Below, one piece after another: positions 1-64,000 of a stretch of DNA of 64,000 nucleotides. Below the pieces are notes generated by a model, which did not search any database, was not told the DNA's origin, and saw only the letters and a program-made list of their open reading frames with translations. The first letter of the stretch is position 1. Each line of letters opens with the position of its first letter. This stretch comes from Hahella sp. (GTDB lineage: Bacteria; Pseudomonadota; Gammaproteobacteria; Pseudomonadales; Oleiphilaceae): assembly GCA_028280065.1 (NCBI GenBank), contig JANQMN010000139.1, forward strand, positions 1 to 64,000, in the 5' to 3' direction. The position numbers and the translations under genes were made by a program.

Positions 1-32
1 CCTTGCAATTTGGAGGTTTTATTCACAAAGAA

Positions 33-144
33 GAAGCCCCGAAGTTCAAGGGCTTCGCGGGTTTTTCACGGCCGACCCTACAGTTAGGGGTACGGTCGAA
101 CAATGTGAGGCGGATAAACCGGATAAGTGCGAGAATCCGGTTTT
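33..144. terminator. Hairpins with T runs at the left edge
   Basis: Two hairpins lie here. One pairs GAAGCCC (33-39) with GGGCTTC (50-56) and is followed a few bases later by five T. The other pairs AAACCGGAT (116-124) with ATCCGG (135-140) and is followed by TTTT. Together they look like terminators at the end of the leftward microcin cassette and of whatever gene enters from the left. No gene is visible in bases 1-168. Confidence 0.45.
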
Positions 145-168
145 ACAAATTCAAGCATCTCAGCTGTC

Positions 169-693
169 TCAAGCAATTATCTTATTTTTCAGGGTTCGTA
201 TTTTAGTCCAAAATACAATAGTTAAAAATGAGAAAATTGAAAAAAAACTAAAAAGTCCTATGTCTACACCTCCACTATTTGACATTGAAATCACCCCAAA
301 TCCAATGGAGGCATTTAGAAAGCCAAAAAACAAGGCATAATATAAAACCACGCTAGGCCTATGATTCAACTTAGTTGCATTTAGGCTTACTTTTTTGACC
401 TTGAAAAAAAAATTTCTTAATGCTATCAGCAAAATAGATGCGGTACTCGCAACTGCCGTATATGCCATTTTCAGATGATCTAACTCGCCGCCAATACTGA
501 TTGTATAGATTAAATAGATCGTATGCACAGCAAGAGATAGCAAACTCGTAAGCATTGCCGTATATAAAATGAAAATGTACGCCTTCATCTGAGATTTTGG
601 AATTATGTAGGCGTAGTGAAGCCTGTCAGAATTCTTATTATTAGCAAAAGAATTCAGATAGTAATCACCTTCTATGTTTTGAAAAAAGGACAT
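169..693 (-). CDS. Polytopic membrane protein, candidate microcin immunity protein
   Basis: This is a 174-residue protein that I do not recognise by family. The first 35 residues are polar. After them come about four hydrophobic segments (roughly 36-60, 77-95, 113-137 and 143-163), so it should sit in the inner membrane. It is the last gene of a leftward cassette, directly downstream of a Gly-Gly-leader precursor and its exporter. Immunity proteins for exported class II microcins are typically small membrane proteins encoded beside the precursor, so self-immunity is the best guess, from context only. The gene is AT-rich with long A runs, unlike the core genes to the right, which suggests horizontal acquisition. 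An AGAGG about 11 bases before the ATG may serve as ribosome binding site. Confidence 0.6.
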   Translation of the reverse strand: MSFFQNIEGDYYLNSFANNKNSDRLHYAYIIPKSQMKAYIFILYTAMLTSLLSLAVHTIYLIYTISIGGELDHLKMAYTAVASTASILLIALRNFFFKVKKVSLNATKLNHRPSVVLYYALFFGFLNASIGFGVISMSNSGGVDIGLFSFFSIFSFLTIVFWTKIRTLKNKIIA

Positions 694-763
694 ATAAAAC
701 CCAACCTCTTTGAATGATGCAAAGGATGTGTAGCATGACTGTACACATCCTTTGACTGATTGA

Positions 764-1090
764 TTACTTACCGGCTAAGCCAAGAGTTATAACTGCTGTA
801 CCCCCAGCACCAAGCACTGCTGCAGATGCTGCTATACCCGCTGCTGCTAAACCTCCAACAGCCATGAACGGAAGAGCTGCAGCTACTCCAGCGCCGAGCA
901 ATACGTATCCAACGCCCATCATCACAGAGGAACCACCGTCACCACCAGCACCATAGCCTCCACTTCCCTTAGGATCACCGGACCTGCTTGAGTAAACAAC
1001 ATTCCACCTTCCCAGGCGGCTGCCACCGTATACAAAGTCCATTTCTTGAGTGGTCAAATCTCTAACATCATTAAGCATAAATTTCTCCAT
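764..1090 (-). CDS. Double-glycine-leader bacteriocin (class II microcin-like) precursor
   Basis: The 108-residue product starts with a leader that ends in Val-Tyr-Gly-Gly at residues 20-23 and contains the LTTQEM pattern typical of leaders cut by C39-peptidase exporters. Cleavage after Gly23 would release an 85-residue peptide. That peptide has a short polar, Gly/Ser-rich start, then a long Gly/Ala/Val-rich hydrophobic tail (about residues 55-107) suited to membrane insertion, and no cysteine. This is the composition of colicin V-like microcins, which kill related bacteria by attacking the inner membrane. The gene sits 80 bases downstream of the ABC exporter gene and just before a small membrane protein. 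No strong ribosome binding site is visible. The peptide itself is not one I recognise; the class assignment rests on leader, composition and neighbours. Confidence 0.8.
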   Translation of the reverse strand: MEKFMLNDVRDLTTQEMDFVYGGSRLGRWNVVYSSRSGDPKGSGGYGAGGDGGSSVMMGVGYVLLGAGVAAALPFMAVGGLAAAGIAASAAVLGAGGTAVITLGLAGK

Positions 1091-1169
1091 ATATCTAAAA
1101 TAATAAGAAGCAAAAAGCTTCAGTGGACTACACCACTATGCATTTACATACTTGCCGTATATAAATCCT

Positions 1170-3368
1170 TTACAATTCACAAGTACGCAGCTTTCTTTCA
1201 TTGATTGGGTTTGATTGAAGCTGCAACCGACCATTTTTCATTACTAGCAAACGATCTGCAGAGCGGATTACAGCCTCTTTGTGGGCGACTGTTATCCTTG
1301 TCACATTTAGGCTTTTAATATTTTGTAGGACTTTTTGTTCATTATCTGCATCCAAGTTTGCAGTTCCTTCATCCATCACTAGAAAGGTAGGCTCATTATA
1401 AAGAGCTCTGGCTAAGAGTAGTCTTTGCTGCTGGCCGCCTGATAGGGATGAACCCATATGACCAATAAGGGTGTCATACTTCATTGGCAGCCCATCAATT
1501 TCTTCTGCAATTGATGCTTGCGAAGCTGACATCCTCACTTTAGAAAAGTCCAAATTGTGATCAAAAAAAGCGATGTTTTCTGATATCGAGCCAGACATTA
1601 GGGAGTCTTGCTGCATTACGGTTCCAAAAGCTCTTCTATATTGACGAATTTCCAAAGACTGCATGGGCGTATCGTCTATTAGAATTTGACCTCTTTCAGG
1701 AATAATTAGCCCTAAAACGAGCTTAAGTAAGGTTGTTTTACCTTCTCCTGATGATCCAGTAATTACTACCATCTCCCCAGGCTCCGCAACAAACGTTGCG
1801 CCCTTCAGTATCCATGGAGCAGAATCGCCATATCTGAACCAAACGTCTTTGAATTCAATTTTTCCAGAAAAACTTGATATTGAATTACTTATTGATTTTT
1901 GACGACTTAGATTGTTTTCATCAGCATCCAACATCCTATCGAGATCTACTTCTGGCTTTTCAAAGGAAATATCAGCAATGCGCTCCAAGTGAAGTGATAA
2001 CATTCTATAATCGAACACGCGCTCTAAAAGAGTAACAATGTTCTCCGTGAATTGTCGCTTAAAGGCCATAAAGGCAAATAGCATTCCTACGCTGAACATA
2101 TTTTCGAAAATCATTGTGGCACCAACGTAAACCACTAAGATATTTTCAATACCAAAAAGAACACTCTGAAAGGATGTGAAGAAGATCAATATCCTGCTTA
2201 CATTAATCTGACTATTAAACTTGTTTATCAAGCTATTCAGCCACAGTGCTTCTCTTTCATGTTCCCTACCAAAAATTTTGATAGTTTGAATAGCTCTAAC
2301 ACTTTCAATAAATGCAGTCTCTTCATTTGCCCCCGAAAGTAATGCGGATTGTTCTCTTGACTTAATTAATGTGAACAGCGAAAAGCGCACAATACTAAAA
2401 AGTATAATTGCTATTATCACTATGAAAGCTAGTTTAGGGCTGTATACGAACATTATTACGCCCGTCGTTATTGCCATGAAGCCGTCTATGACAGCGGCCA
2501 CAATACCCTCTGAAAACAGTTTACCAATGGGTTGCATTGAGCTAAATCGACTTAAAATGTCACCCATATGCCTTTTTTCAAACCACTGCATAGGTAGATA
2601 GAGCAAATGATGGAACAAGTTTCGAGTCATTTGTATGTTTAAAGAACTGCCAACAAAGAGCATCAAAATCGACCGCATTAAAGAAGTAACAATATTGATG
2701 AGCATGAGTATAGAAAAACCTATAGCAACCACGAAAAGAAGGTTTTCCTCATATTTTGGTATCACTTCATCAACAACAATCTGCATGTAAAAAGGTGCCG
2801 CTAAAGCAAATATTTGTATAATTATTGACAGTAAAAAAGTATAGAAAAGGGCTTTCTTTAAGCCTAAAGTGCCGGACCAAAGGTCGGTTAATTTCATCTT
2901 TCTGGGTGCTTTTTTCTTCACAAAGAAATCGGAACTATAGAGTTCTAGAGCAACTCCAGAAAACAATGGCGATGCTTGTTCTAGTGTGTAGGTTTGAACA
3001 CCTTTTGCCGGATCATGGACTACTATTTTATTACCCAGCACCTTCTTGAGAACAACGAAATGATTCATTTTCCAATGAAGAATACAGGGCTTTTTTAACT
3101 TTCTTAATGCCGTCAACTCAGCTCTGACTGGTCGGCCTTGCAGCCCCATTTTTTCGGCAGTGTGAAGGAGCCCTATAAGATTTGAGCCATTGAGTGAGAC
3201 GGGATAAGCTCTCCTAAGCTCAATTATATCAGTTTGGAAGCCGTGAAAGCCTGCAACCATTGCTAGGCAGGCCAGGCCGCACTCGGACGCTTCAGATTGA
3301 TATACCATTGGCAGTCTGTTATGCAAGAAGAAGTTAACTCTTTCCATGAGTTCCGCAGCATCTTTCAT
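1170..3368 (-). CDS. Peptidase-containing ABC transporter (C39 peptidase, CvaB-like)
   Basis: This 732-residue bacteriocin exporter also processes its cargo. The N-terminal C39 cysteine peptidase domain has Cys30 in QSEASECGLACLAM, His103 in MNHFVVL and Asp119 in VVHDP, the expected catalytic triad with oxyanion Gln24. A six-helix transmembrane region follows (about 165-440). The C-terminal nucleotide-binding domain has Walker A GSSGEGKTT, signature LSGGQQQR, a Walker B ending in VMDEGTANLD and the H-loop AHKEA. All residues needed for cleavage and ATP hydrolysis are present, so it should be active. It starts 6 bases after the adaptor gene and is likely co-transcribed with it. Its substrate is most probably the Gly-Gly precursor encoded next. 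An outer-membrane TolC partner is not encoded in this cassette. Confidence 0.93.
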   Translation of the reverse strand: MKDAAELMERVNFFLHNRLPMVYQSEASECGLACLAMVAGFHGFQTDIIELRRAYPVSLNGSNLIGLLHTAEKMGLQGRPVRAELTALRKLKKPCILHWKMNHFVVLKKVLGNKIVVHDPAKGVQTYTLEQASPLFSGVALELYSSDFFVKKKAPRKMKLTDLWSGTLGLKKALFYTFLLSIIIQIFALAAPFYMQIVVDEVIPKYEENLLFVVAIGFSILMLINIVTSLMRSILMLFVGSSLNIQMTRNLFHHLLYLPMQWFEKRHMGDILSRFSSMQPIGKLFSEGIVAAVIDGFMAITTGVIMFVYSPKLAFIVIIAIILFSIVRFSLFTLIKSREQSALLSGANEETAFIESVRAIQTIKIFGREHEREALWLNSLINKFNSQINVSRILIFFTSFQSVLFGIENILVVYVGATMIFENMFSVGMLFAFMAFKRQFTENIVTLLERVFDYRMLSLHLERIADISFEKPEVDLDRMLDADENNLSRQKSISNSISSFSGKIEFKDVWFRYGDSAPWILKGATFVAEPGEMVVITGSSGEGKTTLLKLVLGLIIPERGQILIDDTPMQSLEIRQYRRAFGTVMQQDSLMSGSISENIAFFDHNLDFSKVRMSASQASIAEEIDGLPMKYDTLIGHMGSSLSGGQQQRLLLARALYNEPTFLVMDEGTANLDADNEQKVLQNIKSLNVTRITVAHKEAVIRSADRLLVMKNGRLQLQSNPINERKLRTCEL

Positions 3369-3374
3369 TCTGAT

Positions 3375-4616
3375 TTAAACTCCCTTTTGAAACCTTACGA
3401 ATGGATCTATAAACCACTCATACAATCTGCGAGAAGCAAGGTTGATGTCTGCTGAGATGCGCATATTGGCTCGAAGAGGTATGGGCTTACCATAAGCATT
3501 TATATGTTGTTGAGCTAATTTGACGGTTAATCGATAAGACGGCTCTGATATAGAAATGGAAGGAGGAACTTCTGATGGCGTGAAAAATACGTCTGTTATA
3601 TCCGTTATTTTTCCGCTATAGGCTCCAAACTTTCTGAAGTCATACGCATCGAACATTAGTTTTACAGTTTGCCCTATCTCCACAAAACCTATTGCACTTG
3701 CAGGTATATAGAGATGTGCAATTAATTCTTGTTCTTCAGGAAGAATCGATACTAAGGGTATTCTTCCTTGTACTGTGCTACCTGCTACAGCTTGTAGACC
3801 AGTTACAATTCCATTTTTTGGGGCTGTGACGAAAGTGAACCTATCATTTTCTAAGGTTATTAGTTTTTCTTTTAATGCCAATAGCTCCTTTTCAAGCTGA
3901 AGGAGTTTTTGCTCGTGAATGGCAAATAGCTCTTTTTCATTATTCGAAAACAGCTCGATGCTGCTTTCTACTTCAATTTTTTGACGCCTTAGAGTAGACA
4001 ACTGTTTATAGTTGTTAAGATTTTTTTCTTTTAGCGCATTAAAATCAGTTTTTGAGACATGGCCTGTATCAAGTAGTTTAAAGGTTTTATCTAATATTTC
4101 ATCGGCACTTGCCACTATTACTTCTTGAAGTGATATTTGATCATTTAGTTGTTTCAGTGCTTTTTGATTGTTTAAGTGCCCTTTTTTTATTTTTTCTAGA
4201 CTAATTGCATATCTGGATGCTTCTTGTTTTCGGCTTTCTCCGATCAAAGCAATTTTGCGTTTAGTAGTTTCGATTAGTGCGTAATCTACGGCACTTCCAT
4301 CTTCATTGGTTCGCGATGTCTCAACCGAAAAAAGACGTTGGCCTTTGGTGACTAAGTCTCCTTCTTTAACGAAAATGGATGAAATTGTGCCTGCTTTTGA
4401 TGCATAAACTTTTGCTATGCCGCCTTTAGGAATAAGTTCGCCACGTCCTGACGCCTCAAGAGAGTATTTACCCGAGTAGAGATAAAGCGCTAATATGAAA
4501 AGAGTGATTACTAAGCAGCATATAACGATGCCTGTTGAAGGTGGGGAGATTATGAGTATCTCACCCCACAATCTCTGCCTGACGTGATCTAAAGCTTCTT
4601 GCCTGAACAATTCCAT
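3375..4616 (-). CDS. HlyD/CvaA-family membrane fusion protein
   Basis: This is the 413-residue periplasmic adaptor of a type I secretion system. A short cytoplasmic N-terminus precedes one membrane anchor (about residues 28-48). After it come a lipoyl-like half (SIFVKEGDLVTKGQ), long helical hairpin segments rich in Lys, Glu and Leu (about 120-265), the second lipoyl half (VTAPKNGIVTGL) and a beta-barrel region. It would link the ABC exporter in the inner membrane to a TolC-type channel. It is the first gene of the leftward cassette and is followed after 6 bases by the exporter. Base composition is as AT-rich as in the rest of the cassette. Confidence 0.9.
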   Translation of the reverse strand: MELFRQEALDHVRQRLWGEILIISPPSTGIVICCLVITLFILALYLYSGKYSLEASGRGELIPKGGIAKVYASKAGTISSIFVKEGDLVTKGQRLFSVETSRTNEDGSAVDYALIETTKRKIALIGESRKQEASRYAISLEKIKKGHLNNQKALKQLNDQISLQEVIVASADEILDKTFKLLDTGHVSKTDFNALKEKNLNNYKQLSTLRRQKIEVESSIELFSNNEKELFAIHEQKLLQLEKELLALKEKLITLENDRFTFVTAPKNGIVTGLQAVAGSTVQGRIPLVSILPEEQELIAHLYIPASAIGFVEIGQTVKLMFDAYDFRKFGAYSGKITDITDVFFTPSEVPPSISISEPSYRLTVKLAQQHINAYGKPIPLRANMRISADINLASRRLYEWFIDPFVRFQKGV

Positions 4617-5023
4617 GTGAATGCCCTAATCCATTAGATTCTTGCATGCGACGCACAATGCTTTTTACTAAAAAGCTCTTAAAATGTGGCATAGTTTTAC
4701 ACTGAACGCAACATGTTTTTCAGTTTTTTTGGTCTAGATCAGTTGTTTCTCAGTCACTTTAGAGATTTAGTCAAGGTACAGAATGATCAGGGGTATGAGC
4801 CCCAGAAGAGGTGACAGATGCGAAAGAAAATTCGATAAGAAGGTGTCAATGATTTCCATGGAGTACTACTTTCCCTAAAACAGGTTAACATGAGCGATCA
4901 TTGTAATGATGGGCTAAGCTTTGACCTGTCGAACTGACACGCGCATAGCCAACTTGTTTCATATGCTACCAAAAGTATATAGAGGTTTTGATGGGTTTTT
5001 GGAGGGAAAATCCCCGGAACCCC
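4617..5023. other. 407-base intergenic region upstream of the microcin cassette
   Basis: This region holds the presumed leftward promoter of the cassette. It contains AT-rich stretches and no long reading frame. The only coding candidate is a 30-residue hydrophobic peptide on the minus strand (4767-4859), listed separately. I see no clear operator or inverted repeat here. Confidence 0.4.
4767..4859 (-). CDS. Possible 30-residue hydrophobic peptide
   Basis: An ATG frame on the minus strand encodes a 30-residue peptide: an acidic start, one hydrophobic stretch with PLLGLIPLIILY, and a C-terminal aspartate. It looks like a single membrane segment and resembles in form the small membrane toxins or membrane peptides of bacteria. 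A purine-rich stretch (GGGAAAG) lies about 10 bases upstream. It could equally be chance in AT-rich DNA. There is no family match I can name. Confidence 0.2.
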   Translation of the reverse strand: MEIIDTFLSNFLSHLSPLLGLIPLIILYLD

Positions 5024-5386
5024 TTATAGCTCTGTATGGCCTTTTGTTTGCTGTTGATAGAGGGTGTAGGGAAGTAACAACGTATCCGCGACAAAAGACA
5101 GTGGAAGGTCAACTACCATAAAGCTCCAATATAGGTAGGCGGTTGGCGTTAACGGTCTTTTTGAGTTCATCGTACAGGCATGATAGTTAATGCCGCTATA
5201 GGCTTTCGGTAAGCTGTTGCAACGGCTGGCCTTCAGCTCCAGGTCTTGTTGAAGCTGGGATTCGGACTGAAAGGTCGTGGCGATCGTTCCGCATCCGGAC
5301 AGAGATAACATAAGCGGTAAAAGGAGTATCGAACTTAAAAAACCTAGACGGCCATGAGCGATGGAGCGAGGAGTAGCCACAGTCAA
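5024..5386 (-). CDS. YceK/YidQ-family lipoprotein
   Basis: A 120-residue secreted lipoprotein. The N-terminal hydrophobic signal ends in the lipobox LSLSGC, so Cys32 would be lipidated after signal peptidase II cleavage. The mature part has the YceK/YidQ pattern: GTIATTF near the start, a central cysteine pair, then Y-WS, DLPLSFVADTLLLPYTLY. In E. coli these are small outer-membrane-associated lipoproteins of unknown function. It stands alone between the microcin cassette and yaiI. The region before the signal is a little long (about 12 residues), so a start slightly downstream is possible. Confidence 0.75.
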   Translation of the reverse strand: MTVATPRSIAHGRLGFLSSILLLPLMLSLSGCGTIATTFQSESQLQQDLELKASRCNSLPKAYSGINYHACTMNSKRPLTPTAYLYWSFMVVDLPLSFVADTLLLPYTLYQQQTKGHTEL

Positions 5387-5462
5387 TTCCTTCTGTTCAA
5401 GTCAGTGTAAGAATACTTTTTCGAAATCTACGCCTTTGTACTGAACTTCCCATTAACCTTGC

Positions 5463-5924
5463 CTAGTTTGCGCTCTGGTGCTTTGTTATCCAACGATCCA
5501 ATTGATCCGCGAAATTTTTCCGATCTGTCTGGCTTAAGGGTGGCGGTCCGCCCGTGACAACGCCGCTGCTGCGCATGGTTTCCATAAAGTCCCGCATGTT
5601 CAGCCGAGCCCGAATATTATTGCCGGTGTAGAGCTCGCCACGGGGATTCAGCGCGGTTGCGCCTTTTTCTATGACTTCCGCTGCCAGAGGAATATCCGCA
5701 GTGATAATCAGATCGCCGTTATTGCATCGCTTAACAATTTCGTTGTCAGCGACATCAAATCCCGGGGCAACCTGGAGACTGGAAATATAGGTGGAAGGTG
5801 GATGGCGCACCGGTTGATTGGCCACCAGAACCAATGGAATCCTGGCTCGGTTCGCCGCTCTGAAAAGCGTTTCGCGAATGACTCCGGGACAGGCGTCGGC
5901 ATCTACCCAAATTGTGCTTGGCAT
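5463..5924 (-). CDS. yaiI: YaiI/YqxD family protein (UPF0178)
   Basis: The 153-residue protein matches the YaiI/YqxD family along its length: the opening [14 protein letters not shown], the NxPVRHP region, a D(V)ADNEIV segment, ITADIPLA, and the C-terminal [15 protein letters not shown]. The family has a PIN-like, NYN-type fold with conserved acidic residues, so a nuclease role is plausible, but I know of no assigned substrate. The gene is monocistronic in appearance, about 67 bases downstream of the next gene on the same strand. Confidence 0.9.
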
Positions 5925-5991
5925 CTCAATTGAACCTGCAGCGAAGAAAAGGAAGTTTATAGCCTAACGACGCCATGTAAGCTGTCAACGC

Positions 5992-7602
5992 CTAAAGACC
6001 GGCATACTGTTTTTTAAGGTGGGCGAAGCGGCGGTATTCTTTGTGATCAGGCGGTATATGGCGAACCCGGTGGAAACATTGTTCGGCCTTTTCCCGCAGT
6101 TCCGCAGGTTTATTCTCAGTCTTCAGTTTTTTAACGAGCAGTTGCAGCAGATTCAGATTGAGTGAAATATGGTGTGGCGTATAGGGAATCGCCTTTAACA
6201 TCGCCTGGATAGCGCCGTCGAGATTGTTTTCGCCATGGAGGCGAATGCCTTGCTTATTAAGCTCGGTTGCCTTCTTCCGGTTCTGCAGACTAATGCGGTC
6301 GTCCATAAAGTTATAGATGCCGCTGACATCCAGCTCGGCTTCCGCCGCCTGATCCGCCGCGTTTTGAAGGAACTCGTCAACCTCATCCCCGCGCCCGAGT
6401 TTGATAAGGGTTTTGGCGGCGATTACGGCGGACTCGCCGTTGAGAGGCGACTTGCGCAAATTGGCTTTTTCCTGGACTTGTTCCAAGAGTGAATTCGCGG
6501 TATCCAGGTCTCCGAAGCTGACCTGCACTTGAGCCTCCACCAGTGTCGACTGCAAATCAATTTGATCGCGATCCGCAAATCGCTTTTTCGATCTGCTTAG
6601 GACATCCAATGCTTCCTTGCCCAAACGATTCCTGGCCGAGCCATTGCTGGCTTCCGCTAATACATTGGCAAAGTGGAAATAATGGTCCGGTTCGGCATAG
6701 ATGGATTGGCTTCCCAGTTTGATGACTTTTCGATAAGCCTCGATAGCGCCTTTTTGATCGTCATTGGCGATCCGCATGTCTGCCAGCGCTTTTTGCCTGC
6801 GCACGCTATTCGGTGACTGAATGACTGCCCGCTCCAGAATTTCCTGGGCGGTATGCGGGTCCTGTTGCAGTTCTTTGATCTTGGCCAGAAGGTCGTAGGC
6901 TTCTATCCGGTCACGGTCTTCTTCAATTATCTGCTTGAGATGCTGTTCAGCCGTTTCATACTCATGCTGGTTTATCAATATTTCTGCCAGGCCTAGCCGA
7001 GCCCAGGGATGCTCGCTTTTATCAAGGAGTTCCTCGAACAGTGCCTTTGCCTTGTTCCACTCACCCAGTTTGCTAAGCAACCAGGCTTTGGTCTTGAACA
7101 GCAGCAGGGTATAGCGGTCTTTTTCGGCAAGCCTTTGGTTACAAAGCTTGAGTGCCTGGGCATAGTCAGCCAGATCGATAGCGGCATCGATGTCGCTAAA
7201 GGATTCCTTTTGCTGCAAGGAGATTTTGAGCCGCTTGCCGAGTTCTGCCGGCGTCAACGGTTTGACCAGATAGCCGTCGGGTTCGTTTTCGATTGTGCCC
7301 AATACCTTGTCTCTCGCCACCTCGGCGGTCACGATGAAAAACAAAGCGGAGAATTTCAGCAGGCGTTTTACCCGGAGTTCTTCCAATAGCTCCTGGCCAT
7401 TTTTACCTTCACCGAGTTCGAAGTTACAGAGGATGACATCGTAATCGACATTTTGAATGCCGCTGAGCACGGATTGCGCAGAGCTAGCAGTGCTGACCAG
7501 TTTGACACCCAGATCAATCAGCATTTTCTTGGTGGCGAAGCAGTAGCTGTCCAATGGGTCGACAATGAGAAAGCGTTTTTTGGCAAAATCTTCTAACGAC
7601 AT
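5992..7602 (-). CDS. Receiver-domain protein with TPR repeats, phosphoacceptor Asp replaced by Asn
   Basis: The 536-residue protein has an N-terminal CheY-like receiver domain (about 1-130) and then a long TPR superhelix (about 135-500). The architecture is known from pseudomonads, where such proteins act as signalling scaffolds rather than DNA-binding regulators. In the receiver, Asp15, Thr92 and Lys114 of the active site are present, but the phosphoacceptor position reads VILCNFELG, giving Asn60 (codon AAC) instead of Asp. The domain therefore probably cannot be phosphorylated in the usual way and may work as a constitutive or ligand-sensing pseudo-receiver. No histidine kinase is encoded nearby. 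Family and architecture are firm; function is not known. Confidence 0.87.
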   Translation of the reverse strand: MSLEDFAKKRFLIVDPLDSYCFATKKMLIDLGVKLVSTASSAQSVLSGIQNVDYDVILCNFELGEGKNGQELLEELRVKRLLKFSALFFIVTAEVARDKVLGTIENEPDGYLVKPLTPAELGKRLKISLQQKESFSDIDAAIDLADYAQALKLCNQRLAEKDRYTLLLFKTKAWLLSKLGEWNKAKALFEELLDKSEHPWARLGLAEILINQHEYETAEQHLKQIIEEDRDRIEAYDLLAKIKELQQDPHTAQEILERAVIQSPNSVRRQKALADMRIANDDQKGAIEAYRKVIKLGSQSIYAEPDHYFHFANVLAEASNGSARNRLGKEALDVLSRSKKRFADRDQIDLQSTLVEAQVQVSFGDLDTANSLLEQVQEKANLRKSPLNGESAVIAAKTLIKLGRGDEVDEFLQNAADQAAEAELDVSGIYNFMDDRISLQNRKKATELNKQGIRLHGENNLDGAIQAMLKAIPYTPHHISLNLNLLQLLVKKLKTENKPAELREKAEQCFHRVRHIPPDHKEYRRFAHLKKQYAGL

Positions 7603-7654
7603 ATGAAAGTGCAGGTTGTCCTTTAAGCAGTTCTATTGAGTTTCGGTATTCGCT

Positions 7655-8161
7655 TCATAACACCAAACCGAGAATTTGCAAATCGTGAGTTTGTTGATCA
7701 ATTTCAGCCACTTCCGGTAGCTGACCCCAGGTTACAAAACCGTATTTCTGAAATAGCTTAATGCTTGGTTGATTGGCGGCAAAGATAAATGCCACCAGCC
7801 GCTTTAGATCCATCTGCAACGCTTGATTGATGGCGTGGCGCAGTAGCCCGTCTCCAATGCCGATGCCGCGTTTGTCGGACCTTATGTAAATGCTGATTTC
7901 CGCCGTTATGGAGTAAGCCGGTCTACCGTAAAAATCCTCAAAACTCAGCCAGCCGACGATTTCCCCGGCTTCCTCGACCACAAACAGCGGACGTTTGGCG
8001 TTATGGCGCTGAAACCAGGGGATACGGCTTTCCAGACTAACGGGCTGGGTATCCGCAGTGACCTTGCCGGAAGCGATAGTTGAATTGTAAATCGCAACAA
8101 TGTTAGGCAAGTCCTCCATTTCGGCCTGGCGAATCGGTCTGGGTGCTCTGGCTAGTTCCAT
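7655..8161 (-). CDS. GNAT-family N-acetyltransferase (phosphinothricin acetyltransferase-like)
   Basis: The protein follows the Pat/YncA type of GNAT enzyme: IRQAEMEDLPNIVAIYN at the start, the acceptor-side W-SFEDFYGRPAYS, the acetyl-CoA binding turn SDKRGIGIGDGLL, and a C-terminal KLFQKYGFVTWGQLPEV. It would transfer acetyl from acetyl-CoA to an amino group, possibly of an amino acid analogue or antibiotic; the substrate is unknown. I place the start at the ATG giving MELARAPRPIRQAE, since family members begin just before the IRxAxxxDxP motif. The frame extends 24 codons further upstream to 8233 with a basic hydrophobic segment, so a longer form cannot be excluded. Neither start has a good ribosome binding site. 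Confidence 0.83.
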   Translation of the reverse strand: MELARAPRPIRQAEMEDLPNIVAIYNSTIASGKVTADTQPVSLESRIPWFQRHNAKRPLFVVEEAGEIVGWLSFEDFYGRPAYSITAEISIYIRSDKRGIGIGDGLLRHAINQALQMDLKRLVAFIFAANQPSIKLFQKYGFVTWGQLPEVAEIDQQTHDLQILGLVL

Positions 8162-8338
8162 GCGTTTCACAAACAGTAAATGTCTCAGACAGTTGATAGT
8201 TAATCTTAGTAGTTTAGACAGCATCTTTAACATGAGAAAAACTTATTTTCTCAGCGTATATAGGGTTTTTTGGCGTGAACCGGAACAGTAACCGAGTCAC
8301 AGCCGAGGAGCAGGCGATTTTTTACAGCATTTTGCAAT

Positions 8339-8371
8339 GTTTGAAACGACTGTTTCAAACGGTTGTATTAA
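8339..8371 (+). promoter_or_regulatory. Palindromic operator (PsrA-like) overlapping a promoter
   Basis: A perfect 9-base inverted repeat, GTTTGAAAC (8339-8347) and GTTTCAAAC (8352-8360), is separated by GACT. Its core GAAAC-N4-GTTTC fits the published PsrA motif (G/C)AAAC-N2-4-GTTT(G/C); PsrA is a TetR-family fatty-acid sensor of pseudomonads. It overlaps a candidate -35 (TTGAAA, 8341-8346), with a -10-like TATTAA further on. The gene controlled would be the small secreted peptide at 8406. Confidence 0.55.
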
Positions 8372-8405
8372 AATGCTCCAGAATTGAAAACTCTTGGAGA
8401 TTTAT

Positions 8406-8591
8406 GTGAGTACCAGGTTTTGGATGGTTGTGGTAGGTGCACTGTTGGCGGTGTTTCTATCGTATGAGGCATTTGCATATGAAGCATTCATGCCGGGTGG
8501 TACTGCGCCTGGGGCAGGACATCCTGGGCCAGGCGAACCTGCGGCAGGCGAACCTGCGGCAAGCCTACCTACGTATGAGATCATGAAATAA
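8406..8591 (+). CDS. Small secreted Gly/Pro/Ala-rich peptide
   Basis: A 61-residue product with a hydrophobic signal-like N-terminus (MVVVGALLAVFLSYEAFA), then a tail rich in Pro, Gly, Ala and Glu (PGAGHPGPGEPAAGEPAASLP). The tail contains an imperfect GEPAA duplication, visible also at DNA level as a repeated 15-base unit. I choose the GTG at 8406 because GGAG lies 6 bases upstream; a TTG at 8394 is in frame. A palindromic operator and promoter-like elements stand just upstream, which supports a real gene. I do not recognise a family. A hairpin-free 100 bases follow before the convergent hydrolase gene. Confidence 0.55.
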   Translation: MSTRFWMVVVGALLAVFLSYEAFAYEAFMPGGTAPGAGHPGPGEPAAGEPAASLPTYEIMK

Positions 8592-8693
8592 GCCGCCCAG
8601 CGGCAATCGATATTCCAGTAGGCATTCGCTACACCGGTACGGTCATTTAAGGCTGGTTTAAAAAACCGATCATTTGAACAATCAAGTTTTCCG

Positions 8694-9671
8694 CTAATCC
8701 ACCTTGCGGCCGGCCAGCCAAGGGCCTATATGCTCGCCGGCCTTGAGCAGAACCGACAAGTGAGTTGCGCCTTTTATCAAGGCATTTTCCTCCAGCCATG
8801 GTTTACGGCCATTTTGCTTAAAGAACATTTTAGTACGGCCACCCTGATTAACCTCGTCCTTGCTGCCCATCCAAACGGCAAAGGGTATCCGTAGTTTTCT
8901 GACCTGCATTTTTGTGTTGTCCGGGGTAAATGCCTTGGCGGTGTTGGCGCTGATATCCGTGACAACGCCCCGGTTATAGACCTTCAAAGGGTGGGGGTAA
9001 TTCAGTTTCAGCGCGGAACAGTGTCCGCAGAGCAAACCGAAGGTCGCTTTGTTATAGATCTTCACCTTGGTATCCATGGTGGAAAACGGCGGGTTCATGC
9101 GCCGGCCGAGCTTGGCGTCGGCACCCATGGAGGGAGACAGGAAAACCAGCCCTTGGACGGGTGCACGGGGAAACTCGGAAACATAGTTCAAGATGAGGGA
9201 AGCCGCGCCGGCATGTCCCCCGAGGTAAACCGGCATATCCGGATGATAGATGTGAATGTAGTCTATAAAGCTGTCGATATCGTGCCAGAATGCATCAACT
9301 CCCGGTGCATCGCCTGGTTCTCCGGCCGATTTGCCATGGCCCCGCAGGTCCGGAGTGATCACCCCGATGCCATGGTTTTTAGCGAGATTGTAAGCAAGAT
9401 GGTTATAGCCGACACTGCTGTGAAGACCGATGCTGTGATAGAACAGCAGAATTGCTTTGGGGTCGCGTGGCAGATAGCGGCGAAAAGCCAAAGCAGTGCC
9501 GTCGTATGCGGATAAATGGTTGAGTTTGGCGAGCGGTGCCTTCGGCGCTTTGCTCAGCACCTTATGGTCGATAACCTTTTTCTTTGCCGCATGGGCCGGA
9601 TGGGTTATCAACACTGCCGCGCAAACAAGCAACAGTCCAATCACTGCTGCAGACTTGTGCAGGGACAACAT
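8694..9671 (-). CDS. Exported alpha/beta-hydrolase-fold protein lacking the nucleophile serine
   Basis: The 325-residue protein has a signal peptide (about 1-29, ending AHA) and a serine aminopeptidase/monoglyceride-lipase type alpha/beta hydrolase fold: LLFYHSIGLHSS at the oxyanion strand, TPDLRGHGKS, and the nucleophile elbow. The elbow reads YLGGHAGAAS, so the residue expected to be Ser in G-X-S-X-G is Ala154 (codon GCC). The other triad members look intact: Asp272 in MGSKDEV and His304 in KGATHLSVL. As written it would be a catalytically dead homologue or use another nucleophile. The gene is monocistronic, convergent with the small peptide gene at 8406. Confidence 0.8.
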   Translation of the reverse strand: MLSLHKSAAVIGLLLVCAAVLITHPAHAAKKKVIDHKVLSKAPKAPLAKLNHLSAYDGTALAFRRYLPRDPKAILLFYHSIGLHSSVGYNHLAYNLAKNHGIGVITPDLRGHGKSAGEPGDAPGVDAFWHDIDSFIDYIHIYHPDMPVYLGGHAGAASLILNYVSEFPRAPVQGLVFLSPSMGADAKLGRRMNPPFSTMDTKVKIYNKATFGLLCGHCSALKLNYPHPLKVYNRGVVTDISANTAKAFTPDNTKMQVRKLRIPFAVWMGSKDEVNQGGRTKMFFKQNGRKPWLEENALIKGATHLSVLLKAGEHIGPWLAGRKVD

Positions 9672-9807
9672 GTCAGGTTCCGTGTTCGTCTTTGGGTGTA
9701 GTCCGGCCCATCGACCTGCGTGAGCCAGTTATTCTTTATGGCAGGTAGCTTATCCGAATTTCACCTGCAAAAGATTGACTGACCTATCATTTATGCCTTA
9801 AGGCTGA

Positions 9808-10317
9808 CTATTTGACGCGAATTCCCTCTTTCTCAAACCGTGCCTGAATACGTTGTTGGAGCTCGGGTGCAATCGATTTCCCCCAAGTCTGGCCGGCCTG
9901 CATCCCTTCCTGAGTGATTTTTGGCATGGTGGTTAAGATTTTTTTGCCGAGAGGCGTTTTGTAGAAGGCGATCATTTCCTTAATTTCATCAAGCGTCAGG
10001 TAGCGGTGATAAATGGGATAAATCAGATTATTAATGGCATTCTTTTCTTCAACATGCTCCTCCACCATCATGTTGACTTCTTCGGCGACCAGTCCGAATA
10101 CACGGGGATCAACGTTAGGATTCTGCTGTGCTATTGCCTGGTTTACCTGACGAATGTAGATTTCCGAGAACATACGGCCGATTTTATCCGCCCCTGTCAG
10201 CTCCAGCATGATATCGATTTGCTCACGCTTTTCTTTCGTTAAATCCTCGGCAAAGCCGGCAAAGGACAAAAGCAATGTCAGGAGCAATGCAAACGTACTG
10301 GTAACGGGAAATTTCAT
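9808..10317 (-). CDS. Secreted DUF2059 protein
   Basis: A 169-residue protein with a cleavable signal peptide (about 1-23, ending GFAED) and an all-helical mature part. The segment LTLDEIKEMIAFYKTPLGKKILTTMPKI is the hallmark of DUF2059, in which a helix pair with the FY-TP-G signature occurs near the C-terminus. Location should be periplasmic. The function of the domain is not known. It lies between the hydrolase gene and fpr on the same strand, but a terminator separates it from fpr. Confidence 0.85.
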   Translation of the reverse strand: MKFPVTSTFALLLTLLLSFAGFAEDLTKEKREQIDIMLELTGADKIGRMFSEIYIRQVNQAIAQQNPNVDPRVFGLVAEEVNMMVEEHVEEKNAINNLIYPIYHRYLTLDEIKEMIAFYKTPLGKKILTTMPKITQEGMQAGQTWGKSIAPELQQRIQARFEKEGIRVK

Positions 10318-10398
10318 CTGATATCTCTGTGCTGATTATAGGGCGGGATCATGTTAGGCGGGGTGAACCGGATGTGCAAATGAAATGCAATTCAGGAA

Positions 10399-10427
10399 GA
10401 AAAAATGCCACCCGTCGGGGGGTGGCA
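10399..10427 (-). terminator. Rho-independent terminator of fpr
   Basis: On the minus strand TGCCACCC and GGGTGGCA form an 8-base stem around a short loop, followed by a run of six or more T (the A run at 10399-10405). It lies about 35 bases after the fpr stop codon and should end that transcript. Confidence 0.85.
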
Positions 10428-10459
10428 AATACAAGGAAAGAGTTTTTCCTTAGGGAGAG

Positions 10460-11236
10460 TTAACTTTCGACAAAAGCGCGTTCAATTACATAATGGCCCA
10501 TGTCACCGTGGCGGGCTTCGCTGAAACCGTGTTGATCAAGAATTTTACAGGTATCCTTCAGCATGCTTGGGGATCCGCAGATCATGAAGCGGTCGTGCTC
10601 AGGGTTCATGAAAGGCAGGCCCACATCTTCGTACAGCTTGCCGGATTCCATTAAATGGGTAATGCGGCCCATGTTGACGTACTGTTCGCGGGTCACGGTC
10701 GGGTAATAAACCAGCTTGTCCCTGACCATGTCGCCGAAGTACTCATGGGTGGGCAGCTCATCTTTAATCAGTTGCTGATAGGCAAGTTCATCGACCGTGC
10801 GTACCCCATGGGTCAATATGATCTTGTCAAAATTCTCATAGGTGTCCGGGTCTTTGATAATGCTCATAAAAGGTGCCAACCCGGTTCCGGTGCTGATGAG
10901 GTAGAGGTTCCGGCCAGGAAGCAGGTTGTCCAATACCAAGGTTCCGGTCGGTTTGGAACTCATTACAATCGGGTCGCCAACCTTGATTTTTTGCAGTTTT
11001 GAGGTGAGCGGCCCATCCGGGACTTTAATGCTGAAGAACTCCAGTTCCTCTTCATAGTTGGCACTGGCGATACTATAGGCTCGCATCAGTGGCCGGCCGT
11101 TATCCTGTTCCAGGCCGATCATGATGAAGTGGCCGTTTTTGAACCTAAATCCCGGATCACGGGTCGTTTTGAAGCTGAATAGAGAATGGTTCCAATGGTG
11201 TACATCGGTAACCAGTTCTTTGCGAAAACCTGCCAT
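10460..11236 (-). CDS. fpr: Ferredoxin/flavodoxin-NADP reductase
   Basis: A 258-residue FAD enzyme that exchanges electrons between NADPH and ferredoxin or flavodoxin. It closely follows the pseudomonad Fpr: VHHWN-SLFSFKTTRDPGFRFKNGHF, the FAD-binding RAYSIAS, FFSIKVPDGPLTS, the NADP-binding STGTGLAPF, and the C-terminal MICGSPSML and YVIERAFVES. I place the start at MAGFRKELVTDVHHW, with GGAGA about 10 bases upstream, which gives the normal family length; the frame extends 15 codons further. A LysR gene is divergently placed 134 bases away, as finR is in Pseudomonas, where it activates fpr under superoxide stress. That regulation is inferred from context. Confidence 0.93.
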   Translation of the reverse strand: MAGFRKELVTDVHHWNHSLFSFKTTRDPGFRFKNGHFIMIGLEQDNGRPLMRAYSIASANYEEELEFFSIKVPDGPLTSKLQKIKVGDPIVMSSKPTGTLVLDNLLPGRNLYLISTGTGLAPFMSIIKDPDTYENFDKIILTHGVRTVDELAYQQLIKDELPTHEYFGDMVRDKLVYYPTVTREQYVNMGRITHLMESGKLYEDVGLPFMNPEHDRFMICGSPSMLKDTCKILDQHGFSEARHGDMGHYVIERAFVES

Positions 11237-11369
11237 TTTGTGTTCGTCTCCGATAAGCGTCTTGGTTAGACTGATATTCAATTAGGATCTAAATTGCGGG
11301 AATTTTATGCAAAATGTGGTATATCTGTAAATCAGGATTATTGAATGGATATATTCGGTTTTATCGATA

Positions 11370-12260
11370 ATGAAATTTACCTTACGCCAACTACAGATAT
11401 TTCTCGCCGTTGCCCATCACGAAAGTATTACTCTGGCGGCGCAAGAATTGGCCATGTCCCAGTCAGCCGCCAGCGATGCCCTGAAGAATCTGGAAAGTCA
11501 GTTTGATATTCAGTTGTTTGATCGCGCAGGCAAGCGATTGCAGCTAAATGAGCTGGGACGCCTGTTGCGGCCCAGGGTGGAGTCACTGTTGGACCAGGCC
11601 AATGAGTTGGAACTGGATTTTCGCCGCCATGAAGATATCGGGCACTTGAAAGTCGGAGCAACGCTTTCGATAGGGAATTATCTGGCAATTCAAATTATGG
11701 CGGGTTTTAAGTCTGCGCATCCCGCAGCCAAGGTGAATCTGGAAGTGGCCAATACCACCGCCATCGCCAATAAGGTTCGCAACTTTATCTTGGATATCGG
11801 CTTGATTGAGGGTGAATGCAACGAGCCGGACTTGGATGTGATCCCCTGGCGGGAAGACGAACTGGTCGTCTTTTGCAGTCCGGAACACCCGCTTGCCGGG
11901 AAGGATGCGATTACCGACACCGATCTCGTTAATCAGCAGTGGATTGTGCGGGAAACAGGGTCGGGTACAAGACAGACCTTCGAATGGGCGATGCACGATA
12001 TTCTTCCGGAGTTGGCCATCGGTCTCGAACTGCAACATACCGAAGCCATTAAACGCGCTGTCGAGGCCAATCTAGGTATAGGCTGTCTGTCGAAAATCAC
12101 CCTGCAGGAAGCATTTAAACGTGGTGACCTGGTGCCTCTGAATATTCCCCATCGAACGTTTAAGCGCCACTTCTATTTCATTCTGCACAAAGAAAAATAT
12201 CGTAGCGCCGGTATTAAAGACTGGATGGCTTTTTGCCAGCTCCCTGAATTTTTAAGCTAA
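11370..12260 (+). CDS. finR: LysR-type regulator, FinR-like
   Basis: A 296-residue regulator with an N-terminal winged helix-turn-helix (LRQLQIFLAVAHHESITLAAQELAMSQSAAS) and a C-terminal periplasmic-binding-type effector domain (about 90-290) containing SGTRQTFEWA. It sits head-to-head with fpr. In pseudomonads the LysR gene at this place is finR, needed for inducible fpr expression in response to superoxide and sulfite limitation, so the symbol is given by synteny as well as family. Its operator should lie in 11237-11369; I cannot point to a clear T-N11-A box. Confidence 0.82.
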   Translation: MKFTLRQLQIFLAVAHHESITLAAQELAMSQSAASDALKNLESQFDIQLFDRAGKRLQLNELGRLLRPRVESLLDQANELELDFRRHEDIGHLKVGATLSIGNYLAIQIMAGFKSAHPAAKVNLEVANTTAIANKVRNFILDIGLIEGECNEPDLDVIPWREDELVVFCSPEHPLAGKDAITDTDLVNQQWIVRETGSGTRQTFEWAMHDILPELAIGLELQHTEAIKRAVEANLGIGCLSKITLQEAFKRGDLVPLNIPHRTFKRHFYFILHKEKYRSAGIKDWMAFCQLPEFLS

Positions 12261-12288
12261 CCAGGCTCCTAACTGGGCCTTTCGCGGC

Positions 12289-13452
12289 TTAATCACGGCG
12301 CAGTCGGTCGGAGATGGCAATCGGGCTCGGATAATTCAGAACCACGATATAGGAAGAAAGCATGAACATCAGAATGGCGGATGCCTGAATAAGTACCGAA
12401 GCCTTTTCACTGATCATGCCTTTGTCGATGGCCAGAAAGGCGATCAATAAGGAAAACTCACTGATTTGGCCGAGCCGAAAACCTATTTCCCAGGCGGTTT
12501 TCTTGCTTTCCTTACCCAGCCGCAACAGTGCAGCGAATATGGCAGGCTTGGCGGCAAGTAGCACCACCGATAGGACTATTACCGGGATAAGGGTTTCCGG
12601 CAGCAAACCGATATTCAGGCCGGCGCCTAGCGAAAAGAAAAATAGTATCAGGAAGAAATCCCGCAATGGCTTGAGACTCTCGGCAATGTATTGGGCAATC
12701 GGGCTGGTGGCGATTGAAACCCCGGCGATAAAAGCACCTATTTCCAGGGAAAGCCCCATGGCCTTGGAGAGTTCGGCGATACCGAGACACCAGCCTATCG
12801 CAACCAAGAAGATGTATTCGTGAAAGCGGTCAAACTTGGCAAACAGGCGAAACAGTACATAGCGGACGGACACGTAGGCGATCGCAATCAGCAGGGGTAG
12901 CGCCAGCAGGGTTTTCCCCAGCGTACCGATACTCAAACCATCCTTGCCCCCAGCCAAAACCAGAAGCGCGATAATGGCAATCAGGTCCTGTATAAGCAGC
13001 AGGCCAACCACAAGCTCGCCGGTATGGCGATGATGCAGGACTGTTGTGGGTAACAGCTTGATCCCGATGATGGTACTGGAAAACACCACCGATATCGCGA
13101 CAATCAGGGCTTCCAACTGGGTAAATCCGCTGCCTATGGCAATAGCATAGCCGATGGTGGCAAACGCCAGGGAACTTAGTAATGCCACGCCTGTCGCCTT
13201 CTTTAAAACATGCAGCAAGGCGCTGGGCTGCATATCCAGGCCAAGCAAAAACAGCAGAAAAATAATGCCGATTTCAGCAACATCCGTAAGCATCTGGGTA
13301 TTGTTAATCAGTGAAATACCAAAAGGCCCGACCAATATCCCGAGAACGATATATGCCAGAATCAATGGCTGACGAGTGAGTAGCGCTACTGAAGCAAGAA
13401 CCGCCGCGCCTGAAAAGATCAGGAAGAAGGAGTAAACGATGTTAATGTCCAT
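12289..13452 (-). CDS. CPA2-family monovalent cation:proton antiporter
   Basis: A 387-residue integral membrane protein with 11-13 hydrophobic helices. It has the Kef/CPA2 features: QPLILAYIVLGILVGPFGISLI near the N-terminus, FLLFLLGLDMQPSAL, VVFSSTIIGIKLLP, LLLIQDLIAI (the QD of the ion-binding region), and GLSLEIGAFIAGVSIA. It should exchange K+ or Na+ for H+ across the inner membrane. It ends right after the membrane domain, so it lacks the RCK/TrkA-N regulatory domain of full-length KefB/C. It converges with finR, whose stop is 28 bases away. Confidence 0.88.
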   Translation of the reverse strand: MDINIVYSFFLIFSGAAVLASVALLTRQPLILAYIVLGILVGPFGISLINNTQMLTDVAEIGIIFLLFLLGLDMQPSALLHVLKKATGVALLSSLAFATIGYAIAIGSGFTQLEALIVAISVVFSSTIIGIKLLPTTVLHHRHTGELVVGLLLIQDLIAIIALLVLAGGKDGLSIGTLGKTLLALPLLIAIAYVSVRYVLFRLFAKFDRFHEYIFLVAIGWCLGIAELSKAMGLSLEIGAFIAGVSIATSPIAQYIAESLKPLRDFFLILFFFSLGAGLNIGLLPETLIPVIVLSVVLLAAKPAIFAALLRLGKESKKTAWEIGFRLGQISEFSLLIAFLAIDKGMISEKASVLIQASAILMFMLSSYIVVLNYPSPIAISDRLRRD

Positions 13453-13815
13453 AATAACTGATCACCGGATGCGGTATTCATGGTCAGGATTGAAAAATGG
13501 GGCAACCGGTAGACTTTCACTGTGATCATGCCGCAAACATCGCTAGGGCGTATGGTGGGTGATAACCCATCAAATTAGAGCAAGATGGGTAATCGCCCAT
13601 CCTACGACCTTATTGCAACATTAGGCATTTTCAGGTTGTGTGAGAACCAGTTTCCCGTAAGTGGGCTTTCAGCCACACGGAGCGCCGCAGATTTGCCTTG
13701 AGTAGATTAACCCTGCAATCCGAGGCTGTCAAAGTAAGTCATTGTCTATAAATAAGAAGTCTGATGCGCTGCTGCCGTTGTTTGAGTCAGCAACGGCAGC
13801 GCAGGCAAGTTGAGG
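13453..13815. other. 363-base intergenic region with palindromic repeats
   Basis: No gene is visible here. The region holds a long imperfect palindrome (13554-13603) and a hairpin pairing CTGCCGTTG (13772-13780) with CAACGGCAG (13791-13799). The hairpin lies just downstream of the DUF934 gene and may end that transcript, although a T run is lacking. Confidence 0.5.
13554..13603. repeat. Long imperfect palindrome, REP/MITE-like intergenic element
   Basis: The arms GGTGGGTGATAACCCATC and GATGGGTAATCGCCCATCC pair over about 16 of 18 positions around a 12-base spacer, giving a long hairpin flanked by TAGG and CTACGA. The GTAGGATGGG...CCCATC style is common among short dispersed repeats of gammaproteobacteria. 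It has no coding content. Confidence 0.6.
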
Positions 13816-14319
13816 TTAGGCGCGACGCCGAAACAGCGGGGCAGGTTGGTCAGTCGCCGACTGATAAACTTCCTGGAATGTTGCCAGGCCGGTTAACGCC
13901 GTTTCTGCGGAGCGGTCCGGGCGTAGCGCGAAACTACTGAAACCACAGCGTTTCATATAAAAAAGCTGGTCCAACAGGACATCGCCGATCGCTCGCAGGT
14001 CGCCTGTAAAGCCATAACGTTCCCGGAGCAATCGGGCAATGGAATATCCGCGGCCATCGGCAAACTTCGGGAAATTCACCCCTACTACTGCAAATTGCCG
14101 AACAGCTTCCCCCAAGGTCTCCGGTTCTTCGTCGCTGTCGAACCAGATACCGAAGTCCGCGCCTATTCTGCCGGTGAGCCGGTCGCTTTGCGCCAGCCAG
14201 GTAGACAGCGGAATCAACACCTTGCCATCGGGCACCGTCTGTTTCTCGGGTTCGTCGGACTTTTCAAGGTATACCCAGTGATCGGTTTGAATATCGCCGT
14301 TATTAATGAGTTCCGGCAT
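13816..14319 (-). CDS. DUF934 protein, sulfite reductase partner
   Basis: A 167-residue soluble protein of the DUF934 family: a start with ELINNGDIQTDHWVYL, then VLIPLSTWL, GVNFPKFADGRGYSIARLLRERYGFTGDLRAIGDVLLDQLFYMKRCGFSSFALR. The gene overlaps the end of the nitrite/sulfite reductase gene by 17 bases and is translationally coupled to it, the standard arrangement in pseudomonads. It is thought to support assimilatory sulfite reduction, but its biochemical role is not established. Full length and intact. Confidence 0.92.
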   Translation of the reverse strand: MPELINNGDIQTDHWVYLEKSDEPEKQTVPDGKVLIPLSTWLAQSDRLTGRIGADFGIWFDSDEEPETLGEAVRQFAVVGVNFPKFADGRGYSIARLLRERYGFTGDLRAIGDVLLDQLFYMKRCGFSSFALRPDRSAETALTGLATFQEVYQSATDQPAPLFRRRA

Positions 14320-15961
14320 AGACGCGCTCCTTAAAAGGTTTTAGGCCAATACGGCGATAGGTATCCAGGAAGAGTTCATCTTCATGCCGCTGCTCGACAT
14401 AGACCGTCAGTAGTTTTTCGATGACTTCAGGCATTTCATTGCGGGCAAAAGACGGGCCGAGGATTTTACCAATGGAGGCTTTTTGTCCGGAGTCTCCACC
14501 CAGAGACACCTGGTACCACTCCTCGCCCTTTTTATCGACCCCCAATACGCCGATGTTACCGACATGGTGATGACCGCAGGCATTCATACAGCCGGATATA
14601 TTGAGGTCGAGCTCGCCGATGTCGTACACGTAATCAAGATCGTCGAACTTTGCCTGGATTGCCTCCGCGACAGGAATGGACTTGGCATTCGCCAAAGAAC
14701 AGTAGTCGCCGCCCGGACAGCAAATGATGTCGTTCAATGTTCCGAGTACCGGGGTGGCGAATCCCATGGGTTTAATCCGTTGCCATAGTTCGAAAAGTTT
14801 GTCCTGGGGAACATCCGCCAGCACGATATTCTGTTCGTGGGTGACTCTGGCCTCACCGAAACTGAACTCCTCCGTCAAGTCCGCAAGCTGATCAAGTTGC
14901 CTGGCGGAAGCATCTCCTGGTGGAACCCCCAGTTTTTTCAGGGTTAGGGTAACGATGCTATATCCCTGACGTTTATGAGGCGCTACGTTACGCGAGTACC
15001 AGTTACTGAAATACGTATTTTCCGCCAACTGGTTTTGCAGCATGCTTGAGTCCGTGATGTCTTCATAGTCAGGGGGCACGAAGTGTTGCTTAACCCGGTC
15101 GATTTCTTTCTGGGTCAGGCGGTTAGGTGTGTCTTTCAGGTGCTCCCACTCGGCCTCAACCTTCTCCGCGAAGCCTTCCGCCGACAATGCTTTGACCAGA
15201 ATTTTAATTCGCGCCTTGTACTTGTTGTCCCGGCGGCCATAGCGGTTGTAAACCCGTAAAATGGCTTCCAGGTAGGTGAGCAGGTCCTGCTCCGGGAGAA
15301 ACTCCCGAATCACTGCGCCAATCATGGGCGTGCGTCCGAGACCACCGCCGACCAGAACTTTGAAACCTAAGTCGCCATCTGCATTTTTAACGATCTGTAA
15401 ACCGATATCATGCACATGAATGGCGGCACGATCGCTATCGGGACAGGCATTGACTGCAATCTTGAATTTACGGGGTAGAAAGGCGAATTCAGGATGGAAG
15501 GTCGACCATTGGCGCACGATTTCGCAGTAAGGTCTGGGATCCACCATTTCTTCCGGTGTGACCCCGGCGAACTGATCGCTGGTGACATTGCGGATGCAAT
15601 TGCCGCTGGTTTGCACTGCGTGCATCTCGACTTCCGCCAGTTCGGCCAAAATCTGCGGAGCGTCCTTAATGCTCGGCCAGTTCAGCTGCAAATTCTGCCG
15701 CGTCGTGAAATGCGCGTAGCCTTTGTCATAATCCCTGGAAATTCTGGCCAAACGGCGCAGCTGCGCAGCATTCAGCATGCCATAAGGGATTGCTATCCGC
15801 AGCATGGGCGCTAGGCGCTGCACATATAGGCCGTTTTGCAGGCGCAGCGGTAGAAATTCTTCTTCACTCAGTTCGCCAGCAAAGTAGCGCCGAGTTTGGT
15901 CTTTAAACTGGTTGACACGATCTTTGATAATCTGGTGATCGTAACTATCGTACTTATACAT
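14303..15961 (-). CDS. cysI: Assimilatory nitrite/sulfite reductase hemoprotein
   Basis: A 552-residue siroheme/4Fe-4S enzyme that reduces sulfite to sulfide for cysteine synthesis. It has the duplicated ferrite-reductase and siroheme domains: HFTTRQNLQLNWP, TSGNCIRNVTSDQFAG, and the cluster and siroheme cysteines in CCPGGDYC and SGCMNACGHHH. The pseudomonad form is named CysI although it resembles single-subunit NirA-type ferredoxin-dependent enzymes; fpr nearby (10460) may supply electrons. It forms an operon with the downstream DUF934 gene. The promoter should lie in 15962-16201, an AT-rich region with no gene. Confidence 0.88.
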   Translation of the reverse strand: MYKYDSYDHQIIKDRVNQFKDQTRRYFAGELSEEEFLPLRLQNGLYVQRLAPMLRIAIPYGMLNAAQLRRLARISRDYDKGYAHFTTRQNLQLNWPSIKDAPQILAELAEVEMHAVQTSGNCIRNVTSDQFAGVTPEEMVDPRPYCEIVRQWSTFHPEFAFLPRKFKIAVNACPDSDRAAIHVHDIGLQIVKNADGDLGFKVLVGGGLGRTPMIGAVIREFLPEQDLLTYLEAILRVYNRYGRRDNKYKARIKILVKALSAEGFAEKVEAEWEHLKDTPNRLTQKEIDRVKQHFVPPDYEDITDSSMLQNQLAENTYFSNWYSRNVAPHKRQGYSIVTLTLKKLGVPPGDASARQLDQLADLTEEFSFGEARVTHEQNIVLADVPQDKLFELWQRIKPMGFATPVLGTLNDIICCPGGDYCSLANAKSIPVAEAIQAKFDDLDYVYDIGELDLNISGCMNACGHHHVGNIGVLGVDKKGEEWYQVSLGGDSGQKASIGKILGPSFARNEMPEVIEKLLTVYVEQRHEDELFLDTYRRIGLKPFKERVYAGTH

Positions 15962-16201
15962 CGAAACTTCCTGGGAATGCCCATATCACAGCGTTACCGG
16001 CTTAGCCGAGAGGCGACATTTTACAACATCTTCTTATAATGAAAAATGTTTGTTAACTATATGTTTAGAAAATTTGGTTATTAAAAAACTGCGCCACTGT
16101 ATCAAAAATGTCGGTAAAACAATCTCTTCTTGATACTTTCTGCCAGGTGGGTTAAAAATTAGCGAACAACTAAAAAAACGACCAACCAACAGGAGTCAGT
16201 C

Positions 16202-16324
16202 ATGCAAGAGAACAATAATCAGAGCATGGAAACCGACAATGATAGCAAGGTAGACGCAGTAGCCGCCGTTGTGCTGGTAGTCAGTATTGCGCTAATGATG
16301 ATTATGTGGGTAGCGATGCAATAG
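16202..16324 (+). CDS. 40-residue single-span membrane protein
   Basis: A short gene with a strong ribosome binding site (AGGAG, 6 bases before ATG). The product has a polar Asn/Asp/Glu-rich N-terminus of about 17 residues, then one hydrophobic helix (VAAVVLVVSIALMMIMWV) ending at Gln40. It stands alone between the divergent cysI gene and the convergent DUF2970 gene. I do not recognise a family. The clean start signal and well-formed membrane segment make a real small protein likely. Confidence 0.6.
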   Translation: MQENNNQSMETDNDSKVDAVAAVVLVVSIALMMIMWVAMQ

Positions 16325-16466
16325 CAGAAAACCGACTGGTTAATCACTTTAAGCCGCGCGATTATGCCCGCTCGATAACGCAGTTACGCTTGGTAATGCG
16401 TTTTGTTCGGTATATTCAATGCCTCGGGTGGTTTTCCAGTCCTGTCCTTGTTTTCCTTTACCGCTG

Positions 16467-16715
16467 TCAGCCCGTTGTCGCCAACACCATTTTGACAATG
16501 ATGACCAGCGTCAGAACGAACCCGATACCAAAAACGATCCCCGCGAAGATAAATACCCACGGGCTTTTTTGTTGAAAATCCCGGCGCTGTGTTTTTCCGC
16601 TTTGCACTCCGAAGGCAGCGCCCAACACACTGACCACAAGTTGCCAAAGGGACAGTTTTCCGGTTTGGTTTTGATCCTGATCGGTTTGCTTTTCCTGCAT
16701 CCTTAGACCTGTCAT
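16467..16715 (-). CDS. DUF2970 small membrane protein
   Basis: An 82-residue protein. The pattern LWQLVVSVLGAAFGVQSGKTQRRDFQQKSPWVFIFAGIVFGIGFVLTLVIIVKMVL is the DUF2970 signature: an amphipathic start, a conserved FGVQS-K-R-RDF segment, then one transmembrane helix. The function is unknown. It begins 3 bases after the metH stop on the same strand, so it is probably read from the metH transcript. Confidence 0.85.
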   Translation of the reverse strand: MTGLRMQEKQTDQDQNQTGKLSLWQLVVSVLGAAFGVQSGKTQRRDFQQKSPWVFIFAGIVFGIGFVLTLVIIVKMVLATTG

Positions 16716-16718
16716 CGA

Positions 16719-19700
16719 CTAGTTACCTTCCGGTTCATAACCTAAGTTGGGGGACAGCCAGCGTTCCATTTCAGCCAAAGGCTCGTCCTTAAGTTCCGCA
16801 TAGGTTTTCACCTGGTCCTGTTGGATTTTACCGACGTTGAAATATTTCGCTGACGGATGGGAAAAATACCAACCGCTAACCGACGCTGCCGGATACATGG
16901 CGAAATGCTCCGTCAGTTCGACCCCTGTGTGTTCTTCCGCATTCAGTATATTGAACAGCTGGCGTTTTTCCGTATGATCCGGGCAGGCGGGATAACCCGG
17001 CGCCGGACGAATGCCACGGTAGTTTTCCTTGATAAGCGCATCGTTGCTCAGCTTCTCATCGGCGGCATAGGCCCAGAATTCCTTTCTTACCCGTTCATGC
17101 ATGCGCTCTGCAAAGGCTTCCGCCAGTCGGTCAGCAAGGGCTTTTACCATGATGCTGCTGTAGTCGTCATGTTGCTCTTCATACTTGCGGCATAGTTCCT
17201 CGGCGCCGATCCCTGCCGTGACCACAAACCCGCCGAGATAATCGACCTGAGATACCGTATCCGGAGCGATGAAGTCGGCCAGGCAATAATTGCTTTGTTC
17301 TGCACCGCGTTGGGTTTGCTGACGCAAATGAGCCAAGCGGGTGATGCGTTGTTGCCGGTCGACCTGCTCATAGAGAGTAACTTCTTCGGGAGCCGTGCGA
17401 GAGGCAGGAAATAGACCGATTACGGCCTTTGCCCGCAACAGTTTTTCGTCAATAATCTTTTTCAACATACTTTGCGCATCGGCAAACAAATTACGCGCGG
17501 CTTCGCCGACTTCCTTATCTTCAAGGATCTTCGGGTACTTCCCGACCAAATCCCAGGAAATAAAGAAAGGTGTCCAGTCGATGTAATCCACCAGTTCTGC
17601 CAACGGGTAATCTTCGAAAACCTTGCGTCCTATAAAGGCTGGCGTCGGCGGAACGTAAGATTGCCAATCACAATCGAAAGCGTTATTTCGAGCCTCGGCA
17701 AGCGTCAGGTTTTTTGTGTTTGGTTTGCGGTCCTTGCGGCGTTCGCGAACATTTGCATAGTCCAGGCGCAGCTCTTCCACAAACCCCTCCCTCAGGGTGT
17801 CGCTCATGAGCTTCGAGGCGACATTCACGCTGCGGGACGCGTCCGTTACATAGACCGTTGAATTGTTCTTATATTGCGGTTCGATTTTGATGGCAGTGTG
17901 CGCCTTTGACGTGGTTGCGCCTCCAATAAGCAAAGGAATATCAAAGTCCAAACGCTGCATTTCCTTAGCGGCATGGACCATTTCGTCGAGCGAGGGGGTG
18001 ATCAAACCGCTGAGTCCGATAATATCGACATTTTCTTCCTTCGCCACTTTGAGAATTTTCTCGCAAGGTACCATCACACCGAGATCGATGACCTCATAGT
18101 TATTGCATTGCAGAACAACCCCGACGATGTTTTTACCGATATCGTGCACATCCCCTTTGACGGTAGCCATCAGGATCTTGCCTTTCGCCTGGGTCGTGCC
18201 GGATTTTTCCGCCTCGATAAAGGGAATTAAGTAAGCCACGGACTGCTTCATCACCCGCGCACTCTTTACGACCTGTGGAAGGAACATTTTTCCCGCACCG
18301 AACAAATCTCCAACCACATTCATGCCGGCCATCAACGGCCCTTCAATGACCTCGATCGGTCGCGTAGCCTGCTGCCGAGCGTCCTCCGTGTCCGCTTCGA
18401 TATAGGTGTTGATACCTTTTACCAAGGCATGTTCCAGACGTTTCGCCACCGGCCAGGAGCGCCACTCAAGGTCTTCTACTACCTTCTTTTCGCCTTGTCC
18501 GCGGAATTTTTCCGCGGCTTCCAAGAGGTTTTCGGTTGCTTCAGCAGAGCGGTTCAGAACAACGTCTTCAACTAATCCTTTCAATTCTTCCGGGATTTCG
18601 TCATAAATAACCAGTTGTGCCGGATTAACGATCCCCATGTTCATGCCGGCGTTAATGGCATGGAACAGAAACACCGAATGAATCGCTTCCCGGACCGGAT
18701 CGTTGCCCCGAAACGAGAAAGAAACATTGCTGACGCCACCGGAAACACTGGCGTATGGAAGATTGGCGCGGATCCAGCGGCTGGCTTCGATGAAGTCAAC
18801 CGCGTAGTTGTTGTGCTCCTCGATGCCGGTGGCGATGGCAAATATATTCGGATCGAAAATGATATCTTGCGGTGGAAAACCCAGACCGGTCAGGACATCG
18901 TAGCTGCGCTGACAGATTTCGGTTTTGCGGGCAAAGGTGTCGGCCTGTCCCTGCTCGTCAAACGCCATCACGACCACGGCGGCACCATAGCGCAGGCAGC
19001 TTTTCGCTTTTTGAACAAAGTCGGCTTCACCTTCCTTGAGGCTGATGGAATTGACGACCGCCTTGCCTTGGATGCAGCGTAAACCGGCTTCAATAACTTC
19101 CCATTTTGACGAGTCGACCATGATGGGCACCCGCGAAATGTCGGGTTCCGAGGCGATCAGATTCAAAAAGATCTTTAGACATTCCTGAGAATCCAACAAG
19201 CCTTCGTCCATATTGATGTCGATAATCTGGGCTCCGTTTTCTACCTGGTCGCGGGCGACATCCAATGCTTCATCGTACTTTTCTTCTTTGATGAGACGGA
19301 GAAAACGTCTTGAACCGGTAACGTTGGTTCGCTCGCCGACATTTACAAATCGGATCTCATCGCTAAGCGTAAAGGGCTCAAGGCCTGAAAGCCTAAAGCG
19401 CTTTTCAATATTGGGTATCTGTCGCGGGGCATATTTCTCGACCCGGGTTTTAATGGTGCGGATATGGTCTGGCGTGGTGCCGCAACACCCGCCTACGATA
19501 TTAATGAATCCGTCTTTGGCAAAACCTTCAATGATATCCGCCATGTATTCCGGGGTTTCATCATATTCGCCGAATTCGTTCGGCAAACCGGCATTGGGAT
19601 GAGCACTGACGAAAGTATCAGCACAGCCGGACAGTTCTTCGACATAAGGCCTTAGCGCTTCCGCACCGAGGGCACAATTGAGGCCTATGGAAAGTGGTTT

Positions 19701-20423
19701 GGCGTGGGCGAGCGAGTTCCAAAACGCTTCGGTTGTTTGGCCGGACAGGGTGCGGCCGGAAGCATCGGTTATGGTGCCGGATATCATGATGGGCAGACGT
19801 ACATTTTGATCCAGGAAGAACTGCTCCACGGCGAACACGCAGGCTTTTGCGTTCAAGGTATCGAAGATGGTTTCAATCAGGATCGTGTCTGCTCCGCCGT
19901 CGACAAGTCCCCGGGTTGCTTCGCAGTAGTTGTCTACCAGCGTGGCGAAATCGACATTTCGATAACCCGGATTATTAACGTCCGGCGAAATCGACGCGGT
20001 TCGTGAAGTCGGCCCTAAAACACCGGCGACAAAGCGGGGTGTTTCAGGCGTTGCCGCCGTTTTTGCGTCTGCCGCCTGCCGGGCAAGCGCAGCGCCTGCC
20101 TTGTTGAGTTCGTAAACGATTTCCTGCAACCCATAATCCGCCTGTGACACAGCAGTGGCATTGAATGTATTGGTTTCAATGATGTCGGCACCGGCATCCA
20201 AATAGGCAGAATGGATGTCACGAATAATGCCAGGCTGGGTGAGACTCAGAAGATCATTGTTACCTTTTAGGTTCTGTCCGAAATCCGCAAACCGGTCGCC
20301 ACGATAATCCGCCTCTTCCAATTTATAACGCTGAATCATTGTGCCCATGGCGCCATCCAGAATGAGGATGCGCTGTTGAAGTGCCTGTTGGAGTGCGTTT
20401 AGTCGTTGTTCACGATTCATCAA
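16719..20423 (-). CDS. metH: Cobalamin-dependent methionine synthase
   Basis: A 1234-residue, full-length MetH that transfers methyl from methyltetrahydrofolate via B12 to homocysteine. Domains in order: homocysteine binding (1 to about 330, with GLNCALGA and zinc cysteines in VGGCCGTT), pterin-binding (about 350-620, [16 protein letters not shown]), B12 cap and binding (about 650-890, with the cobalt-ligand histidine in DVHDIGKN and [11 protein letters not shown]), and the reactivation domain (about 910-1230, with [15 protein letters not shown]). I see no B12 or SAH riboswitch in the short leader (20424-20720). A DUF2970 gene follows. Two adjacent ATG codons can serve as start. Confidence 0.98.
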
Positions 20424-20720
20424 AATCTACCTGATTTAGTGTTGCCTTGTGCCATTCGGAACTGCCTAGAGCTGCCAATTTCTAATTTGTGCGGGAGGAT
20501 TTATCGCAAAAAAGCCCCTGATAGTAACAGACTCGGTGTGCGGCTGTCCTGGGAGGGGAGGAATTTTATCCAAAAGCTGAATATATCCAAGTATTTTAGT
20601 GGGGCTTTTATGGCGGAAGTTTTTCCACTACAATTCGAAAACGAATTATTACCAATTTGGTATTAATTCAACTCACTGTTAAATTCTGAATGACTGACAT
20701 CCGGCAAAGGCAGGAAAACC

Positions 20721-21302
20721 ATGGTAACAGTTACCCAAGCAGCGCAGGACTACTTGGCTGAACTTCTTAAGAAGCAAAACGCTGACGGAATAGGGGTGCG
20801 GATGTTTGTCACTCAGCCGGGCACCAAATACGCTGAAACCTGTCTTGCCTATTGCAAACCGGATGAAGTCATCGAAGAAGACGAGCGTGTCGATTTCGAG
20901 GCTTTCCCCATGTATTTGGATAAGAGCAGCTTGGTGTTTCTGGAAGATGCCGTGGTGGATTTTAGTTCCGAAAAGATGGGTGGGCAACTGACGATCAAAG
21001 CCCCGAATGCGAAAATGCCTAAGGTGAACGAAGATTCGCCTTTGCAGGATAGGATTAATTATATTCTTTACACCGAAATCAATCCGAGCCTTGCTGCGCA
21101 TGGTGGAGAAGTGTCTCTAGTTGACCTGCTTGAGGACAATGTAGCGGTGCTGAAGTTTGGTGGCGGTTGCCAAGGTTGCTCCGCAGTGGACCTAACCCTG
21201 AAAGAAGGTGTGGAAAAAACCTTGATGGGTAAATTGCCGGAACTGCAAGGTGTTCGCGATGTCACTGACCATTCCGTGACTGATAATGCCTATTATAGTT
21301 AG
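20721..21302 (+). CDS. nfuA: Fe-S biogenesis protein NfuA
   Basis: A 193-residue iron-sulfur carrier. The N-terminal half is a degenerate A-type scaffold domain ([13 protein letters not shown]...[12 protein letters not shown]). The C-terminal Nfu domain carries the CxxC pair Cys150 and Cys153 in [14 protein letters not shown], which binds a 4Fe-4S cluster at the dimer interface for delivery to apoproteins, chiefly under oxidative stress or iron limitation. It is divergent from metH and converges with trpD2, with stop codons overlapping by 4 bases. Intact and of standard length. Confidence 0.97.
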
Positions 21303-22390
21303 ATGCTAGACAACGCGATTTCTCGATCGCGCTTTTGCCACCAGGATTTTGCGAGCGCACTCGCTTCGTCAGTTTGCAAGGCATCCCGATGGTGGCTTAG
21401 CACGACGGCAGTGGTGGAAATAATCGCCGCTTCTGCATATTCATCTTCTGCATGACCCTCCCAAACAGCCCGCATATGGTCAATGGAGAGTTGTTCCGGT
21501 TTGACATGCCGACGGGCGAAAAGTTTTGGCCAGACTTCCTCTTTAATCTCGCCATTTTTAACATAGCGGACCTGACAGTCGATATCCGGATTCCGTTCGA
21601 ATTCACCGCCTTCTCCTTTTATCACCAGTGCCTGCGGGTACTTCAATAGCGCCGCGCTTTGCTGATGGATTGGGCTGTAGGGCGGATGGAATATGCCTTG
21701 GACAACCAAAGGGGCGTTTAGCGGATTCAGCAATCGCGCCATAGAGTGTACCGGAGATCTAAGTCCCAAGATCGAGCGCATCTGAATAATTTCATGCAGT
21801 CTTGCGGAGAATACATCCAGCGGCATGTATATGAAGCGCTTATCCGGAGTGACATCTTCCCATGTTTGGGCAATTGGTAGTTGAAACGCCTGGGCAACCT
21901 CGCGCGTATAGAGTCTTCCCTGGGTGTGCCCTTCAGCACCGTGCATAAAGATTCTTATGCCATTCTGGGCCAACAATACGGCGGAAAGTAAAAACCAGGG
22001 CGGATGCCGTTTTTTTCCGGCGTAAGAACTCCAATCAATGTCAAATTCGACATTAGGGGTTTGAAAGCGCGCTTGCGCTGCTTCGACAAAACCGGCCAGT
22101 TCTTCGGGGGATTCCTCTTTTACCCGTAACAACATGAGAAATGCACCGAGCTGCAAATCCAGAACCTGGCCGTCCAGGATCATTCCCATCGCCGTTCTGG
22201 CTTCTTCGCGGGACAAGGAGCGGGAGCCTTTTTTGCCTTTTCCGAGAATGCGGACAAAGGGAGCGAAGGCGTGTTCATTACGTTCTTTGGGAAACTTCCG
22301 GTCGCTGGTTGTATTCAATTCGGTACTCTGTTTTAAAGTGTTTTTCTCTACCCAAAGGTTTTGCTTAATACCAGGAAATTGACTTTTCAT
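21299..22390 (-). CDS. ybiB: TrpD2/YbiB family protein (anthranilate phosphoribosyltransferase-like fold)
   Basis: A phosphoribosyltransferase-fold protein with the glycosyltransferase family 3 layout: a helical N-domain ([39 protein letters not shown]) and the larger domain with [20 protein letters not shown]. coli YbiB binds nucleic acid and lacks TrpD activity, so the role here is not tryptophan synthesis. I start at [10 protein letters not shown] (363 residues); an upstream in-frame ATG at 22420 would deepen the overlap with tusB from 26 to 56 bases. In pseudomonads tusE normally sits between tusB and this gene, but here there is no room for it. Confidence 0.85.
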
Positions 22391-22658
22391 GGTGTGCCAC
22401 AAGCTCGACAAAGCCGTCATAGTCCGTTTCTTCTATATCCTCGCGTAACTTGCGGAGCCCGCGAGTCGAACAGTCCTCAGTCAAGCAATATAGATGCCCA
22501 GGGTTAGGTGCCAAGGATACGGTTGACAAGTTGCTGGGATGTGCCCACAACACGCCATCCTCAATAAATATAACCGCATCATCCGGAGTAACCATTTGCA
22601 GGCAGGTTTCCAATAGACTTTTGTGATTCAGGCCTTTGCTAAATATGTGTAAAATCAC
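22365..22658 (-). CDS. tusB: Sulfur relay protein TusB/DsrH
   Basis: A 97-residue DsrH-family subunit (MILHIFSKGLNHKSLLETCLQM-TPDDAVIFIEDGVLWA...CLTEDCSTRGL). With TusC and TusD it forms the TusBCD hexamer, which passes persulfide sulfur from TusA to TusE for 2-thiouridine formation at tRNA position 34 by MnmA. It is third in tusD-tusC-tusB, separated from tusC by 11 bases, and overlaps the downstream trpD2/ybiB gene. All subunits look intact. Confidence 0.88.
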   Translation of the reverse strand: MILHIFSKGLNHKSLLETCLQMVTPDDAVIFIEDGVLWAHPSNLSTVSLAPNPGHLYCLTEDCSTRGLRKLREDIEETDYDGFVELVAHHEKSISWY

Positions 22659-22669
22659 TGTGTGTCACA

Positions 22670-23065
22670 CTAAAAGGTCAGAATGTGGTCGGCTTCGGAT
22701 AGCCGCTTTTTGAAGTCTTTGGTGTCGGCCCAGGTAATGATTTGCGGGAACTGTGAAACCTCGATGTTCCTCAATGCTGCACTTTGCTGGTCGACAAATA
22801 ACTCCTCAACGCCGTACTCCTTTAGTTCCTCAAACGTGGTTGATTGGCGTTTTTGGATATTCCTGCGATCTCGGTTGGATTCGTTAGTGTCAACACCGGC
22901 GGAACTATTCGTGAAACCGTTTAATAACTGAAACACGCCGTCCTGAACAAAACCCACTTTAACTGATAAGTTAAAAATGGCCATTGACACGATGGTATCG
23001 ACAGCCTCTTTGTAAAGCCCGTTACCTATGGCTGGTCTGGTGATAAGTATGACAATGGATTTCAC
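22670..23065 (-). CDS. tusC: Sulfur relay protein TusC/DsrF
   Basis: A 131-residue DsrE/F-like fold protein (SIVILITRPAIGNGLYKEAVDTIVSMAIFNLSVKVGFVQDGVFQLL) matching TusC. It has a somewhat long, Asn/Ser-rich loop after the QLLNG segment. It is a structural partner in TusBCD. The gene overlaps the end of tusD by 4 bases, indicating translational coupling. Confidence 0.88.
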   Translation of the reverse strand: MKSIVILITRPAIGNGLYKEAVDTIVSMAIFNLSVKVGFVQDGVFQLLNGFTNSSAGVDTNESNRDRRNIQKRQSTTFEELKEYGVEELFVDQQSAALRNIEVSQFPQIITWADTKDFKKRLSEADHILTF

Positions 23066-23457
23066 GATGCAATGCCAAAGCTGACAAGTCGGTCTGACTT
23101 GATGGCGGCATCGGCCAGTTGACCCAAACCGGCCAATTGGAAGCCTTTTGCGAGCGTCCCTTGTTGCAATCCTACGGAATCACCGGTTTGTTCTTTAACG
23201 CCTGCCCGTTGCGCAGAGCCGATACAAATGACCAGATCGAGGCTATGCTGCTCGGCTAGCGATTGCCAATCTCGAATAACCTTGCCGGCTTCGTCATCGT
23301 CGCTGATTGTGCCCAGCCCGTTGCTTGCGCCCGCATGGAAAAAAAACACTCGATAAAGTGAATGTCCCTGGCTTAATACACTGCTGGCAAACCGAAACGC
23401 GGTTAGTGGCGCTTGCGAGCAATGGGGAGCGCCATAAACGACAAGGCTGAACACCAT
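23062..23457 (-). CDS. tusD: Sulfurtransferase TusD/DsrE
   Basis: A 131-residue DsrE-family protein carrying the catalytic subunit signature. Cys78 in DLVICIGSAQRAGV aligns with the active-site Cys78 of E. coli TusD, which accepts sulfur from TusA. It is the first gene of the tusDCB set. A strong terminator separates it from the upstream yccA gene, so its promoter should lie in the short gap 23458-23487. Confidence 0.92.
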   Translation of the reverse strand: MVFSLVVYGAPHCSQAPLTAFRFASSVLSQGHSLYRVFFFHAGASNGLGTISDDDEAGKVIRDWQSLAEQHSLDLVICIGSAQRAGVKEQTGDSVGLQQGTLAKGFQLAGLGQLADAAIKSDRLVSFGIAS

Positions 23458-23486
23458 GATACAAGTTGCTTAGCGGCCAGTGGGAA

Positions 23487-23513
23487 CGAAAAAGCCCGGG
23501 AAGACCCGGGCTT
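23487..23513 (-). terminator. Rho-independent terminator of yccA
   Basis: On the minus strand AAGCCCGGG pairs with CCCGGGCTT around TCTT, followed by a T run. It lies about 20 bases after the yccA stop and separates that gene from tusD. Confidence 0.92.
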
Positions 23514-23531
23514 CGCTAGTTTTAACGGCAG

Positions 23532-24227
23532 TTATTCTTCGCCGGCAAACGCCATCAGAAGATGGAGTAAGCTCATGAACAGGTTATAGATAGAAGCGTA
23601 TAGTGACACCGCAGCCAGGATGTAATTGGTCTGGCCACCATGCACAATCGAGCTGGTTTCATACAGGATCGCCGCAGAGGCAAACAATACAATGGCGCCG
23701 GATATCGCTAGTGAGAAAGCAGAGCTTTCAACAAAGAAGCTGATCACGAATGCGCCGATAATCACCCAGAATCCTACTGCCAGGAAGCTGGAAAGAAAGC
23801 TGAAGTCTTTGCGGCTAACCAAGGCTACGCCGGATAACCCGAAGAATGCGAAGGCAGTCAGACCCAAGGCAGTGGTCACTGTCTCTGCTGCTCCCATGCT
23901 GAGATAAAACCCGACGATGGGGCCGATTGTCAGACCAAGTAATCCGGTAAACGCAAAGGCCAGTACAAGCCCCCAAACGCTATTTGCCACCTTGTGAATA
24001 ACAAAGGTGATAACCAGGGCGCTAATCAGCGCGCCGAAATGCATGATCGGATTAAAGGCGATGCCCATTGATAAGTAGGCGGTAAACGCCGAAAACGCTA
24101 GCGTAAGACCCAGCAGCCAGTAGGTGTTTTTTAACACCTTGGCCGCGGTTGAAGTGTCTACCGCCGGTGCGTAGCCACCCTGCGCTACCGCAGACATATT
24201 GGCATTTTGAAGTCTTCGATTTTCCAT
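23532..24227 (-). CDS. yccA: Bax inhibitor-1/YccA family membrane protein
   Basis: A 231-residue protein with seven predicted membrane helices (from about residue 35 to 228) and the BI-1 family pattern. It has a TSTAAKVLKNTYWLLGLTLAFSA start, a conserved glycine-rich central region, and the C-terminal acidic SLHLLMAFAGEE; LYETSSIVHGG is the usual motif before the last helix. In E. coli YccA modulates the FtsH protease. Location before tusDCB matches pseudomonad gene order. A clear terminator follows. Confidence 0.93.
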   Translation of the reverse strand: MENRRLQNANMSAVAQGGYAPAVDTSTAAKVLKNTYWLLGLTLAFSAFTAYLSMGIAFNPIMHFGALISALVITFVIHKVANSVWGLVLAFAFTGLLGLTIGPIVGFYLSMGAAETVTTALGLTAFAFFGLSGVALVSRKDFSFLSSFLAVGFWVIIGAFVISFFVESSAFSLAISGAIVLFASAAILYETSSIVHGGQTNYILAAVSLYASIYNLFMSLLHLLMAFAGEE

Positions 24228-24509
24228 TAGCTCCTCCGAGGTTTATATGCTGTCGATGGAAACCCATTAATGATAAAAGTTTTCTTTACCGTATATTAAG
24301 GTTGTTTACCGCAATTTCAATGCTCTGCTGTAAGTCCCAACTTTAATTCCCGTTAATTTACCCGATTTCCGTGAAAAATACATTGATGCGGTATTTGATA
24401 CGTTGATATTAATGGGGATGGATCAATCAGTAAGAGAAACGTTGACACTTGGTAATTTTTAAGTATCATGCTCGTCTCGTATTTGAGGGGTGCTTCATAA
24501 TACGTCTGT
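24228..24509. other. Intergenic region between yccA and tRNA-Ser
   Basis: No coding signal is visible. The stretch must hold the leftward yccA promoter and the rightward tRNA-Ser promoter. A TTGACA-type -35 (24443-24448) precedes the tRNA, with TATCAT (24464-24469) as a plausible -10. Confidence 0.45.
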
Positions 24510-24600
24510 GGTGAGTTGGCTGAGTGGTTGAAAGCAGCGGTCTTGAAAACCGCCGTGGGTTAATAGCCCACCCGGGGTTCGAATCCCTGACTCACCGCCA
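24510..24600 (+). tRNA. tRNA-Ser(TGA)
   Basis: A 91-base class II tRNA with encoded CCA. Acceptor arms GGTGAGT and ACTCACC pair fully, and the D arm contains GGCTGAGTGG. The anticodon loop CTTGAAA gives TGA, there is a long variable arm (CGTGGGTTAATAGCCCAC), and the T arm is CGGGGTTCGAATCCCTG. It reads UCA and other UCN serine codons. Confidence 0.97.
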
Positions 24601-24644
24601 TTTTTCAGTTCCATTCGATTGCTCATGAAATGAGTCTCTACTCA

Positions 24645-24857
24645 TCAACCACACTCTCTTTGATGCAATTTTTTTTTACTCTCCGAGACATGCTCGTCAA
24701 TCATTTGGATTAACTGCCGATGACGAACAATTAAGTCTTCATAAAAGTTGATAATAGAATCGCTCGGATGATCTGTTTGCAGTAAAAATTTCAAATCATC
24801 CTCCGCAGTTTTCAGTTCCTCAACCAACCTTAGTCTTTGCGCAATCAGCGTATTCAT
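24645..24857 (-). CDS. Small helical hypothetical protein
   Basis: A 70-residue product that is charged and almost entirely helix-prone (LRLVEELKTAEDDLKFLLQTDHP, then DSIINFYEDLIVRHRQLIQMIDEHV), with heptad-like spacing that could form a helical hairpin. No signal peptide or membrane segment. I do not recognise a family. It stands alone downstream of tRNA-Ser, pointing toward it. The composition looks like a real small protein, but the start signal is weak. Confidence 0.5.
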   Translation of the reverse strand: MNTLIAQRLRLVEELKTAEDDLKFLLQTDHPSDSIINFYEDLIVRHRQLIQMIDEHVSESKKKLHQRECG

Positions 24858-25022
24858 TCTTAGCGGTCCTTTGTTTTGGCTCTGTTCCGTACGATACGAT
24901 GCTAAATCTTGTATCCCGTGATCCCTGCTGATTTCTTATATTCATTAAATAACAACTCATTTCGTTCTTGTCAGACTATTACAGTCTATTGGCTTTCGGT
25001 GTAAGTCATTGCCGATTGGTTT

Positions 25023-25040
25023 TGTGAGATATATCTCACA
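25023..25040. promoter_or_regulatory. 18-base perfect palindrome TGTGAGATATATCTCACA
   Basis: The sequence is its own reverse complement. It resembles a CRP site, but its spacer between TGTGA and TCACA is 8 rather than 6 bases. It matches the palindrome at 28169-28186 at 14 of 18 positions (pattern TGTnAGAnATnTCTnACA), so the same regulator may bind both. Confidence 0.45.
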
Positions 25041-25232
25041 TATGTCTAAGTAATTGACCATTCGATAATCAGCTTTTCGGATGAACCTTATCTTAACTTG
25101 CCCAGCTTAAGCTTTAATGAATCTAATTTTGGATTGTATCTCTCTGTTTGCCGGTGAGTTTTCTTAACTCGCTTGTTTTACTTCGTTATGGGTTGCGCCA
25201 TTTGCGCAGAATTGAGGAAAGGCTTGTTTAAA

Positions 25233-25250
25233 AATGAATCATGATTCATT
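25233..25250. promoter_or_regulatory. 18-base perfect palindrome AATGAATCATGATTCATT
   Basis: The sequence is its own reverse complement, typical in length and symmetry of a TetR-family operator. It lies 83 bases before the acyl-CoA dehydrogenase start. TetR-type control of fatty-acid and acyl-CoA dehydrogenase genes is common, but the binding protein is not identified in this window. Confidence 0.55.
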
Positions 25251-25332
25251 ATTATGCAGCGGCTCGGAAATATAGCGCTGAGGTGAATCTGTCAGCAGGG
25301 TTTTCAATTATGGTAATTGCAATTTAGGTGGC

Positions 25333-27024
25333 ATGATGAATGCGAAGCTTGAACGAACAGGTGGTTTTGAAGGGCGGTTCCTGGCTGAGACACATGAAGT
25401 CTTGAATCAGCCTTCGAACTTGGAAAACTACAATCTTTTTCAATCGGATATTGCATTGCAGGAAGTGATACAAAGAGAAGGTGCCGGTTGGTCTGTTCCT
25501 GAATTAACCAAATTTGGCGAAAAAGTTGGTCAGAGCCAATACATCGAGTTGGGTTTTCTTGCCAACGAAAACAAGCCCGCGCTGTACACTCACGATAACC
25601 ATGGCCACCGCATCGATTTGGTTAAGTTTCATCCGGCCTACCATCGGCTAATGCAGACAGCAATTGAAAACGGCCTGCATGCGTCTCCCTGGACCGGTCC
25701 TCGAAAAGGTGCGCATGTAGCACGCGCAGCAAAATGTTACATGCATAGCCAAATCGAAGCGGCGCATGGCTGCCCGATTACCATGACATTCGCCGCCATC
25801 CCAAGTTTGAGAAATCAGCCTGAAGTTGCTGCGGAATGGGAGCACTTAATTCTTTCAAGTCACTATGATCCTTCGAATGTGCCTGCGCAGAAGAAGCCGG
25901 GGGCCACCATAGGCATGGCCATGACCGAAAAGCAGGGAGGTTCAGACGTCCGGGCCAATACCACGAAAGCGTATCCCATCGGCCAAGCGGGGCCGGGACA
26001 ACAGTATGAATTGGTCGGTCACAAGTATTTTGTTTCCGCGCCTATGTGTGATGCATTTTTGGTTTTGGCGCATTCGGCTGGCGGGCTTTCCTGTTTTCTG
26101 GTGCCGCGATGGCGACCGGATGGCAGCAAAAATCCGCTGCAAGTGTTAAGGCTGAAAAACAAAATGGGAAATGTCGCCAACGCTTCCAGTGAGACTGAGC
26201 TCCGGGGAGCCCTGGGATGGATGATCGGCGAGGAAGGAAGGGGCGTTAAAACCATTATTGAAATGGTCGCGCTGACGCGATTTGACTGTATGGTAGGGTC
26301 GTCAGCAGGCATGCGGGCGGCGGTTGCACAAGTTACCCATCATTGTCACCAACGATCGGCTTTTGGCAAAAAGCTCGTCAACCAACCCTTGATGCAAAAT
26401 GTGTTAACAGACCTAACTATCGAAAGCGAAGCCGCATTAGCCTTGTCCATGCGCGTTGCGCGGTCGTTGGATAACCAACAAGACGACTATGAGCGCAACT
26501 TCACCAGGTTGGTAACAGCGATAGGTAAATACTGGATATGTAAGCGCACCCCTGGCCATGCATACGAAGCAATGGAGTGTATTGGCGGTTCAGGCGTTAT
26601 GGAAGACTGCGTAATGCCGCGTCTCTTCCGGGAGTCGCCAGTCAACGCGATTTGGGAGGGCAGTGGCAATGTACAATGTCTGGATGTCTTACGTGCTGCG
26701 CAAAAATCGCCTGAAACTTTGCATACTGTTATTTCAGAGCTGGAAGCGCAGCTTGGTAAGAACAATCATTACGATGGTTTCGTGGAAAGTCTAAAGGCTG
26801 ATCTAAAAAGTCCAGAAAAACTTGAGTATCGCGCACGCAATGTGGTGGATCGGATAGCTTTGAGTTTGCAGGCTGCGGTGCTTATCCAATCGGATAATCA
26901 GTTGATAGCGGAGGCTTTTTGTCAGTCTAGATTGCAGCGAGGGGATGGGTTTAATTATGGTTGCTTGCCGGTTGGTGTGGATTGCAAGGCCTTAATTGAG
27001 CGGGCTACGCCGGAGGTTGAATAG
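25333..27024 (+). CDS. AidB-type acyl-CoA dehydrogenase
   Basis: A 563-residue flavoprotein of the AidB branch of acyl-CoA dehydrogenases. It has the long N-terminal domain with NYNLFQSD, the flavin-contact strand GMAMTEKQGGSDVRANTT, SCFLVPRW and the C-terminal helical domain with AYEAMECIGGSGVMEDCVMPRLFRESPVNAIWEGSGNVQCLD. The family oxidises acyl-CoAs to enoyl-CoAs; E. coli AidB itself has weak activity and binds DNA. Upstream palindromes suggest dedicated control. A hairpin terminator (27068-27100) follows. The gene ends 12 bases before an att-like site. Confidence 0.92.
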   Translation: MMNAKLERTGGFEGRFLAETHEVLNQPSNLENYNLFQSDIALQEVIQREGAGWSVPELTKFGEKVGQSQYIELGFLANENKPALYTHDNHGHRIDLVKFHPAYHRLMQTAIENGLHASPWTGPRKGAHVARAAKCYMHSQIEAAHGCPITMTFAAIPSLRNQPEVAAEWEHLILSSHYDPSNVPAQKKPGATIGMAMTEKQGGSDVRANTTKAYPIGQAGPGQQYELVGHKYFVSAPMCDAFLVLAHSAGGLSCFLVPRWRPDGSKNPLQVLRLKNKMGNVANASSETELRGALGWMIGEEGRGVKTIIEMVALTRFDCMVGSSAGMRAAVAQVTHHCHQRSAFGKKLVNQPLMQNVLTDLTIESEAALALSMRVARSLDNQQDDYERNFTRLVTAIGKYWICKRTPGHAYEAMECIGGSGVMEDCVMPRLFRESPVNAIWEGSGNVQCLDVLRAAQKSPETLHTVISELEAQLGKNNHYDGFVESLKADLKSPEKLEYRARNVVDRIALSLQAAVLIQSDNQLIAEAFCQSRLQRGDGFNYGCLPVGVDCKALIERATPEVE

Positions 27025-27035
27025 TCTACTAGGAG

Positions 27036-27055
27036 TTGGTACTCGGAACCTGCAT
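27036..27055. mobile_element. Diverged att-like site, probable left end of an older insertion
   Basis: TTGGTACTCGGAACC followed by TGCAT matches the attL sequence TTGGTGCCCGGGGCC followed by TGCAT at 16 of 20 positions. It lies directly after the acyl-CoA dehydrogenase gene. It may be the remnant of an earlier integration at the same tRNA gene. Confidence 0.5.
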
Positions 27056-27067
27056 TTAACTGCCAAT

Positions 27068-27100
27068 AAAAACAGATGCTTACAGTTGTAAATCTGTTTT
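27068..27100. terminator. Hairpin terminator after the acyl-CoA dehydrogenase gene
   Basis: AAAACAGAT pairs with ATCTGTTTT across a 14-base loop. A or T runs on both sides allow function in either direction. Confidence 0.65.
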
Positions 27101-27268
27101 AACTATCATAATGAGCTAGAAACTACAGGATGCATTGAACTTTGTTAAAATGATCTCCTGTAGTGAGGAAATAAATCGAAAATGTGAATTTGCTACTAAT
27201 TTGTAGGCAAGCAAACAAGGCTAGATTCTTGAGCATAATGGAGTCTACCAACTTGCTTCTGTTCAGCT

Positions 27269-27595
27269 TCAAATGCTCAACGGCAAATAAATCAAGAAGC
27301 TGAACCACACCCCAAGCAAGATAAACAAGCTTACGTTCACCTTTAGCTTTGCCTTGACATCTTTCACCAGGAACTCCTTCACTAAACCTGCTAAGGTCAG
27401 TAAAGCCACCACTATAGAAAACGGCCAGTTCATCATGAAGTCGAACAGCGTTGAGTTCATTAGTGGTGCATGTTCTCCATACATTCCAATACTTAGTTCT
27501 TGGTACTGATCTCTAGAGTTCAGCGCAATCGCTAAGGCCAGCCCAGTCAAAGAAGCACAGAATAAAAAAACGGGAGAAAGTATCTTTAGGAACAT
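27269..27595 (-). CDS. Hypothetical membrane protein, second gene of a two-gene unit
   Basis: A 108-residue protein with three hydrophobic stretches (about 5-25, 55-75 and 86-107): the first may be a signal anchor, the others span the membrane. A central loop contains GMYGEHAPLMNSTLFDFMMNWPFS. I do not recognise a family. It shares one base with the end of the preceding gene (start at 27595), so the two are translationally coupled and probably act together. It lies between the diverged att-like site and attL, so it is likely cargo of an older insertion. Confidence 0.55.
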   Translation of the reverse strand: MFLKILSPVFLFCASLTGLALAIALNSRDQYQELSIGMYGEHAPLMNSTLFDFMMNWPFSIVVALLTLAGLVKEFLVKDVKAKLKVNVSLFILLGVWFSFLIYLPLSI

Positions 27596-28089
27596 TAGTT
27601 CTTCACTCTTGGCATTAGTTTCAATGGGCCAGTGGCTCTTGCTTCAGTGACCAATATACCCAGTTCTGGAACCGGGACATAAGACTTGTCCACATAGGTT
27701 GTGGTATCGCCATTGGTGATTGTGGAGAACTTAACGCTAACACGCCCTGGTTCACCTAATCCTGCAAGCGTTGTCCCGAGTACTTCCACCTGACCAATTT
27801 TGCCACCTAGTAGCGGCCCATTACGGTCATAACTGATCTGCCACATGCCCTCAATATTCTGTAACCAAGGTTGATTCTTGGTCAAAGGAAACCAGTCTGT
27901 TTTGATATGGCTTCCAAGGAACTGGCGCTGCCCTCCACCAAGACTTAAGGCGTCTGTAATAGCGTAAGTGATCGGTATTTGCTTGTAGTCTAGCCTGAAC
28001 TGGATAGTGGCTATCGAAGCGATTGTTAATCCAAAGTCAGTAGAGGGGAAATTGATGCCGAAGCCACCAATGAGAACACGCATTTCCAT
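27595..28089 (-). CDS. Hypothetical beta-rich protein
   Basis: A 164-residue soluble protein without signal peptide or membrane segment. It is rich in beta-forming and glycine residues (LIGGFGINFPSTDFGLTIAS, GPLLGGKIGQVEVLGTTLAGLGEPG). I do not recognise a family. The start has AAGGA 8 bases upstream. It is the first gene of a coupled pair with the membrane protein at 27269. An 18-base palindrome lies 80 bases upstream (28169-28186) and may be its operator. Confidence 0.55.
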   Translation of the reverse strand: MEMRVLIGGFGINFPSTDFGLTIASIATIQFRLDYKQIPITYAITDALSLGGGQRQFLGSHIKTDWFPLTKNQPWLQNIEGMWQISYDRNGPLLGGKIGQVEVLGTTLAGLGEPGRVSVKFSTITNGDTTTYVDKSYVPVPELGILVTEARATGPLKLMPRVKN

Positions 28090-28168
28090 GGTTACGTCCT
28101 TGTTGTGAGTTGAGATGCGATGGTACAGCCTAGACCGGCTAGAATCTGTCAGCTAAAGCTGAAAGTCA

Positions 28169-28186
28169 TGTAAGAGATCTCTTACA
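28169..28186. promoter_or_regulatory. 18-base perfect palindrome TGTAAGAGATCTCTTACA
   Basis: Perfectly self-complementary. A near copy (15 of 18 matches) lies at 36495-36512 inside the island, and a related one lies at 25023-25040. The position upstream of the leftward gene pair ending at 27269 suggests an operator. Confidence 0.55.
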
Positions 28187-28855
28187 AGCCTTAGTTCTCC
28201 TTTAAAGTCCTATTGAGTTTCTTTAATCCTATGGTTGGCTTACGAGTCAAGTCTTCCATATCCAAGCCAGCATAGTCTGCGAATTGCTAGTATTATAAAT
28301 GGCGCTGGAGCAATCAGGAGGCTGACGACCTTTGGTTGCGTCACAGGGGACAATTGCGACGAACTCTTCTTCATTCAAAATTCAAAACCTAACCTAGCAA
28401 TTCGCCAACTAGGACAAATTCCTTTGCCAGTTTCTGGTAAGCTCGATACTTGCGCATCTCTTGGGAACATACCTCGAACATTCGCACCGGCTAGGTTAGC
28501 GATAGGGTATCTACTGTTCATTCCAAGGTTCCGGTTTTTCTCGAACGCGATCAGTCCATTAGCGAATGCTTCAATGAGATTGTCGGTGTTCATGAAGGCG
28601 CTTCAATTCAGCAACTGGATGCTGAACAACTGGCTTAAAACTACCGCCAAAATAAGAAAAAAGTGCGAAAGATTATTTACACTACTACCAACATGACAAA
28701 TGCGGTACAAATAGATCCCAGCCTATTTATTTTATTAATCGACTCATTATTGGCGTTCTGGTTATTGAGAGGCGGTAAAACGCAAAAAGGTCGCTAGTAT
28801 GGGTGCACAGGATTGTGAGGGTTAGAAGAGTGAATATTTGAATATATTAGAGAGG

Positions 28856-28870
28856 TTGGTGCCCGGGGCC
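28856..28870. mobile_element. attL of the tRNA-Leu island (15-base core)
   Basis: TTGGTGCCCGGGGCC is identical to 37803-37817, the 3' end of tRNA-Leu(TAA) read on the plus strand. It is therefore the displaced copy of the tRNA end left by site-specific integration, and marks the left edge of an island of about 9 kb. Confidence 0.88.
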
Positions 28871-29008
28871 TGCATACTTTCAGCGTTATATAGCGTTGGT
28901 CTATATCTAAATATTTCCCTTATGTATTAATAGTATAGAACTTTCCCCCGATTTTCTTGTTGTCTAGTGTTGGTTGCGATAGGCTCTCAATTATCTATTT
29001 ATGGCGGG

Positions 29009-30259
29009 ATGAATGGCGGAATGCCGAAACGTGCCCTAGAGCTAACAGCCCAACAAGTAAAAACCCTGAATAAGCCGGGCCAACACTCAGTCGGTGGAAT
29101 CGCAGGACTGAAGATGCAAATCAGTGATTCCGGGGCCAAGAGTTGGGTACTCCGCACCGTTATGGGGGTTAGGAGGCGAGAGATCGGGTTAGGTGCCTAT
29201 CCTGAAGTCAGTATGGCCATGGCAAGGGAGCTGGCCAGGGAGATAAAACAGAAGATCAAACAAGGGATTGACCCCGTTGCCGAACGTCAGGCAATCCGGC
29301 AAAAGTTAATATCCGAACAAGTTAGACAAGTCACGTTCAGGCAGGTTGCCGAACAATTCATCGAGAAGAAAACGCAAGAATTTAAAGAAACCAGCCGTGC
29401 TAAGCAGCGTCAACGATTGGCCAATAGTCTTGAAAACTACGCATTCCCCCTGATTGGATCGTTGCCGGTAGGCAATATTGAGCGCGAACACATCCTGCAA
29501 GTGCTAGAGCCGATTTGGGAAAGTAAATCCCCAACAGCCGAACGGCTGAGAAACAATCTTGAGCGCATTCTGGACCTAGCAGAAGTAAAGGGACTACGCA
29601 CCGGGATGAACCCGGCCAGATGGAAGGGCAACCTATCTCATATTCTCCCAATGCCTTCTAAAGTTTCCAAGGTTGAACACATGGAAGCCTTACCGGTAGA
29701 GGATGTGCCAGCTTTCATGGAAAAACTGCGAAAACTCAACACCACATCGGCTTTAGCTTTACGGTTTGCCGTTCTCACCTGTGCCCGATCTAGTGAAATT
29801 AGGTGGGCAGTGTGGTCGGAAATGGATGTAGACAAGCGCTTATGGACAATACCAGTGGAGCGCATGAAGGCCGGTAAAAAGCACACTATTCCACTGTGTG
29901 ACGAAGCCGTTGAACTTCTAAAGCAATTCAAACCGGACAGGGCAGAAGGTTTGGTTTTTTTGAATATCAATAAACGGTTGTCTGAAAATGCCATGTTAGC
30001 CGTGTTAAAAAAGACCATGAAGCTTGATATCACTCAGCATGGTTTCCGCTCTACCTTCAAAGATTGGGCGAGAACTCATACCCGCTACCCAGACGAAGCC
30101 AGCGAGCTAGCCCTGGCGCATGTTCACGACGATAAAACCCGGGCTGCTTATGCACGGGATGAGCTTCTTGATACGCGCCGCAAGATGATGACGGATTGGG
30201 GCGAGTACTGCCTACACGGTAAGAAGGAGACCGGAAAGGTTATCGAGTTAAAAGCGTGA
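29009..30259 (+). CDS. int: P4-type tyrosine integrase
   Basis: A 416-residue site-specific recombinase with an N-terminal arm-binding domain (DUF4102-type, GLKMQISDSGAKSWVLRTVMGVRRREIGLGAYPEVSMAMARELA), a core-binding domain (about 105-220) and the catalytic domain. Catalytic residues are visible: Arg260 in TCARSSEIRW, His344 and Arg347 in QHGFRSTF, His371 in LALAHVH, and the nucleophile Tyr381 in RAAYARDEL. It should recombine the 15-base core at tRNA-Leu. It lies about 140 bases inside attL. The start is uncertain between ATG at 29009 and ATG at 29021 (MPKRALELT). An inverted repeat with GGTAG/CTACC (30256-30290) follows the stop. Confidence 0.93.
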   Translation: MNGGMPKRALELTAQQVKTLNKPGQHSVGGIAGLKMQISDSGAKSWVLRTVMGVRRREIGLGAYPEVSMAMARELAREIKQKIKQGIDPVAERQAIRQKLISEQVRQVTFRQVAEQFIEKKTQEFKETSRAKQRQRLANSLENYAFPLIGSLPVGNIEREHILQVLEPIWESKSPTAERLRNNLERILDLAEVKGLRTGMNPARWKGNLSHILPMPSKVSKVEHMEALPVEDVPAFMEKLRKLNTTSALALRFAVLTCARSSEIRWAVWSEMDVDKRLWTIPVERMKAGKKHTIPLCDEAVELLKQFKPDRAEGLVFLNINKRLSENAMLAVLKKTMKLDITQHGFRSTFKDWARTHTRYPDEASELALAHVHDDKTRAAYARDELLDTRRKMMTDWGEYCLHGKKETGKVIELKA

Positions 30260-30321
30260 TCCTCGGTAGTTGGCGCTACCAGGGATCACTTACCAAAACC
30301 ACCTGACAGAGAGGTGACATC

Positions 30322-30528
30322 ATGGCTGATACAAGTGTATCAATATCGGAAGCGCAAACCCAAATGGGGCATCTGTTGAAAATCGAGGGCTGTCTACTTA
30401 GCATTCAAAAGTTAAATAGAACGGATATAGAACCTTCAGAGCAAGTTGAGCTTGAAGCCCTTACTGAATATGCAATGAAGCACTTTTGTCTTATTTCTGA
30501 ATGGCTAGAAGAAAAGGGAGGTGTCTAG
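30322..30528 (+). CDS. Small island protein of unknown function
   Basis: A 68-residue acidic, helical protein (AQTQMGHLLKIEGCLLSIQKLNRTDIEPSEQVELEALTEYAMKHFCLISEWLEEKGG). GAGAGGTGAC before the ATG gives a good ribosome binding site. No signal or membrane segment. It is followed almost at once by another small gene (start 30531), so the two form a small operon. The family is not recognised. Confidence 0.6.
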   Translation: MADTSVSISEAQTQMGHLLKIEGCLLSIQKLNRTDIEPSEQVELEALTEYAMKHFCLISEWLEEKGGV

Positions 30529-30530
30529 CT

Positions 30531-30800
30531 ATGGAAAACCAGTCCGACAACCAACACCTTTGCCACCTAGAAGATCAATCCACATTTATCAATCCGAATG
30601 CTAGCAGAAGCGATCTGGCAGAAAGCATCGTTTTACGCCTGACTCAGCTTGAGGAACTACTTGCTGACTTTATTTGTACTGATTTGACCCAGCTACAGTT
30701 AAGTTCTTCATTGTTGGAGCTTATTCAGTGCCGGGTTTCGGAGACTAAAAACCTGTTCAATGCTCACTCAGAGAAAGTAGAAAAAGAGCTAAAAAACTAA
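30531..30800 (+). CDS. Small island protein of unknown function
   Basis: An 89-residue acidic protein with a polar N-terminus and two predicted helices (DLAESIVLRLTQLEELLADFI and LSSSLLELIQCRVSETKNLFNAH). I choose the ATG at 30531 because GGAGGTG precedes it; that start is 3 bases after the stop of the upstream gene. A region with paired ACCAGCC and GGCTGGT arms (about 30810-30865) follows, possibly a structured mRNA end. The family is not recognised. Confidence 0.6.
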   Translation: MENQSDNQHLCHLEDQSTFINPNASRSDLAESIVLRLTQLEELLADFICTDLTQLQLSSSLLELIQCRVSETKNLFNAHSEKVEKELKN

Positions 30801-30901
30801 CTTCGAATCGACCAGCCTAGGGTAGCTCCCGAAAGGCCGGAAACCTTCACCGGCTTGGCTGGTTATCTTCTTTGAGGGGATCGCTTGAAGGAGCGTTTAA
30901 T

Positions 30902-31546
30902 ATGGATAAATCTTCATTTGAGCCATTGTATGATGCTTTAGAAAAATATTTTGATAAACCTTTTGAAGAGTTGCCTACTGAGCTTCAACAGCGAGTCAAA
31001 GATGAGTTTATAGGGAAATGGGATCTGTGGACACCAGCGGATAGGAGATCTCAGGCAACATGGTCGGATTGCCAAAATGATCCCGATCCCGAAAACCAAA
31101 AGTTGATGCAACAGGGATTTGACTTTGAAATCCGTTTGCAATGGTTACAAGAGGAGCTTATTGGTATGGAACTGCAAAAACCCCCACACGATAAGCAAAC
31201 GGAATTAAAATTGTGGGAGGAGAGGCAGAAAAGATATGTTCAAGAACGGGCAGAAATTCAAGAGAAGCTTCGTAGCATCATACGGTCAGAACAAAATGAA
31301 CTACCTATGAAGGTTAACAAGTCTGTTGGGTCTCAACTCAATTCTATTAGAGACTGGGTGCTAAGGGCCCGAAATCTGGCGGACGAATGTCGCAAAAAGA
31401 ACAGCAGACTTTCTCAACTGAAAATTGCAGAGAAAATTGCTCCTGTTTTAGAGAAAGATGGTTATCTCAACCAAAACGGCCATCCTTTCAAAGCTGAGAC
31501 AATAAAAAAGCAAGCACTAAGTGGTTACTTATCTCGAAGAAAATAG
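30902..31546 (+). CDS. Hypothetical coiled-coil-rich island protein
   Basis: A 214-residue soluble protein, highly charged. The N-terminal half (FEPLYDALEKYFDKPFEELPTELQQRVKDEF) includes a Trp-rich patch (KWDLWTPADRRSQATW). The middle holds a long Glu/Gln/Lys/Arg helix (about 85-140), and the basic C-terminus (KKNSRLSQLKIAEKIAPVLEKDGYLNQNGHPFKAETIKKQALSGYLSRRK) looks like a DNA-binding helix-turn-helix of the kind that reads a domain with resistance to phage or plasmid context. The start at 30902 has GGAG 8 bases upstream. The function is not known. Such proteins are frequent in integrase-bearing islands. Confidence 0.6.
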   Translation: MDKSSFEPLYDALEKYFDKPFEELPTELQQRVKDEFIGKWDLWTPADRRSQATWSDCQNDPDPENQKLMQQGFDFEIRLQWLQEELIGMELQKPPHDKQTELKLWEERQKRYVQERAEIQEKLRSIIRSEQNELPMKVNKSVGSQLNSIRDWVLRARNLADECRKKNSRLSQLKIAEKIAPVLEKDGYLNQNGHPFKAETIKKQALSGYLSRRK

Positions 31547-31747
31547 GGCGTTGCCCCAGATGCCCTAACTTGCCCTAAGTAAATTTCAATATTAATCAAT
31601 TGGATAGCAAGATTTTTATTGCTATTCACTTTTACTTGCATGCCCTCTATGCCCTGTTTGAATACCAACTTGTATCGATGAAAACATACAAGTATGGGTT
31701 TGAAGCGGAAGCAACCTATACCAACTAATTTTCGGCATAGGTGATCT
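31547..31747. other. Intergenic stretch with TGCCCT repeats and an inverted repeat
   Basis: TGCCCT occurs four times in two clusters (about 31560-31580 and 31640-31660). ACTTGTAT (31668-31675) and ATACAAGT (31686-31693) form an 8-base inverted repeat across a 10-base spacer, 55 bases before the AlpA-like gene. It could be an operator for that regulator or part of an origin or attachment arm region. Confidence 0.4.
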
Positions 31748-31978
31748 ATGAAAAGTAAAAACCAAATTGATGAAACTCAACTTATCAAATCTCTAAAGGA
31801 AGGGTCCCGCCTTCAATACTCCACATCAGAAACAGCGTTTTTCCTTCAGCTACGGGAAGACACGTTGAGGGCTTGGGCATGTTTCGGGAAAGGTCCCATC
31901 AAGCCTCGCAAGATTGGAAATCGGCTTGCCTGGATGGCTTGCGACATTCGCCAATTAATGGGAATGGAGGCTGCCTGA
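31748..31978 (+). CDS. AlpA/excisionase-like helix-turn-helix protein
   Basis: A 76-residue DNA-binding protein with a MerR/AlpA-type winged helix: YSTSETAFFLQLREDTLRAWACFGKGPIKPRKIGNRLAWMACDIRQLMG. The pattern of a helix-turn-helix followed by a beta-wing that places ARG/LYS next to GNRL is typical. Members regulate integrase or act as excision directionality factors in islands like this one. AGGTG lies 6 bases before the ATG. It ends 1 base before the next gene, so the two are coupled. Confidence 0.75.
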   Translation: MKSKNQIDETQLIKSLKEGSRLQYSTSETAFFLQLREDTLRAWACFGKGPIKPRKIGNRLAWMACDIRQLMGMEAA

Positions 31979-31979
31979 A

Positions 31980-32297
31980 ATGACTGATAAAAGACAGGCC
32001 CCCGAAGAGGCCCAGAAGAAAAGCTTAGACAACTCCACTGTAGCGCAACTATCACGCTTGCTCAAGGCTCTCAGAGAGGCGGGGGCTCAGGGTATTACTA
32101 CAATTCAAGCACGGGAGAAGCTGGATGTAATGATGCCTGCAGCTCGGGTTCATGAGCTACGTCATACTGAAGGTTTTAACATACAAACCATTTGGCAAAC
32201 TTCAGAAAATGCCCAAGGCCATAAGCACCGAAATGCTCGTTATGTGTTAATGCCAGGTGTTTATAAGTCTGATTACAGGAAGGTGGCCAATGGGTAG
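31980..32297 (+). CDS. Helix-turn-helix protein
   Basis: A 105-residue protein. The central part (STVAQLSRLLKALREAGAQGITTIQAREKLDVMMPAARVHELRHTEGFNIQT) matches the winged helix domain found in many phage and island proteins, where the recognition helix contains PAARVHELR. The C-terminus (HKHRNARYVLMPG) completes the wing. It probably binds DNA. It starts 1 base after the upstream regulator gene and overlaps the next start at 32290. Confidence 0.72.
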   Translation: MTDKRQAPEEAQKKSLDNSTVAQLSRLLKALREAGAQGITTIQAREKLDVMMPAARVHELRHTEGFNIQTIWQTSENAQGHKHRNARYVLMPGVYKSDYRKVANG

Positions 32298-32601
32298 TTT
32301 CGAAATTCCCATCAATGACCAATACAGGGTTGAGCTGGATCGAAACTCTTGGGCAGTTTCAAAATGCAAACCCAGAAAAGACGGGAAGAAAGTTTGGCAA
32401 CAGTGTGCATGGTGCAAAACATTGCAGCAGGCGGCGGAGTACGTGCGGGAACGGCTTTTATTTGAAACTGAGGCCAATGATGCGAATGAAATTATCAATG
32501 CTGTCTCCGCCTCTACCGAGCTTATAGCAATGGCTATCCGTGAAGCTGAGATACCTAACTCTTGGAAATCTGCACAAGCTTTGAATGGTTGTGTTGAATA
32601 G
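32290..32601 (+). CDS. Hypothetical island protein
   Basis: A 103-residue soluble protein (MGSFEIPINDQYRVELDRNSWAVSKCKPRKDGKKVWQQCAWCKTLQQAAEYV...). The N-terminal half carries an IxxxYxVExDxxxW pattern and CxW-C cysteines, and the second half is helical. I choose the ATG at 32290 because GGAAGG lies 9 bases upstream; it overlaps the end of the previous gene by 8 bases. I recall similar unannotated proteins beside replication-like genes in integrative elements, but cannot name the family. Confidence 0.6.
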   Translation: MGSFEIPINDQYRVELDRNSWAVSKCKPRKDGKKVWQQCAWCKTLQQAAEYVRERLLFETEANDANEIINAVSASTELIAMAIREAEIPNSWKSAQALNGCVE

Positions 32602-32609
32602 GGGGCTTT

Positions 32610-33020
32610 ATGGCTGTAACTCGCCAAAAAGCAAAAGGCCGCAAGGATGCCGGCAACTTTGCTGCACTCCCGCATAGAATAATGGAATCGAGTAATTACA
32701 TCCGGCTAAGTAGCCATGCGATCCGACTACTGATGGAGATATTGAAACAATATAACGGTCACAACAACGGTGATCTCTGCGTTACATGGAAATGGATGCA
32801 CGATAGGGGGTTTAGGTCGCCAAGTACTTTGGACAGGTCCATTAAGGAGCTTGCCCACTATGGTCTGATCATGCTTACTCGGCAGGGTGGGCGGCATAAG
32901 CCTAATTTGTATGCACTTACTTGGCAGGCTATTGATGAATGTAAGGGAAAGCTAGAAGTGAGCGCAACCAGACAACCACCAGGTCAGTGGAAAGAGGAAA
33001 AATCGGATTTTAAGGCATGA
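32610..33020 (+). CDS. Winged helix replication-like protein
   Basis: A 136-residue protein with a winged-helix core: IRLSSHAIRLLMEILKQYNGHNNGDLCVTWKWMHDRGFRSPSTLDRSIKELAHYGLIMLTRQGGRHKPNLYALTWQAIDEC. This is the pattern of phage and plasmid replication-initiation-type DNA-binding proteins. The C-terminal tail is short and basic. Four copies of a 19-20 base repeat begin 16 bases after its stop codon, the usual layout for an initiator and its iterons. The role in replication is inferred. Confidence 0.68.
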   Translation: MAVTRQKAKGRKDAGNFAALPHRIMESSNYIRLSSHAIRLLMEILKQYNGHNNGDLCVTWKWMHDRGFRSPSTLDRSIKELAHYGLIMLTRQGGRHKPNLYALTWQAIDECKGKLEVSATRQPPGQWKEEKSDFKA

Positions 33021-33035
33021 TCAAAATTAATTTCG

Positions 33036-33171
33036 GTACTCCTTATGCGTATTAATGTACTCCCTATGTGTATTAATTGTCTAAAAAATGGTCTAAAAAT
33101 AGAGGGTTTGTAGTCCGTATGTGTATTAGTCAGAGCATTTTTCAGCCTTTTTGTACTCCGTATGTGTACAC
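33036..33171. repeat. Four iteron-like direct repeats
   Basis: Copies of GTACTCCnTATGTGTATTA occur at 33036-33055, 33057-33076, 33110-33129 and 33153-33171, all in the same orientation, with 1-5 mismatches. They lie directly after a winged-helix gene. Two copies are adjacent and the other two are 53 and 43 bases further on. Spacing by full helical turns is only approximate. A replication origin or a regulator-binding array is likely. Confidence 0.65.
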
Positions 33172-33329
33172 CTTTATAGATATACCAAGGGCTTTTGGTC
33201 TTAAAGATTTATTCGGGGTCAGTAGAGAACACAAAATAACTCAATTTTCCCTGTTGCAATTAGGTCGGAACACGAATTTGGCCGAAGGTTACAAACTATA
33301 TTTCGCACAAAAAATATTGGAGAACAATT

Positions 33330-33911
33330 ATGGCTAGAGGCTACCACATGGGTCATGCGCAGTTTAGGCGATACATTGATGGGCAGCCCAGGATAAAAGC
33401 AACGGACTGCAAGAGCCTTTACAACTCCGATGTTGGAGCACAGGGTTATTTTACCTGGCCGGGTGGTCGACAAGTCTATTACAAAGTCAGGCATGCCGAA
33501 GGCTGGGATCGAGTGGCAGAGTTTAGTTACAAGGGTGTAAAGACCCCTGCTCCCATCCTTAAAACGAAACAGTATTTAGGTGAAAGATACTGGCTTGTCT
33601 GCGGGGCTTGCCTAAAACGACGTACAGCACTCTACTTCAATTTCTACAATCAGATTATTTGCCGGGAGTGTGCCGGATTGCACTACGCTTGCCAAAGCGA
33701 ACGGCCTGCTGTGAGGATCGAAAGGAAGATACGAAAGAAGCGCTTAAAGCTGTGGGGCCCAGGTCAGAGCCTACTTGATTCCAGTCAACGTTATTCCAAG
33801 CCTAAGTGGAAACGCTGGCATACTTTCGAGAAAGAGAAACAGGAAGTTGCAAGGCTGGAGTATCAATGGATTGAGATGCTTAGAGAGTCGGATTTTGGGC
33901 TATTCTTTTGA
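33330..33911 (+). CDS. Zinc-ribbon island protein
   Basis: A 193-residue protein. The N-terminal third (MARGYHMGHAQFRRYIDG) is of a type seen in mobile-element proteins. A central zinc ribbon follows with CGAC and CREC pairs around a beta hairpin (YWLVCGACLKRRTALYFNFYNQIICRECAGLHYACQSE), then a basic helical C-terminus (RIERKIRKKRLKLWG...). I know it as a widespread uncharacterised family in integrative elements and prophages of proteobacteria; binding to nucleic acid is likely from the ribbon and basic tail. The start ATG has GGAG about 8 bases upstream. Confidence 0.72.
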   Translation: MARGYHMGHAQFRRYIDGQPRIKATDCKSLYNSDVGAQGYFTWPGGRQVYYKVRHAEGWDRVAEFSYKGVKTPAPILKTKQYLGERYWLVCGACLKRRTALYFNFYNQIICRECAGLHYACQSERPAVRIERKIRKKRLKLWGPGQSLLDSSQRYSKPKWKRWHTFEKEKQEVARLEYQWIEMLRESDFGLFF

Positions 33912-33992
33912 AGTCTAAGTTGAGTTTGCCCTGAATCGAGTGTTTAGCACGCTTTTCAGGGGAAGTGGCTAAACCATCAGTAAAGAAAAAAC

Positions 33993-34376
33993 ATGAAAAG
34001 ACTTTGTCAAATAACTCTGCTCATACTGTACGGTACCTGTTCGTTCGCAGAGGTTGACCCATTTTCTGAAATGGCAAGAACCAATCTTCCACAACTTCTA
34101 AAAATTATGGCTGCGGAATATCACAATAAAGTACCCATTGAAACCTCGGATTTGACCATCATTGACGCCATAGCGATTGATCGACACTTAACACTTATAG
34201 CTGTTTTAAAAACCTCGCATCAGAAAACTCCAAATAGGATGGCTCTAGTTAGTTACATATGTTCTTCAACCACCTTAAGCACCATTATCAAAAGCGGAGG
34301 CACATGGAGTTATCAGTATTTGAACGAATCTGGCATGAAGATTAGTGAATTGTCAGTTTATCCTGGGGATTGTTAA
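33993..34376 (+). CDS. Exported small protein
   Basis: A 127-residue protein with a signal peptide (MKRLCQITLLILYGTCSFAEV), so it should be periplasmic. The mature part is mixed alpha/beta with cysteines in SYICSS and at the C-terminus (PGDC). These may form a disulfide. I do not recognise a family. It precedes the PrtN-like gene, 76 bases apart. The context with a colicin-like gene leaves open a role in immunity or release, but nothing in the sequence shows it. Confidence 0.55.
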   Translation: MKRLCQITLLILYGTCSFAEVDPFSEMARTNLPQLLKIMAAEYHNKVPIETSDLTIIDAIAIDRHLTLIAVLKTSHQKTPNRMALVSYICSSTTLSTIIKSGGTWSYQYLNESGMKISELSVYPGDC

Positions 34377-34452
34377 GAGGTTTTAGGGTAAACCCTGTGG
34401 TGTTCTGGAAATAAGATAATCGACAAATTCTTGTGAGAATTGAAGGCATCTA

Positions 34453-34725
34453 ATGAACACAGTATTTCTGCTATTAGCAGAATTTGAAACCGGGCAAATT
34501 CCTTTACGCAATATAGCTGTGAAGTTTCTAGGTATGTCAGAGAAGGAGGCTAAACGCCGTGCTGGTTCGCAGAACTTGCCTTTTCCTGTGTACCGCGGTA
34601 GTGAATCTCAAAAAGGTGAATGGTTAGTGCACGCCCAGGATCTAGCCACCTTCATTGACACACAGAGAGCCAAAGCGACCGAGATATGGAAAAAACTCAA
34701 CCAAGCACCTAATCGCCTGCGGTAG
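34453..34725 (+). CDS. prtN: PrtN-family pyocin activator
   Basis: A 90-residue DNA-binding protein of the PrtN family: the start MNTVFLLLAEFETGQIPLRNIAVKFLG, a helix-turn-helix part, LPFPVYRGSESQKGEWLVHAQDLATFIDTQRAKA. In Pseudomonas aeruginosa PrtN activates pyocin genes after RecA-mediated loss of PrtR, linking DNA damage to bacteriocin production. Here it precedes a colicin-like gene with a LexA-like box by 130 bases, which fits that theme. A PrtR repressor is not seen in this window. Confidence 0.78.
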   Translation: MNTVFLLLAEFETGQIPLRNIAVKFLGMSEKEAKRRAGSQNLPFPVYRGSESQKGEWLVHAQDLATFIDTQRAKATEIWKKLNQAPNRLR

Positions 34726-34821
34726 GAATAATTTTTTCAAAACCACTACTTTTCCGAAAAAGTTGTTCATGCAACTTCGGGCAGTTGCTCAAATAGAGTT
34801 GTGTCAATACAATTAGGTTGG

Positions 34822-34837
34822 CTGTACATATATACAA
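34822..34837 (+). promoter_or_regulatory. LexA-like SOS box
   Basis: CTGTACATATATACAA fits the LexA consensus CTGT-N8-ACAG with one mismatch at the last base and an AT-rich centre. It lies 18 bases before the ATG of the colicin-like gene and overlaps its promoter region. Confidence 0.65.
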
Positions 34838-34855
34838 TATTTTCGGGGGTTTGTA

Positions 34856-35062
34856 ATGGGCTGGAATGACGACGGGTCGCATGGTAACCATAGCCAAAAT
34901 TCTGATGGTTCCGGACGAGGCGGCAAAGGCCATGGCAATGACAATGATAATGGCCGAGATAATGATGATCGGAGTCCCGGCTTAGGAGAAATGCCGGATA
35001 ACATTGCTGATTTATCGCATCAGCGGAACACAGATGATGGTCGCGGTACTGGTGGTCGATGA
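34856..35062 (+). CDS. Colicin-like N-terminal fragment (first frame)
   Basis: A 68-residue frame opened by ATG with GGGGG 8 bases upstream. It is very rich in Gly, Asn, Asp, His and Ser (MGWNDDGSHGNHSQ, GRGGKGHGNDNDNG), the composition of the disordered translocation segment at the start of group A colicins and S-type pyocins. The end reads LGEMPDNIADLSHQRNTDD. A LexA-like box lies just upstream. The frame stops at 35062, but a homologous LGxGEMPDxIxD motif continues in another frame at 35004-35612, so this is likely the first part of a broken or frameshifted gene. Confidence 0.55.
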   Translation: MGWNDDGSHGNHSQNSDGSGRGGKGHGNDNDNGRDNDDRSPGLGEMPDNIADLSHQRNTDDGRGTGGR

Positions 35063-35612
35063 TCTTGGGGTCGGCGAAATGCCCGATCATATTGAGGACT
35101 ATTCCAACCACCGAACGAATGCGATGAGGGTTAGCTCTGCAAGAGGTGGATTTGAAAACACTTATGGGCTAACAAAATTTGGTTCGCTTGTTTCTGGCGT
35201 TTTAGCCTTGGCAAATCCTGTAGCAGGAATGTTGGCGTCGTTTGCCTGGGATGGTTATTCGACCAGGAAGATGCAGCCTGGTGAAACGTATGCAGAATAT
35301 GCAGGTCGAATGAAAGCATCTAATGCAAGCCTCGGCCCGCTTGGATCGGTAGGACTTGCTTTAACTGGTGCATACCTTAGAGCACCAAGAGGTGCAGTTA
35401 AAGCCGGTGAATTATTAGGCGACGCCGTTGCAGGAGCGCCGCCAGGAACCTTAAGAGCACCCGGTCTCAATATGCAAAACAACGATTCACGTGGTTTTCT
35501 TGCTCCCAAACCGCAACCGGCCAACCAACAGCCCGCCAATACGACACCTAATCAAAACTACACCGGGTTAAATATCTCTGGTTTTCTCAATCCTAAAAAA
35601 TTCTGGGGTTAA
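35034..35612 (+). CDS. Colicin-like continuation in a second frame
   Basis: A 192-residue frame (from ATG 35034) that would complete the colicin-like protein. It contains VGEMPDHIEDYSNHRTN, a repeat of the motif in the upstream frame. A hydrophobic Gly/Ala-rich part follows (FGSLVSGVLALANPVAGMLASFAWDGYSTRKM) with a further hydrophobic run (about 100-115), then a Gln/Pro/Asn-rich tail. The two GEMPD copies are 88 bases apart, so a duplication of 88 bases would put the second in a different frame. Either a +1 shift joins the two parts or the second part starts independently at 35034. No nuclease or pore domain is recognisable. Confidence 0.45.
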   Translation: MMVAVLVVDDLGVGEMPDHIEDYSNHRTNAMRVSSARGGFENTYGLTKFGSLVSGVLALANPVAGMLASFAWDGYSTRKMQPGETYAEYAGRMKASNASLGPLGSVGLALTGAYLRAPRGAVKAGELLGDAVAGAPPGTLRAPGLNMQNNDSRGFLAPKPQPANQQPANTTPNQNYTGLNISGFLNPKKFWG

Positions 35613-35715
35613 GTTATGTCGCAAGTTTTCCTGCACTCGAATGGCTCTGCGCAATCTGAACCATTCCGGGCGTTAACCTTTGTTAAGGTCATTTCTTGAT
35701 TAGAAAAGATTCTGG
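35613..35715. other. Short gap after the colicin-like gene
   Basis: A region of about 100 bases with no clear gene; the short repeat GTTAACCTTTGTTAAGGTCA might fold. Nothing further is seen. Confidence 0.3.
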
Positions 35716-35877
35716 CTAAGGCTTTTTAGGTTGAGGTTCCTTGTCCGAAATAGATAGTTCCTTTCTCCAGGGAGCCAATAAAGCGTTCCTCCGCTTCTCT
35801 AAATCCTTCTTCTTCTCGTCCGGCATCGGCTCCTTCCTGATCCTTTTTAGTGTTTGCCAAATTGTCTCGTTGTTCAT
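35716..35877 (-). CDS. 53-residue basic hypothetical protein
   Basis: A small gene on the minus strand, opposing the colicin-like gene. The product is highly charged and helix-prone (ETIWQTLKRIRKEPMPDEKKKDLEKRRNALLAPWRKEL, then SDKEPQPKKP). GGGGTG lies about 8 bases before the ATG. It is short and unrecognised, but the codon content and start signal favour a real gene. It runs in the same direction as the two small genes further right. Confidence 0.4.
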   Translation of the reverse strand: MNNETIWQTLKRIRKEPMPDEKKKDLEKRRNALLAPWRKELSISDKEPQPKKP

Positions 35878-35907
35878 ACACACACCCCAATTTGTCTAAC
35901 AACTGAC

Positions 35908-36174
35908 TTAATTACCCTTTGAACCTTTATCGCGTCTATTTTTATTCGTAGAGTCTTCATTCCTCAATAGGTTGTCTACATCCACGGCAAGCAAAAACTT
36001 ATAAGCATTTCTAAGCTTGGGGTGTTCCTTCAGGATTTGAACAGAGTCCTTTTCCATTTGGTCACCGGAATCTAGTTGTTTGATAATATCGTTTTCCGTT
36101 TGAATTGATCGCATTATCGGCCTTTTGAGATTCGTCAGGTGGTTGGACTGAGTCATGTTTTCTAAATCCAGCAC
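35908..36174 (-). CDS. 88-residue charged hypothetical protein
   Basis: A soluble, charged, helical protein (LDLENMTQSNHLTNLKRPIMRSIQTENDIIKQLDSGDQMEKDSVQILKEHPKLRNAYKFLLAVDVDNLLRN). A shorter version from an internal Met is possible; no strong start signal is seen. It is one of three small minus-strand genes between the colicin-like locus and the toxin-antitoxin pair. The family is not recognised. Confidence 0.4.
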   Translation of the reverse strand: MLDLENMTQSNHLTNLKRPIMRSIQTENDIIKQLDSGDQMEKDSVQILKEHPKLRNAYKFLLAVDVDNLLRNEDSTNKNRRDKGSKGN

Positions 36175-36231
36175 GAAGAGAAATGGCGCTCTGTTTGTAA
36201 TCTAAGTATAGATCACCTAAGTAGACTTTGA

Positions 36232-36402
36232 TTAAATTATGATCAGTTTGCGCCAGTCAGGAATGGGCTGGAAGCATTCCAAGCATATAAACTCTGTTAT
36301 CTCTGTTTCCTGCAGCGTATTTTCGTCGGTAGTAATGCGCTGCCATTCAACACAGCTATTTGATCCGCAACAAAGGCAAATGGGACTGATGTCCTTGTCC
36401 AT
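36232..36402 (-). CDS. 56-residue zinc-ribbon small protein
   Basis: A gene too short for usual thresholds, with AAGGA about 8 bases before the ATG. The product has CLCC and CLEC cysteine pairs about 28 residues apart (ICLCCGSN ... FICLECFQPIPDW), a plausible zinc-binding ribbon. The rest is polar. No known family. A palindrome copy lies 93 bases upstream (36495-36512), between this gene and the divergent panA gene. Confidence 0.5.
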   Translation of the reverse strand: MDKDISPICLCCGSNSCVEWQRITTDENTLQETEITEFICLECFQPIPDWRKLIII

Positions 36403-36494
36403 GGGATATCCTTAATAGGGCTCTCCGAAGGGAGCTAATACTATGAAAAGCAAAACACTTGAGTTCGTATTTTACTGCTTAGGTCGGGAGTGTA

Positions 36495-36512
36495 TGTAAG
36501 AGATGTCTCAAA
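36495..36512. promoter_or_regulatory. Imperfect copy of the island palindrome TGTAAGAGATGTCTCAAA
   Basis: It matches the perfect palindrome at 28169-28186 at 15 of 18 positions. It lies between the leftward small zinc-ribbon gene and the rightward panA gene. A shared regulator is suggested. Confidence 0.4.
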
Positions 36513-36682
36513 AAGTTGTAGGTAATTTTCCACTGAGAGCTAGTGCTATGACAGAAAATGTCGTTACTACTTATTATCATATAATACATACTGTACTGAA
36601 TAATTCTTATAGTGTCCTAGACTTGAGTGTAGGAGAATAGGGCGCAATTTTGGATGGTAATAGCTTTGATGGAGTTTGGAAG

Positions 36683-37123
36683 ATGAAAACGAACGTGTTT
36701 GACGTTGCCTCATACATCCTTCAACAACAGGGTGAAATGTCTGCAATGAAGCTTCAAAAGCTAGTTTATTACAGCCAAGCTTGGTCTTTGGTTTGGGATG
36801 ATCGGCCTCTTTTCGGTGAAAAAATTGAAGCTTGGGCTAATGGGCCTGTAGTCAGGGAGTTATATGATTCTCACAGAGGGCGATTTTCTGTAAATGCTGA
36901 CATGTTTTCTAGTTGTGCGACTGGTCAGCTAAATCAGGAGCAAGTTGAAACAATCAATGCTGTTTTGTACACATACGGAGACAAGTCTCCTCAATGGCTG
37001 AGTGACCAAACTCATAGCGAGCAGCCATGGATCGAAGCACGGAAAGGACTAGATGACAGCGCAAGAGGAAATGAAGAGATTTCTCTGGCAACAATGTCAG
37101 AATACTATTCTTCGATTAGATAA
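36683..37123 (+). CDS. panA: Panacea-domain antitoxin (PanA/SocA type)
   Basis: A 146-residue protein with the Panacea domain: VFDVASYILQQQGEMSAMKLQKLVYYSQAWSLVWDDRPLFGEKIEAWANGPVVRELYDSHRG, the GP-VRELY core being the hallmark of this chaperone-like antitoxin family (formerly DUF4065). I start at ATG 36683, with GGAG 9 bases upstream; an earlier frame opens at 36650. The stop overlaps the next ATG by one base (TAATG), indicating translational coupling to its toxin partner. In PanAT systems panA neutralises a toxin encoded in the same operon. Confidence 0.85.
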   Translation: MKTNVFDVASYILQQQGEMSAMKLQKLVYYSQAWSLVWDDRPLFGEKIEAWANGPVVRELYDSHRGRFSVNADMFSSCATGQLNQEQVETINAVLYTYGDKSPQWLSDQTHSEQPWIEARKGLDDSARGNEEISLATMSEYYSSIR

Positions 37124-37566
37124 TGAGTAAAAAAAATAGACGCAAAACGGTGCCTCAAAGCGCTTCTCGAAATGAGGATAAGAAGGAGGCCCGTTTTAAA
37201 CACCCTAATATAACAGATGGCAAACCATGCTGGCGTTTTTCAAACACTGATAGAGATGGTGATTTTGCATGGCCAAAGGGTGAGCCTGAAGAAGGGACAA
37301 TAGTTACCAAGCTTCACGATTTTGATAGCATGAAGTGGAAGGATATCGAAGGTTCAAGGCATCATTTTTTAACTCCAAGTAGTTTGAGTTCTTCCGCTGT
37401 TAAGAGACTCGTTGAAATCGAGAAAGATGATCAGATAGATCATTTGTTTTCATTTGCACTTGGAGGAGTGCAGAGGATCATTTGTATTAGGCAGAATGAC
37501 ATTGCGATGCTACTTTGGTATGACCCTTGCCACGCTGTATGTCCATCCAGTAGAAAGCACACTTAA
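37123..37566 (+). CDS. Putative toxin partner of panA
   Basis: A 147-residue protein with a disordered, basic N-terminus (KKNRRKTVPQSASRNEDKKEARF) and a compact C-terminal domain. That domain contains HFLTPSSLSSSAVKRLVEIEKDDQIDHLFSFALGGVQRIICIRQNDIAMLLWYDPCHAVCPSSRKHT. The ending DP-HxVxPS-KHT, with FSFALGG-RI before it, matches a family seen in toxin-like genes paired with antitoxins. In PanAT loci the toxin is variable, so it may be a distinct toxin type. It is coupled to panA by a one-base overlap. The molecular activity is not shown by the sequence. Confidence 0.55.
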   Translation: MSKKNRRKTVPQSASRNEDKKEARFKHPNITDGKPCWRFSNTDRDGDFAWPKGEPEEGTIVTKLHDFDSMKWKDIEGSRHHFLTPSSLSSSAVKRLVEIEKDDQIDHLFSFALGGVQRIICIRQNDIAMLLWYDPCHAVCPSSRKHT

Positions 37567-37802
37567 AACTACTACCGAAATGGCGCTTTTGCCCCTTCAT
37601 GTTTATAGGTGGGTATCTTGGTGAGTAGGGCTTCGCCTTTTGGCTACATCATGTATAGCAAAAAAACTGAAAGGGAATAATTTATTGCAATATAAGGTTG
37701 TCGGTTAAATTAGTTCGGGAAAAGTGATTCGATTTTTCTTCGGCGGGCTCTTTGGCGGGTAAAGTAATTATTGCCTTATAACATGCTGATTTTTCAAATG
37801 AA
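37567..37802. other. Non-coding right end of the island
   Basis: No gene is seen between the toxin gene and attR. The stretch is AT-rich and includes GGCGGG copies (about 37741-37757) that might be integrase arm sites, but this is only a guess. Confidence 0.35.
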
Positions 37803-37817
37803 TTGGTGCCCGGGGCC
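37803..37817. mobile_element. attR core at the 3' end of tRNA-Leu(TAA)
   Basis: TTGGTGCCCGGGGCC is identical to attL at 28856-28870. Here it forms the last bases of the tRNA-Leu 3' end, including its CCA, so the tRNA remains intact after integration. Confidence 0.88.
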
Positions 37818-37891
37818 GGAATCGAACCGGCACGGTATCAAATACCGAGGGATTTTAAGTCCCTTGCGTCTACCAATTTCGCCACCCGGGC
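37804..37891 (-). tRNA. leuZ: tRNA-Leu(TAA)
   Basis: An 88-base class II tRNA with encoded CCA. Acceptor arms GCCCGGG and CCCGGGC pair. The D arm has GGCGAAATTGGTAGACGC, the anticodon loop CTTAAAA gives TAA (UUA/UUG codons), the variable arm is TCGGTATTTGATACCGT, and the T arm is GCCGGTTCGATTCCGGC. Gene order gacA-uvrC-pgsA-tRNA-Gly-tRNA-Cys-tRNA-Leu equals uvrY-uvrC-pgsA-glyW-cysT-leuZ of E. coli. The 3' end is the integration target of the island. Confidence 0.97.
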
Positions 37892-37911
37892 AGGGAAGCT
37901 TTAGTTTTTGA

Positions 37912-37983
37912 TGGAGGCGCGGGTCGGAATCGAATTGGACCGACACTCGGCGGCGTACACCGTCCGTTGCTTTATAGCCTGCC
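37912..37983 (-). repeat. Pseudo-tRNA-Cys with hairpin insertion
   Basis: A degenerate copy of the neighbouring tRNA-Cys. It shares the 3' acceptor/T-arm sequence (TGGAGGCGCGGGTCGG, plus strand), then has an extra 16 bases (37935-37950, TTGGACCGACACTCGG) where the gene has only one base in the T-loop. The rest diverges and lacks the anticodon arm. The inserted GGACCGACACTCGG resembles the insertions in the pseudo-tRNA-Gly copies at 38121 and 63909. Confidence 0.75.
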
Positions 37984-37996
37984 AAATAAAGCAAAT

Positions 37997-38070
37997 TGGA
38001 GGCGCGGGTCGGAATCGAACCGGCGTACACGGAGTTGCAGTCCGCTGCATAACCACTCTGCCACCGCGCC
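37997..38070 (-). tRNA. cysT: tRNA-Cys(GCA)
   Basis: A 74-base tRNA with encoded CCA. Acceptor arms GGCGCGG and CCGCGCC pair. The D arm includes GGCAGAGTGGTTATGCAG, the anticodon loop CTGCAAC gives GCA, and the T arm is CCGGTTCGATTCCGACC. It lies between tRNA-Gly and tRNA-Leu as in E. coli cysT. Confidence 0.97.
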
Positions 38071-38083
38071 TGAATAACTAAAG

Positions 38084-38111
38084 AGCAAAAACCCCGAGTG
38101 AATCGGGGTTT
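38084..38111 (-). terminator. Rho-independent terminator between tRNA-Gly and tRNA-Cys
   Basis: On the minus strand AAACCCCGA pairs with TCGGGGTTT around TTCAC and is followed by TTTTTGCTC. It would end transcripts coming from pgsA/tRNA-Gly before tRNA-Cys, so tRNA-Cys and tRNA-Leu may have their own promoter or depend on readthrough. Confidence 0.7.
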
Positions 38112-38120
38112 CATATTTTT

Positions 38121-38170
38121 TGGAGCGGGAAACGAGATTCGATCCGGTCGGCGCTCCGATCGCGACCCCT
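38121..38170 (-). repeat. Pseudo-tRNA-Gly 3' half with hairpin insertion
   Basis: Identical to tRNA-Gly over TGGAGCGGGAAACGAGATTC, then carries an insertion TCCGGTCGGCGCTCCGA (38143-38159) at the T-loop, and resumes tRNA-like as TCGCGACCCC. Downstream sequence is unrelated to the tRNA. It resembles the insertion in the pseudo-tRNA-Cys and in the copy near 63909. Confidence 0.75.
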
Positions 38171-38225
38171 ATGAAAATGCCGGGTCGCGTTTCGAGAAGT
38201 TTTTATTTAGAACTTCCTTTAATTT

Positions 38226-38301
38226 TGGAGCGGGAAACGAGATTCGAACTCGCGACCCCAACCTTGGCAAGGTTGTGCTCTACCAGCTGAGCTATTCCCG
38301 C
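38226..38301 (-). tRNA. glyW: tRNA-Gly(GCC)
   Basis: A 76-base tRNA with encoded CCA. Acceptor GCGGGAA pairs with TTCCCGC, the anticodon loop TTGCCAA gives GCC, the D arm is GCTCAGCTGGTAGAGC and the T arm is CGCGAGTTCGAATCTCG. It reads GGC/GGU codons. It lies after pgsA as glyW does in E. coli. Several broken copies of this gene surround it. Confidence 0.97.
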
Positions 38302-38629
38302 AAAAACTTTCAAACTAAACACTGTATGCCAACTGGACACAGTGTTAACGGTAGAGCACACTTTTTACATGTGCTCATCCCAGCCACAAATCACAGATTT
38401 GTGTCGCTCCGCAGGGCAAAACATGTTTTGCTGTTTCCTGCTCCGCCCAGCTGAGCTATTCCCGCAATAACCTTTTAACAAAACACCGTATGCTAACTCG
38501 CTACAGTGTTGACGGTAGAGCACGCTTTTTATATGTGCTCATCCCAGCCACAAATCACAGATTTGTGTCGCTCCGCAGGACAAAACATGTTTTGCTATTT
38601 CCTGCTTCGCCCAACTGAGCTATTCCCGT
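38302..38629 (-). repeat. Two tandem 164-base units carrying the tRNA-Gly 5' end
   Basis: Units 38302-38465 and 38466-38629 are mostly identical. Each opens (minus strand) with a tRNA-Gly 5' segment GCGGGAATAGCTCAGCTGG or close to it. Inserted DNA with the palindrome GCAAAACATGTTTTGC, the hairpin ACAAATC/GATTTGT and a GAGCACA/TGTGCTC stem follows. The true tRNA-Gly 5' end lies at the same 164-base period (38297, 38461, 38625), so real gene plus units form a three-copy tandem array. It fills most of the 440 bases between tRNA-Gly and pgsA. Confidence 0.8.
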
Positions 38630-38741
38630 ATTAAAACCTTCGCTTACAGGCCGATTTAGTGACTCTGTCATATCAGCGAGGCGCATAGTTTACTGCTTTA
38701 TGTTTAGCTGTCAAGCCCGAAGACATATCCCACGATAGGGT
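38630..38741. other. Gap between the tandem units and pgsA
   Basis: A short AT-rich stretch with no gene. It should contain the pgsA mRNA 3' region on the minus strand; no obvious terminator hairpin was found here. Confidence 0.4.
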
Positions 38742-39314
38742 TTAGTTGTCCACCGAGAGTTCGACCCAGGCGGCTTTCAGGTAAACGACCATTGACCAAA
38801 GCGTTAGAATTGCAGCTATGTAAAGAAACACTAATCCAAGCGTTGCCCATGGGCTGTCTGGTGCGACGGCTAACAGTGCGATGATGGCGAACATCTGACA
38901 GGCGGTTTTTACTTTGCCTACCATGTTGACGGCGATGCTCGCCCGTTTGCCCATTTCGGCCATCCATTCTCGAAGCGCGGAAATGACGATCTCGCGGCAG
39001 ATAATGACGATGGCGGGCGCTGTGAGAACCAAAGAATGGTGGGATTCGACCAGCATTGCCAAGGCAACAGCAACGATGACCTTATCGGCCACAGGGTCCA
39101 GGAAAGCGCCAAACGGGGTGATTTGATTCCAGCGGCGGGCCAGATATCCGTCTAACCAGTCGGTAATACTGGCAATGGTAAATATAATGGCTGCGGCCAG
39201 GTAATTGTGCTCGAAGGGGAGGTAGTAAACGATAACGATAACGGGGATAAGTATCAGGCGCCCCAACGTCAGAATATTCGGTAAATTTAGAAACTGGTTA
39301 TGCTGGTCATTCAT
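38742..39314 (-). CDS. pgsA: CDP-diacylglycerol-glycerol-3-phosphate 3-phosphatidyltransferase
   Basis: A 190-residue integral membrane enzyme making phosphatidylglycerol-phosphate. The CDP-alcohol phosphotransferase motif DG-AR-(8)-G-(3)-D-(3)-D is complete in DWLDGYLARRWNQITPFGAFLDPVADKV. Six predicted helices follow the family pattern (NLPNILTLGRLILIPVIVIV first). It overlaps the end of uvrC by 8 bases, as in the gacA-uvrC-pgsA operon of many gammaproteobacteria. Confidence 0.96.
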   Translation of the reverse strand: MNDQHNQFLNLPNILTLGRLILIPVIVIVYYLPFEHNYLAAAIIFTIASITDWLDGYLARRWNQITPFGAFLDPVADKVIVAVALAMLVESHHSLVLTAPAIVIICREIVISALREWMAEMGKRASIAVNMVGKVKTACQMFAIIALLAVAPDSPWATLGLVFLYIAAILTLWSMVVYLKAAWVELSVDN

Positions 39315-41148
39315 GGAACGCAGTATAAATGGTTTGTGCTAAGACTTCGCTAATGCCGGGGACTTTTTTTAGCTCTTCAAGCTTTGCCTTTTCAATATTG
39401 CGAACACTGCCAAAGAAATTAAGCAAATCCTTCCGGCGCTTCGGTCCAACGCCTTCAATGTCATCCAAAACCGATTGTTTTCTAGCCTTTTGACGCTGCT
39501 GGCGGTGACCGGTTATTGCAAACCGGTGGGCTTCGTCTCGAATTTGCTGGATCAAATGCAGTGCGATACTGTCCGGAGCTAGGTTCAGAATTTTATTTTC
39601 ATTGCCGACAAATAGGGTTTCAAAACCTGGCTTGCGGGTGACCCCCTTGGCAACACCCACCAAACTCACACCGTCAATCTGTAAATCGGCGAATACCTGA
39701 TGTGCAATGCCGAGCTGCCCTTTACCGCCGTCAATCAGAACCACGTCCGGGAGGCCCAGTTCGCTTTCTTTAAGCTTGCTGTATCGCCTCTCCAGGGCCT
39801 GTTGCATGGCGTGGAAATCATCTCCAGCCGTCACGCCTTTGATATTAAAGCGGCGATATTGCTCTTTGATGGCGCCTTCCGGACCGAAAACTACACAGGA
39901 AGCCACTGTGGCTTCTCCAAACGTGTGGCTGATATCAAAGCATTCCACCCGCTGAATCGTCGATTCCATATCCAGTGCTTCGCAAAACTGTTGCCAGCGG
40001 TTTGCTATGGCTTCTTGTGATTGCAAGCGGGTTCGTAGCGCATGCGAGGCATTGGTTTGCGCAAGCTTTAACCAGTCCGCACGTTGCCCCCGGACACTAT
40101 TATCAATCCGGACCTGACGATAAAACCGGCTGCTTAAGGCTTCCTTTAGCGAATCAGCCTCCGGAATTGGCAGGGATGTGATGATTTCATGGGGCAGACC
40201 ATAAACGGAGTGCCCTCCCAGATAGTACTGCTGGACAAAGTCGCTTAATGCGGTCTCGGGTTGGGTCAATCCATCGAAAGGGTAACTTTTGGTTCCGGAA
40301 ACTCTGCCGTCGCGGACGAAAAGTGCGTGAATCACCACCGAATCGAGTTCCGCCGATAGAGCAAAGACGTCTAAATCGCGGGCATTGCCTTCGATACTTT
40401 GATGCTCATGGACACGGCGTAGAAAGTTAATCTGGTCGCGCAATATCGAGGCTTTTTCGAACTCCAAACGCTCCGCAGCCGTTTCCATGGCGCTCACAAG
40501 TTCCTGTATCACTTCGGTATTGCGACCCTGCAGAAACATAGTGGCGTGGCGCATGGATTCGGCGTATTCGGATGCGTTTATTTCGCCGACGCAAGGCGCG
40601 CTGCAGCGGCCAATTTGATGTTGCAGACAAGGCCTGGAGCGATTGCGAAAGAAACTCTCGTCACACTGGCGAATTTGAAAGGCTTTCTGCAGTAAGGATA
40701 AGCACTCCCTAACTGCCGCCGCACTGGTATAGGGGCCAAAGTATCGGCCTTCACCGGCTTTTTTGTGCCTTACCCGCCGGAAAGTCAGGGATGGGAAGTC
40801 TTCGTTGCCCGATAAGTAGATATAAGGGTAGGACTTGTCGTCCCGGAGCAGAATGTTATAGGGCGGAAGATGGTTTTTGATCAGGTTCTGTTCGAGTAGC
40901 AGTGCTTCCGTTTCGCTATGTGTGACGGTTATTTCGATATTGTGAATGTGGCCAACCAGGGCACGGGTTTTCGGTGCTAGCCCGGTGTTTCGAAAATAGC
41001 TGCTGACCCGGTTTTTAAGGTTTCGGGCTTTTCCCACATACAAAACGCCACCATTGGCATCTATCATTTGGTAGACGCCAGGGCGGGTCGTTAGAGATTT
41101 TAGAAAAGGTTTAGAGTCGAAACTAGAGTCCGCCGACTTGGTTTGCAT
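39307..41148 (-). CDS. uvrC: Excinuclease ABC subunit C
   Basis: A 613-residue UvrC that makes both incisions of nucleotide excision repair. Domains: GIY-YIG nuclease (GVYQMIDANGGVLYVGKARNLKNRVSSYF), UvrBC coiled-coil helix (about 205-245), RNase H-like 5' endonuclease domain with DGG in VLIDGGKGQLG, and tandem helix-hairpin-helix at the end (GIGPKRRKDLLNFFGSVRNIEKAKLEELKKVPGISEVLAQTIY). I start at MQTKSADSS; an ATG 12 bases upstream is also in frame. It overlaps gacA by 26 bases. Confidence 0.97.
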   Translation of the reverse strand: MQTKSADSSFDSKPFLKSLTTRPGVYQMIDANGGVLYVGKARNLKNRVSSYFRNTGLAPKTRALVGHIHNIEITVTHSETEALLLEQNLIKNHLPPYNILLRDDKSYPYIYLSGNEDFPSLTFRRVRHKKAGEGRYFGPYTSAAAVRECLSLLQKAFQIRQCDESFFRNRSRPCLQHQIGRCSAPCVGEINASEYAESMRHATMFLQGRNTEVIQELVSAMETAAERLEFEKASILRDQINFLRRVHEHQSIEGNARDLDVFALSAELDSVVIHALFVRDGRVSGTKSYPFDGLTQPETALSDFVQQYYLGGHSVYGLPHEIITSLPIPEADSLKEALSSRFYRQVRIDNSVRGQRADWLKLAQTNASHALRTRLQSQEAIANRWQQFCEALDMESTIQRVECFDISHTFGEATVASCVVFGPEGAIKEQYRRFNIKGVTAGDDFHAMQQALERRYSKLKESELGLPDVVLIDGGKGQLGIAHQVFADLQIDGVSLVGVAKGVTRKPGFETLFVGNENKILNLAPDSIALHLIQQIRDEAHRFAITGHRQQRQKARKQSVLDDIEGVGPKRRKDLLNFFGSVRNIEKAKLEELKKVPGISEVLAQTIYTAFHE

Positions 41149-41776
41149 CCAACATTCCATGCCGAATCGCCAATAACGTAAGTTCTACGTCACTGGTGAT
41201 TTCTAATTTCTCGAAAATTCGATAGCGGTAGCTGTTCACCGTTTTCGGGCTGAGGCAGAGTTTGTCCGAAATGTCCTGTACCTTGTGGCAATTCACAATC
41301 ATCATGGCAATTTGCATTTCACGCTCGGACAATTGGCTGAACACATCCGGTTCTTCGCTATCGAAGGGGCGTAAAGCCATTTTTTGGGCAATTTCAGGGC
41401 TGATATAACGTTGTCCGGAATTTACCAAGCGAATAGCACGCATGACTTCGCTTATTTCTGTACCTTTGGTGATAAAGGCAGATGCGCCGGATTTCATTAC
41501 CCTGGAAGGGAAGGGGTCGTCATCATAGGCTGTCAGCGCGATCATTTTGATACTGTCATCTATCCGATGAATGCGGCGCATTGCTTCGAGACCGCCTATA
41601 CCGGGCATGCGAATGTCCATGAGCACGACGTCAACGGGCTTTTGCCGAACAATCTCAAGAGCTTCTTCTCCAGAGTGTGCCTGGCCGACAACATCAATGC
41701 CATCCTCATCCTTGAGCATACGCGACAAGCCCGCTCTGACTAAATCGTGGTCATCTACGATTAATATTCTGATCAA
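41123..41776 (-). CDS. gacA: GacA/UvrY response regulator
   Basis: A 217-residue NarL/FixJ-type regulator. The receiver domain has Asp54 in VVLMDIRMPG, and the LuxR-type HTH at the C-terminus reads LSEREMQIAMMIVNCHKVQDISDKLCLSPKTVNSYRYRIFEKL. With the sensor GacS it controls Rsm/Csr small RNAs and so secondary metabolism, biofilm and secretion. The gene order gacA-uvrC-pgsA supports the name. It heads the operon. Confidence 0.95.
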   Translation of the reverse strand: MIRILIVDDHDLVRAGLSRMLKDEDGIDVVGQAHSGEEALEIVRQKPVDVVLMDIRMPGIGGLEAMRRIHRIDDSIKMIALTAYDDDPFPSRVMKSGASAFITKGTEISEVMRAIRLVNSGQRYISPEIAQKMALRPFDSEEPDVFSQLSEREMQIAMMIVNCHKVQDISDKLCLSPKTVNSYRYRIFEKLEITSDVELTLLAIRHGMLDANQVGGL

Positions 41777-41993
41777 GTCTTAACCTCGTCAACTGTGGGC
41801 GTCCATGCACATCGTGAAAAATTCCAATTAATTATAGGTACAGATCCTGGAAAACGATAGACGTAGATCACTTCAGTTCATACCATAAGCTAAAGCTGCG
41901 TTCTTTCAGAATTAATATGCTGCAGGTAACTGACAGAGAGCCATAAGCGCTCAGAAATGTAGATAACAAGAAAATACAGGGTAAACGGGATAG

Positions 41994-42533
41994 ATGAACG
42001 TTATTGGAAGTTTTTCCGCACTTGCGAATTATCTGTTTGAAACCAAACAGTCGGAATCTCAAGGGGTATTGAGCCGTATCAAGCGATCCGGCAGCTATTT
42101 GACACTGAATAAGCTTATCAGCTTTTCTATTCCTTTTGCCGGGCGTGCGGGATTTGAAGTGTTGGAGCTGCGCAGGGGCTTGCTAAAGGCTAAGATCCCT
42201 TTCAAAGGCAACACCAATCATGTCGGCACCATGTACGCGGGAGCGCTATTTACCTTGGCGGAAATTCCTGGCGGAGTGATGGCCATATTCGAGTTCGGCC
42301 CGCGTTATTTTCCCTTGTTAAAAGAAATGAATATTAAATACTTGGCGCCGGCCAAGACGGATATCACTGTCGAATTTAGCTTGACCGAAACGCAAATAGA
42401 GCAAATTTTGAATACAACCAACGAAAAAGGTAAATGCGATTTCACTCTTGAAGGCAAGCTCTACGACAAACAGGGTGAATTGGTGGCTGAGTCCATTGGG
42501 CATTATCAGTTGAAAAAACGTAGCGACGGCTGA
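41994..42533 (+). CDS. Hotdog-fold thioesterase-like protein (YiiD C-terminal/DUF4442 type)
   Basis: A 179-residue protein with a hotdog fold (FAGRAGFEVLELRRGLLKAKIPFKGNTNHVGTMYAGALFTLAEIPGG). The NHVGTMYAGALFTLAE segment fits the active-site region of PaaI/DUF4442-type acyl-CoA thioesterases. The substrate is unknown. It is divergent from gacA, about 217 bases apart, and seems monocistronic. Confidence 0.78.
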   Translation: MNVIGSFSALANYLFETKQSESQGVLSRIKRSGSYLTLNKLISFSIPFAGRAGFEVLELRRGLLKAKIPFKGNTNHVGTMYAGALFTLAEIPGGVMAIFEFGPRYFPLLKEMNIKYLAPAKTDITVEFSLTETQIEQILNTTNEKGKCDFTLEGKLYDKQGELVAESIGHYQLKKRSDG

Positions 42534-42652
42534 AAGGGCGAGGAGACAGTTGCGGAAGTCGAGTGCCGAAGTAAAGAAGGCGCAAGGCGAGTCTCAGAGA
42601 CAACAAGTCAACTGTCCGTTATTCGGAATTTTAATAATAAAAAGGAGAGGCT

Positions 42653-42955
42653 ATGACTGAAAACTATGCGGAGGGTCTGAAAGACATTTTGCTGCGCAAA
42701 ATCGATAAGGCTGAACGGGACCTGCATCAACTGAAACTGGATTACTGCCGATTTGTGTATGGATTGAGCCATCGGGCGCAGGTTGAATCCGGGGGCAAGG
42801 TATATCAGGTAAAAGCCGTTCATATCGACTCCATGCAGCGCCTTGCCAGCGGCGAATGGAGTCAGCCCGAAATTGCTTGCGTGGAGCTTAACGGCGATGG
42901 CGAAGAGGTCGATGGCTCTACCCGGACACTTGCTCCAGGTTGGTCCATCAAATAA
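42653..42955 (+). CDS. Hypothetical conserved-type small protein
   Basis: A 100-residue soluble protein: an N-terminal helix (NYAEGLKDILLRKIDKAERDLHQLKLDYCRFVYGLSHRAQVES) and a beta-rich C-terminal half (GGKVYQVKAVHIDSMQRLASGEWSQPEIACVELNGDGEEV). AAGGAGAGG lies 6 bases before ATG, so the start is good. I do not recognise a family. It converges with the neighbouring gene by a few bases. Confidence 0.6.
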   Translation: MTENYAEGLKDILLRKIDKAERDLHQLKLDYCRFVYGLSHRAQVESGGKVYQVKAVHIDSMQRLASGEWSQPEIACVELNGDGEEVDGSTRTLAPGWSIK

Positions 42956-43520
42956 TGAGTCCCCAGCCGCAAACAATACTGTAAAGACTGGTTGCCTTCG
43001 GCAGCGCCTTTTTAGCCACCCAATCTGCAGCGGCCTGATAACCTGCCTGATATACGTTCGAACTCAAATCGATTTGTTCTTCCGGGGTTACAGGGGTGGA
43101 AAAATTAACCGTTGCCGATCCCCCGGCAACCCCCCGTTCAGCGGAAAAGTGATAGAGCTGAGAGCGATGAGGGCCATGGCATTCGAAATGATCGGCCACG
43201 GCATCCGCCACACCTAAGCTATATTCGAGAACCTGGTTATTCAGTTTCGGATGTTGCAATACGTTTGTTTGCATCCCATTCAGGCGAAATTCCAGCCACT
43301 GTGTGGACCAGAATATTTGCAGTTGCTTAACCGCTTCCGGCAGAAAGGCGCTGGAATCCTTGCCATGAGGATTTCCCGGTGCAAATGCGGGAGCCATAAT
43401 GGAAACTTCTATTTGCCCACCTTCTTTTTCGGCTTGATATGCGCGGAACAAACGCACCATCAGCCAAGCGATGAGGCTGAACAGCACTATCTGCATAATG
43501 TAGACTAACGCCTGTAACAT
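42948..43520 (-). CDS. Hypothetical single-span membrane protein
   Basis: A 190-residue protein with one N-terminal membrane helix (LQALVYIMQIVLFSLIAWLMVRLF) and a mostly soluble C-terminal domain (about 35-190), probably periplasmic. The start at MLQALVYIMQ has GGAG 9 bases upstream; a longer frame to 43571 lacks such a signal. I do not recognise a family. It points toward the previous gene, with tail-to-tail overlap of 8 bases. Confidence 0.55.
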   Translation of the reverse strand: MLQALVYIMQIVLFSLIAWLMVRLFRAYQAEKEGGQIEVSIMAPAFAPGNPHGKDSSAFLPEAVKQLQIFWSTQWLEFRLNGMQTNVLQHPKLNNQVLEYSLGVADAVADHFECHGPHRSQLYHFSAERGVAGGSATVNFSTPVTPEEQIDLSSNVYQAGYQAAADWVAKKALPKATSLYSIVCGWGLII

Positions 43521-43659
43521 TCTGAATTCTCCAACAAATCTGCGCGAAGTATACAAAAAGTAACAATTCATGCCTGTGAAATGGAAAGCAGTTTTAGCCG
43601 AGTCGCCAATGCGATGTAAAAATTGCGACCCACTTCAAGTAATAACGGGCCTTTTTCCG

Positions 43660-45696
43660 TTAGGTAGGGACTGGCGATAGCCGGGGGTGTTGAAACTGCC
43701 CCACTGCAGCGCTGGCATCCGGGATTGGTTTTCGAATGTAATCATACAAGGCTTCAAACGCCAGTGGCTGGCTGTAAAGATAGCCTTGTGCATAGTCGCA
43801 GTTATTGATTATGAGGAAATCCCGTTGATCGATATCTTCGACGCCCTCTGCAATGACCTTGAGATTCAGCTTGTGGGCGACTGCGATAACGGCGGAGGTG
43901 ATTTCCATATCGTTGATATCGTCCGGAATATCCCGAACAAATTCGCGATCAACCTTTAGGACATCCACCGGCAGTTTCTTGAGGTAGCGTAACGACGAAT
44001 ATCCTGAGCCGAAATCGTCGATGGTGATACTGATACCGGTTGTTTTCAGTTTTTCCAGTTTTCTAATCACGGCCTCGATATCGCCCATCAACATGCTTTC
44101 GGTAACTTCTAATTCGACATGCTGAGGGTTTAGCCCTGATTCCTGAATGACTTCGCCGATAAAGCTCTCAAGACCCGGATCGTCAAACTGCCGGGCGGAA
44201 AGATTTATCGCTACTTTTACAGGGTATCCCGTCAGATCCTGCAGCATCTTCGTTTGATGACAGGCGTTGCGCAATACCCATTGACCAATCGGCACGATCA
44301 GTCCGGTTTCCTCTGCCACAGATATAAAAGCCTGAGGCATGACCAGACCTCGTTGTGGATGATGCCAGCGTAACAGGGCTTCCACACTGACCAGCGCCTC
44401 CGTCCGGAGGTCGATCTGCGGTTGGAAATAGAGCGTGAACTCGTCATATTGAAGGGCGTGCCGCAGTTCCTGTTCCAGTTCCAGTTGGCGTAGGGCATGT
44501 TCGTTCAGTTCTTCGGTAAAAAAGTGATAACAATCCCTACCGTGTTCCTTTGCGCGATACAATGCCAGGTCGGCATTTTTCATCAGGCGATCCGCCGTAT
44601 TCGAGTCATCCGGCGCCAGCGTAATACCTATGCTGGTGGAAACGATGACTTCGTGTTTTTTCAGCCGGATGGGGTCTTTCAGGTGGCCCAGTATGTTTTG
44701 CGCTACATGACTGACGCTGACATCTTCCTCCACGTCTGTCAGCAGCACGGTAAACTCGTCGCCTCCCAAACGCGCGACGGTATCTTTTTCACGGACACAG
44801 TGTTTCAAGCGTTTCGCGACGGTTTCCAGTAGTTCATCGCCAGCGTCGTGTCCCAACGTGTCGTTTATACGCTTGAATTTATCGAGATCCAGAAACAATA
44901 GTGCGATTTTCTTCTGATCGCGATGGGCCGCCCGCAAAGCCTGCTCCAGACGATCGATGAAAAGCCTGCGGTTTGCGAGTCCGGTCAGGGCGTCGTACAG
45001 CGCGATTTTCTCCATTTGATTGTTGGCTTGTTTCAGTTCGCTGATGTCGATGCCCGAGATGATGAAATTGCTGATCGTATTATCGCTGTCGCGGACAATG
45101 GATACCGAAATTGCCGTCCAAAAAGTGCCGCCCGATGCACGGCGACAGAGGACTTCACCTTCCCAGCCCTCTTGCAGCATTGCCTGGCTCCAATTGCCGA
45201 GACGGTCGGCCGGGGTTCCCGGACTCAAGGTGGTGATAAATTTTTCTTCGATGTCCTGCCGCTGGAATCCCGTCGTTTTAACAAATTTTTCGTTGACGAA
45301 CTCCACCCTCCCGAAACTGTCCGTGATGATAATGCTGGCGCCGCTATTGGTAACGGCGTTGCTGAGTTTTTTCAGCATCAAGTCCTGATTTTTCAGTTCT
45401 TTGATGCGGTGAGATAGTTTGGTGTTCAACAGCAGTTGCAGGAACGAGAGGAATACTATGGCCAAGCAGGCCGCTACGGCGATGCGATAAAGCACCGTTT
45501 CCGACACCTGTTGCACCGGCAGCAACCAGAGTCCGATGCTGATCGTGGTCAACAGACAGACCAGAGTAAAGGATGCAAACAGTTTGCGCGCAAATTCAAG
45601 CAAGGCGGTGATCCAATCGATAAACTCGTCAATTGTAGAAAGCAGCCATGAGTCGCTGTAGTAGCGTTTTGTAAAGGGAGTTACAGTTCTTAACAA
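43660..45696 (-). CDS. PAS-GGDEF-EAL protein (diguanylate cyclase/phosphodiesterase)
   Basis: A 678-residue membrane-bound signalling protein. Two membrane helices lie near residues 38-60 and 70-92, a PAS domain at about 105-220, GGDEF at residues 311-315 (ARLGGDEFTVLL) and EAL at 439 (SVEALLRWHHP). The inhibitory RxxD site (302-305, REKD) sits five residues before GGDEF. Signature motifs for both making and breaking cyclic di-GMP are present, so either or both activities are possible. It is transcribed away from the RND pump genes. Confidence 0.93.
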   Translation of the reverse strand: MLRTVTPFTKRYYSDSWLLSTIDEFIDWITALLEFARKLFASFTLVCLLTTISIGLWLLPVQQVSETVLYRIAVAACLAIVFLSFLQLLLNTKLSHRIKELKNQDLMLKKLSNAVTNSGASIIITDSFGRVEFVNEKFVKTTGFQRQDIEEKFITTLSPGTPADRLGNWSQAMLQEGWEGEVLCRRASGGTFWTAISVSIVRDSDNTISNFIISGIDISELKQANNQMEKIALYDALTGLANRRLFIDRLEQALRAAHRDQKKIALLFLDLDKFKRINDTLGHDAGDELLETVAKRLKHCVREKDTVARLGGDEFTVLLTDVEEDVSVSHVAQNILGHLKDPIRLKKHEVIVSTSIGITLAPDDSNTADRLMKNADLALYRAKEHGRDCYHFFTEELNEHALRQLELEQELRHALQYDEFTLYFQPQIDLRTEALVSVEALLRWHHPQRGLVMPQAFISVAEETGLIVPIGQWVLRNACHQTKMLQDLTGYPVKVAINLSARQFDDPGLESFIGEVIQESGLNPQHVELEVTESMLMGDIEAVIRKLEKLKTTGISITIDDFGSGYSSLRYLKKLPVDVLKVDREFVRDIPDDINDMEITSAVIAVAHKLNLKVIAEGVEDIDQRDFLIINNCDYAQGYLYSQPLAFEALYDYIRKPIPDASAAVGQFQHPRLSPVPT

Positions 45697-45904
45697 TGCG
45701 CCGACTTTTTGTGATTTGGTTCATCTGACGTTAAGCCACTGGGTAACCTAATGTTACATGTGAAAAAGATTTTGCATTTCATATGAAACTTGTGCAAAGA
45801 ATCGCCCGAATCCGTAGGAATTTGAATGTTGGCAGGGTAAACTTTGCACTCGCCTTGTGCGTGTCGACGTCCGGACTTCAACTTCAATAAAAAGGAACGA
45901 TTCA

Positions 45905-46990
45905 ATGCAATTTAAGTTGCCCACATACTGGTTAGCGTTAGGCTTGGTTATTTGTTTGGCGGTTTGGCTTGCTAACGGCGACATTGAACGGGCTCAAGAT
46001 GAAGCGCCTGCAACATCGGTATCGAAAATCGAAGTCCCCAAAGTGGCTTTTCAAACCCTTCAAGCCCAGGCTATTCAGCGTGAAGTAACGCTCCAGGGGC
46101 AGGTTGAACCGCTTCGGTCGATAACTTTACAGGCGCGGCTGGATAGTTTTGTAGAGTCCCTGCTGGTCAACGAAGGTGCCCGATTGCAATCAGGCCAGTT
46201 ACTTCTGACCCTAAACGAAGAAGATTTACCCGCGAAGATGCAGGAAGCGAAGGCCCTTGTCGCATTGGCGCAAAGTGAGCTGCAGGCCGCTTTGTCGTTG
46301 GCAAAGCGCGGACTGCTGGCGGACACGGAACGCAAGTCCAAAGAGGCGAATCTAGCCACTGCCAAAGCCCGCGTGGCGAAGCTGGAACAGGATCAAAGAG
46401 ACATCCGGGTCGTTGCACCCTTTGCCGGAGTGGTTGAACAGCGCCACGTTGAACAAGGCGAGTCCGTTTACAAAGGCACGCCGCTGCTGGCTCTACTCGA
46501 TGACAGCAAGGTTAAGTTGGTGGGGCAGGTGCCCCAGCAGGAAATAGGGGGCTTGCAACTCGGCATGCAGGTGAATGCGCGCCTCTTGGGAGGTGAGCAG
46601 TTGCAAGGCATATTGACTTTTATCAGTCGGCAGGCGGACCCCACTACGCGCACCTTTAAAGTGGAAGCGGAGCTGGAAAATCCTCAGCAATTACGGGTAA
46701 TCGGTGCTACCGCGACCCTGCAGATTCTTACCGGAGAGGTATACGCTCACAATATTTCTCCGGCGCTGTTGGAGCTTGATCATCAGGGTCGTTTGAGTAT
46801 TGAACACCTGACCAATGATGACCGCGTGATGAATACCCCGGTACAAAGGGTGAAAGCCACTAACACCGAGTTGTGGGTTGCGGGGTTGCCGCGTCAGGCC
46901 CGCGTAATCACCTTAGGCAAAGGTTATGTCCTGCCGGGCCAGCAGGTTGAAGCCGTACCGGAGCAGGAAATCATGGGGGCGAGCAACTAA
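45905..46990 (+). CDS. RND efflux periplasmic adaptor subunit
   Basis: A 361-residue membrane fusion protein of an RND pump. It has an N-terminal signal anchor (LPTYWLALGLVICLAVWLANG), lipoyl half (VTLQGQVEPLRSITLQARL), a short helical hairpin (about 105-165), second lipoyl half (IRVVAPFAGVVEQRHVEQGESVYKG), beta-barrel and membrane-proximal domains. AAGGA lies 9 bases upstream of the start. The stop overlaps the permease ATG by one base. The exported substrates are not evident. Confidence 0.9.
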   Translation: MQFKLPTYWLALGLVICLAVWLANGDIERAQDEAPATSVSKIEVPKVAFQTLQAQAIQREVTLQGQVEPLRSITLQARLDSFVESLLVNEGARLQSGQLLLTLNEEDLPAKMQEAKALVALAQSELQAALSLAKRGLLADTERKSKEANLATAKARVAKLEQDQRDIRVVAPFAGVVEQRHVEQGESVYKGTPLLALLDDSKVKLVGQVPQQEIGGLQLGMQVNARLLGGEQLQGILTFISRQADPTTRTFKVEAELENPQQLRVIGATATLQILTGEVYAHNISPALLELDHQGRLSIEHLTNDDRVMNTPVQRVKATNTELWVAGLPRQARVITLGKGYVLPGQQVEAVPEQEIMGASN

Positions 46991-49900
46991 TGGGCAGCCT
47001 TATCCGTGCGTTTGTGCAACGCAGTCGAGCGACATTGATGGTGTTACTGTTTCTTTGGATCGGTGGCATTAGTGCCTTCTTTGCTATTCCCAAGGAGTCC
47101 AATCCGGATATCACGATTCCCATTATTTATGTGTCGGTATCGCATGAAGGCATTGCTCCCGAAGATTCCGAGCGACTGCTGATTCGTCCGCTTGAGCAGG
47201 AACTTCGCGCTTTGGAAGGACTGAAAGAGATGCGTTCGGTGGCTGCCGAAGGCTATGGCTCTGTCGTTCTCGAATTCCAGGCCGGTTTCGATCCGGACCA
47301 GGCTCTTACCGATGTCCGGGAAAAAGTTGACAACGTGAAAACCAAATTGCCGGTGGACAGCGACGAGCCGCAGGTGCGGGAGATCAACGTTTCCCAGTTT
47401 CCGGTGCTGAATATGTCCTTATCCGGGCCCTTCTCCGAAGATCAATTGATCAGAATTGCACGGATGTTGAAGCGTTATGTGGAGGGGATACCGGAGGTGC
47501 TCGCCGTCGAAATCGGTGGCGACCGGGATGATCTCCTAGAGTTGGTGGCAGAGCCGCAAGTATTGGAACGCTACGGCATCGACTACGCGCAGTTGTTCAG
47601 CTTGATTCATAATAATCACCGGCTGGTTGCGGCCGGCAATATAGATACCGGCGCGGGGCGCATGGTCGTCAAGGTTCCCGGATTGTTGGAAAACCTGGTC
47701 GATCTTTTGACCATGCCCGTGAAGTACCAGGATGGACAGGTCATCACTTTCGGGCATATCGCCACGGTCCAGCGCACCTTCAAAGATCCTCAGGGATTCG
47801 CCCGGGTGGATGGCAAACCGGCAGTGGTACTGGAGATTTCCAAGCGCTCCGGGGCCAACATAATCGAAACCATCGAAAAAGTGAAATACGTTACCGGACA
47901 GGTCCAGACCCAGTGGCCGGACAGCCTGAAAGTCACCTATATCACCGACGAGTCCATTGATATCCGCAACATGCTCAGCGATTTGCTGAATAACGTATTG
48001 TTTGCTGTCATCCTGGTCATGATAGTCGTTATTACGGCAATGGGATTACGGCCGGCGTTATTGGTGGGATTTACCATTCCCGGCGCTTTCTTGACCGGGC
48101 TATTGGTACTGCAGGCAATCGGTTTCACCATGAATATCGTGGTGCTGTTTAGCCTGATCCTGGTCGCCGGGATGCTGGTGGACGGTGCAATTGTCGTGAG
48201 CGAACTGGCGGACAGGCACATGCGCGAAGGAATACCTCGTAAGGAAGCCTACAGCCGTGCGGCGCACCGCATGTCCTGGCCCGTCATTGCTTCCACCGCG
48301 ACAACTCTCGCTGTCTTTTTACCGCTGTTGGTGTGGCCGGGTATTGTCGGCGAATTTATGAAGTTTTTGCCCGCAACCGTGATTATCTGTCTGCTCGCTT
48401 CCCTGATGATGGCGTTGATTTTTCTGCCGGTGCTTGGCAGTAAGCTAGGTGGTTTAGCGGCATCAAATGCACAAGAAGGGAAGGTCAGCCGGATTGGACA
48501 CGCCTACGGCGTCATGTTGGCTCGTCTACTAAAATCGCCCGGTAAAACGCTGGTCATGTTTTTTGCCGTGCTTTCCTTGGTCTATGTGGCCTATGGCCGC
48601 TTTAATCATGGCATCGAGTTCTTTCCGGAAGTGGAACCCAATTCTGCACAGGTATTGGTCCATGCCCAGGGGGATTATTCCGTCTTTGAAAAGGATCAGA
48701 TTCTTGCCCTGGTGGAACAACGCCTGGCCGGGATGCCCGAGGTTAGAGCACTATATGCAAGATCCTTTGCGCATCCTGACAGCAACCTGAGTGAAGATGT
48801 GATCGGTCAACTCAGCTTTCAATTTACCGACTGGGAACAGCGTCGGCCGGCCAATGCCATATTGGCGGATATGCGGGAGCGGACAGCGAACATTCCATTG
48901 AATTTGGAGTTTCGTAAGCAGGAAGGCGGCCCCTCCCAAGGGAAACCGATTAAAGTGCGTGTCAGCGGCCAGGTGGGAAAAATTGCTCCTGCAGTAGAAG
49001 AATTGCGTCGCCGAATGCAGTCGATTGAAGGATTCGTCGATATTTCTGATAACCGGCCTCTGCCGGGAATTGAGTGGCGTATCCAGGTAAATCGGGAAGA
49101 AGCCGCGCGATACGGGGTCGATGTGGCTACCGTCGGAAACGTCGTGCAACTGGTAACAAGCGGATTAAAGCTCGCGGACTACCGCCCCGATGATGTGGAA
49201 GAAGAAGTGGATATCCGGCTTCGAATGCCATTGGAGAAACGCAATTTGGATGCGCTGTCGCAACAAACGCTCTCGACGTCGGCCGGACCGATTCCCGTGG
49301 CTAATTTCACTCGTCTGGAACCCGCCCAGAAAACCGGGACCTTACACAGGGTGGACGCGGAACGCACATTAACCGTTGAAGCCGATGTTTTGCCCGGCTT
49401 CCAGGCCGATGAAAGATTGACGCTGTTAAAAGCGGATTTGGAAAAGTCACCGTTGCCGGATGTCACCATTTCCTATGCGGGGGAGGACGAGGATCAACGT
49501 GAAACCATGCTGTTCCTTATCAAGGCCTTTATCGTGGCGGTTATGCTGATGGCGTTGATTCTGGTGATTCAGTTTAACAGCATATACCAGGCGCTTATTG
49601 TGCTGTCGGCGATCGTATTTTCCACGGCAGGTGTCTTACTGGGTCTGATGATCACCGGCAGACCATTCGGTATTGTCATGGTTGGGCTGGGATTGATTGC
49701 CCTGGCTGGAATCGTTGTCAACAACAACATCATTCTTATCGACACCTACAATCGGATTCGCCAGGGTGGCGCACCACCTTATGAAGCGGCATTGGAGACC
49801 GGCAAGCTAAGATTAAGGCCGGTTTTATTAACCGCCATAACCACCGTTTTGGGACTGATGCCGATGGTGCTGGGCGTCAATGTCGATTTGATCACCCCCA

Positions 49901-50133
49901 AACTTGGTCTTGGCGCGCCCAGTACCCAATGGTGGACGGAATTGTCCAGCGCCATTGCGGGCGGGCTGACCTTCGCGACTTTCCTCACGCTTTTGATTAC
50001 CCCTTGTCTGTTGGTTTTGGGTGACAAACTATTGAATCCCCGGTCGCGACGATTTTCCCAGGAGGTGGTGCATTCAAGTTCTGTGGCACAAAACATAGGG
50101 AAGGCGGAATCACCGGCTCTGTCCGCCGACTAG
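46990..50133 (+). CDS. RND efflux permease
   Basis: A 1047-residue proton-driven inner-membrane pump, with two homologous halves each of six helices and a large periplasmic porter domain. N-terminal pattern: MVLLFLWIGGISAFFAIPKESNPDITIPIIYVSV. TM4 reads GMLVDGAIVVSE and TM10 reads GIVVNNNIILID, which supply a proton-relay Asp but with Gly where AcrB has a second Asp; this substitution occurs in other RND subfamilies. It is coupled to the adaptor gene. No outer-membrane channel gene adjoins, so it would use a shared one. Confidence 0.92.
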   Translation: MGSLIRAFVQRSRATLMVLLFLWIGGISAFFAIPKESNPDITIPIIYVSVSHEGIAPEDSERLLIRPLEQELRALEGLKEMRSVAAEGYGSVVLEFQAGFDPDQALTDVREKVDNVKTKLPVDSDEPQVREINVSQFPVLNMSLSGPFSEDQLIRIARMLKRYVEGIPEVLAVEIGGDRDDLLELVAEPQVLERYGIDYAQLFSLIHNNHRLVAAGNIDTGAGRMVVKVPGLLENLVDLLTMPVKYQDGQVITFGHIATVQRTFKDPQGFARVDGKPAVVLEISKRSGANIIETIEKVKYVTGQVQTQWPDSLKVTYITDESIDIRNMLSDLLNNVLFAVILVMIVVITAMGLRPALLVGFTIPGAFLTGLLVLQAIGFTMNIVVLFSLILVAGMLVDGAIVVSELADRHMREGIPRKEAYSRAAHRMSWPVIASTATTLAVFLPLLVWPGIVGEFMKFLPATVIICLLASLMMALIFLPVLGSKLGGLAASNAQEGKVSRIGHAYGVMLARLLKSPGKTLVMFFAVLSLVYVAYGRFNHGIEFFPEVEPNSAQVLVHAQGDYSVFEKDQILALVEQRLAGMPEVRALYARSFAHPDSNLSEDVIGQLSFQFTDWEQRRPANAILADMRERTANIPLNLEFRKQEGGPSQGKPIKVRVSGQVGKIAPAVEELRRRMQSIEGFVDISDNRPLPGIEWRIQVNREEAARYGVDVATVGNVVQLVTSGLKLADYRPDDVEEEVDIRLRMPLEKRNLDALSQQTLSTSAGPIPVANFTRLEPAQKTGTLHRVDAERTLTVEADVLPGFQADERLTLLKADLEKSPLPDVTISYAGEDEDQRETMLFLIKAFIVAVMLMALILVIQFNSIYQALIVLSAIVFSTAGVLLGLMITGRPFGIVMVGLGLIALAGIVVNNNIILIDTYNRIRQGGAPPYEAALETGKLRLRPVLLTAITTVLGLMPMVLGVNVDLITPKLGLGAPSTQWWTELSSAIAGGLTFATFLTLLITPCLLVLGDKLLNPRSRRFSQEVVHSSSVAQNIGKAESPALSAD

Positions 50134-50225
50134 TTGGTTGGCGGTCTCAGCCTTCAATATCGGACACGAAATGGCGGCCGTTTTAAAACGAAGAAATACA
50201 ATTGCAGTTTGACAATTTACAATTC

Positions 50226-50241
50226 ATGTATGAATATACAG
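50226..50241 (-). promoter_or_regulatory. LexA SOS box upstream of yebG
   Basis: ATGTATGAATATACAG (minus strand CTGTATATTCATACAT) fits the LexA consensus with one mismatch. It lies 21 bases before the yebG start. E. coli yebG is a known LexA target, which supports the site. Confidence 0.8.
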
Positions 50242-50262
50242 CAAAAATAGAGGAGAGTGACC

Positions 50263-50556
50263 ATGGCGGTTGTTACTTTATACATGAGCGATCGGGACCC
50301 TGAAAAACGCATGTTTACGTCTAAAAAAGAGGCTGATGAGCACGATAAAAAGCTGGAATTGGCGGAAAATTTAATGGAGTTCATCTTGCAGCATGTGGAC
50401 TCGGTGGAAGAAGCCACGGCAGAACGATTGGGTATGTTGATCGCGGATAACAAGGAACTGATGCTGCAGGCGCTGAAAGGCAAACCGCAAGTATTATTGG
50501 AAACCTCTGGCGAAGATAAGGAAGACGGAGACGAAAAGGTTGTATCGCTGGGGTAA
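50263..50556 (+). CDS. yebG: YebG family DNA-damage-inducible protein
   Basis: A 97-residue acidic protein matching YebG: VVTLYMSDRDPEKRMFTSKKEADEHDKKLELAENLMEFI with the FTSKKEAD-xDK hallmark, then a helical middle and an acidic tail. The ATG at 50263 is preceded by GAGGAGAG; an in-frame GTG lies 6 bases further upstream. A LexA box is placed just before, in line with SOS control of yebG in E. coli. The role of the protein in the SOS response is not well understood. A strong terminator follows. Confidence 0.92.
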   Translation: MAVVTLYMSDRDPEKRMFTSKKEADEHDKKLELAENLMEFILQHVDSVEEATAERLGMLIADNKELMLQALKGKPQVLLETSGEDKEDGDEKVVSLG

Positions 50557-50590
50557 CTTCCGGCGATCAAATTTCAGTCAAGAGAATACC

Positions 50591-50634
50591 GAGTGCAGGT
50601 TGATAAATGCATAACCTGCACTCGAAGTTTTTTT
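50591..50634 (+). terminator. Rho-independent terminator of yebG
   Basis: GAGTGCAGGTT (50591-50601) pairs with AACCTGCACTC (50613-50623) around an 11-base loop and is followed by TTTTTTT. It ends yebG and touches the end of the convergent azoR gene. Confidence 0.95.
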
Positions 50635-51232
50635 AGGCTGCCTCAGCGCTTAATAGTCGCGTAATTTCCGTTTTTGCGGCTTCGATTGCTTGATTCTGGT
50701 GCGCATTCAAGCGATCCGCGCTAATCAGGCTGGCATCGGATATTCCGATGAACCCGAGTACTTGTTTGAGGTAACCTGAAAGGAAATCTATTGAGCTGCC
50801 GATAGGGGTACCGCCGGTCGCGGTTACAATAAATGCCTGCTTGCCCTGCAACAAACCCACAGGACCGTTTTCGGTGTATTTGAAAGTCAGTCCGGCACGG
50901 CAGATAAGATCAATATAGGCTTTAAGAGTGGCAGGAATACCAAAGTTGTACATCGGGGCGGCGATGACGACGATATCCGCCGTCTTGATTTCTTCAACCA
51001 GTTGATCCGATAGCGCCAGCGTTTCCTTTTGTGCTTCAGAACGCTGGTCGGCCGGGGTGAAATTAGCGTTCACCCAGTTTTCGTTGATAACCGGTAAACC
51101 TGCAGAAACGTCGCGTTCAATGATGTTGGCAGCGGGATTTTGCTCTGCCAGTTCATCGACCAACTGATTGCTGAGTTGCCTGCTGACAGACCCGTTAATT
51201 CGTGCACTTGATTCAATCTTTAAAATGTTCAT
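50633..51232 (-). CDS. azoR: FMN-dependent NADH azoreductase
   Basis: A 199-residue flavodoxin-fold quinone/azo reductase: NILKIESSARINGSVSRQLSNQLVDEL, then IVVIAAPMYNFGIPATLKAYIDLICRAGLTFKYTENGPVGLLQGKQAFIVTATGG. It uses NADH to reduce quinones and azo dyes, with a detoxification role. A LysR regulator gene is divergent, 166 bases away, the common arrangement for azoR-type genes. Confidence 0.95.
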   Translation of the reverse strand: MNILKIESSARINGSVSRQLSNQLVDELAEQNPAANIIERDVSAGLPVINENWVNANFTPADQRSEAQKETLALSDQLVEEIKTADIVVIAAPMYNFGIPATLKAYIDLICRAGLTFKYTENGPVGLLQGKQAFIVTATGGTPIGSSIDFLSGYLKQVLGFIGISDASLISADRLNAHQNQAIEAAKTEITRLLSAEAA

Positions 51233-51398
51233 TGTTAGTCCTCATCGTTAAGCGGTAATGCAGTTCTATGTAAATCCTGAACTGGTGATCGTTGTTTTGC
51301 TGTAAGCAGTTTATGGTTTTCAAAAAGATTAAAAATAGGGAAATAATCAAATAATTGTTCTTATAATTAGAACTAAAGGCTTCAGTGCGGCTGAATAA

Positions 51399-52331
51399 AT
51401 GAATCGATTCGAAGAAATGCAAGTGTTTACCAAGGTGGTGGAGACGGGAACGCTGACGGCGGCGGCAGAGGCCATGAATATTGCGAAGTCGGCCGTCAGC
51501 CGCCGCCTCACTGAGTTGGAAGCGCGGTTGGGTGTGCAGCTGTTTATCCGAAGCACCCGAAAACTAACTCTCACTGAAACTGGGCGTAGTTTTTACGAGC
51601 GCAGTGTGCAGATTCTTGCGGATGTGGATGAAACCGAAGCACTGGTCAGCCAGTCTCAGGCTGAGTTACGCGGACACTTGAAAATAGCCCTGCCTTCGGT
51701 GTTTGGTCGGCGGCATATGGGAGATGCGCTAAACGATTTCATCGGCCAACATCCCGAACTCAAAGTTGAACTGGATTTCAGTGACCGGCATGTGGACATT
51801 TTACAAGATGGATTTGATGTGGCGATAAGAATTGGGATTCTGGAAGATTCGAGTCTGATAGCGCGGCGAATCACCGAGATAAATCAACTCCTCGCGGCCA
51901 GTCCCGATTATCTCGACAAATATGGAGTTCCGAAAAGCCCTGCTGATCTAAGTAAGCACCGATTTCTGGCGTATAGTCTACTGCGGACCAGTAAAATCCC
52001 GTTCATTACGCCAGAAGGCGAGCAGGTTATGGTGCAATTGCCCGCAGCCATGCGTGCCAACTCGGGAGAGTTTTTACTCCAGGCCGGGATTGCCGGGCAC
52101 GGATTGATTTGGATACCAACATTTATTTTGCATCGTGCGGTGGAACAAGGATTATTGCAGCCGATTCTTCAGGAGTATCGTTGGCCTTCGAACTATGCAC
52201 ATATTCTCTACCCCCGAACCCGGCATTTATCGGCACGGGTACGACGATTTGTAGACTTTATCGTCGCAAGGTTCGAAGGCGTGCCCCCTTGGGATTGCAA
52301 GCTGCGAAGTATGGGCTACCTGACGGATTAG
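51399..52331 (+). CDS. LysR-family regulator, probable regulator of azoR
   Basis: A 310-residue transcription factor with a winged HTH (MNRFEEMQVFTKVVETGTLTAAAEAMNIAKSAVSRRLTELEARLGVQLF) and an effector-binding domain (about 90-295). It sits head-to-head with azoR and likely controls it. The intergenic region 51233-51398 is AT-rich and should hold the LysR box; I cannot fix an exact site. Confidence 0.9.
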   Translation: MNRFEEMQVFTKVVETGTLTAAAEAMNIAKSAVSRRLTELEARLGVQLFIRSTRKLTLTETGRSFYERSVQILADVDETEALVSQSQAELRGHLKIALPSVFGRRHMGDALNDFIGQHPELKVELDFSDRHVDILQDGFDVAIRIGILEDSSLIARRITEINQLLAASPDYLDKYGVPKSPADLSKHRFLAYSLLRTSKIPFITPEGEQVMVQLPAAMRANSGEFLLQAGIAGHGLIWIPTFILHRAVEQGLLQPILQEYRWPSNYAHILYPRTRHLSARVRRFVDFIVARFEGVPPWDCKLRSMGYLTD

Positions 52332-52346
52332 AGGGTTTGATAGACG

Positions 52347-53030
52347 TTAAGGAAGAACTTTAAGCTCCCAGTCGCGAATTTGCCGGCGTCTGTTTTGCCA
52401 GTCAGGAAGGAGTTCCTGCTGCAGCGCATAAAAGTCCGGATTGTGGTGCATGACTTTCAGGTGGCAGAGTTCATGGCAGATTACGTAATCAATCAGTTCC
52501 AGGGGTACCTTAACCATATGAATATTAAGCGTGATAAAGCCTTTGCTGTTGCAACTGCCCCAATATCGACGCATGTAACGGCATCGGAGTGTTGGCGTCA
52601 CTGTCCGCCAATGGGAAATATTGGGTAACCAGTGTTCCAGTCGGGCAGTGAAAATCTGTTTTGCCTGAGATCGATACCATTCCTTGGTTGTGAGTTCTGC
52701 TTTTTCCGGATGACTTTCAAGTCGGCTCGGTAAATGAAGCTGGTTGGCGGAGACTCGGATCTGTTGACAGCCGCTGAAGGCAAGTTGCAGAGGATTACCA
52801 AGGAAGTAAAAAGTGGAGCCTGCCAAAAAGTCCGGCTGCGGTTGCTTAGTGGGCAAGGTCGCTTGAATTGCCTGTTGCCGGCGTATCCAATCGGCCTTGG
52901 AAACCACCAGGCGTTGAATGTCTGCCTCCGGCATTCGGGTTGGCGCGCGTATGATAACGCTTTGATCTCTGTGGACTTCAATTGCACAGGTTTTACGCTT
53001 TTTTGAGCGGATAATTTGAAACTCTGACAT
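52347..53030 (-). CDS. YgjP-like M48/SprT-type metallopeptidase
   Basis: A 227-residue soluble protein. The zinc motif HELCH (residues 186-190) in DYVICHELCHLKVMHHNPDFYAL is complete, with the distal ligand in the HH-PDF segment. The N-terminal half has the beta-strand layout of YgjP (KKRKTCAIEVHRDQSVIIRAPTRMPEADI). The substrate is unknown. It lies between the LysR gene and the ligase-nuclease operon, facing the LysR gene, tail to tail. Confidence 0.85.
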   Translation of the reverse strand: MSEFQIIRSKKRKTCAIEVHRDQSVIIRAPTRMPEADIQRLVVSKADWIRRQQAIQATLPTKQPQPDFLAGSTFYFLGNPLQLAFSGCQQIRVSANQLHLPSRLESHPEKAELTTKEWYRSQAKQIFTARLEHWLPNISHWRTVTPTLRCRYMRRYWGSCNSKGFITLNIHMVKVPLELIDYVICHELCHLKVMHHNPDFYALQQELLPDWQNRRRQIRDWELKVLP

Positions 53031-53123
53031 TGGCCAATATCGCTTATGAATCCCTGGAGAAATGATCGGCGTAGTGTAAAGAATTCTTGGTGTTCCTGCT
53101 CGGTAAAGATTGGAATATAAGTA

Positions 53124-54107
53124 GTGGAGAATATTTTAAGACTTGCTCATCAAGGTATTTATTGCCCGGCGGGGGATTTCTATGTCGATCCCTGGGGAGC
53201 TGTGGAGAAGGCGGTTATTACCCATGCTCATGCCGACCATGCACGGGTTGGTCACAAGAAATATTATGCACATCCCGATTGCATACCCATTCTGCATCAC
53301 CGGTTGGGTGATATAGATTCGGAGCCCAAGGCTTATGGCGAGGAATTTCAGCTTGGGGATGCAAGGGTAAGTTTGCATTCCGCAGGTCATATCTTGGGCT
53401 CCGCGCAAGTTAGAATTGCCGTCGGCGACCAGGTAACCGTTGTGACCGGGGATTTCAAACGAACCCCTGATCCCACTTGTGCGCCCTTCGAACTAGTCAC
53501 CTGTGACACGCTGATTACCGAGGCGACATTTTCCCTCCCGGTCTATCGGTGGCCGAACCCGAAGTCCGTCGCGGAAGACATTTTTACCTGGTGGATGAAC
53601 TGCCGGGAACGCCGACTGAACGCGGTGTTATGTTGCTATGCATTAGGTAAGGCTCAGCGGGTAATGGCGGAATTAATGCGGTTTACCGACGAGTCCGTCG
53701 TCCTGCATGGCGCGGTATTGCCTATTACCCAGATCTACCGGTCGCAGGGTGTGCAAATGCTTGAAGGCAGGCCGGTCGAAGAGGGCGAAAATTATGCGGG
53801 GCAACTCGTTATCGCGCCGCCAAGCGCTATCGGTAGCCCATGGATAAAGCGTTTTGGCAGGCACGAGGCTGGTTTTTGTTCAGGATGGATGCGGATTCGA
53901 GGCAATCGGAGAAGACGGGGCTACGAACGCGGGTTTGTGCTATCCGACCACGCCGATTGGAATGAACTGGTTAACACGATAAGAGAATCCGGTGCTCAAA
54001 AGGTAATGCCTACCCATGGCCGTACTGATTCATTAGTGCGCTATTTGCGCGAACAAGATATTGATGCGGAAGCCTTGGAAACGGTATTTGGCGAGAGTGA
54101 AGAATGA
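53124..54107 (+). CDS. Ligase-associated DNA exonuclease (metallo-beta-lactamase fold)
   Basis: A 327-residue nuclease with the MBL motif HAHADH (His34, His36, Asp38, His39) and a beta-CASP-like C-terminal part (SDHADWNELVNTIRESGAQKVMPTHGRTDSL). It matches the exonuclease of the bacterial DNA-end processing operon encoding nuclease, ATP-dependent ligase and helicase. The GTG at 53124 is the best start: upstream of it there are stops. It is coupled to the ligase gene by a 4-base overlap (ATGA). Confidence 0.9.
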   Translation: MENILRLAHQGIYCPAGDFYVDPWGAVEKAVITHAHADHARVGHKKYYAHPDCIPILHHRLGDIDSEPKAYGEEFQLGDARVSLHSAGHILGSAQVRIAVGDQVTVVTGDFKRTPDPTCAPFELVTCDTLITEATFSLPVYRWPNPKSVAEDIFTWWMNCRERRLNAVLCCYALGKAQRVMAELMRFTDESVVLHGAVLPITQIYRSQGVQMLEGRPVEEGENYAGQLVIAPPSAIGSPWIKRFGRHEAGFCSGWMRIRGNRRRRGYERGFVLSDHADWNELVNTIRESGAQKVMPTHGRTDSLVRYLREQDIDAEALETVFGESEE

Positions 54108-55762
54108 AAAGTTTCGTGGAACTCTATACCCGCTTGGACCGCACCAACTCGACCAATGCCAAACTTTCCGCCATGCGGGAATACTTCCGCAAGGCAGAAC
54201 CAGCCTGTGCCGCTTGGGCTGTTAATATTCTATCCGGACGACGCCAAAAGAGACTGTTGGGACCAGCACAATTACGCGAGTGGCTGGCCGAATCGGTGGG
54301 GCTACCGGATTGGTTGGTCGAACAGAGTTATGCCCATGTCGGCGATCTCGCGGAAACCGCCGCCCTTCTCCATCATACCGTTAAAGCCGCGTCCCAGGAT
54401 GGATCTCAATATGCTTCCGTTGAGGTTGGTCTCTCCGCGTGGATGGAGCGATTGTTACTTCTCAGAAATCTGGAAGAGGGCGAGAAAAGGCAATGGATTC
54501 AGGCGCAATGGCAGCAATCGCCCTTAGCGGAAGGATTTGTAAAAACCAAACTGCTGACAGGGGCATTGCGTGTGGGCGTCTCGCAAACTCTGGTAGTGAA
54601 AGCCCTCGCGCAAGAATATGACTTGCCGACAGCAGTCATCCAGAGAAGGTTGATGGGTGATTGGCAACCGACCGCTGCGAACTATCTGGATCTGATTGGC
54701 CCGGACGACGGGCGTCACGATGTTTCACAGCCCTATCCCTTTTGTTTGGCGTATCCGCTCGAAAAAGATCCTGCAACGCTTGGCGGTGCTGAGTTGTGGC
54801 TCGCAGAGTGGAAATGGGATGGTATCCGCGCCCAATTGATAAAAAGGCAAGGCAATATCTTTCTTTGGAGTCGTGGAGAAGAGTTGGTCATGCATAGCTT
54901 TCCGGAAATTGTCCAGGCTGCCGAGGCATTACCGGATGGCGTGGTGATTGATGGTGAAATTTTAGGCTGGACATTTGCTAGTGATGCTGATGCCCAACAG
55001 GAGATGGACGAAGTCTGCGGTAAGCCTCTGCCGTTTAATCAGCTACAAAGACGCCTTGGCCGTAAAAAGGTCGGCCCTAAACTGCTTGGGGAAGTGCCGG
55101 TGATATTGCAAGCTTATGATCAGCTTGAATCTGATGGAATCAGCATGTGTGGGCGACCACTACTTGAACGCCGATCTGGCTTGCAAAAGACTCTTTCTTA
55201 TGCGGTATCTCCGCATCTGCGTCTGAGTCCCGCTCTGCAAGGTTCCTGGGAATATTTGGCCGGATTGCGCCACAGTTCAAGGGAAAGGGGCGTGGAAGGA
55301 TTTATGCTTAAACGGCTGGATTCGGTTTATCAAGCGGGACGGGTTAAGGGGGATTGGTGGAAATGGAAAGTCGATCCCTACACAGTGGATGCCGTACTGC
55401 TTTATGCACAAGCGGGTCATGGCCGGCGCTCCAATCTCTATACTGATTATACTTTTGCTGTTTGGGAAGGAGAGCAACTAGTCCCGTTTGCCAAAGCATA
55501 CTCGGGGCTTGCGGATAGTGAAATTGTTGAACTGGACCGCTGGATTCGCAAGCATACAAAAGAACGCTTCGGTCCTGTGCGTTCGGTTGAACCAGTACAG
55601 GTATTTGAGCTCGCCTTTGAAGGAATAGCTTTGTCAAAACGCCATAAGTCTGGGGTTGCCGTGCGGTTTCCCCGAATTCAACGGTGGCGTAAAGACAAGC
55701 TTGTTGAGCAGGCAGACAGTTTAACCTTGGTCAAAAGTCTGGTTGCCGATAATGCTTTGTAG
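54104..55762 (+). CDS. ATP-dependent DNA ligase
   Basis: A 552-residue ligase. The nucleotidyl-transfer lysine is Lys237 in LAEWKWDGIRAQ, with RG in SRGEE, ERGVEGFMLKR motif IV-like and KWKVDPYTVD motif V-like. The N-terminal half is the DNA-binding domain and the C-terminus an OB fold. It is an operon with the exonuclease upstream. In complete operons a Lhr-type helicase follows; here only a stub of it remains. Confidence 0.93.
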   Translation: MKSFVELYTRLDRTNSTNAKLSAMREYFRKAEPACAAWAVNILSGRRQKRLLGPAQLREWLAESVGLPDWLVEQSYAHVGDLAETAALLHHTVKAASQDGSQYASVEVGLSAWMERLLLLRNLEEGEKRQWIQAQWQQSPLAEGFVKTKLLTGALRVGVSQTLVVKALAQEYDLPTAVIQRRLMGDWQPTAANYLDLIGPDDGRHDVSQPYPFCLAYPLEKDPATLGGAELWLAEWKWDGIRAQLIKRQGNIFLWSRGEELVMHSFPEIVQAAEALPDGVVIDGEILGWTFASDADAQQEMDEVCGKPLPFNQLQRRLGRKKVGPKLLGEVPVILQAYDQLESDGISMCGRPLLERRSGLQKTLSYAVSPHLRLSPALQGSWEYLAGLRHSSRERGVEGFMLKRLDSVYQAGRVKGDWWKWKVDPYTVDAVLLYAQAGHGRRSNLYTDYTFAVWEGEQLVPFAKAYSGLADSEIVELDRWIRKHTKERFGPVRSVEPVQVFELAFEGIALSKRHKSGVAVRFPRIQRWRKDKLVEQADSLTLVKSLVADNAL

Positions 55763-55834
55763 CCCTATCCCAGAAGTTGGTTGCATTCCCACTGCTCTGT
55801 CGGAAACCAGTGCACCCAAAATCGCTGTTAATCC

Positions 55835-56029
55835 ATGGTTAGCTCAGACTCTGATGCTGGCATGGAACCCCGATGCGGCGAAGGGCTCAAACAACTTGAA
55901 GCCTGGTTCCTGAGACAGGATTGGCACATTGCAGGGTTGCAAAGAGCGGCTGCGCTTCATTACCTTGCGAATGATTCCGGGCTTATTATTACTCCGGAAG
56001 TAGTGTTTCCACTCCAAACGGGTGGCTGA
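55835..56029 (+). pseudogene. N-terminal stub of a ligase-associated Lhr-type helicase
   Basis: A frame of about 64 residues after the ligase gene matches only the start of the ligase-associated helicase (GLKQLEAWFLRQDWHIAGLQRAAALHYLANDSGLIIT, compare LxxLExWFxxxxWxxxxFQRxAWxxYxxGxSGLI). The Walker A motif that should follow is missing and the rest of the roughly 800-residue helicase is absent. The frame ends into the next gene on the other strand. This looks like a deletion remnant; the assignment rests on pattern only. Confidence 0.55.
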
Positions 56030-56600
56030 TGCCCTCTTGTGGGGAAGGACCAGCCTCTTTCATCCGCGCAATTATCGAGTCAGCGAGACAGTTGAAACGT
56101 TTTCGTCCCAGCATCATGGCGCCAAAACTGATTTGGCGGACTCTGCCGTCCTGCTGAAAACAAACGATTGTCGTATCTGCAAACCGTGCGTTACCCGGCT
56201 TGGCTTCAACCGGACCCAAAGTTCCTGTCAGTTTTACTTGTACGATGTGCCCATAGGTAATGTAGAGGCGCTTTTGCCATGGCCAACGCTTAGCTTCTAT
56301 ATGGCTGTTAAATAGTTTTGCCAAATCCGCATTCTGATAAAAGAAAGTAATGCCGAACAGGACAAACGCGAAGGGGAGTAGCAATGCTGAAGCGAAAAAT
56401 ACATAAGCCAGTAGAGCGCTAATAAAAAGCCCTGTACTCGCTGCCAACAGTAAATAATTAAACAAATCGCTGGATTGATATACTTCAGGGCCCAGGCGCC
56501 AAGGGGTTTGCCGGCAGCAGTTTGATCCAGCTAATTCTTCCCTGTGGATACTTGTTGCCGTTTTTTCTTTCGTGTCGGATAAAGATTCAATACTACTCAT
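55989..56600 (-). CDS. Two-helix membrane protein of unknown function
   Basis: A 203-residue protein with two hydrophobic helices (about 55-75 and 75-100, LLLAASTGLFISALLAYVFFASALLLPFAFVLFGITFF) and a C-terminal soluble part (WPWQKRLYITYGHIVQVKLTGTLGPVEAKPGNARFADTTIVCF) that resembles DUF2244-type proteins, but I cannot be sure. The start at 56600 has AAGGAGA 8 bases upstream; an ATG 21 bases further upstream lacks one. Confidence 0.6.
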   Translation of the reverse strand: MSSIESLSDTKEKTATSIHREELAGSNCCRQTPWRLGPEVYQSSDLFNYLLLAASTGLFISALLAYVFFASALLLPFAFVLFGITFFYQNADLAKLFNSHIEAKRWPWQKRLYITYGHIVQVKLTGTLGPVEAKPGNARFADTTIVCFQQDGRVRQISFGAMMLGRKRFNCLADSIIARMKEAGPSPQEGISHPFGVETLLPE

Positions 56601-56621
56601 CTTTAAAGTCTCCTTTTGCAA

Positions 56622-56942
56622 AAGCCAATGTTCTCAATGCGATTACTCTGCCTTGGGTTTGATCACCAACCATAGGCGCTGTTAGCTTTTGTTTTCTTGA
56701 TTATATTGGGCAGGAATTTGGCGTCTAAACCTAATTTGAGCAAAACAAGTACAATTACTGATAAGTCCGCTGCTGCCGGAAAGGGGCGAATTCTAATGGA
56801 AGTTACCAAGCTGCAAAATATACGTTATATCCCTTACAAGATAGCTCCTTGCTGCTAAGCTGAAGGCTATAGGTGATTGTTTAAAAAGAAAAAGCAACGG
56901 TGGCGCCGGAAGAATAGGCGGCGCGAACTATGGTGGTTAAAA
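56622..56942. other. 321-base intergenic region upstream of phaR
   Basis: No convincing gene here. The right part (56877-56942) is an in-frame, lysine- and arginine-rich stretch that could be read as an N-terminal extension of PhaR. The left part should hold the promoters for the membrane protein (leftward) and phaR (rightward). Confidence 0.45.
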
Positions 56943-57380
56943 TTGATTGTTATCAGAAAATATCCAAATCGACGAATGTATGACACGGCATCCAGCAAGT
57001 ATGTGAATCTGGATTTTATTAAAGAATTAGTGATGAAACACAAGGATTTTAGGGTTGTCGATTCCAAGTCAGAGAAAGATCTGACAAAGCAAATCCTGCT
57101 GCAAATCATTAGTGAGCAGGAGGTAGATGATGAGCAGGCCCTCCTCACGAATACGCTCCTGAAACAATTAATCCGCTTCTATGGCAGTGATTTGCAAATT
57201 CTTCTGCGCCCATACCTGGAAAAAAGTCTGGCAGCCTTTCTCGAACGGCAGGAATCCATGCAAGGACTAATAGACGGATTCATTGATAAAAGCACGTTCG
57301 AATCTTTTCGACACCTGTTTGAAGAAAATTTAGAAGCCTGGTCGCGTTTCGCCTTTGGCGAGAAGCCCGGTAAAAAGTAG
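56943..57380 (+). CDS. phaR: Polyhydroxyalkanoate synthesis repressor PhaR
   Basis: A 145-residue regulator with the PHB/PHA accumulation regulatory domain: IRKYPNRRMYDTASSKYVNLDFIKELVMKHKDFRVVDSKSEKDLTKQILLQIISEQE. It binds PHA granules and DNA and represses phasin genes until granules form. I choose TTG 56943 because the family begins at the (V)I(R/K)KYPNRR motif. The open frame continues 22 codons upstream to a TTG at 56877 (very basic), so the start is uncertain. Two PhaR-like sites stand before the next gene, a phasin. Confidence 0.88.
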   Translation: MIVIRKYPNRRMYDTASSKYVNLDFIKELVMKHKDFRVVDSKSEKDLTKQILLQIISEQEVDDEQALLTNTLLKQLIRFYGSDLQILLRPYLEKSLAAFLERQESMQGLIDGFIDKSTFESFRHLFEENLEAWSRFAFGEKPGKK

Positions 57381-57396
57381 TCTAAAACTCACTTTG

Positions 57397-57477
57397 TTGC
57401 GCTGCAGCAAAATATCTCTTGACTATTCCTCAACCTCAAAATAGCATGTCTCCATTAAAATTATTGCGGTGCAGCAA
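57397..57477 (+). promoter_or_regulatory. Phasin promoter flanked by two PhaR-like sites
   Basis: TTGCGCTGCAGCAA (57397-57410) and TTGCGGTGCAGCAA (57464-57477) differ at one base. Between them lie a -35 TTGACT (57419-57424) and a -10 TAGCAT (57442-57447) at 17-base spacing. Sites of this TGC-rich palindromic kind are bound by PhaR in other bacteria. Placement on both sides of the promoter fits looping or blocking repression by the upstream phaR product. Confidence 0.65.
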
Positions 57478-57580
57478 TGAGTATGAAAGACGAAAATCGT
57501 CTTTCAACTGGCACCTTCAGCAATTTCCAATTTGGATGCGCACTCCGCCTAATCCATATCGTCGAATTCAGGAGAGAGAT

Positions 57581-57955
57581 ATGTTTGACAATATTTTTGA
57601 ACAGGTCCAAACCGCTACAAAACCCATGACTGAGTTGGTGACTTTCGGCACTGAAACTGCGGAACAACTATTCAAGAAGCAGAGCGAATTTACCAGTGAA
57701 GTAGTTGCGGACAGCGTCGAATTCACTAAAGGCGTTTTAGCGCAAAAAGACGTTAACGGCGTTATAGAGCTGCAGAAAAGCTTTCTGGAAAGTATGCAGG
57801 AAAAAGCGACAGCAAATGGTAAAGAGCTATATGACGAATTGACGGAAGTTCAGGAAAAGTCTTCTGAACTTTGGAAAGATATGTTCTCAAAGGCTGGCGA
57901 AGCAGCAACAGAAGCCGCTAAGTCAGTCGCGGAAAAAGTCACTGAAAAGGTTTAA
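57581..57955 (+). CDS. Phasin family protein
   Basis: A 124-residue, helical, amphipathic protein (MFDNIFEQVQTATKPMTELVTFGTETAEQLFKKQSEFTSEVVADSV...) with the phasin_2-type pattern; it should coat PHA granules. I start at ATG 57581 with AGGAGAG 7 bases upstream; the open frame extends 54 codons upstream across the promoter and is not part of the gene. It lies 200 bases after phaR, which probably represses it. A terminator with a T run (58029-58064) follows. Confidence 0.88.
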   Translation: MFDNIFEQVQTATKPMTELVTFGTETAEQLFKKQSEFTSEVVADSVEFTKGVLAQKDVNGVIELQKSFLESMQEKATANGKELYDELTEVQEKSSELWKDMFSKAGEAATEAAKSVAEKVTEKV

Positions 57956-58336
57956 GCATCTACCTAGTTCGCCTGCAGAAGCGATCTAACAAATTTGTAA
58001 CCTCCCGCTCTGCTAAGCACAGTGTGGTCGCCCGGCCTTCCTATCGGAACGTCGGGCTTTTTTATCGGTTTATTGTGACGGCCAGCAGCAGGGTTGACTT
58101 ACACAGGGTTACAGGAAGCTGTACAAACATTACACATTTAGATGAGGTGGAATTCGGGATAACGGCGCATATAACTAGTGAGTAAGGGATAAACTTATTT
58201 GCTAGCGGTTTTCTTTTACTCGTGGTTACTCCTGTTTTTCATTTCGTTTTTTAGCCTTATTGCCGGTCTCCTTGACCGGCTTTTTTTACCGGCTTGATCT
58301 TGCCGTATCCGACAGGCCTATCCGATCCAATGGGTT
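57956..58336. other. 381-base intergenic region with terminators
   Basis: No gene is seen. A short hairpin GCCCG/CGGGC followed by T (58030-58064) and a stronger one, GCCGGTC (58261-58267) with GACCGGC around TCCTT followed by seven T (58260-58286), lie here, both reading to the right. The second would end a rightward transcript facing the lytic transglycosylase gene. Confidence 0.7.
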
Positions 58337-58927
58337 CTAACCGTGATTAACAAACCAATAGCGTTTCCAGGCAGTCATGACTCTCTCCGGGTACCAGGTC
58401 TTACCGAGACTCCCGTTGTATCGGGCTAGAGCTCTGATTAAATTGCCTTTTTCTCGGTCCAGGTAATGTTTGAGTATGGTGCAGCCATAGCGAAGGTTTA
58501 TTTCTGTACGCATTAAGTTATCGTCGGGCCGGCCAATTTCATTCTTCCAAAATGGCATGATCTGCATATAGCCCTGTGCGCCGACCCGGCTTATGGCAAA
58601 TCGATCAAATAGGCTTTCTACATGAATTACCGCAAGAACCAGCTCCGGACTAAGCTCCGCACGGGTCGCCTCTAAATGGACAAGCTTTAGAAATTCCAGG
58701 CGTTCCTCAGTATCCTTGATGTACTTTTCCATGCGGCCAGACATGTCTACCAGCCAGACTTCCGCATCAAACCTGTCGCTAAAGCTCAAACTTTCATTGA
58801 CGGTTCTGGTCAGCGCGGCACGCAGCTCAGGGTCGATATCCTGATTGGCCATCCCTGCCGAAAGCGGTGCCAACGCTAATAACAGCAACAGCAGCCAATG
58901 CCGAGTTGTCTTTAACTGCGCCTTCAT
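58337..58927 (-). CDS. Lytic transglycosylase (SLT domain)
   Basis: A 196-residue exported enzyme that cuts peptidoglycan. A signal peptide (HWLLLLLLALAPLSAGMA) precedes a soluble domain with the SLT motif VLAVIHVESLFDRFAISRVGAQGYMQIMPFWKNEIG, the Glu in HVES being catalytic. The C-terminal part holds the ARYNGSLGKTWYPERV segment. The start at ATG 58927 follows the proS stop by 16 bases, suggesting joint transcription with proS. Confidence 0.9.
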   Translation of the reverse strand: MKAQLKTTRHWLLLLLLALAPLSAGMANQDIDPELRAALTRTVNESLSFSDRFDAEVWLVDMSGRMEKYIKDTEERLEFLKLVHLEATRAELSPELVLAVIHVESLFDRFAISRVGAQGYMQIMPFWKNEIGRPDDNLMRTEINLRYGCTILKHYLDREKGNLIRALARYNGSLGKTWYPERVMTAWKRYWFVNHG

Positions 58928-58943
58928 ATCCGTCAAATTCGAC

Positions 58944-60671
58944 CTATTTAGCCGCAAGCTTATCGGCGATAAAAGATGCGGCTTCAGCTACGTTGATATC
59001 TGTGCTTTCAGCATCTTTCCGGCCCTTGTATTCGAGCGTATTTTGCTTCAGGCCACGGTCGCTGATCACCAGGCGATGAGGGATGCCGATTAGTTCCATA
59101 TCCGCAAATTTGACACCCGGACGTTCATTACGGTCATCCAACAGAACCTCGATACCCATTTGGCTGAATTCTGTGTAGAGCATTTCGGCCTGCTCCCGCA
59201 CGGCCTCGGATTTGTGCATGTTTAGCGGGATTAATACGACCTGAAATGGCGCCAGGGCGGTAGGCCAAAAAATACCCCGCTCATCATGGTTTTGCTCAAT
59301 GGCGGCGGCGACGACCCTGGAAACACCGATACCATAGCAACCCATTGGCATGATGGTCGCCTTGCCATTGACATCCAGCACGGTGGCGTTCATCGCTTTA
59401 CTATACTTATCCCCCAGCTTGAACACGTGACCTACTTCGATGCCTTTTTTAATCGTGAGATGGCCATGGCCATCCGGACTTGGATCGCCTTCAACAACGT
59501 CACGCAGGTCGGCTGGCTCTGAGATTTCACAATCTGTTCCCCAGTTGACGTTCATATAGTGGAAGTCTTCTTCATTGGCACCGCAGACAAAGTTTTTTAA
59601 CCGCGCTGCGCTATGGTCGACGATAGTGCGCAGTTTTAGTCCGACGGGACCGATTGAACCAGGTAAACAGCCGACGGCTTGCAGTATCTCCTCTTCCGTC
59701 GCCATAGAAAGCGGCGCGGCGATGCCGGCAATTTTTTCGGCCTTTATCTCGTTCAGGTTGTGATCGCCGCGAAGAACCAGCGCAACCAAGGGAGCGCTGT
59801 CATTTTCATCGGTAACGCCCTTGACCATGAGAGTCTTCACGCTGTGATAGGGTTTTACCTGAAGAAACTCAGTCACCTCCTGAATGGTTTTTTGGCCAGG
59901 CGTGGCAACCTTTTCCAGTGTACCTCCTTCCAATTGAGTGGGCGGTTCCACCGCCTGGGCTTCCGCCATCTCGATGTTGGCGGCATAGTCGCTGCTGGTA
60001 CTAAAGGCAATGAGATCCTCGCCGGAATCCGCCAAAACATGAAATTCATGGGAGGCTGAGCCGCCGATGCTGCCGCTATCCGCCTGCACAGGACGAAAGT
60101 CCAGGCCAAAGCGGCTGAAGATGTTGTTATAGGCAAGGTACATCGCCTGATAGGTTTCATCCAAAGAATCCTGATTCAGGTGGAATGAATACGCATCTTT
60201 CATAATAAACTCTCGAGCCCGCATAACCCCGAACCGCGGCCGGCGTTCATCTCTGAATTTGGTCTGGATCTGATAAAAATTGGCGGGCAACTGCTTGTAG
60301 CTGCTCAACTCATTGCGAACCAAATCGGTAATCACTTCCTCATGGGTGGGGCCGATACAAAAGTCACGTCCATGACGGTCATTTATGCGCAGCAGTTCCG
60401 CTCCGTATTGCTGCCAACGCTCAGATTCTTCCCACAGCTCCGCGGGTTGAACCGCCGGCATTAACACCTCCTGCGCGCCTGCTTTGTTCATTTCCTCCCG
60501 AACGATTTGTTCTACCTTGCGAAGTATCCGAAGTCCCAACGGGAGCCAAGTATAAAGTCCTGCTGCCAAACGCCGGATCAAGCCGGCGCGCAGCATAAGC
60601 TGATGACTTATAACTTCTGCATCCGCAGGGGTTTCTTTGAGTGTCGCAATAAGGGTTTGACTGGCTCGCAT
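58944..60671 (-). CDS. proS: Prolyl-tRNA synthetase
   Basis: A 575-residue class II synthetase, the bacterial type with an insertion (INS) editing domain between motifs 2 and 3. Landmarks: [51 protein letters not shown] (motif 1 region), [25 protein letters not shown] (motif 2), [25 protein letters not shown] (motif 3), and a C-terminal anticodon-binding domain. It charges tRNA-Pro. All motifs are intact. Confidence 0.98.
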
Positions 60672-60910
60672 GTCGCAATGGACCTTAGTTTGTTAATTGG
60701 CTGGGATTTCGATTCATTTTCAGCGGGCATATTAACATAGCTTAATTCGAAGGATATATGCTCACGCCGCTGGCTTTGGCGGATTGTTAGGTTTTATAAT
60801 GATCAACTTGCAGCAAAAACTAACGCTGGGTCAGGGCATAATAATTAAAAACCCAGTAACTATAACAAGCTGCTTACAACCTCAAATGATCGCCAATGGA
60901 AGAACAAGTT

Positions 60911-61561
60911 ATGAATCATCCTGCAAATATTGCAGGAGACGTATCGCTGAATATCGAGCAGCGGCGTACTCCTGTGCAAGACCGAAGTCGCGAACGCGTT
61001 GAACTCATTCTTAACGAAGCCGCCCAGCTCATTAGTGAAGTTGGGGTTCAGGGGGTAAAAACCTCTGAAATTGCCCGTCGGGCAGATATTTCACTCGCTT
61101 CTCTATATCGCTATTTCCCTAATAAAGCCGCCATAGTAAAAGCGCTGGCGGAAAGGCATATGGAGAAACTGGCAGCAACTTTAAAAGAATTTGCCGATGA
61201 TTTGGACCTCGATCAAGGCTTTGACAGGCTGCTGGAAAGCTACGCCGAGTTCTACCGCACCGAGCCGGGATACAAGGAAATTTGGTCGGGCGTCGAAGCC
61301 ATGCCCGAGCTTCAGGAACTGGATCTCGGTGAATTGTTTGACAATGCACAGGTTATCGCCACCAGCGCCAGCGAAAAATATCCCGGCGTCGACGAAGATC
61401 GCTTATGGCTTATCTGCGTGATGCTAACGCGGATTTGCGGCAATACGTTGCGACTCGTGATGAATATGCAAGGCGATCAGGAATCCATCATGCTGGAAGA
61501 GCTTAAGTTGATGATGGGCCAGTACCTGAAAAACCGGCTTCAGGCTTTGGCTGCCGCCTAA
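60911..61561 (+). CDS. TetR-family transcriptional regulator
   Basis: A 216-residue regulator. The N-terminal HTH (about 22-68: RSRERVELILNEAAQLISEVGVQGVKTSEIARRADISLASLYRYFPNKAAIVKALAERHM) is a typical TetR pattern; the C-terminal helical domain is for ligand and dimer. I start at ATG 60911, with GGAAGAAC upstream; an in-frame ATG at 60896 lacks a signal. The regulated gene is not obvious. It converges with the epimerase gene. Confidence 0.88.
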   Translation: MNHPANIAGDVSLNIEQRRTPVQDRSRERVELILNEAAQLISEVGVQGVKTSEIARRADISLASLYRYFPNKAAIVKALAERHMEKLAATLKEFADDLDLDQGFDRLLESYAEFYRTEPGYKEIWSGVEAMPELQELDLGELFDNAQVIATSASEKYPGVDEDRLWLICVMLTRICGNTLRLVMNMQGDQESIMLEELKLMMGQYLKNRLQALAAA

Positions 61562-61565
61562 TAGC

Positions 61566-62459
61566 CTAGGCTACGTCCGTGAGCGCTTCGTGCAAATCTT
61601 CAAACTGAAACCGGAAAGACTCTTGACGTAAGAGCCTTTCCGGCACTGCTCGTTGTCCAGTCAGCAGCAGTCGTGCCATTTCCCCCAGGGTTTTTTCCAA
61701 GACAAACGCCGGTACCGTAAAAATTGTCGGCCGATGTAAGACTTTTCCGAGAGCCTCTGTAAATTCTTGGTTAGTAACCGGCATTGGAGCGACAGCATTG
61801 TAAGGGCCGTGACAGTGATCACTTTCTAACAGGTGGAGAAAGATATGCACCAGATCCTGAATATGAATCCAGGGCATCCAGTGCTTCCCATCTCCTAATT
61901 TTCCACCAAGGCCGAGCTTGAAGCTTGGCAGCATCTTTTTTAGAAAACCTCCTTTACCGACCACAAGACCGATCCGGGCGATGGCGACGCGCACTCCCAG
62001 CGGCTCTGCTTCCATCGCTTTTTGTTCCCATTGCAGACACAGCGAATGGGTGAATTCCATGGCGGGCTGAGTTACTTCGGTAACCTCATTGTCCTGTTGC
62101 GCACCGTAATAACCGACTGCTGACGCTGAAACCAAAACTTTAGGCTTTTGCTTGAGCTTGCCGATGAGGTTAATGACCGCTTCAGTAGTCTCAATGCGGC
62201 TGGCAAGGAGCTTTTCCTTGCGAGCCTTAGACCATCTGGCATCGGCAATGGGTTCACCTGCCAGATTAATGATGCCGTCCAGTGATTCGCCGACCTGATC
62301 AGACGTTAACTGGCTTACCCCCTGGCATTTTTCACCCAAGAGTTTTTTGACTGTTTCGGGACGGCGACTGAAAACAATGACCTTGTGCCCGCTGGCGACT
62401 AGCGCACGACAGAGTCTTCTGCCGATGAAGCCGGTGCCTCCGGTAACCAATATGTCCAT
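61566..62459 (-). CDS. TIGR01777-family SDR epimerase
   Basis: A 297-residue NAD(P)-binding short-chain dehydrogenase of the YfcH type: MDILVTGGTGFIGRRLCRALVASGHKVIVFSRRP, GIINLAGEPIADARWSKARKEKLLASRIETTEAVI, SASAVGYYGAQQDNEVTE, and the C-terminal DUF1731 segment (AVPERLLRQESFRFQFEDLHEAL). The substrate is unknown; it is often placed near cell-division or SOS genes. Complete and full length. Confidence 0.92.
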   Translation of the reverse strand: MDILVTGGTGFIGRRLCRALVASGHKVIVFSRRPETVKKLLGEKCQGVSQLTSDQVGESLDGIINLAGEPIADARWSKARKEKLLASRIETTEAVINLIGKLKQKPKVLVSASAVGYYGAQQDNEVTEVTQPAMEFTHSLCLQWEQKAMEAEPLGVRVAIARIGLVVGKGGFLKKMLPSFKLGLGGKLGDGKHWMPWIHIQDLVHIFLHLLESDHCHGPYNAVAPMPVTNQEFTEALGKVLHRPTIFTVPAFVLEKTLGEMARLLLTGQRAVPERLLRQESFRFQFEDLHEALTDVA

Positions 62460-62615
62460 ACTATAAAGTCTCCCTTGTCTCTTAGTCTTGGCGGTTAATG
62501 GTTAAACTGCTGCGAAGCTTATTTTTCCAGCGGAAAGGTAGGGCAGCAGTATAAGTGTACCTCACGACAGCCTAAATGCTCGGGCAGATAGCCAATTTGC
62601 TTCGTCCAAGAAAAT

Positions 62616-63020
62616 TTACCGCTGTTCAAGCCCGGCCTGATCGCAAGACATTCCTATGGTTTGAGTCACGATTTCTCCAACGGTTTTCACGAAAGCCGGA
62701 TGTTCGCCGATTGGCTGGAGAAGATCTAAGGTAGCGATATTCAATCGCTGGCGTAAATCGTCGAGTGCCTTTGGCAGGTCCTCTCGCAGATGTTTGCCGG
62801 CAGCAAAAAATAAGGGTAGTACCGCAATATGCTTAGCGCCTTGTGCGATGGCAGATTCTACCGCTTCATCAACGGTCGGCCTTGCCAGTTCCATATATGC
62901 CAGGCCGACGTTGCGTTGCAAGGTGGCTACGTGATCGTATAAGTTTTCAAAAGGTTTCGCCCATCGCGGATCTCTGCTGCCATGAGCTAATAAAATGGTA
63001 TAGTCGTAATTTGGTTGCAT
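62616..63020 (-). CDS. CbiX/SirB-type chelatase-like protein
   Basis: A 134-residue protein with the CbiX fold: ILLAHGSRDPRWAKPFENLYDHV, VGLAYMELARPTVDEAVESAIAQGAKHIAVLPLFFAAGKHLREDLPKALD. The histidines in AHGS and GKHLREDLP are metal/tetrapyrrole ligands. Single-domain CbiX proteins insert Co2+ or Fe2+ into sirohydrochlorin. As siroheme and B12 are used by CysI and MetH in this window, it may act there. Confidence 0.9.
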   Translation of the reverse strand: MQPNYDYTILLAHGSRDPRWAKPFENLYDHVATLQRNVGLAYMELARPTVDEAVESAIAQGAKHIAVLPLFFAAGKHLREDLPKALDDLRQRLNIATLDLLQPIGEHPAFVKTVGEIVTQTIGMSCDQAGLEQR

Positions 63021-63110
63021 CGATAATGTTTCGCCAGTTTCTACTTAGTCAGTATACGAAAAGCCACCTAAAATAGCCTTATCGGAAACCTCTACGGGAG
63101 ATTGAAACAA

Positions 63111-63716
63111 GTGTGGACTGCAGATGAAATTGTCGCCTACTGGTTCGGCCCCCCGACGGACGATCAAATTCCTGATGCCGATATTCGCCGACGGTGGTTT
63201 CAAGGAGGTAAACCTTTTGATCGGGAAATTCGACGCCGGTTTATGAGCAGTATTGTACTCGCTGCAGAAGGAGGATTCGATTATTGGCTCCCGGCGCCTG
63301 CGGGTTACCTGGCAATTGTTTTGATACTCGACCAATTCAGCCGCCATGCCTATCGAAACACATCCATCGCGTACGATTATGACCGGCAAGCCAGAAAAGT
63401 CTGCCGCGAAGGCCTGGATGCCGCCGTCGATGTCAAGTTGACTCCGATTCAACGGGCGTTTTTCTACATGCCGCTAAAACACTCCGAACGCCTTCCCGAT
63501 CAAAAAGATAGTGTAACCTTGCACAAGCAACTACTAGCCAATTGCCAAGACAGGGAAGCTGATATCATCGCCGGTTTCGTCCAGGTCGCAGAAGAACACC
63601 TGGAAACCATAAAACGCTTCGGCAGATTTCCACAGCGAAACAAAATACTAAAACGTGGCTCAAGATCTGAAGAAATAGACTTCTTGGATCAGAAATCGAA
63701 TACCTTTCGGGCTTGA
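63111..63716 (+). CDS. DUF924 family protein
   Basis: A 201-residue soluble, helical protein of DUF924: WTADEIVAYWFGPPTDDQIPDADIRRRWFQGGKPFDREIRRRFM, then IVLILDQFSRHAYRNTSIAYDYDRQARKVCREGLD, FFYMPLKHSERLPDQKDSV, and HLETIKRFGRFPQRNKILKR. The family resembles TPR-like helical proteins and has no known function. I choose GTG 63111, which has GGGAG 10 bases upstream; a TTG at 63102 is too close to that site. Confidence 0.9.
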   Translation: MWTADEIVAYWFGPPTDDQIPDADIRRRWFQGGKPFDREIRRRFMSSIVLAAEGGFDYWLPAPAGYLAIVLILDQFSRHAYRNTSIAYDYDRQARKVCREGLDAAVDVKLTPIQRAFFYMPLKHSERLPDQKDSVTLHKQLLANCQDREADIIAGFVQVAEEHLETIKRFGRFPQRNKILKRGSRSEEIDFLDQKSNTFRA

Positions 63717-64000
63717 TCTAATAATCATCCAAAAAGTGGATCTACATAGGAGTACGAGGATTTAAGAGTAATTAGGAAGAGCAGAGCGGGAAACGTGACT
63801 GGATAGGACCGGCTTCCGGTGGCAAGCGACCTGTCGCGACCCCAACTAAAATAGTGGAGCGAGCCAGTATATTGTATAGAAAGGGTTTCAAAAATGAGTT
63901 AGAAGAAATGGAGCGGGAAACGAGATTCGAACCGGCCGACGCTCGGTCGCGACCCCAACATAAAAAGTGGAGCGAGCCAGTATATTGTATAAAAATGGTT
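63717..64000. repeat. Tandem tRNA-Gly-derived repeats at the window end
   Basis: Two units follow the DUF924 gene. The first (63784-63846) is a degenerate tRNA-Gly 3' copy. The second (63909-63959) reads TGGAGCGGGAAACGAGATTC, identical to tRNA-Gly, then carries the GC-rich insertion CCGGCCGACGCTCGG at the T-loop and resumes TCGCGACCCC. After both comes TGGAGCGAGCCAGTATAT (63855 and 63968). The same chimera occurs beside the tRNA cluster at 38121. No gene is seen here. Confidence 0.8.

Follow-up and report, generated by a model that had tools for sequence, protein, structure and literature searches.

Anatomy of the tRNA cluster and its tail units

The window analysed here, a stretch of 64,000 nucleotides from Hahella sp. 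(contig JANQMN010000139.1), contains a minus-strand tRNA cluster with intact genes for tRNA-Gly(GCC) (38226..38301, 69.6 bits with Rfam RF00005), tRNA-Cys(GCA) (37997..38070), and tRNA-Leu(TAA) (37804..37891), all called by both ARAGORN and RF00005. The Gly and Cys genes are each followed by one extra copy of their own 3' end, in which the 5' half is missing and the CCA is complete. The tail scan found no such tail behind the tRNA-Leu gene here, and two behind its counterpart in the relative G003. The tRNA-Gly unit (38121..38225, minus strand) consists of a spacer, a hairpin termed H1, an insert, and a tail that runs to the CCA. H1, CGCGACCC...GGGTCGCG, lies at 38161..38189, and its 3' arm is the remnant of the tRNA variable loop and T-stem; the stem is enriched among the units, as described below. 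The 15-nt insert TCGGAGCGCCGACCG (38145..38159) can form a TCGG/CCGA hairpin and sits between tRNA positions 52 and 53, and the tail copy of positions 53-76 (38121..38144) has no mismatch to its parent over positions 55-73 and an A for T at position 54. The tRNA-Cys unit (37912..37996, minus strand) has the same layout, with the insert CCGAGTGTCGGTCCA at 37936-37950 and the tail at 37912-37935. The covariance model R1 gives the two units 57.4 and 39.6 bits, respectively, both being training sequences of the model.

A further intact tRNA-Gly gene lies at contig positions 64022-64097, its near end 22 bases beyond the window, and the copy at 63909 belongs to a tandem array with a period of 113 bp just downstream of it. 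The proximal unit of this array (63909..64000, minus strand; 62.2 bits, also a training sequence) has its insert at 63933-63946 and its tail at 63909-63932, while the distal unit (63783..63908, minus strand) is decayed and carries a 28-nt double insert at 63806-63833. An earlier sequence-only reading had placed related hairpins at 38121, 37912, and 63909, and all three are present there on the minus strand. It had taken the third for another lone copy of the hairpin, which is instead a tRNA-Gly tail within an array, and it had located the insertion at the T-loop; the site is indeed fixed, but the insert, 14-15 nt in the Gly, Cys, and second Gly tails, stands at 52/53 ahead of the T-loop and not inside it, with tRNA sequence resuming on both sides. 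ARAGORN and RF00005 reported only the intact tRNA genes in the window and called none of the tails. Having no complete cloverleaf, the tail units do not qualify as functional tRNAs.

The window also holds a 9-kb integrative element in the 3' end of the tRNA-Leu gene (28856-37817), with a 15-bp direct repeat, TTGGTGCCCGGGGCC, at both ends (28856 and 37803). It encodes a tyrosine integrase (28967-30259), an int-alpA RNA (30810-30878), a PrtN/excisionase-like gene (34453-34725), and a SocA/Panacea-like gene (36650-37123), and was studied solely for a comparison of attachment-site cores. Beside the end of this element, the stretch 37708-37732 resembles a decayed tRNA-Gly tail (4 mismatches in 19), a likeness that may be due to chance.

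Upstream of the tRNA-Gly gene, two 5' head repeats were observed on the minus strand. The first (38446..38465) copies tRNA-Gly positions 1-20, after which structured sequence replaces the D-loop, and the second (38610..38629) precedes it by 164 bp when read in the direction of the tRNA. Such heads are the mirror image of the tails: copies of tRNA-Gly, tRNA-Phe, and tRNA-Arg-CCG stand upstream of the genes with the D-loop broken by other sequence. Other head sites are located in L135 (1259-1278), L105 (1075-1094), and L139 (816-835); in the Phe head the D-stem resumes (GAGCAGGGG) after 74 nt, and an fMet head was also found upstream in L199. The idea that heads and tails pair into a nested tRNA was dropped, as heads occur beside few of the 283 tRNA calls.

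Geometry and pairing of the insert

The length of the insert is narrowly distributed. Tail matching in the own genome and in G003 yielded 18 distinct units, and in these it measures 14 nt in 5, 15 nt in 9, and 28-29 nt in 4. A total of 77 distinct units were collected, 72 of them with recognisable positions 44-52, and here the insert has 14 nt in 24 units, 15 nt in 35, 16 nt in 2, 28-30 nt in 5, and other lengths in 6, with 59 of the 77 units lying outside the tail-match set and mostly found by the model, which favours a length of 14-15 nt. The six inserts of odd length include three of 10 nt from G043 and three that are misregistered. The doubled inserts are two modules placed serially at one point. 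In addition, a full-length tRNA-fMet gene in G199 (L198, 1501-1591), which is still called by ARAGORN, carries a 14-nt insert at 52/53, and thus the insertion is not confined to truncated copies.

The CCGA/TCGG core had been proposed to form a hairpin, and the wider alignment bears this out, as the insert pairs with itself and covaries. In alignment A1, composed of 17 tail-match units from the own genome and G003, the named structure, namely the T-stem remnant, the insert hairpin, and the pair 53-61, gives pairs in 84.4% of cells and a covariation score of 0.540, where shuffling yields 0.205 (sd 0.033). When the structure was slid along the alignment the covariation reached at most 0.20, although the structure was derived from the same 17 sequences and is favoured over its slid versions for that reason. 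All four pairs of the insert hairpin change on both sides. Because the differences between the parent tRNAs account for part of the T-stem signal, the independent evidence comes from the insert helix. A1 holds 17 of 19 distinct tail units, omitting one identical Leu unit and one double-insert fMet unit, and the set from which it was drawn is also without some decayed distal units. Covariation in 31 further units was 0.480 versus 0.153 in shuffles, all but two of these units having been found by the model and being biased towards pairing. In alignment A3, from which the rows of the window and G003 were removed and to which two were added, MAFFT places some of the 14-nt inserts one column out of register, and the pair counts come out lower as a result.

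The individual modules show the same property: their sequences vary and the pairing is kept. Stems of at least 4 pairs are present in 24 of 38 distinct modules, compared with a mean of 8.1 and a maximum of 16 in shuffles, and the 38 modules contain 136 Watson-Crick pairs and a single G-U pair, located in a stem extension. Stems that are so nearly pure Watson-Crick leave room for a constraint at the DNA level. The H1 and fold analyses covered 66 of the 77 units, leaving out the G043, misregistered, and unrecognised ones. An H1 stem of at least 5 pairs was found in 20 of the 66 units, against 3.4 expected, and the predicted folds contain H1 in 41 units, the insert hairpin in 23, and the T-stem in a single unit.

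Taken alone, the hairpin does not stand out: with up to 1 mismatch, CCGACNCTCGG gave 2 matches in the window versus 2.27 expected, which is not above chance. Searching the own genome for T-loop and module combined gave two zero-mismatch matches, both of them known copies, and with up to 3 mismatches 38 matches versus 26 in the reversed control. The module-only pattern gave 9 matches and 9 in the reversed control, so that no dispersed repeat was seen in this genome with that pattern. In G003 there were 6 module-only matches versus 2 in the control, two of the six being known tail copies. What exceeds chance is the placement at 52/53 of a tRNA remnant, not the hairpin motif.

These counts bear on the proposal, also made in the sequence-only reading, that a REP-type transposase was the agent, in other words that a dispersed REP-like hairpin is moved by a RAYT/Y1 transposase with a preference for tRNA T-arms. 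Some modules, such as CCGGATGGCCGG, resemble REP stems, and across the single contig of G209 the module-only pattern matched 38 times versus 7 in the control. However, 6 of these matches lie in the tail array and the others vary in their letters, and the reversed control for this pattern changes the CG content, with which the excess has to be read; own-genome matches equal their control, and module letters vary generally while pairing persists. A Y1 transposase was present in 27 of 34 carriers versus 16 of 26 genomes taken as non-carriers (19 with no match in the order or class searches and 7 not listed there by name), so that no clear link between transposase and carriers emerged. It was absent from 7 of the 34 carriers, including G209 and G364, each a single contig. 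REP and BIME elements and the Hahella modules are alike as short GC-rich hairpins in intergenic DNA; unlike REP/BIME, the modules in the own genome are tied to tRNA tails, need no linked transposase, and have no conserved stem sequence. We therefore regard movement by a RAYT/Y1 transposase as highly improbable. Two other origins were set aside as unlikely, integron attC because the GTT triplet is not kept and an IS91-like target because the motif GTTC is not kept, several tails reading GATC in both comparisons.

Distribution and possible upkeep of the arrays

The surroundings of all 42 Rfam-listed tRNA genes of the own genome, a 6.68-Mb draft, and of all 58 in G003 were scanned for tails; the query was the terminal 20-24 bases of each tRNA, searched on both strands of the loci and allowing 3 mismatches at most. 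Tails stand behind 3 of the 42 genes (two Gly and one Cys) and behind 7 of the 58 (Gly, Leu-TAA, two fMet, Met, Pro-GGG, and Pro-CGG), always on the strand of the tRNA. In the remaining five genomes of the genus, the same scan found no tails at the Gly-Cys-Leu cluster. The covariance model R1, built from the tail-match units, separates the units from real tRNAs, which score at most 28.1 bits in the 11 loci tested. In the genus, apparently Hahella, it found units in 7 of 7 genomes down to 30.1 bits, with 33 matches. In the wider searches, where stricter filters make the counts lower bounds (they lose G004 in the family search and G016 in the order search), matches occurred in 8 of 163 genomes and 3 of 16 genera of the family, in 26 of 390 genomes and 16 of 143 genera of an even sample of the order, and in 2 of 369 genomes sampled evenly from the class, both of which belong to the same order. 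Within the class sample, the element is confined to this one order.

Of the 25 order genomes with a match besides the own genome, 24 have a tail behind its own tRNA, and the host tRNAs overall are Gly, Pro, fMet, Met, Phe, Cys, and Leu. A model-based collection across genomes recovered more copies in the tails of further tRNAs. An exact-pattern scan of named genomes returned 12 stretches, of which 7 are near a tRNA (Natronospirillum and Marinobacterium twice each, Alcanivorax, a Halieaceae MAG, and Hahella), another is a tail located at the end of a contig, and the remaining 4 are unlinked. Units are mostly spaced by about 70-140 bp, and the longest arrays reach 7 units, as behind the Pro-CGG gene of G209 with a spacing of 99 bp. 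In G413, the stretch 1381-1860 of L204 contains tandem Phe-like tails with module and terminators and gives three model matches in a 3-kb locus without a tRNA; it is possibly an orphan array. In G011, one of two matches (L174) lies in a 1.6-kb stretch without a tRNA.

The tails follow their neighbours closely. The own tRNA is strictly the closest isoacceptor variant in 50 of 55 arrays and tied in 5, another variant never being closer, among arrays that had been pre-selected at no more than 3 mismatches to the own tRNA. Of the 30 arrays with at least two tails, 13 have a proximal tail that matches better than the distal tail, 1 has a proximal tail that matches worse, and in 16 the two match equally; for one of the 13 (the window's tRNA-Gly) this depends on the questionable stretch with 4 mismatches beyond tRNA-Leu. 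One array each from E. coli and G043 is among the 30, and a few of the total of 61 arrays are isolated stretches with 4 mismatches, perhaps due to chance. Copying of processed tRNA, another agent that had been suggested, is disfavoured by the genus search, in which all 33 of the 33 model matches lie within arrays behind their own tRNA.

That tails track their own tRNA and that distal units decay would also be expected of neutral debris, namely tandem tRNA duplicates that have lost their 5' parts and stay similar solely through gene conversion with the parent gene. Pseudo-tRNAs of full length but with a damaged T-arm, the fMet gene of L198 and Gly copies in L083, point the same way. The L083 copies, from G043, are five near full-length pseudo-tRNA-Gly sequences (537-1650 and 6796-7126) without CCA, in which the T-loop is replaced by CTCAGGGTTAAAGAGT or close variants, and they are interspersed with real tRNA-Gly and tRNA-Glu genes. 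Debris of this kind leaves the 14-15 nt quantum, its doubling, the fixed site, and the covariation unexplained, and the module is common to seven tRNA identities in several families. We consider neutral debris an unlikely explanation. Local duplication alone does not explain the likeness of the module across the seven identities, which is the least explained step.

A recombinase provides another way to place tRNA tails beside a tRNA gene. The 3' end of an intact tRNA is duplicated next to it both in att direct repeats and in the Hahella units, and G53 is a common border of tRNA attachment sites. The units might accordingly be att-like scars of a site-specific recombinase that cuts the T-arm, integrated together with their tail copies, the module being a recombinase-binding or folded single-strand site. 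The tail copy begins at G53, distal units are decayed, stems are almost purely Watson-Crick, and the L204 array stands without a tRNA in 3 kb; moreover, the terminator behind the window's Gly tail is by eye the one directly after the tRNA in G003, the likeness being weaker for Cys. On the other hand, the unit spacers in G003 are by eye unrelated between arrays at different tRNAs, only the module and the H1 design being shared, which argues against a common mobile backbone. Unlike att repeats, the units have no element between them, they mostly recur every 70-140 bp or so, and the hairpin breaks the left half of the site, with tRNA sequence resuming on both of its sides. The window's ordinary integrative element uses a 15-bp acceptor-stem core. 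Two exact patterns had no match in viral contigs, 2 phage records matched with a plain tRNA-Pro tail only, and 64 plasmid records matched, none over more than 80% of the query, with plain tails or partial GC-rich stretches among the matches listed (15 of 64). No integrase-bearing element is flanked by the units, and no site was present on phages or plasmids in the collections and with the patterns and queries used. A recombinase scar is, in our assessment, an improbable origin.

Relation to RtT RNA and possible role of the units

The closest known system is RtT RNA, described from tyrT of E. coli. In the E. coli tyrTV repeats, the T-arm of tRNA-Tyr runs up to GGTTCGA, a structured insert follows, and then the tRNA-Tyr tail. 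RtT and the Hahella units are alike in that they stand behind a tRNA gene, end in the 3' tail of that same tRNA with CCA, and have a T-arm broken by a structured insert; the exceptions among the Hahella-type units are L204 and L174, whose fetched stretches contain no tRNA. Across the class, a search with RF00391 found RtT in 65 of 369 genomes, 23 of them above the cut-off, counts that are lower bounds under the stricter filters. Of 26 RtT loci (E. coli and 25 class-wide, L220-L244), 22 continue into the tail of the neighbouring tRNA itself, and in 18 a T-arm GGTTCG immediately precedes the insert, one more being ambiguous. The RtT insert thus starts about six bases further in than the Hahella-type insert. 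The two also differ in length, the RtT insert measuring 64-94 nt in the T-loop (18 loci with a placeable start) and the Hahella-type insert 14-15 nt at 52/53, and in identity, with Tyr, Gln, and Ser tails in these RtT loci as opposed to the Gly, Pro, fMet, Met, Phe, Cys, and Leu tails found here.

The RtT model itself does not recognise the Hahella-type units. RF00391 had no match in the own genome under the stricter filters, and it did not reach its cut-off in any of 11 tail loci, while it found 3 of 3 E. coli copies used as a positive control. At the gathering score, Rfam gave no RtT match in the whole window and no family at cut-off at the hairpin copies; at a permissive threshold, the two tail regions had only below-cut-off matches besides tRNA, none of them to RF00391. 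The view that the repeat belongs to no described family therefore stands as far as Rfam goes at the hairpin copies, but it overlooked the close parallel with RtT RNA. Since the design is the same and the model misses the 11 tail loci, we set the units apart from RF00391, filing them by analogy as elements that may work like RtT and not as members of that family. According to an excerpt of PMC4986893, which cites Bosl and Kersten (1991), RtT is released as RNA during tRNA processing, and the same excerpt assigns it a role in the stringent response. A literature search returned no description of the present element, including in the excerpts of PMC4986893, PMC7657543, and PMC8138268, which is no proof that it is unpublished.

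The explanation that we prefer, and to which we give about an even chance, is that these are rtT-like tRNA-tail elements, that is, units, often in tandem, directly behind a tRNA, each with a truncated tail from the variable loop to the CCA whose T-arm is split by a hairpin of 14-15 nt. What the data show is the anatomy, a constant site of insertion, covariation in the hairpin, tails that match their own tRNA best, arrays that are local, and the restriction to one order within the class sample. Unequal exchange or gene conversion with the neighbouring tRNA gene would have multiplied the units and kept them similar to it, and the module may be retained for a role of the unit as a folded RNA, either within the tRNA transcript or in its read-through. 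We would guess that a tRNA-like CCA end that is unable to fold the T-arm/acceptor helix engages factors of tRNA 3'-end processing or binding. We hold a putative trailer function of the units, as distinct from this guess, with moderate confidence. A terminator-like hairpin lies between the tRNA or the preceding tail and the unit in 25 of 66 units, and many tails would therefore be transcribed by read-through only, if at all. These terminators are the main evidence against an RNA function; the insert hairpin, favoured in only 23 of the 66 predicted folds, the near absence of G-U pairs from the module stems, and the model-match loci L204 and L174 without a tRNA also speak against the preferred explanation. 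It can be speculated that an order-specific DNA process writes 14-15 nt palindromic modules of like shape and unlike sequence, singly or serially, at 52/53 of tRNA copies, so that the modules, the RtT inserts, and the D-loop inserts of the head repeats form one family of tRNA-arm grafting events, but we regard this as a long shot.

Returning to the rtT-like elements, the core idea of the sequence-only reading, one hairpin design at one structural place in the tails of different tRNAs, was right, and the wider alignment strengthens it through the covariation and the fixed site; copies were not limited to the window, nor were the inserts unrelated. The agents that it proposed are not supported. 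Taken together, our results suggest that RtT exemplifies a broader design in Gammaproteobacteria, in which a structured insert is placed in the T-arm of a truncated tRNA tail and repeated behind its parent. The second type described here, with other tRNAs, in another order, and with a simple fixed geometry and many natural variants, makes the function of such repeats testable.
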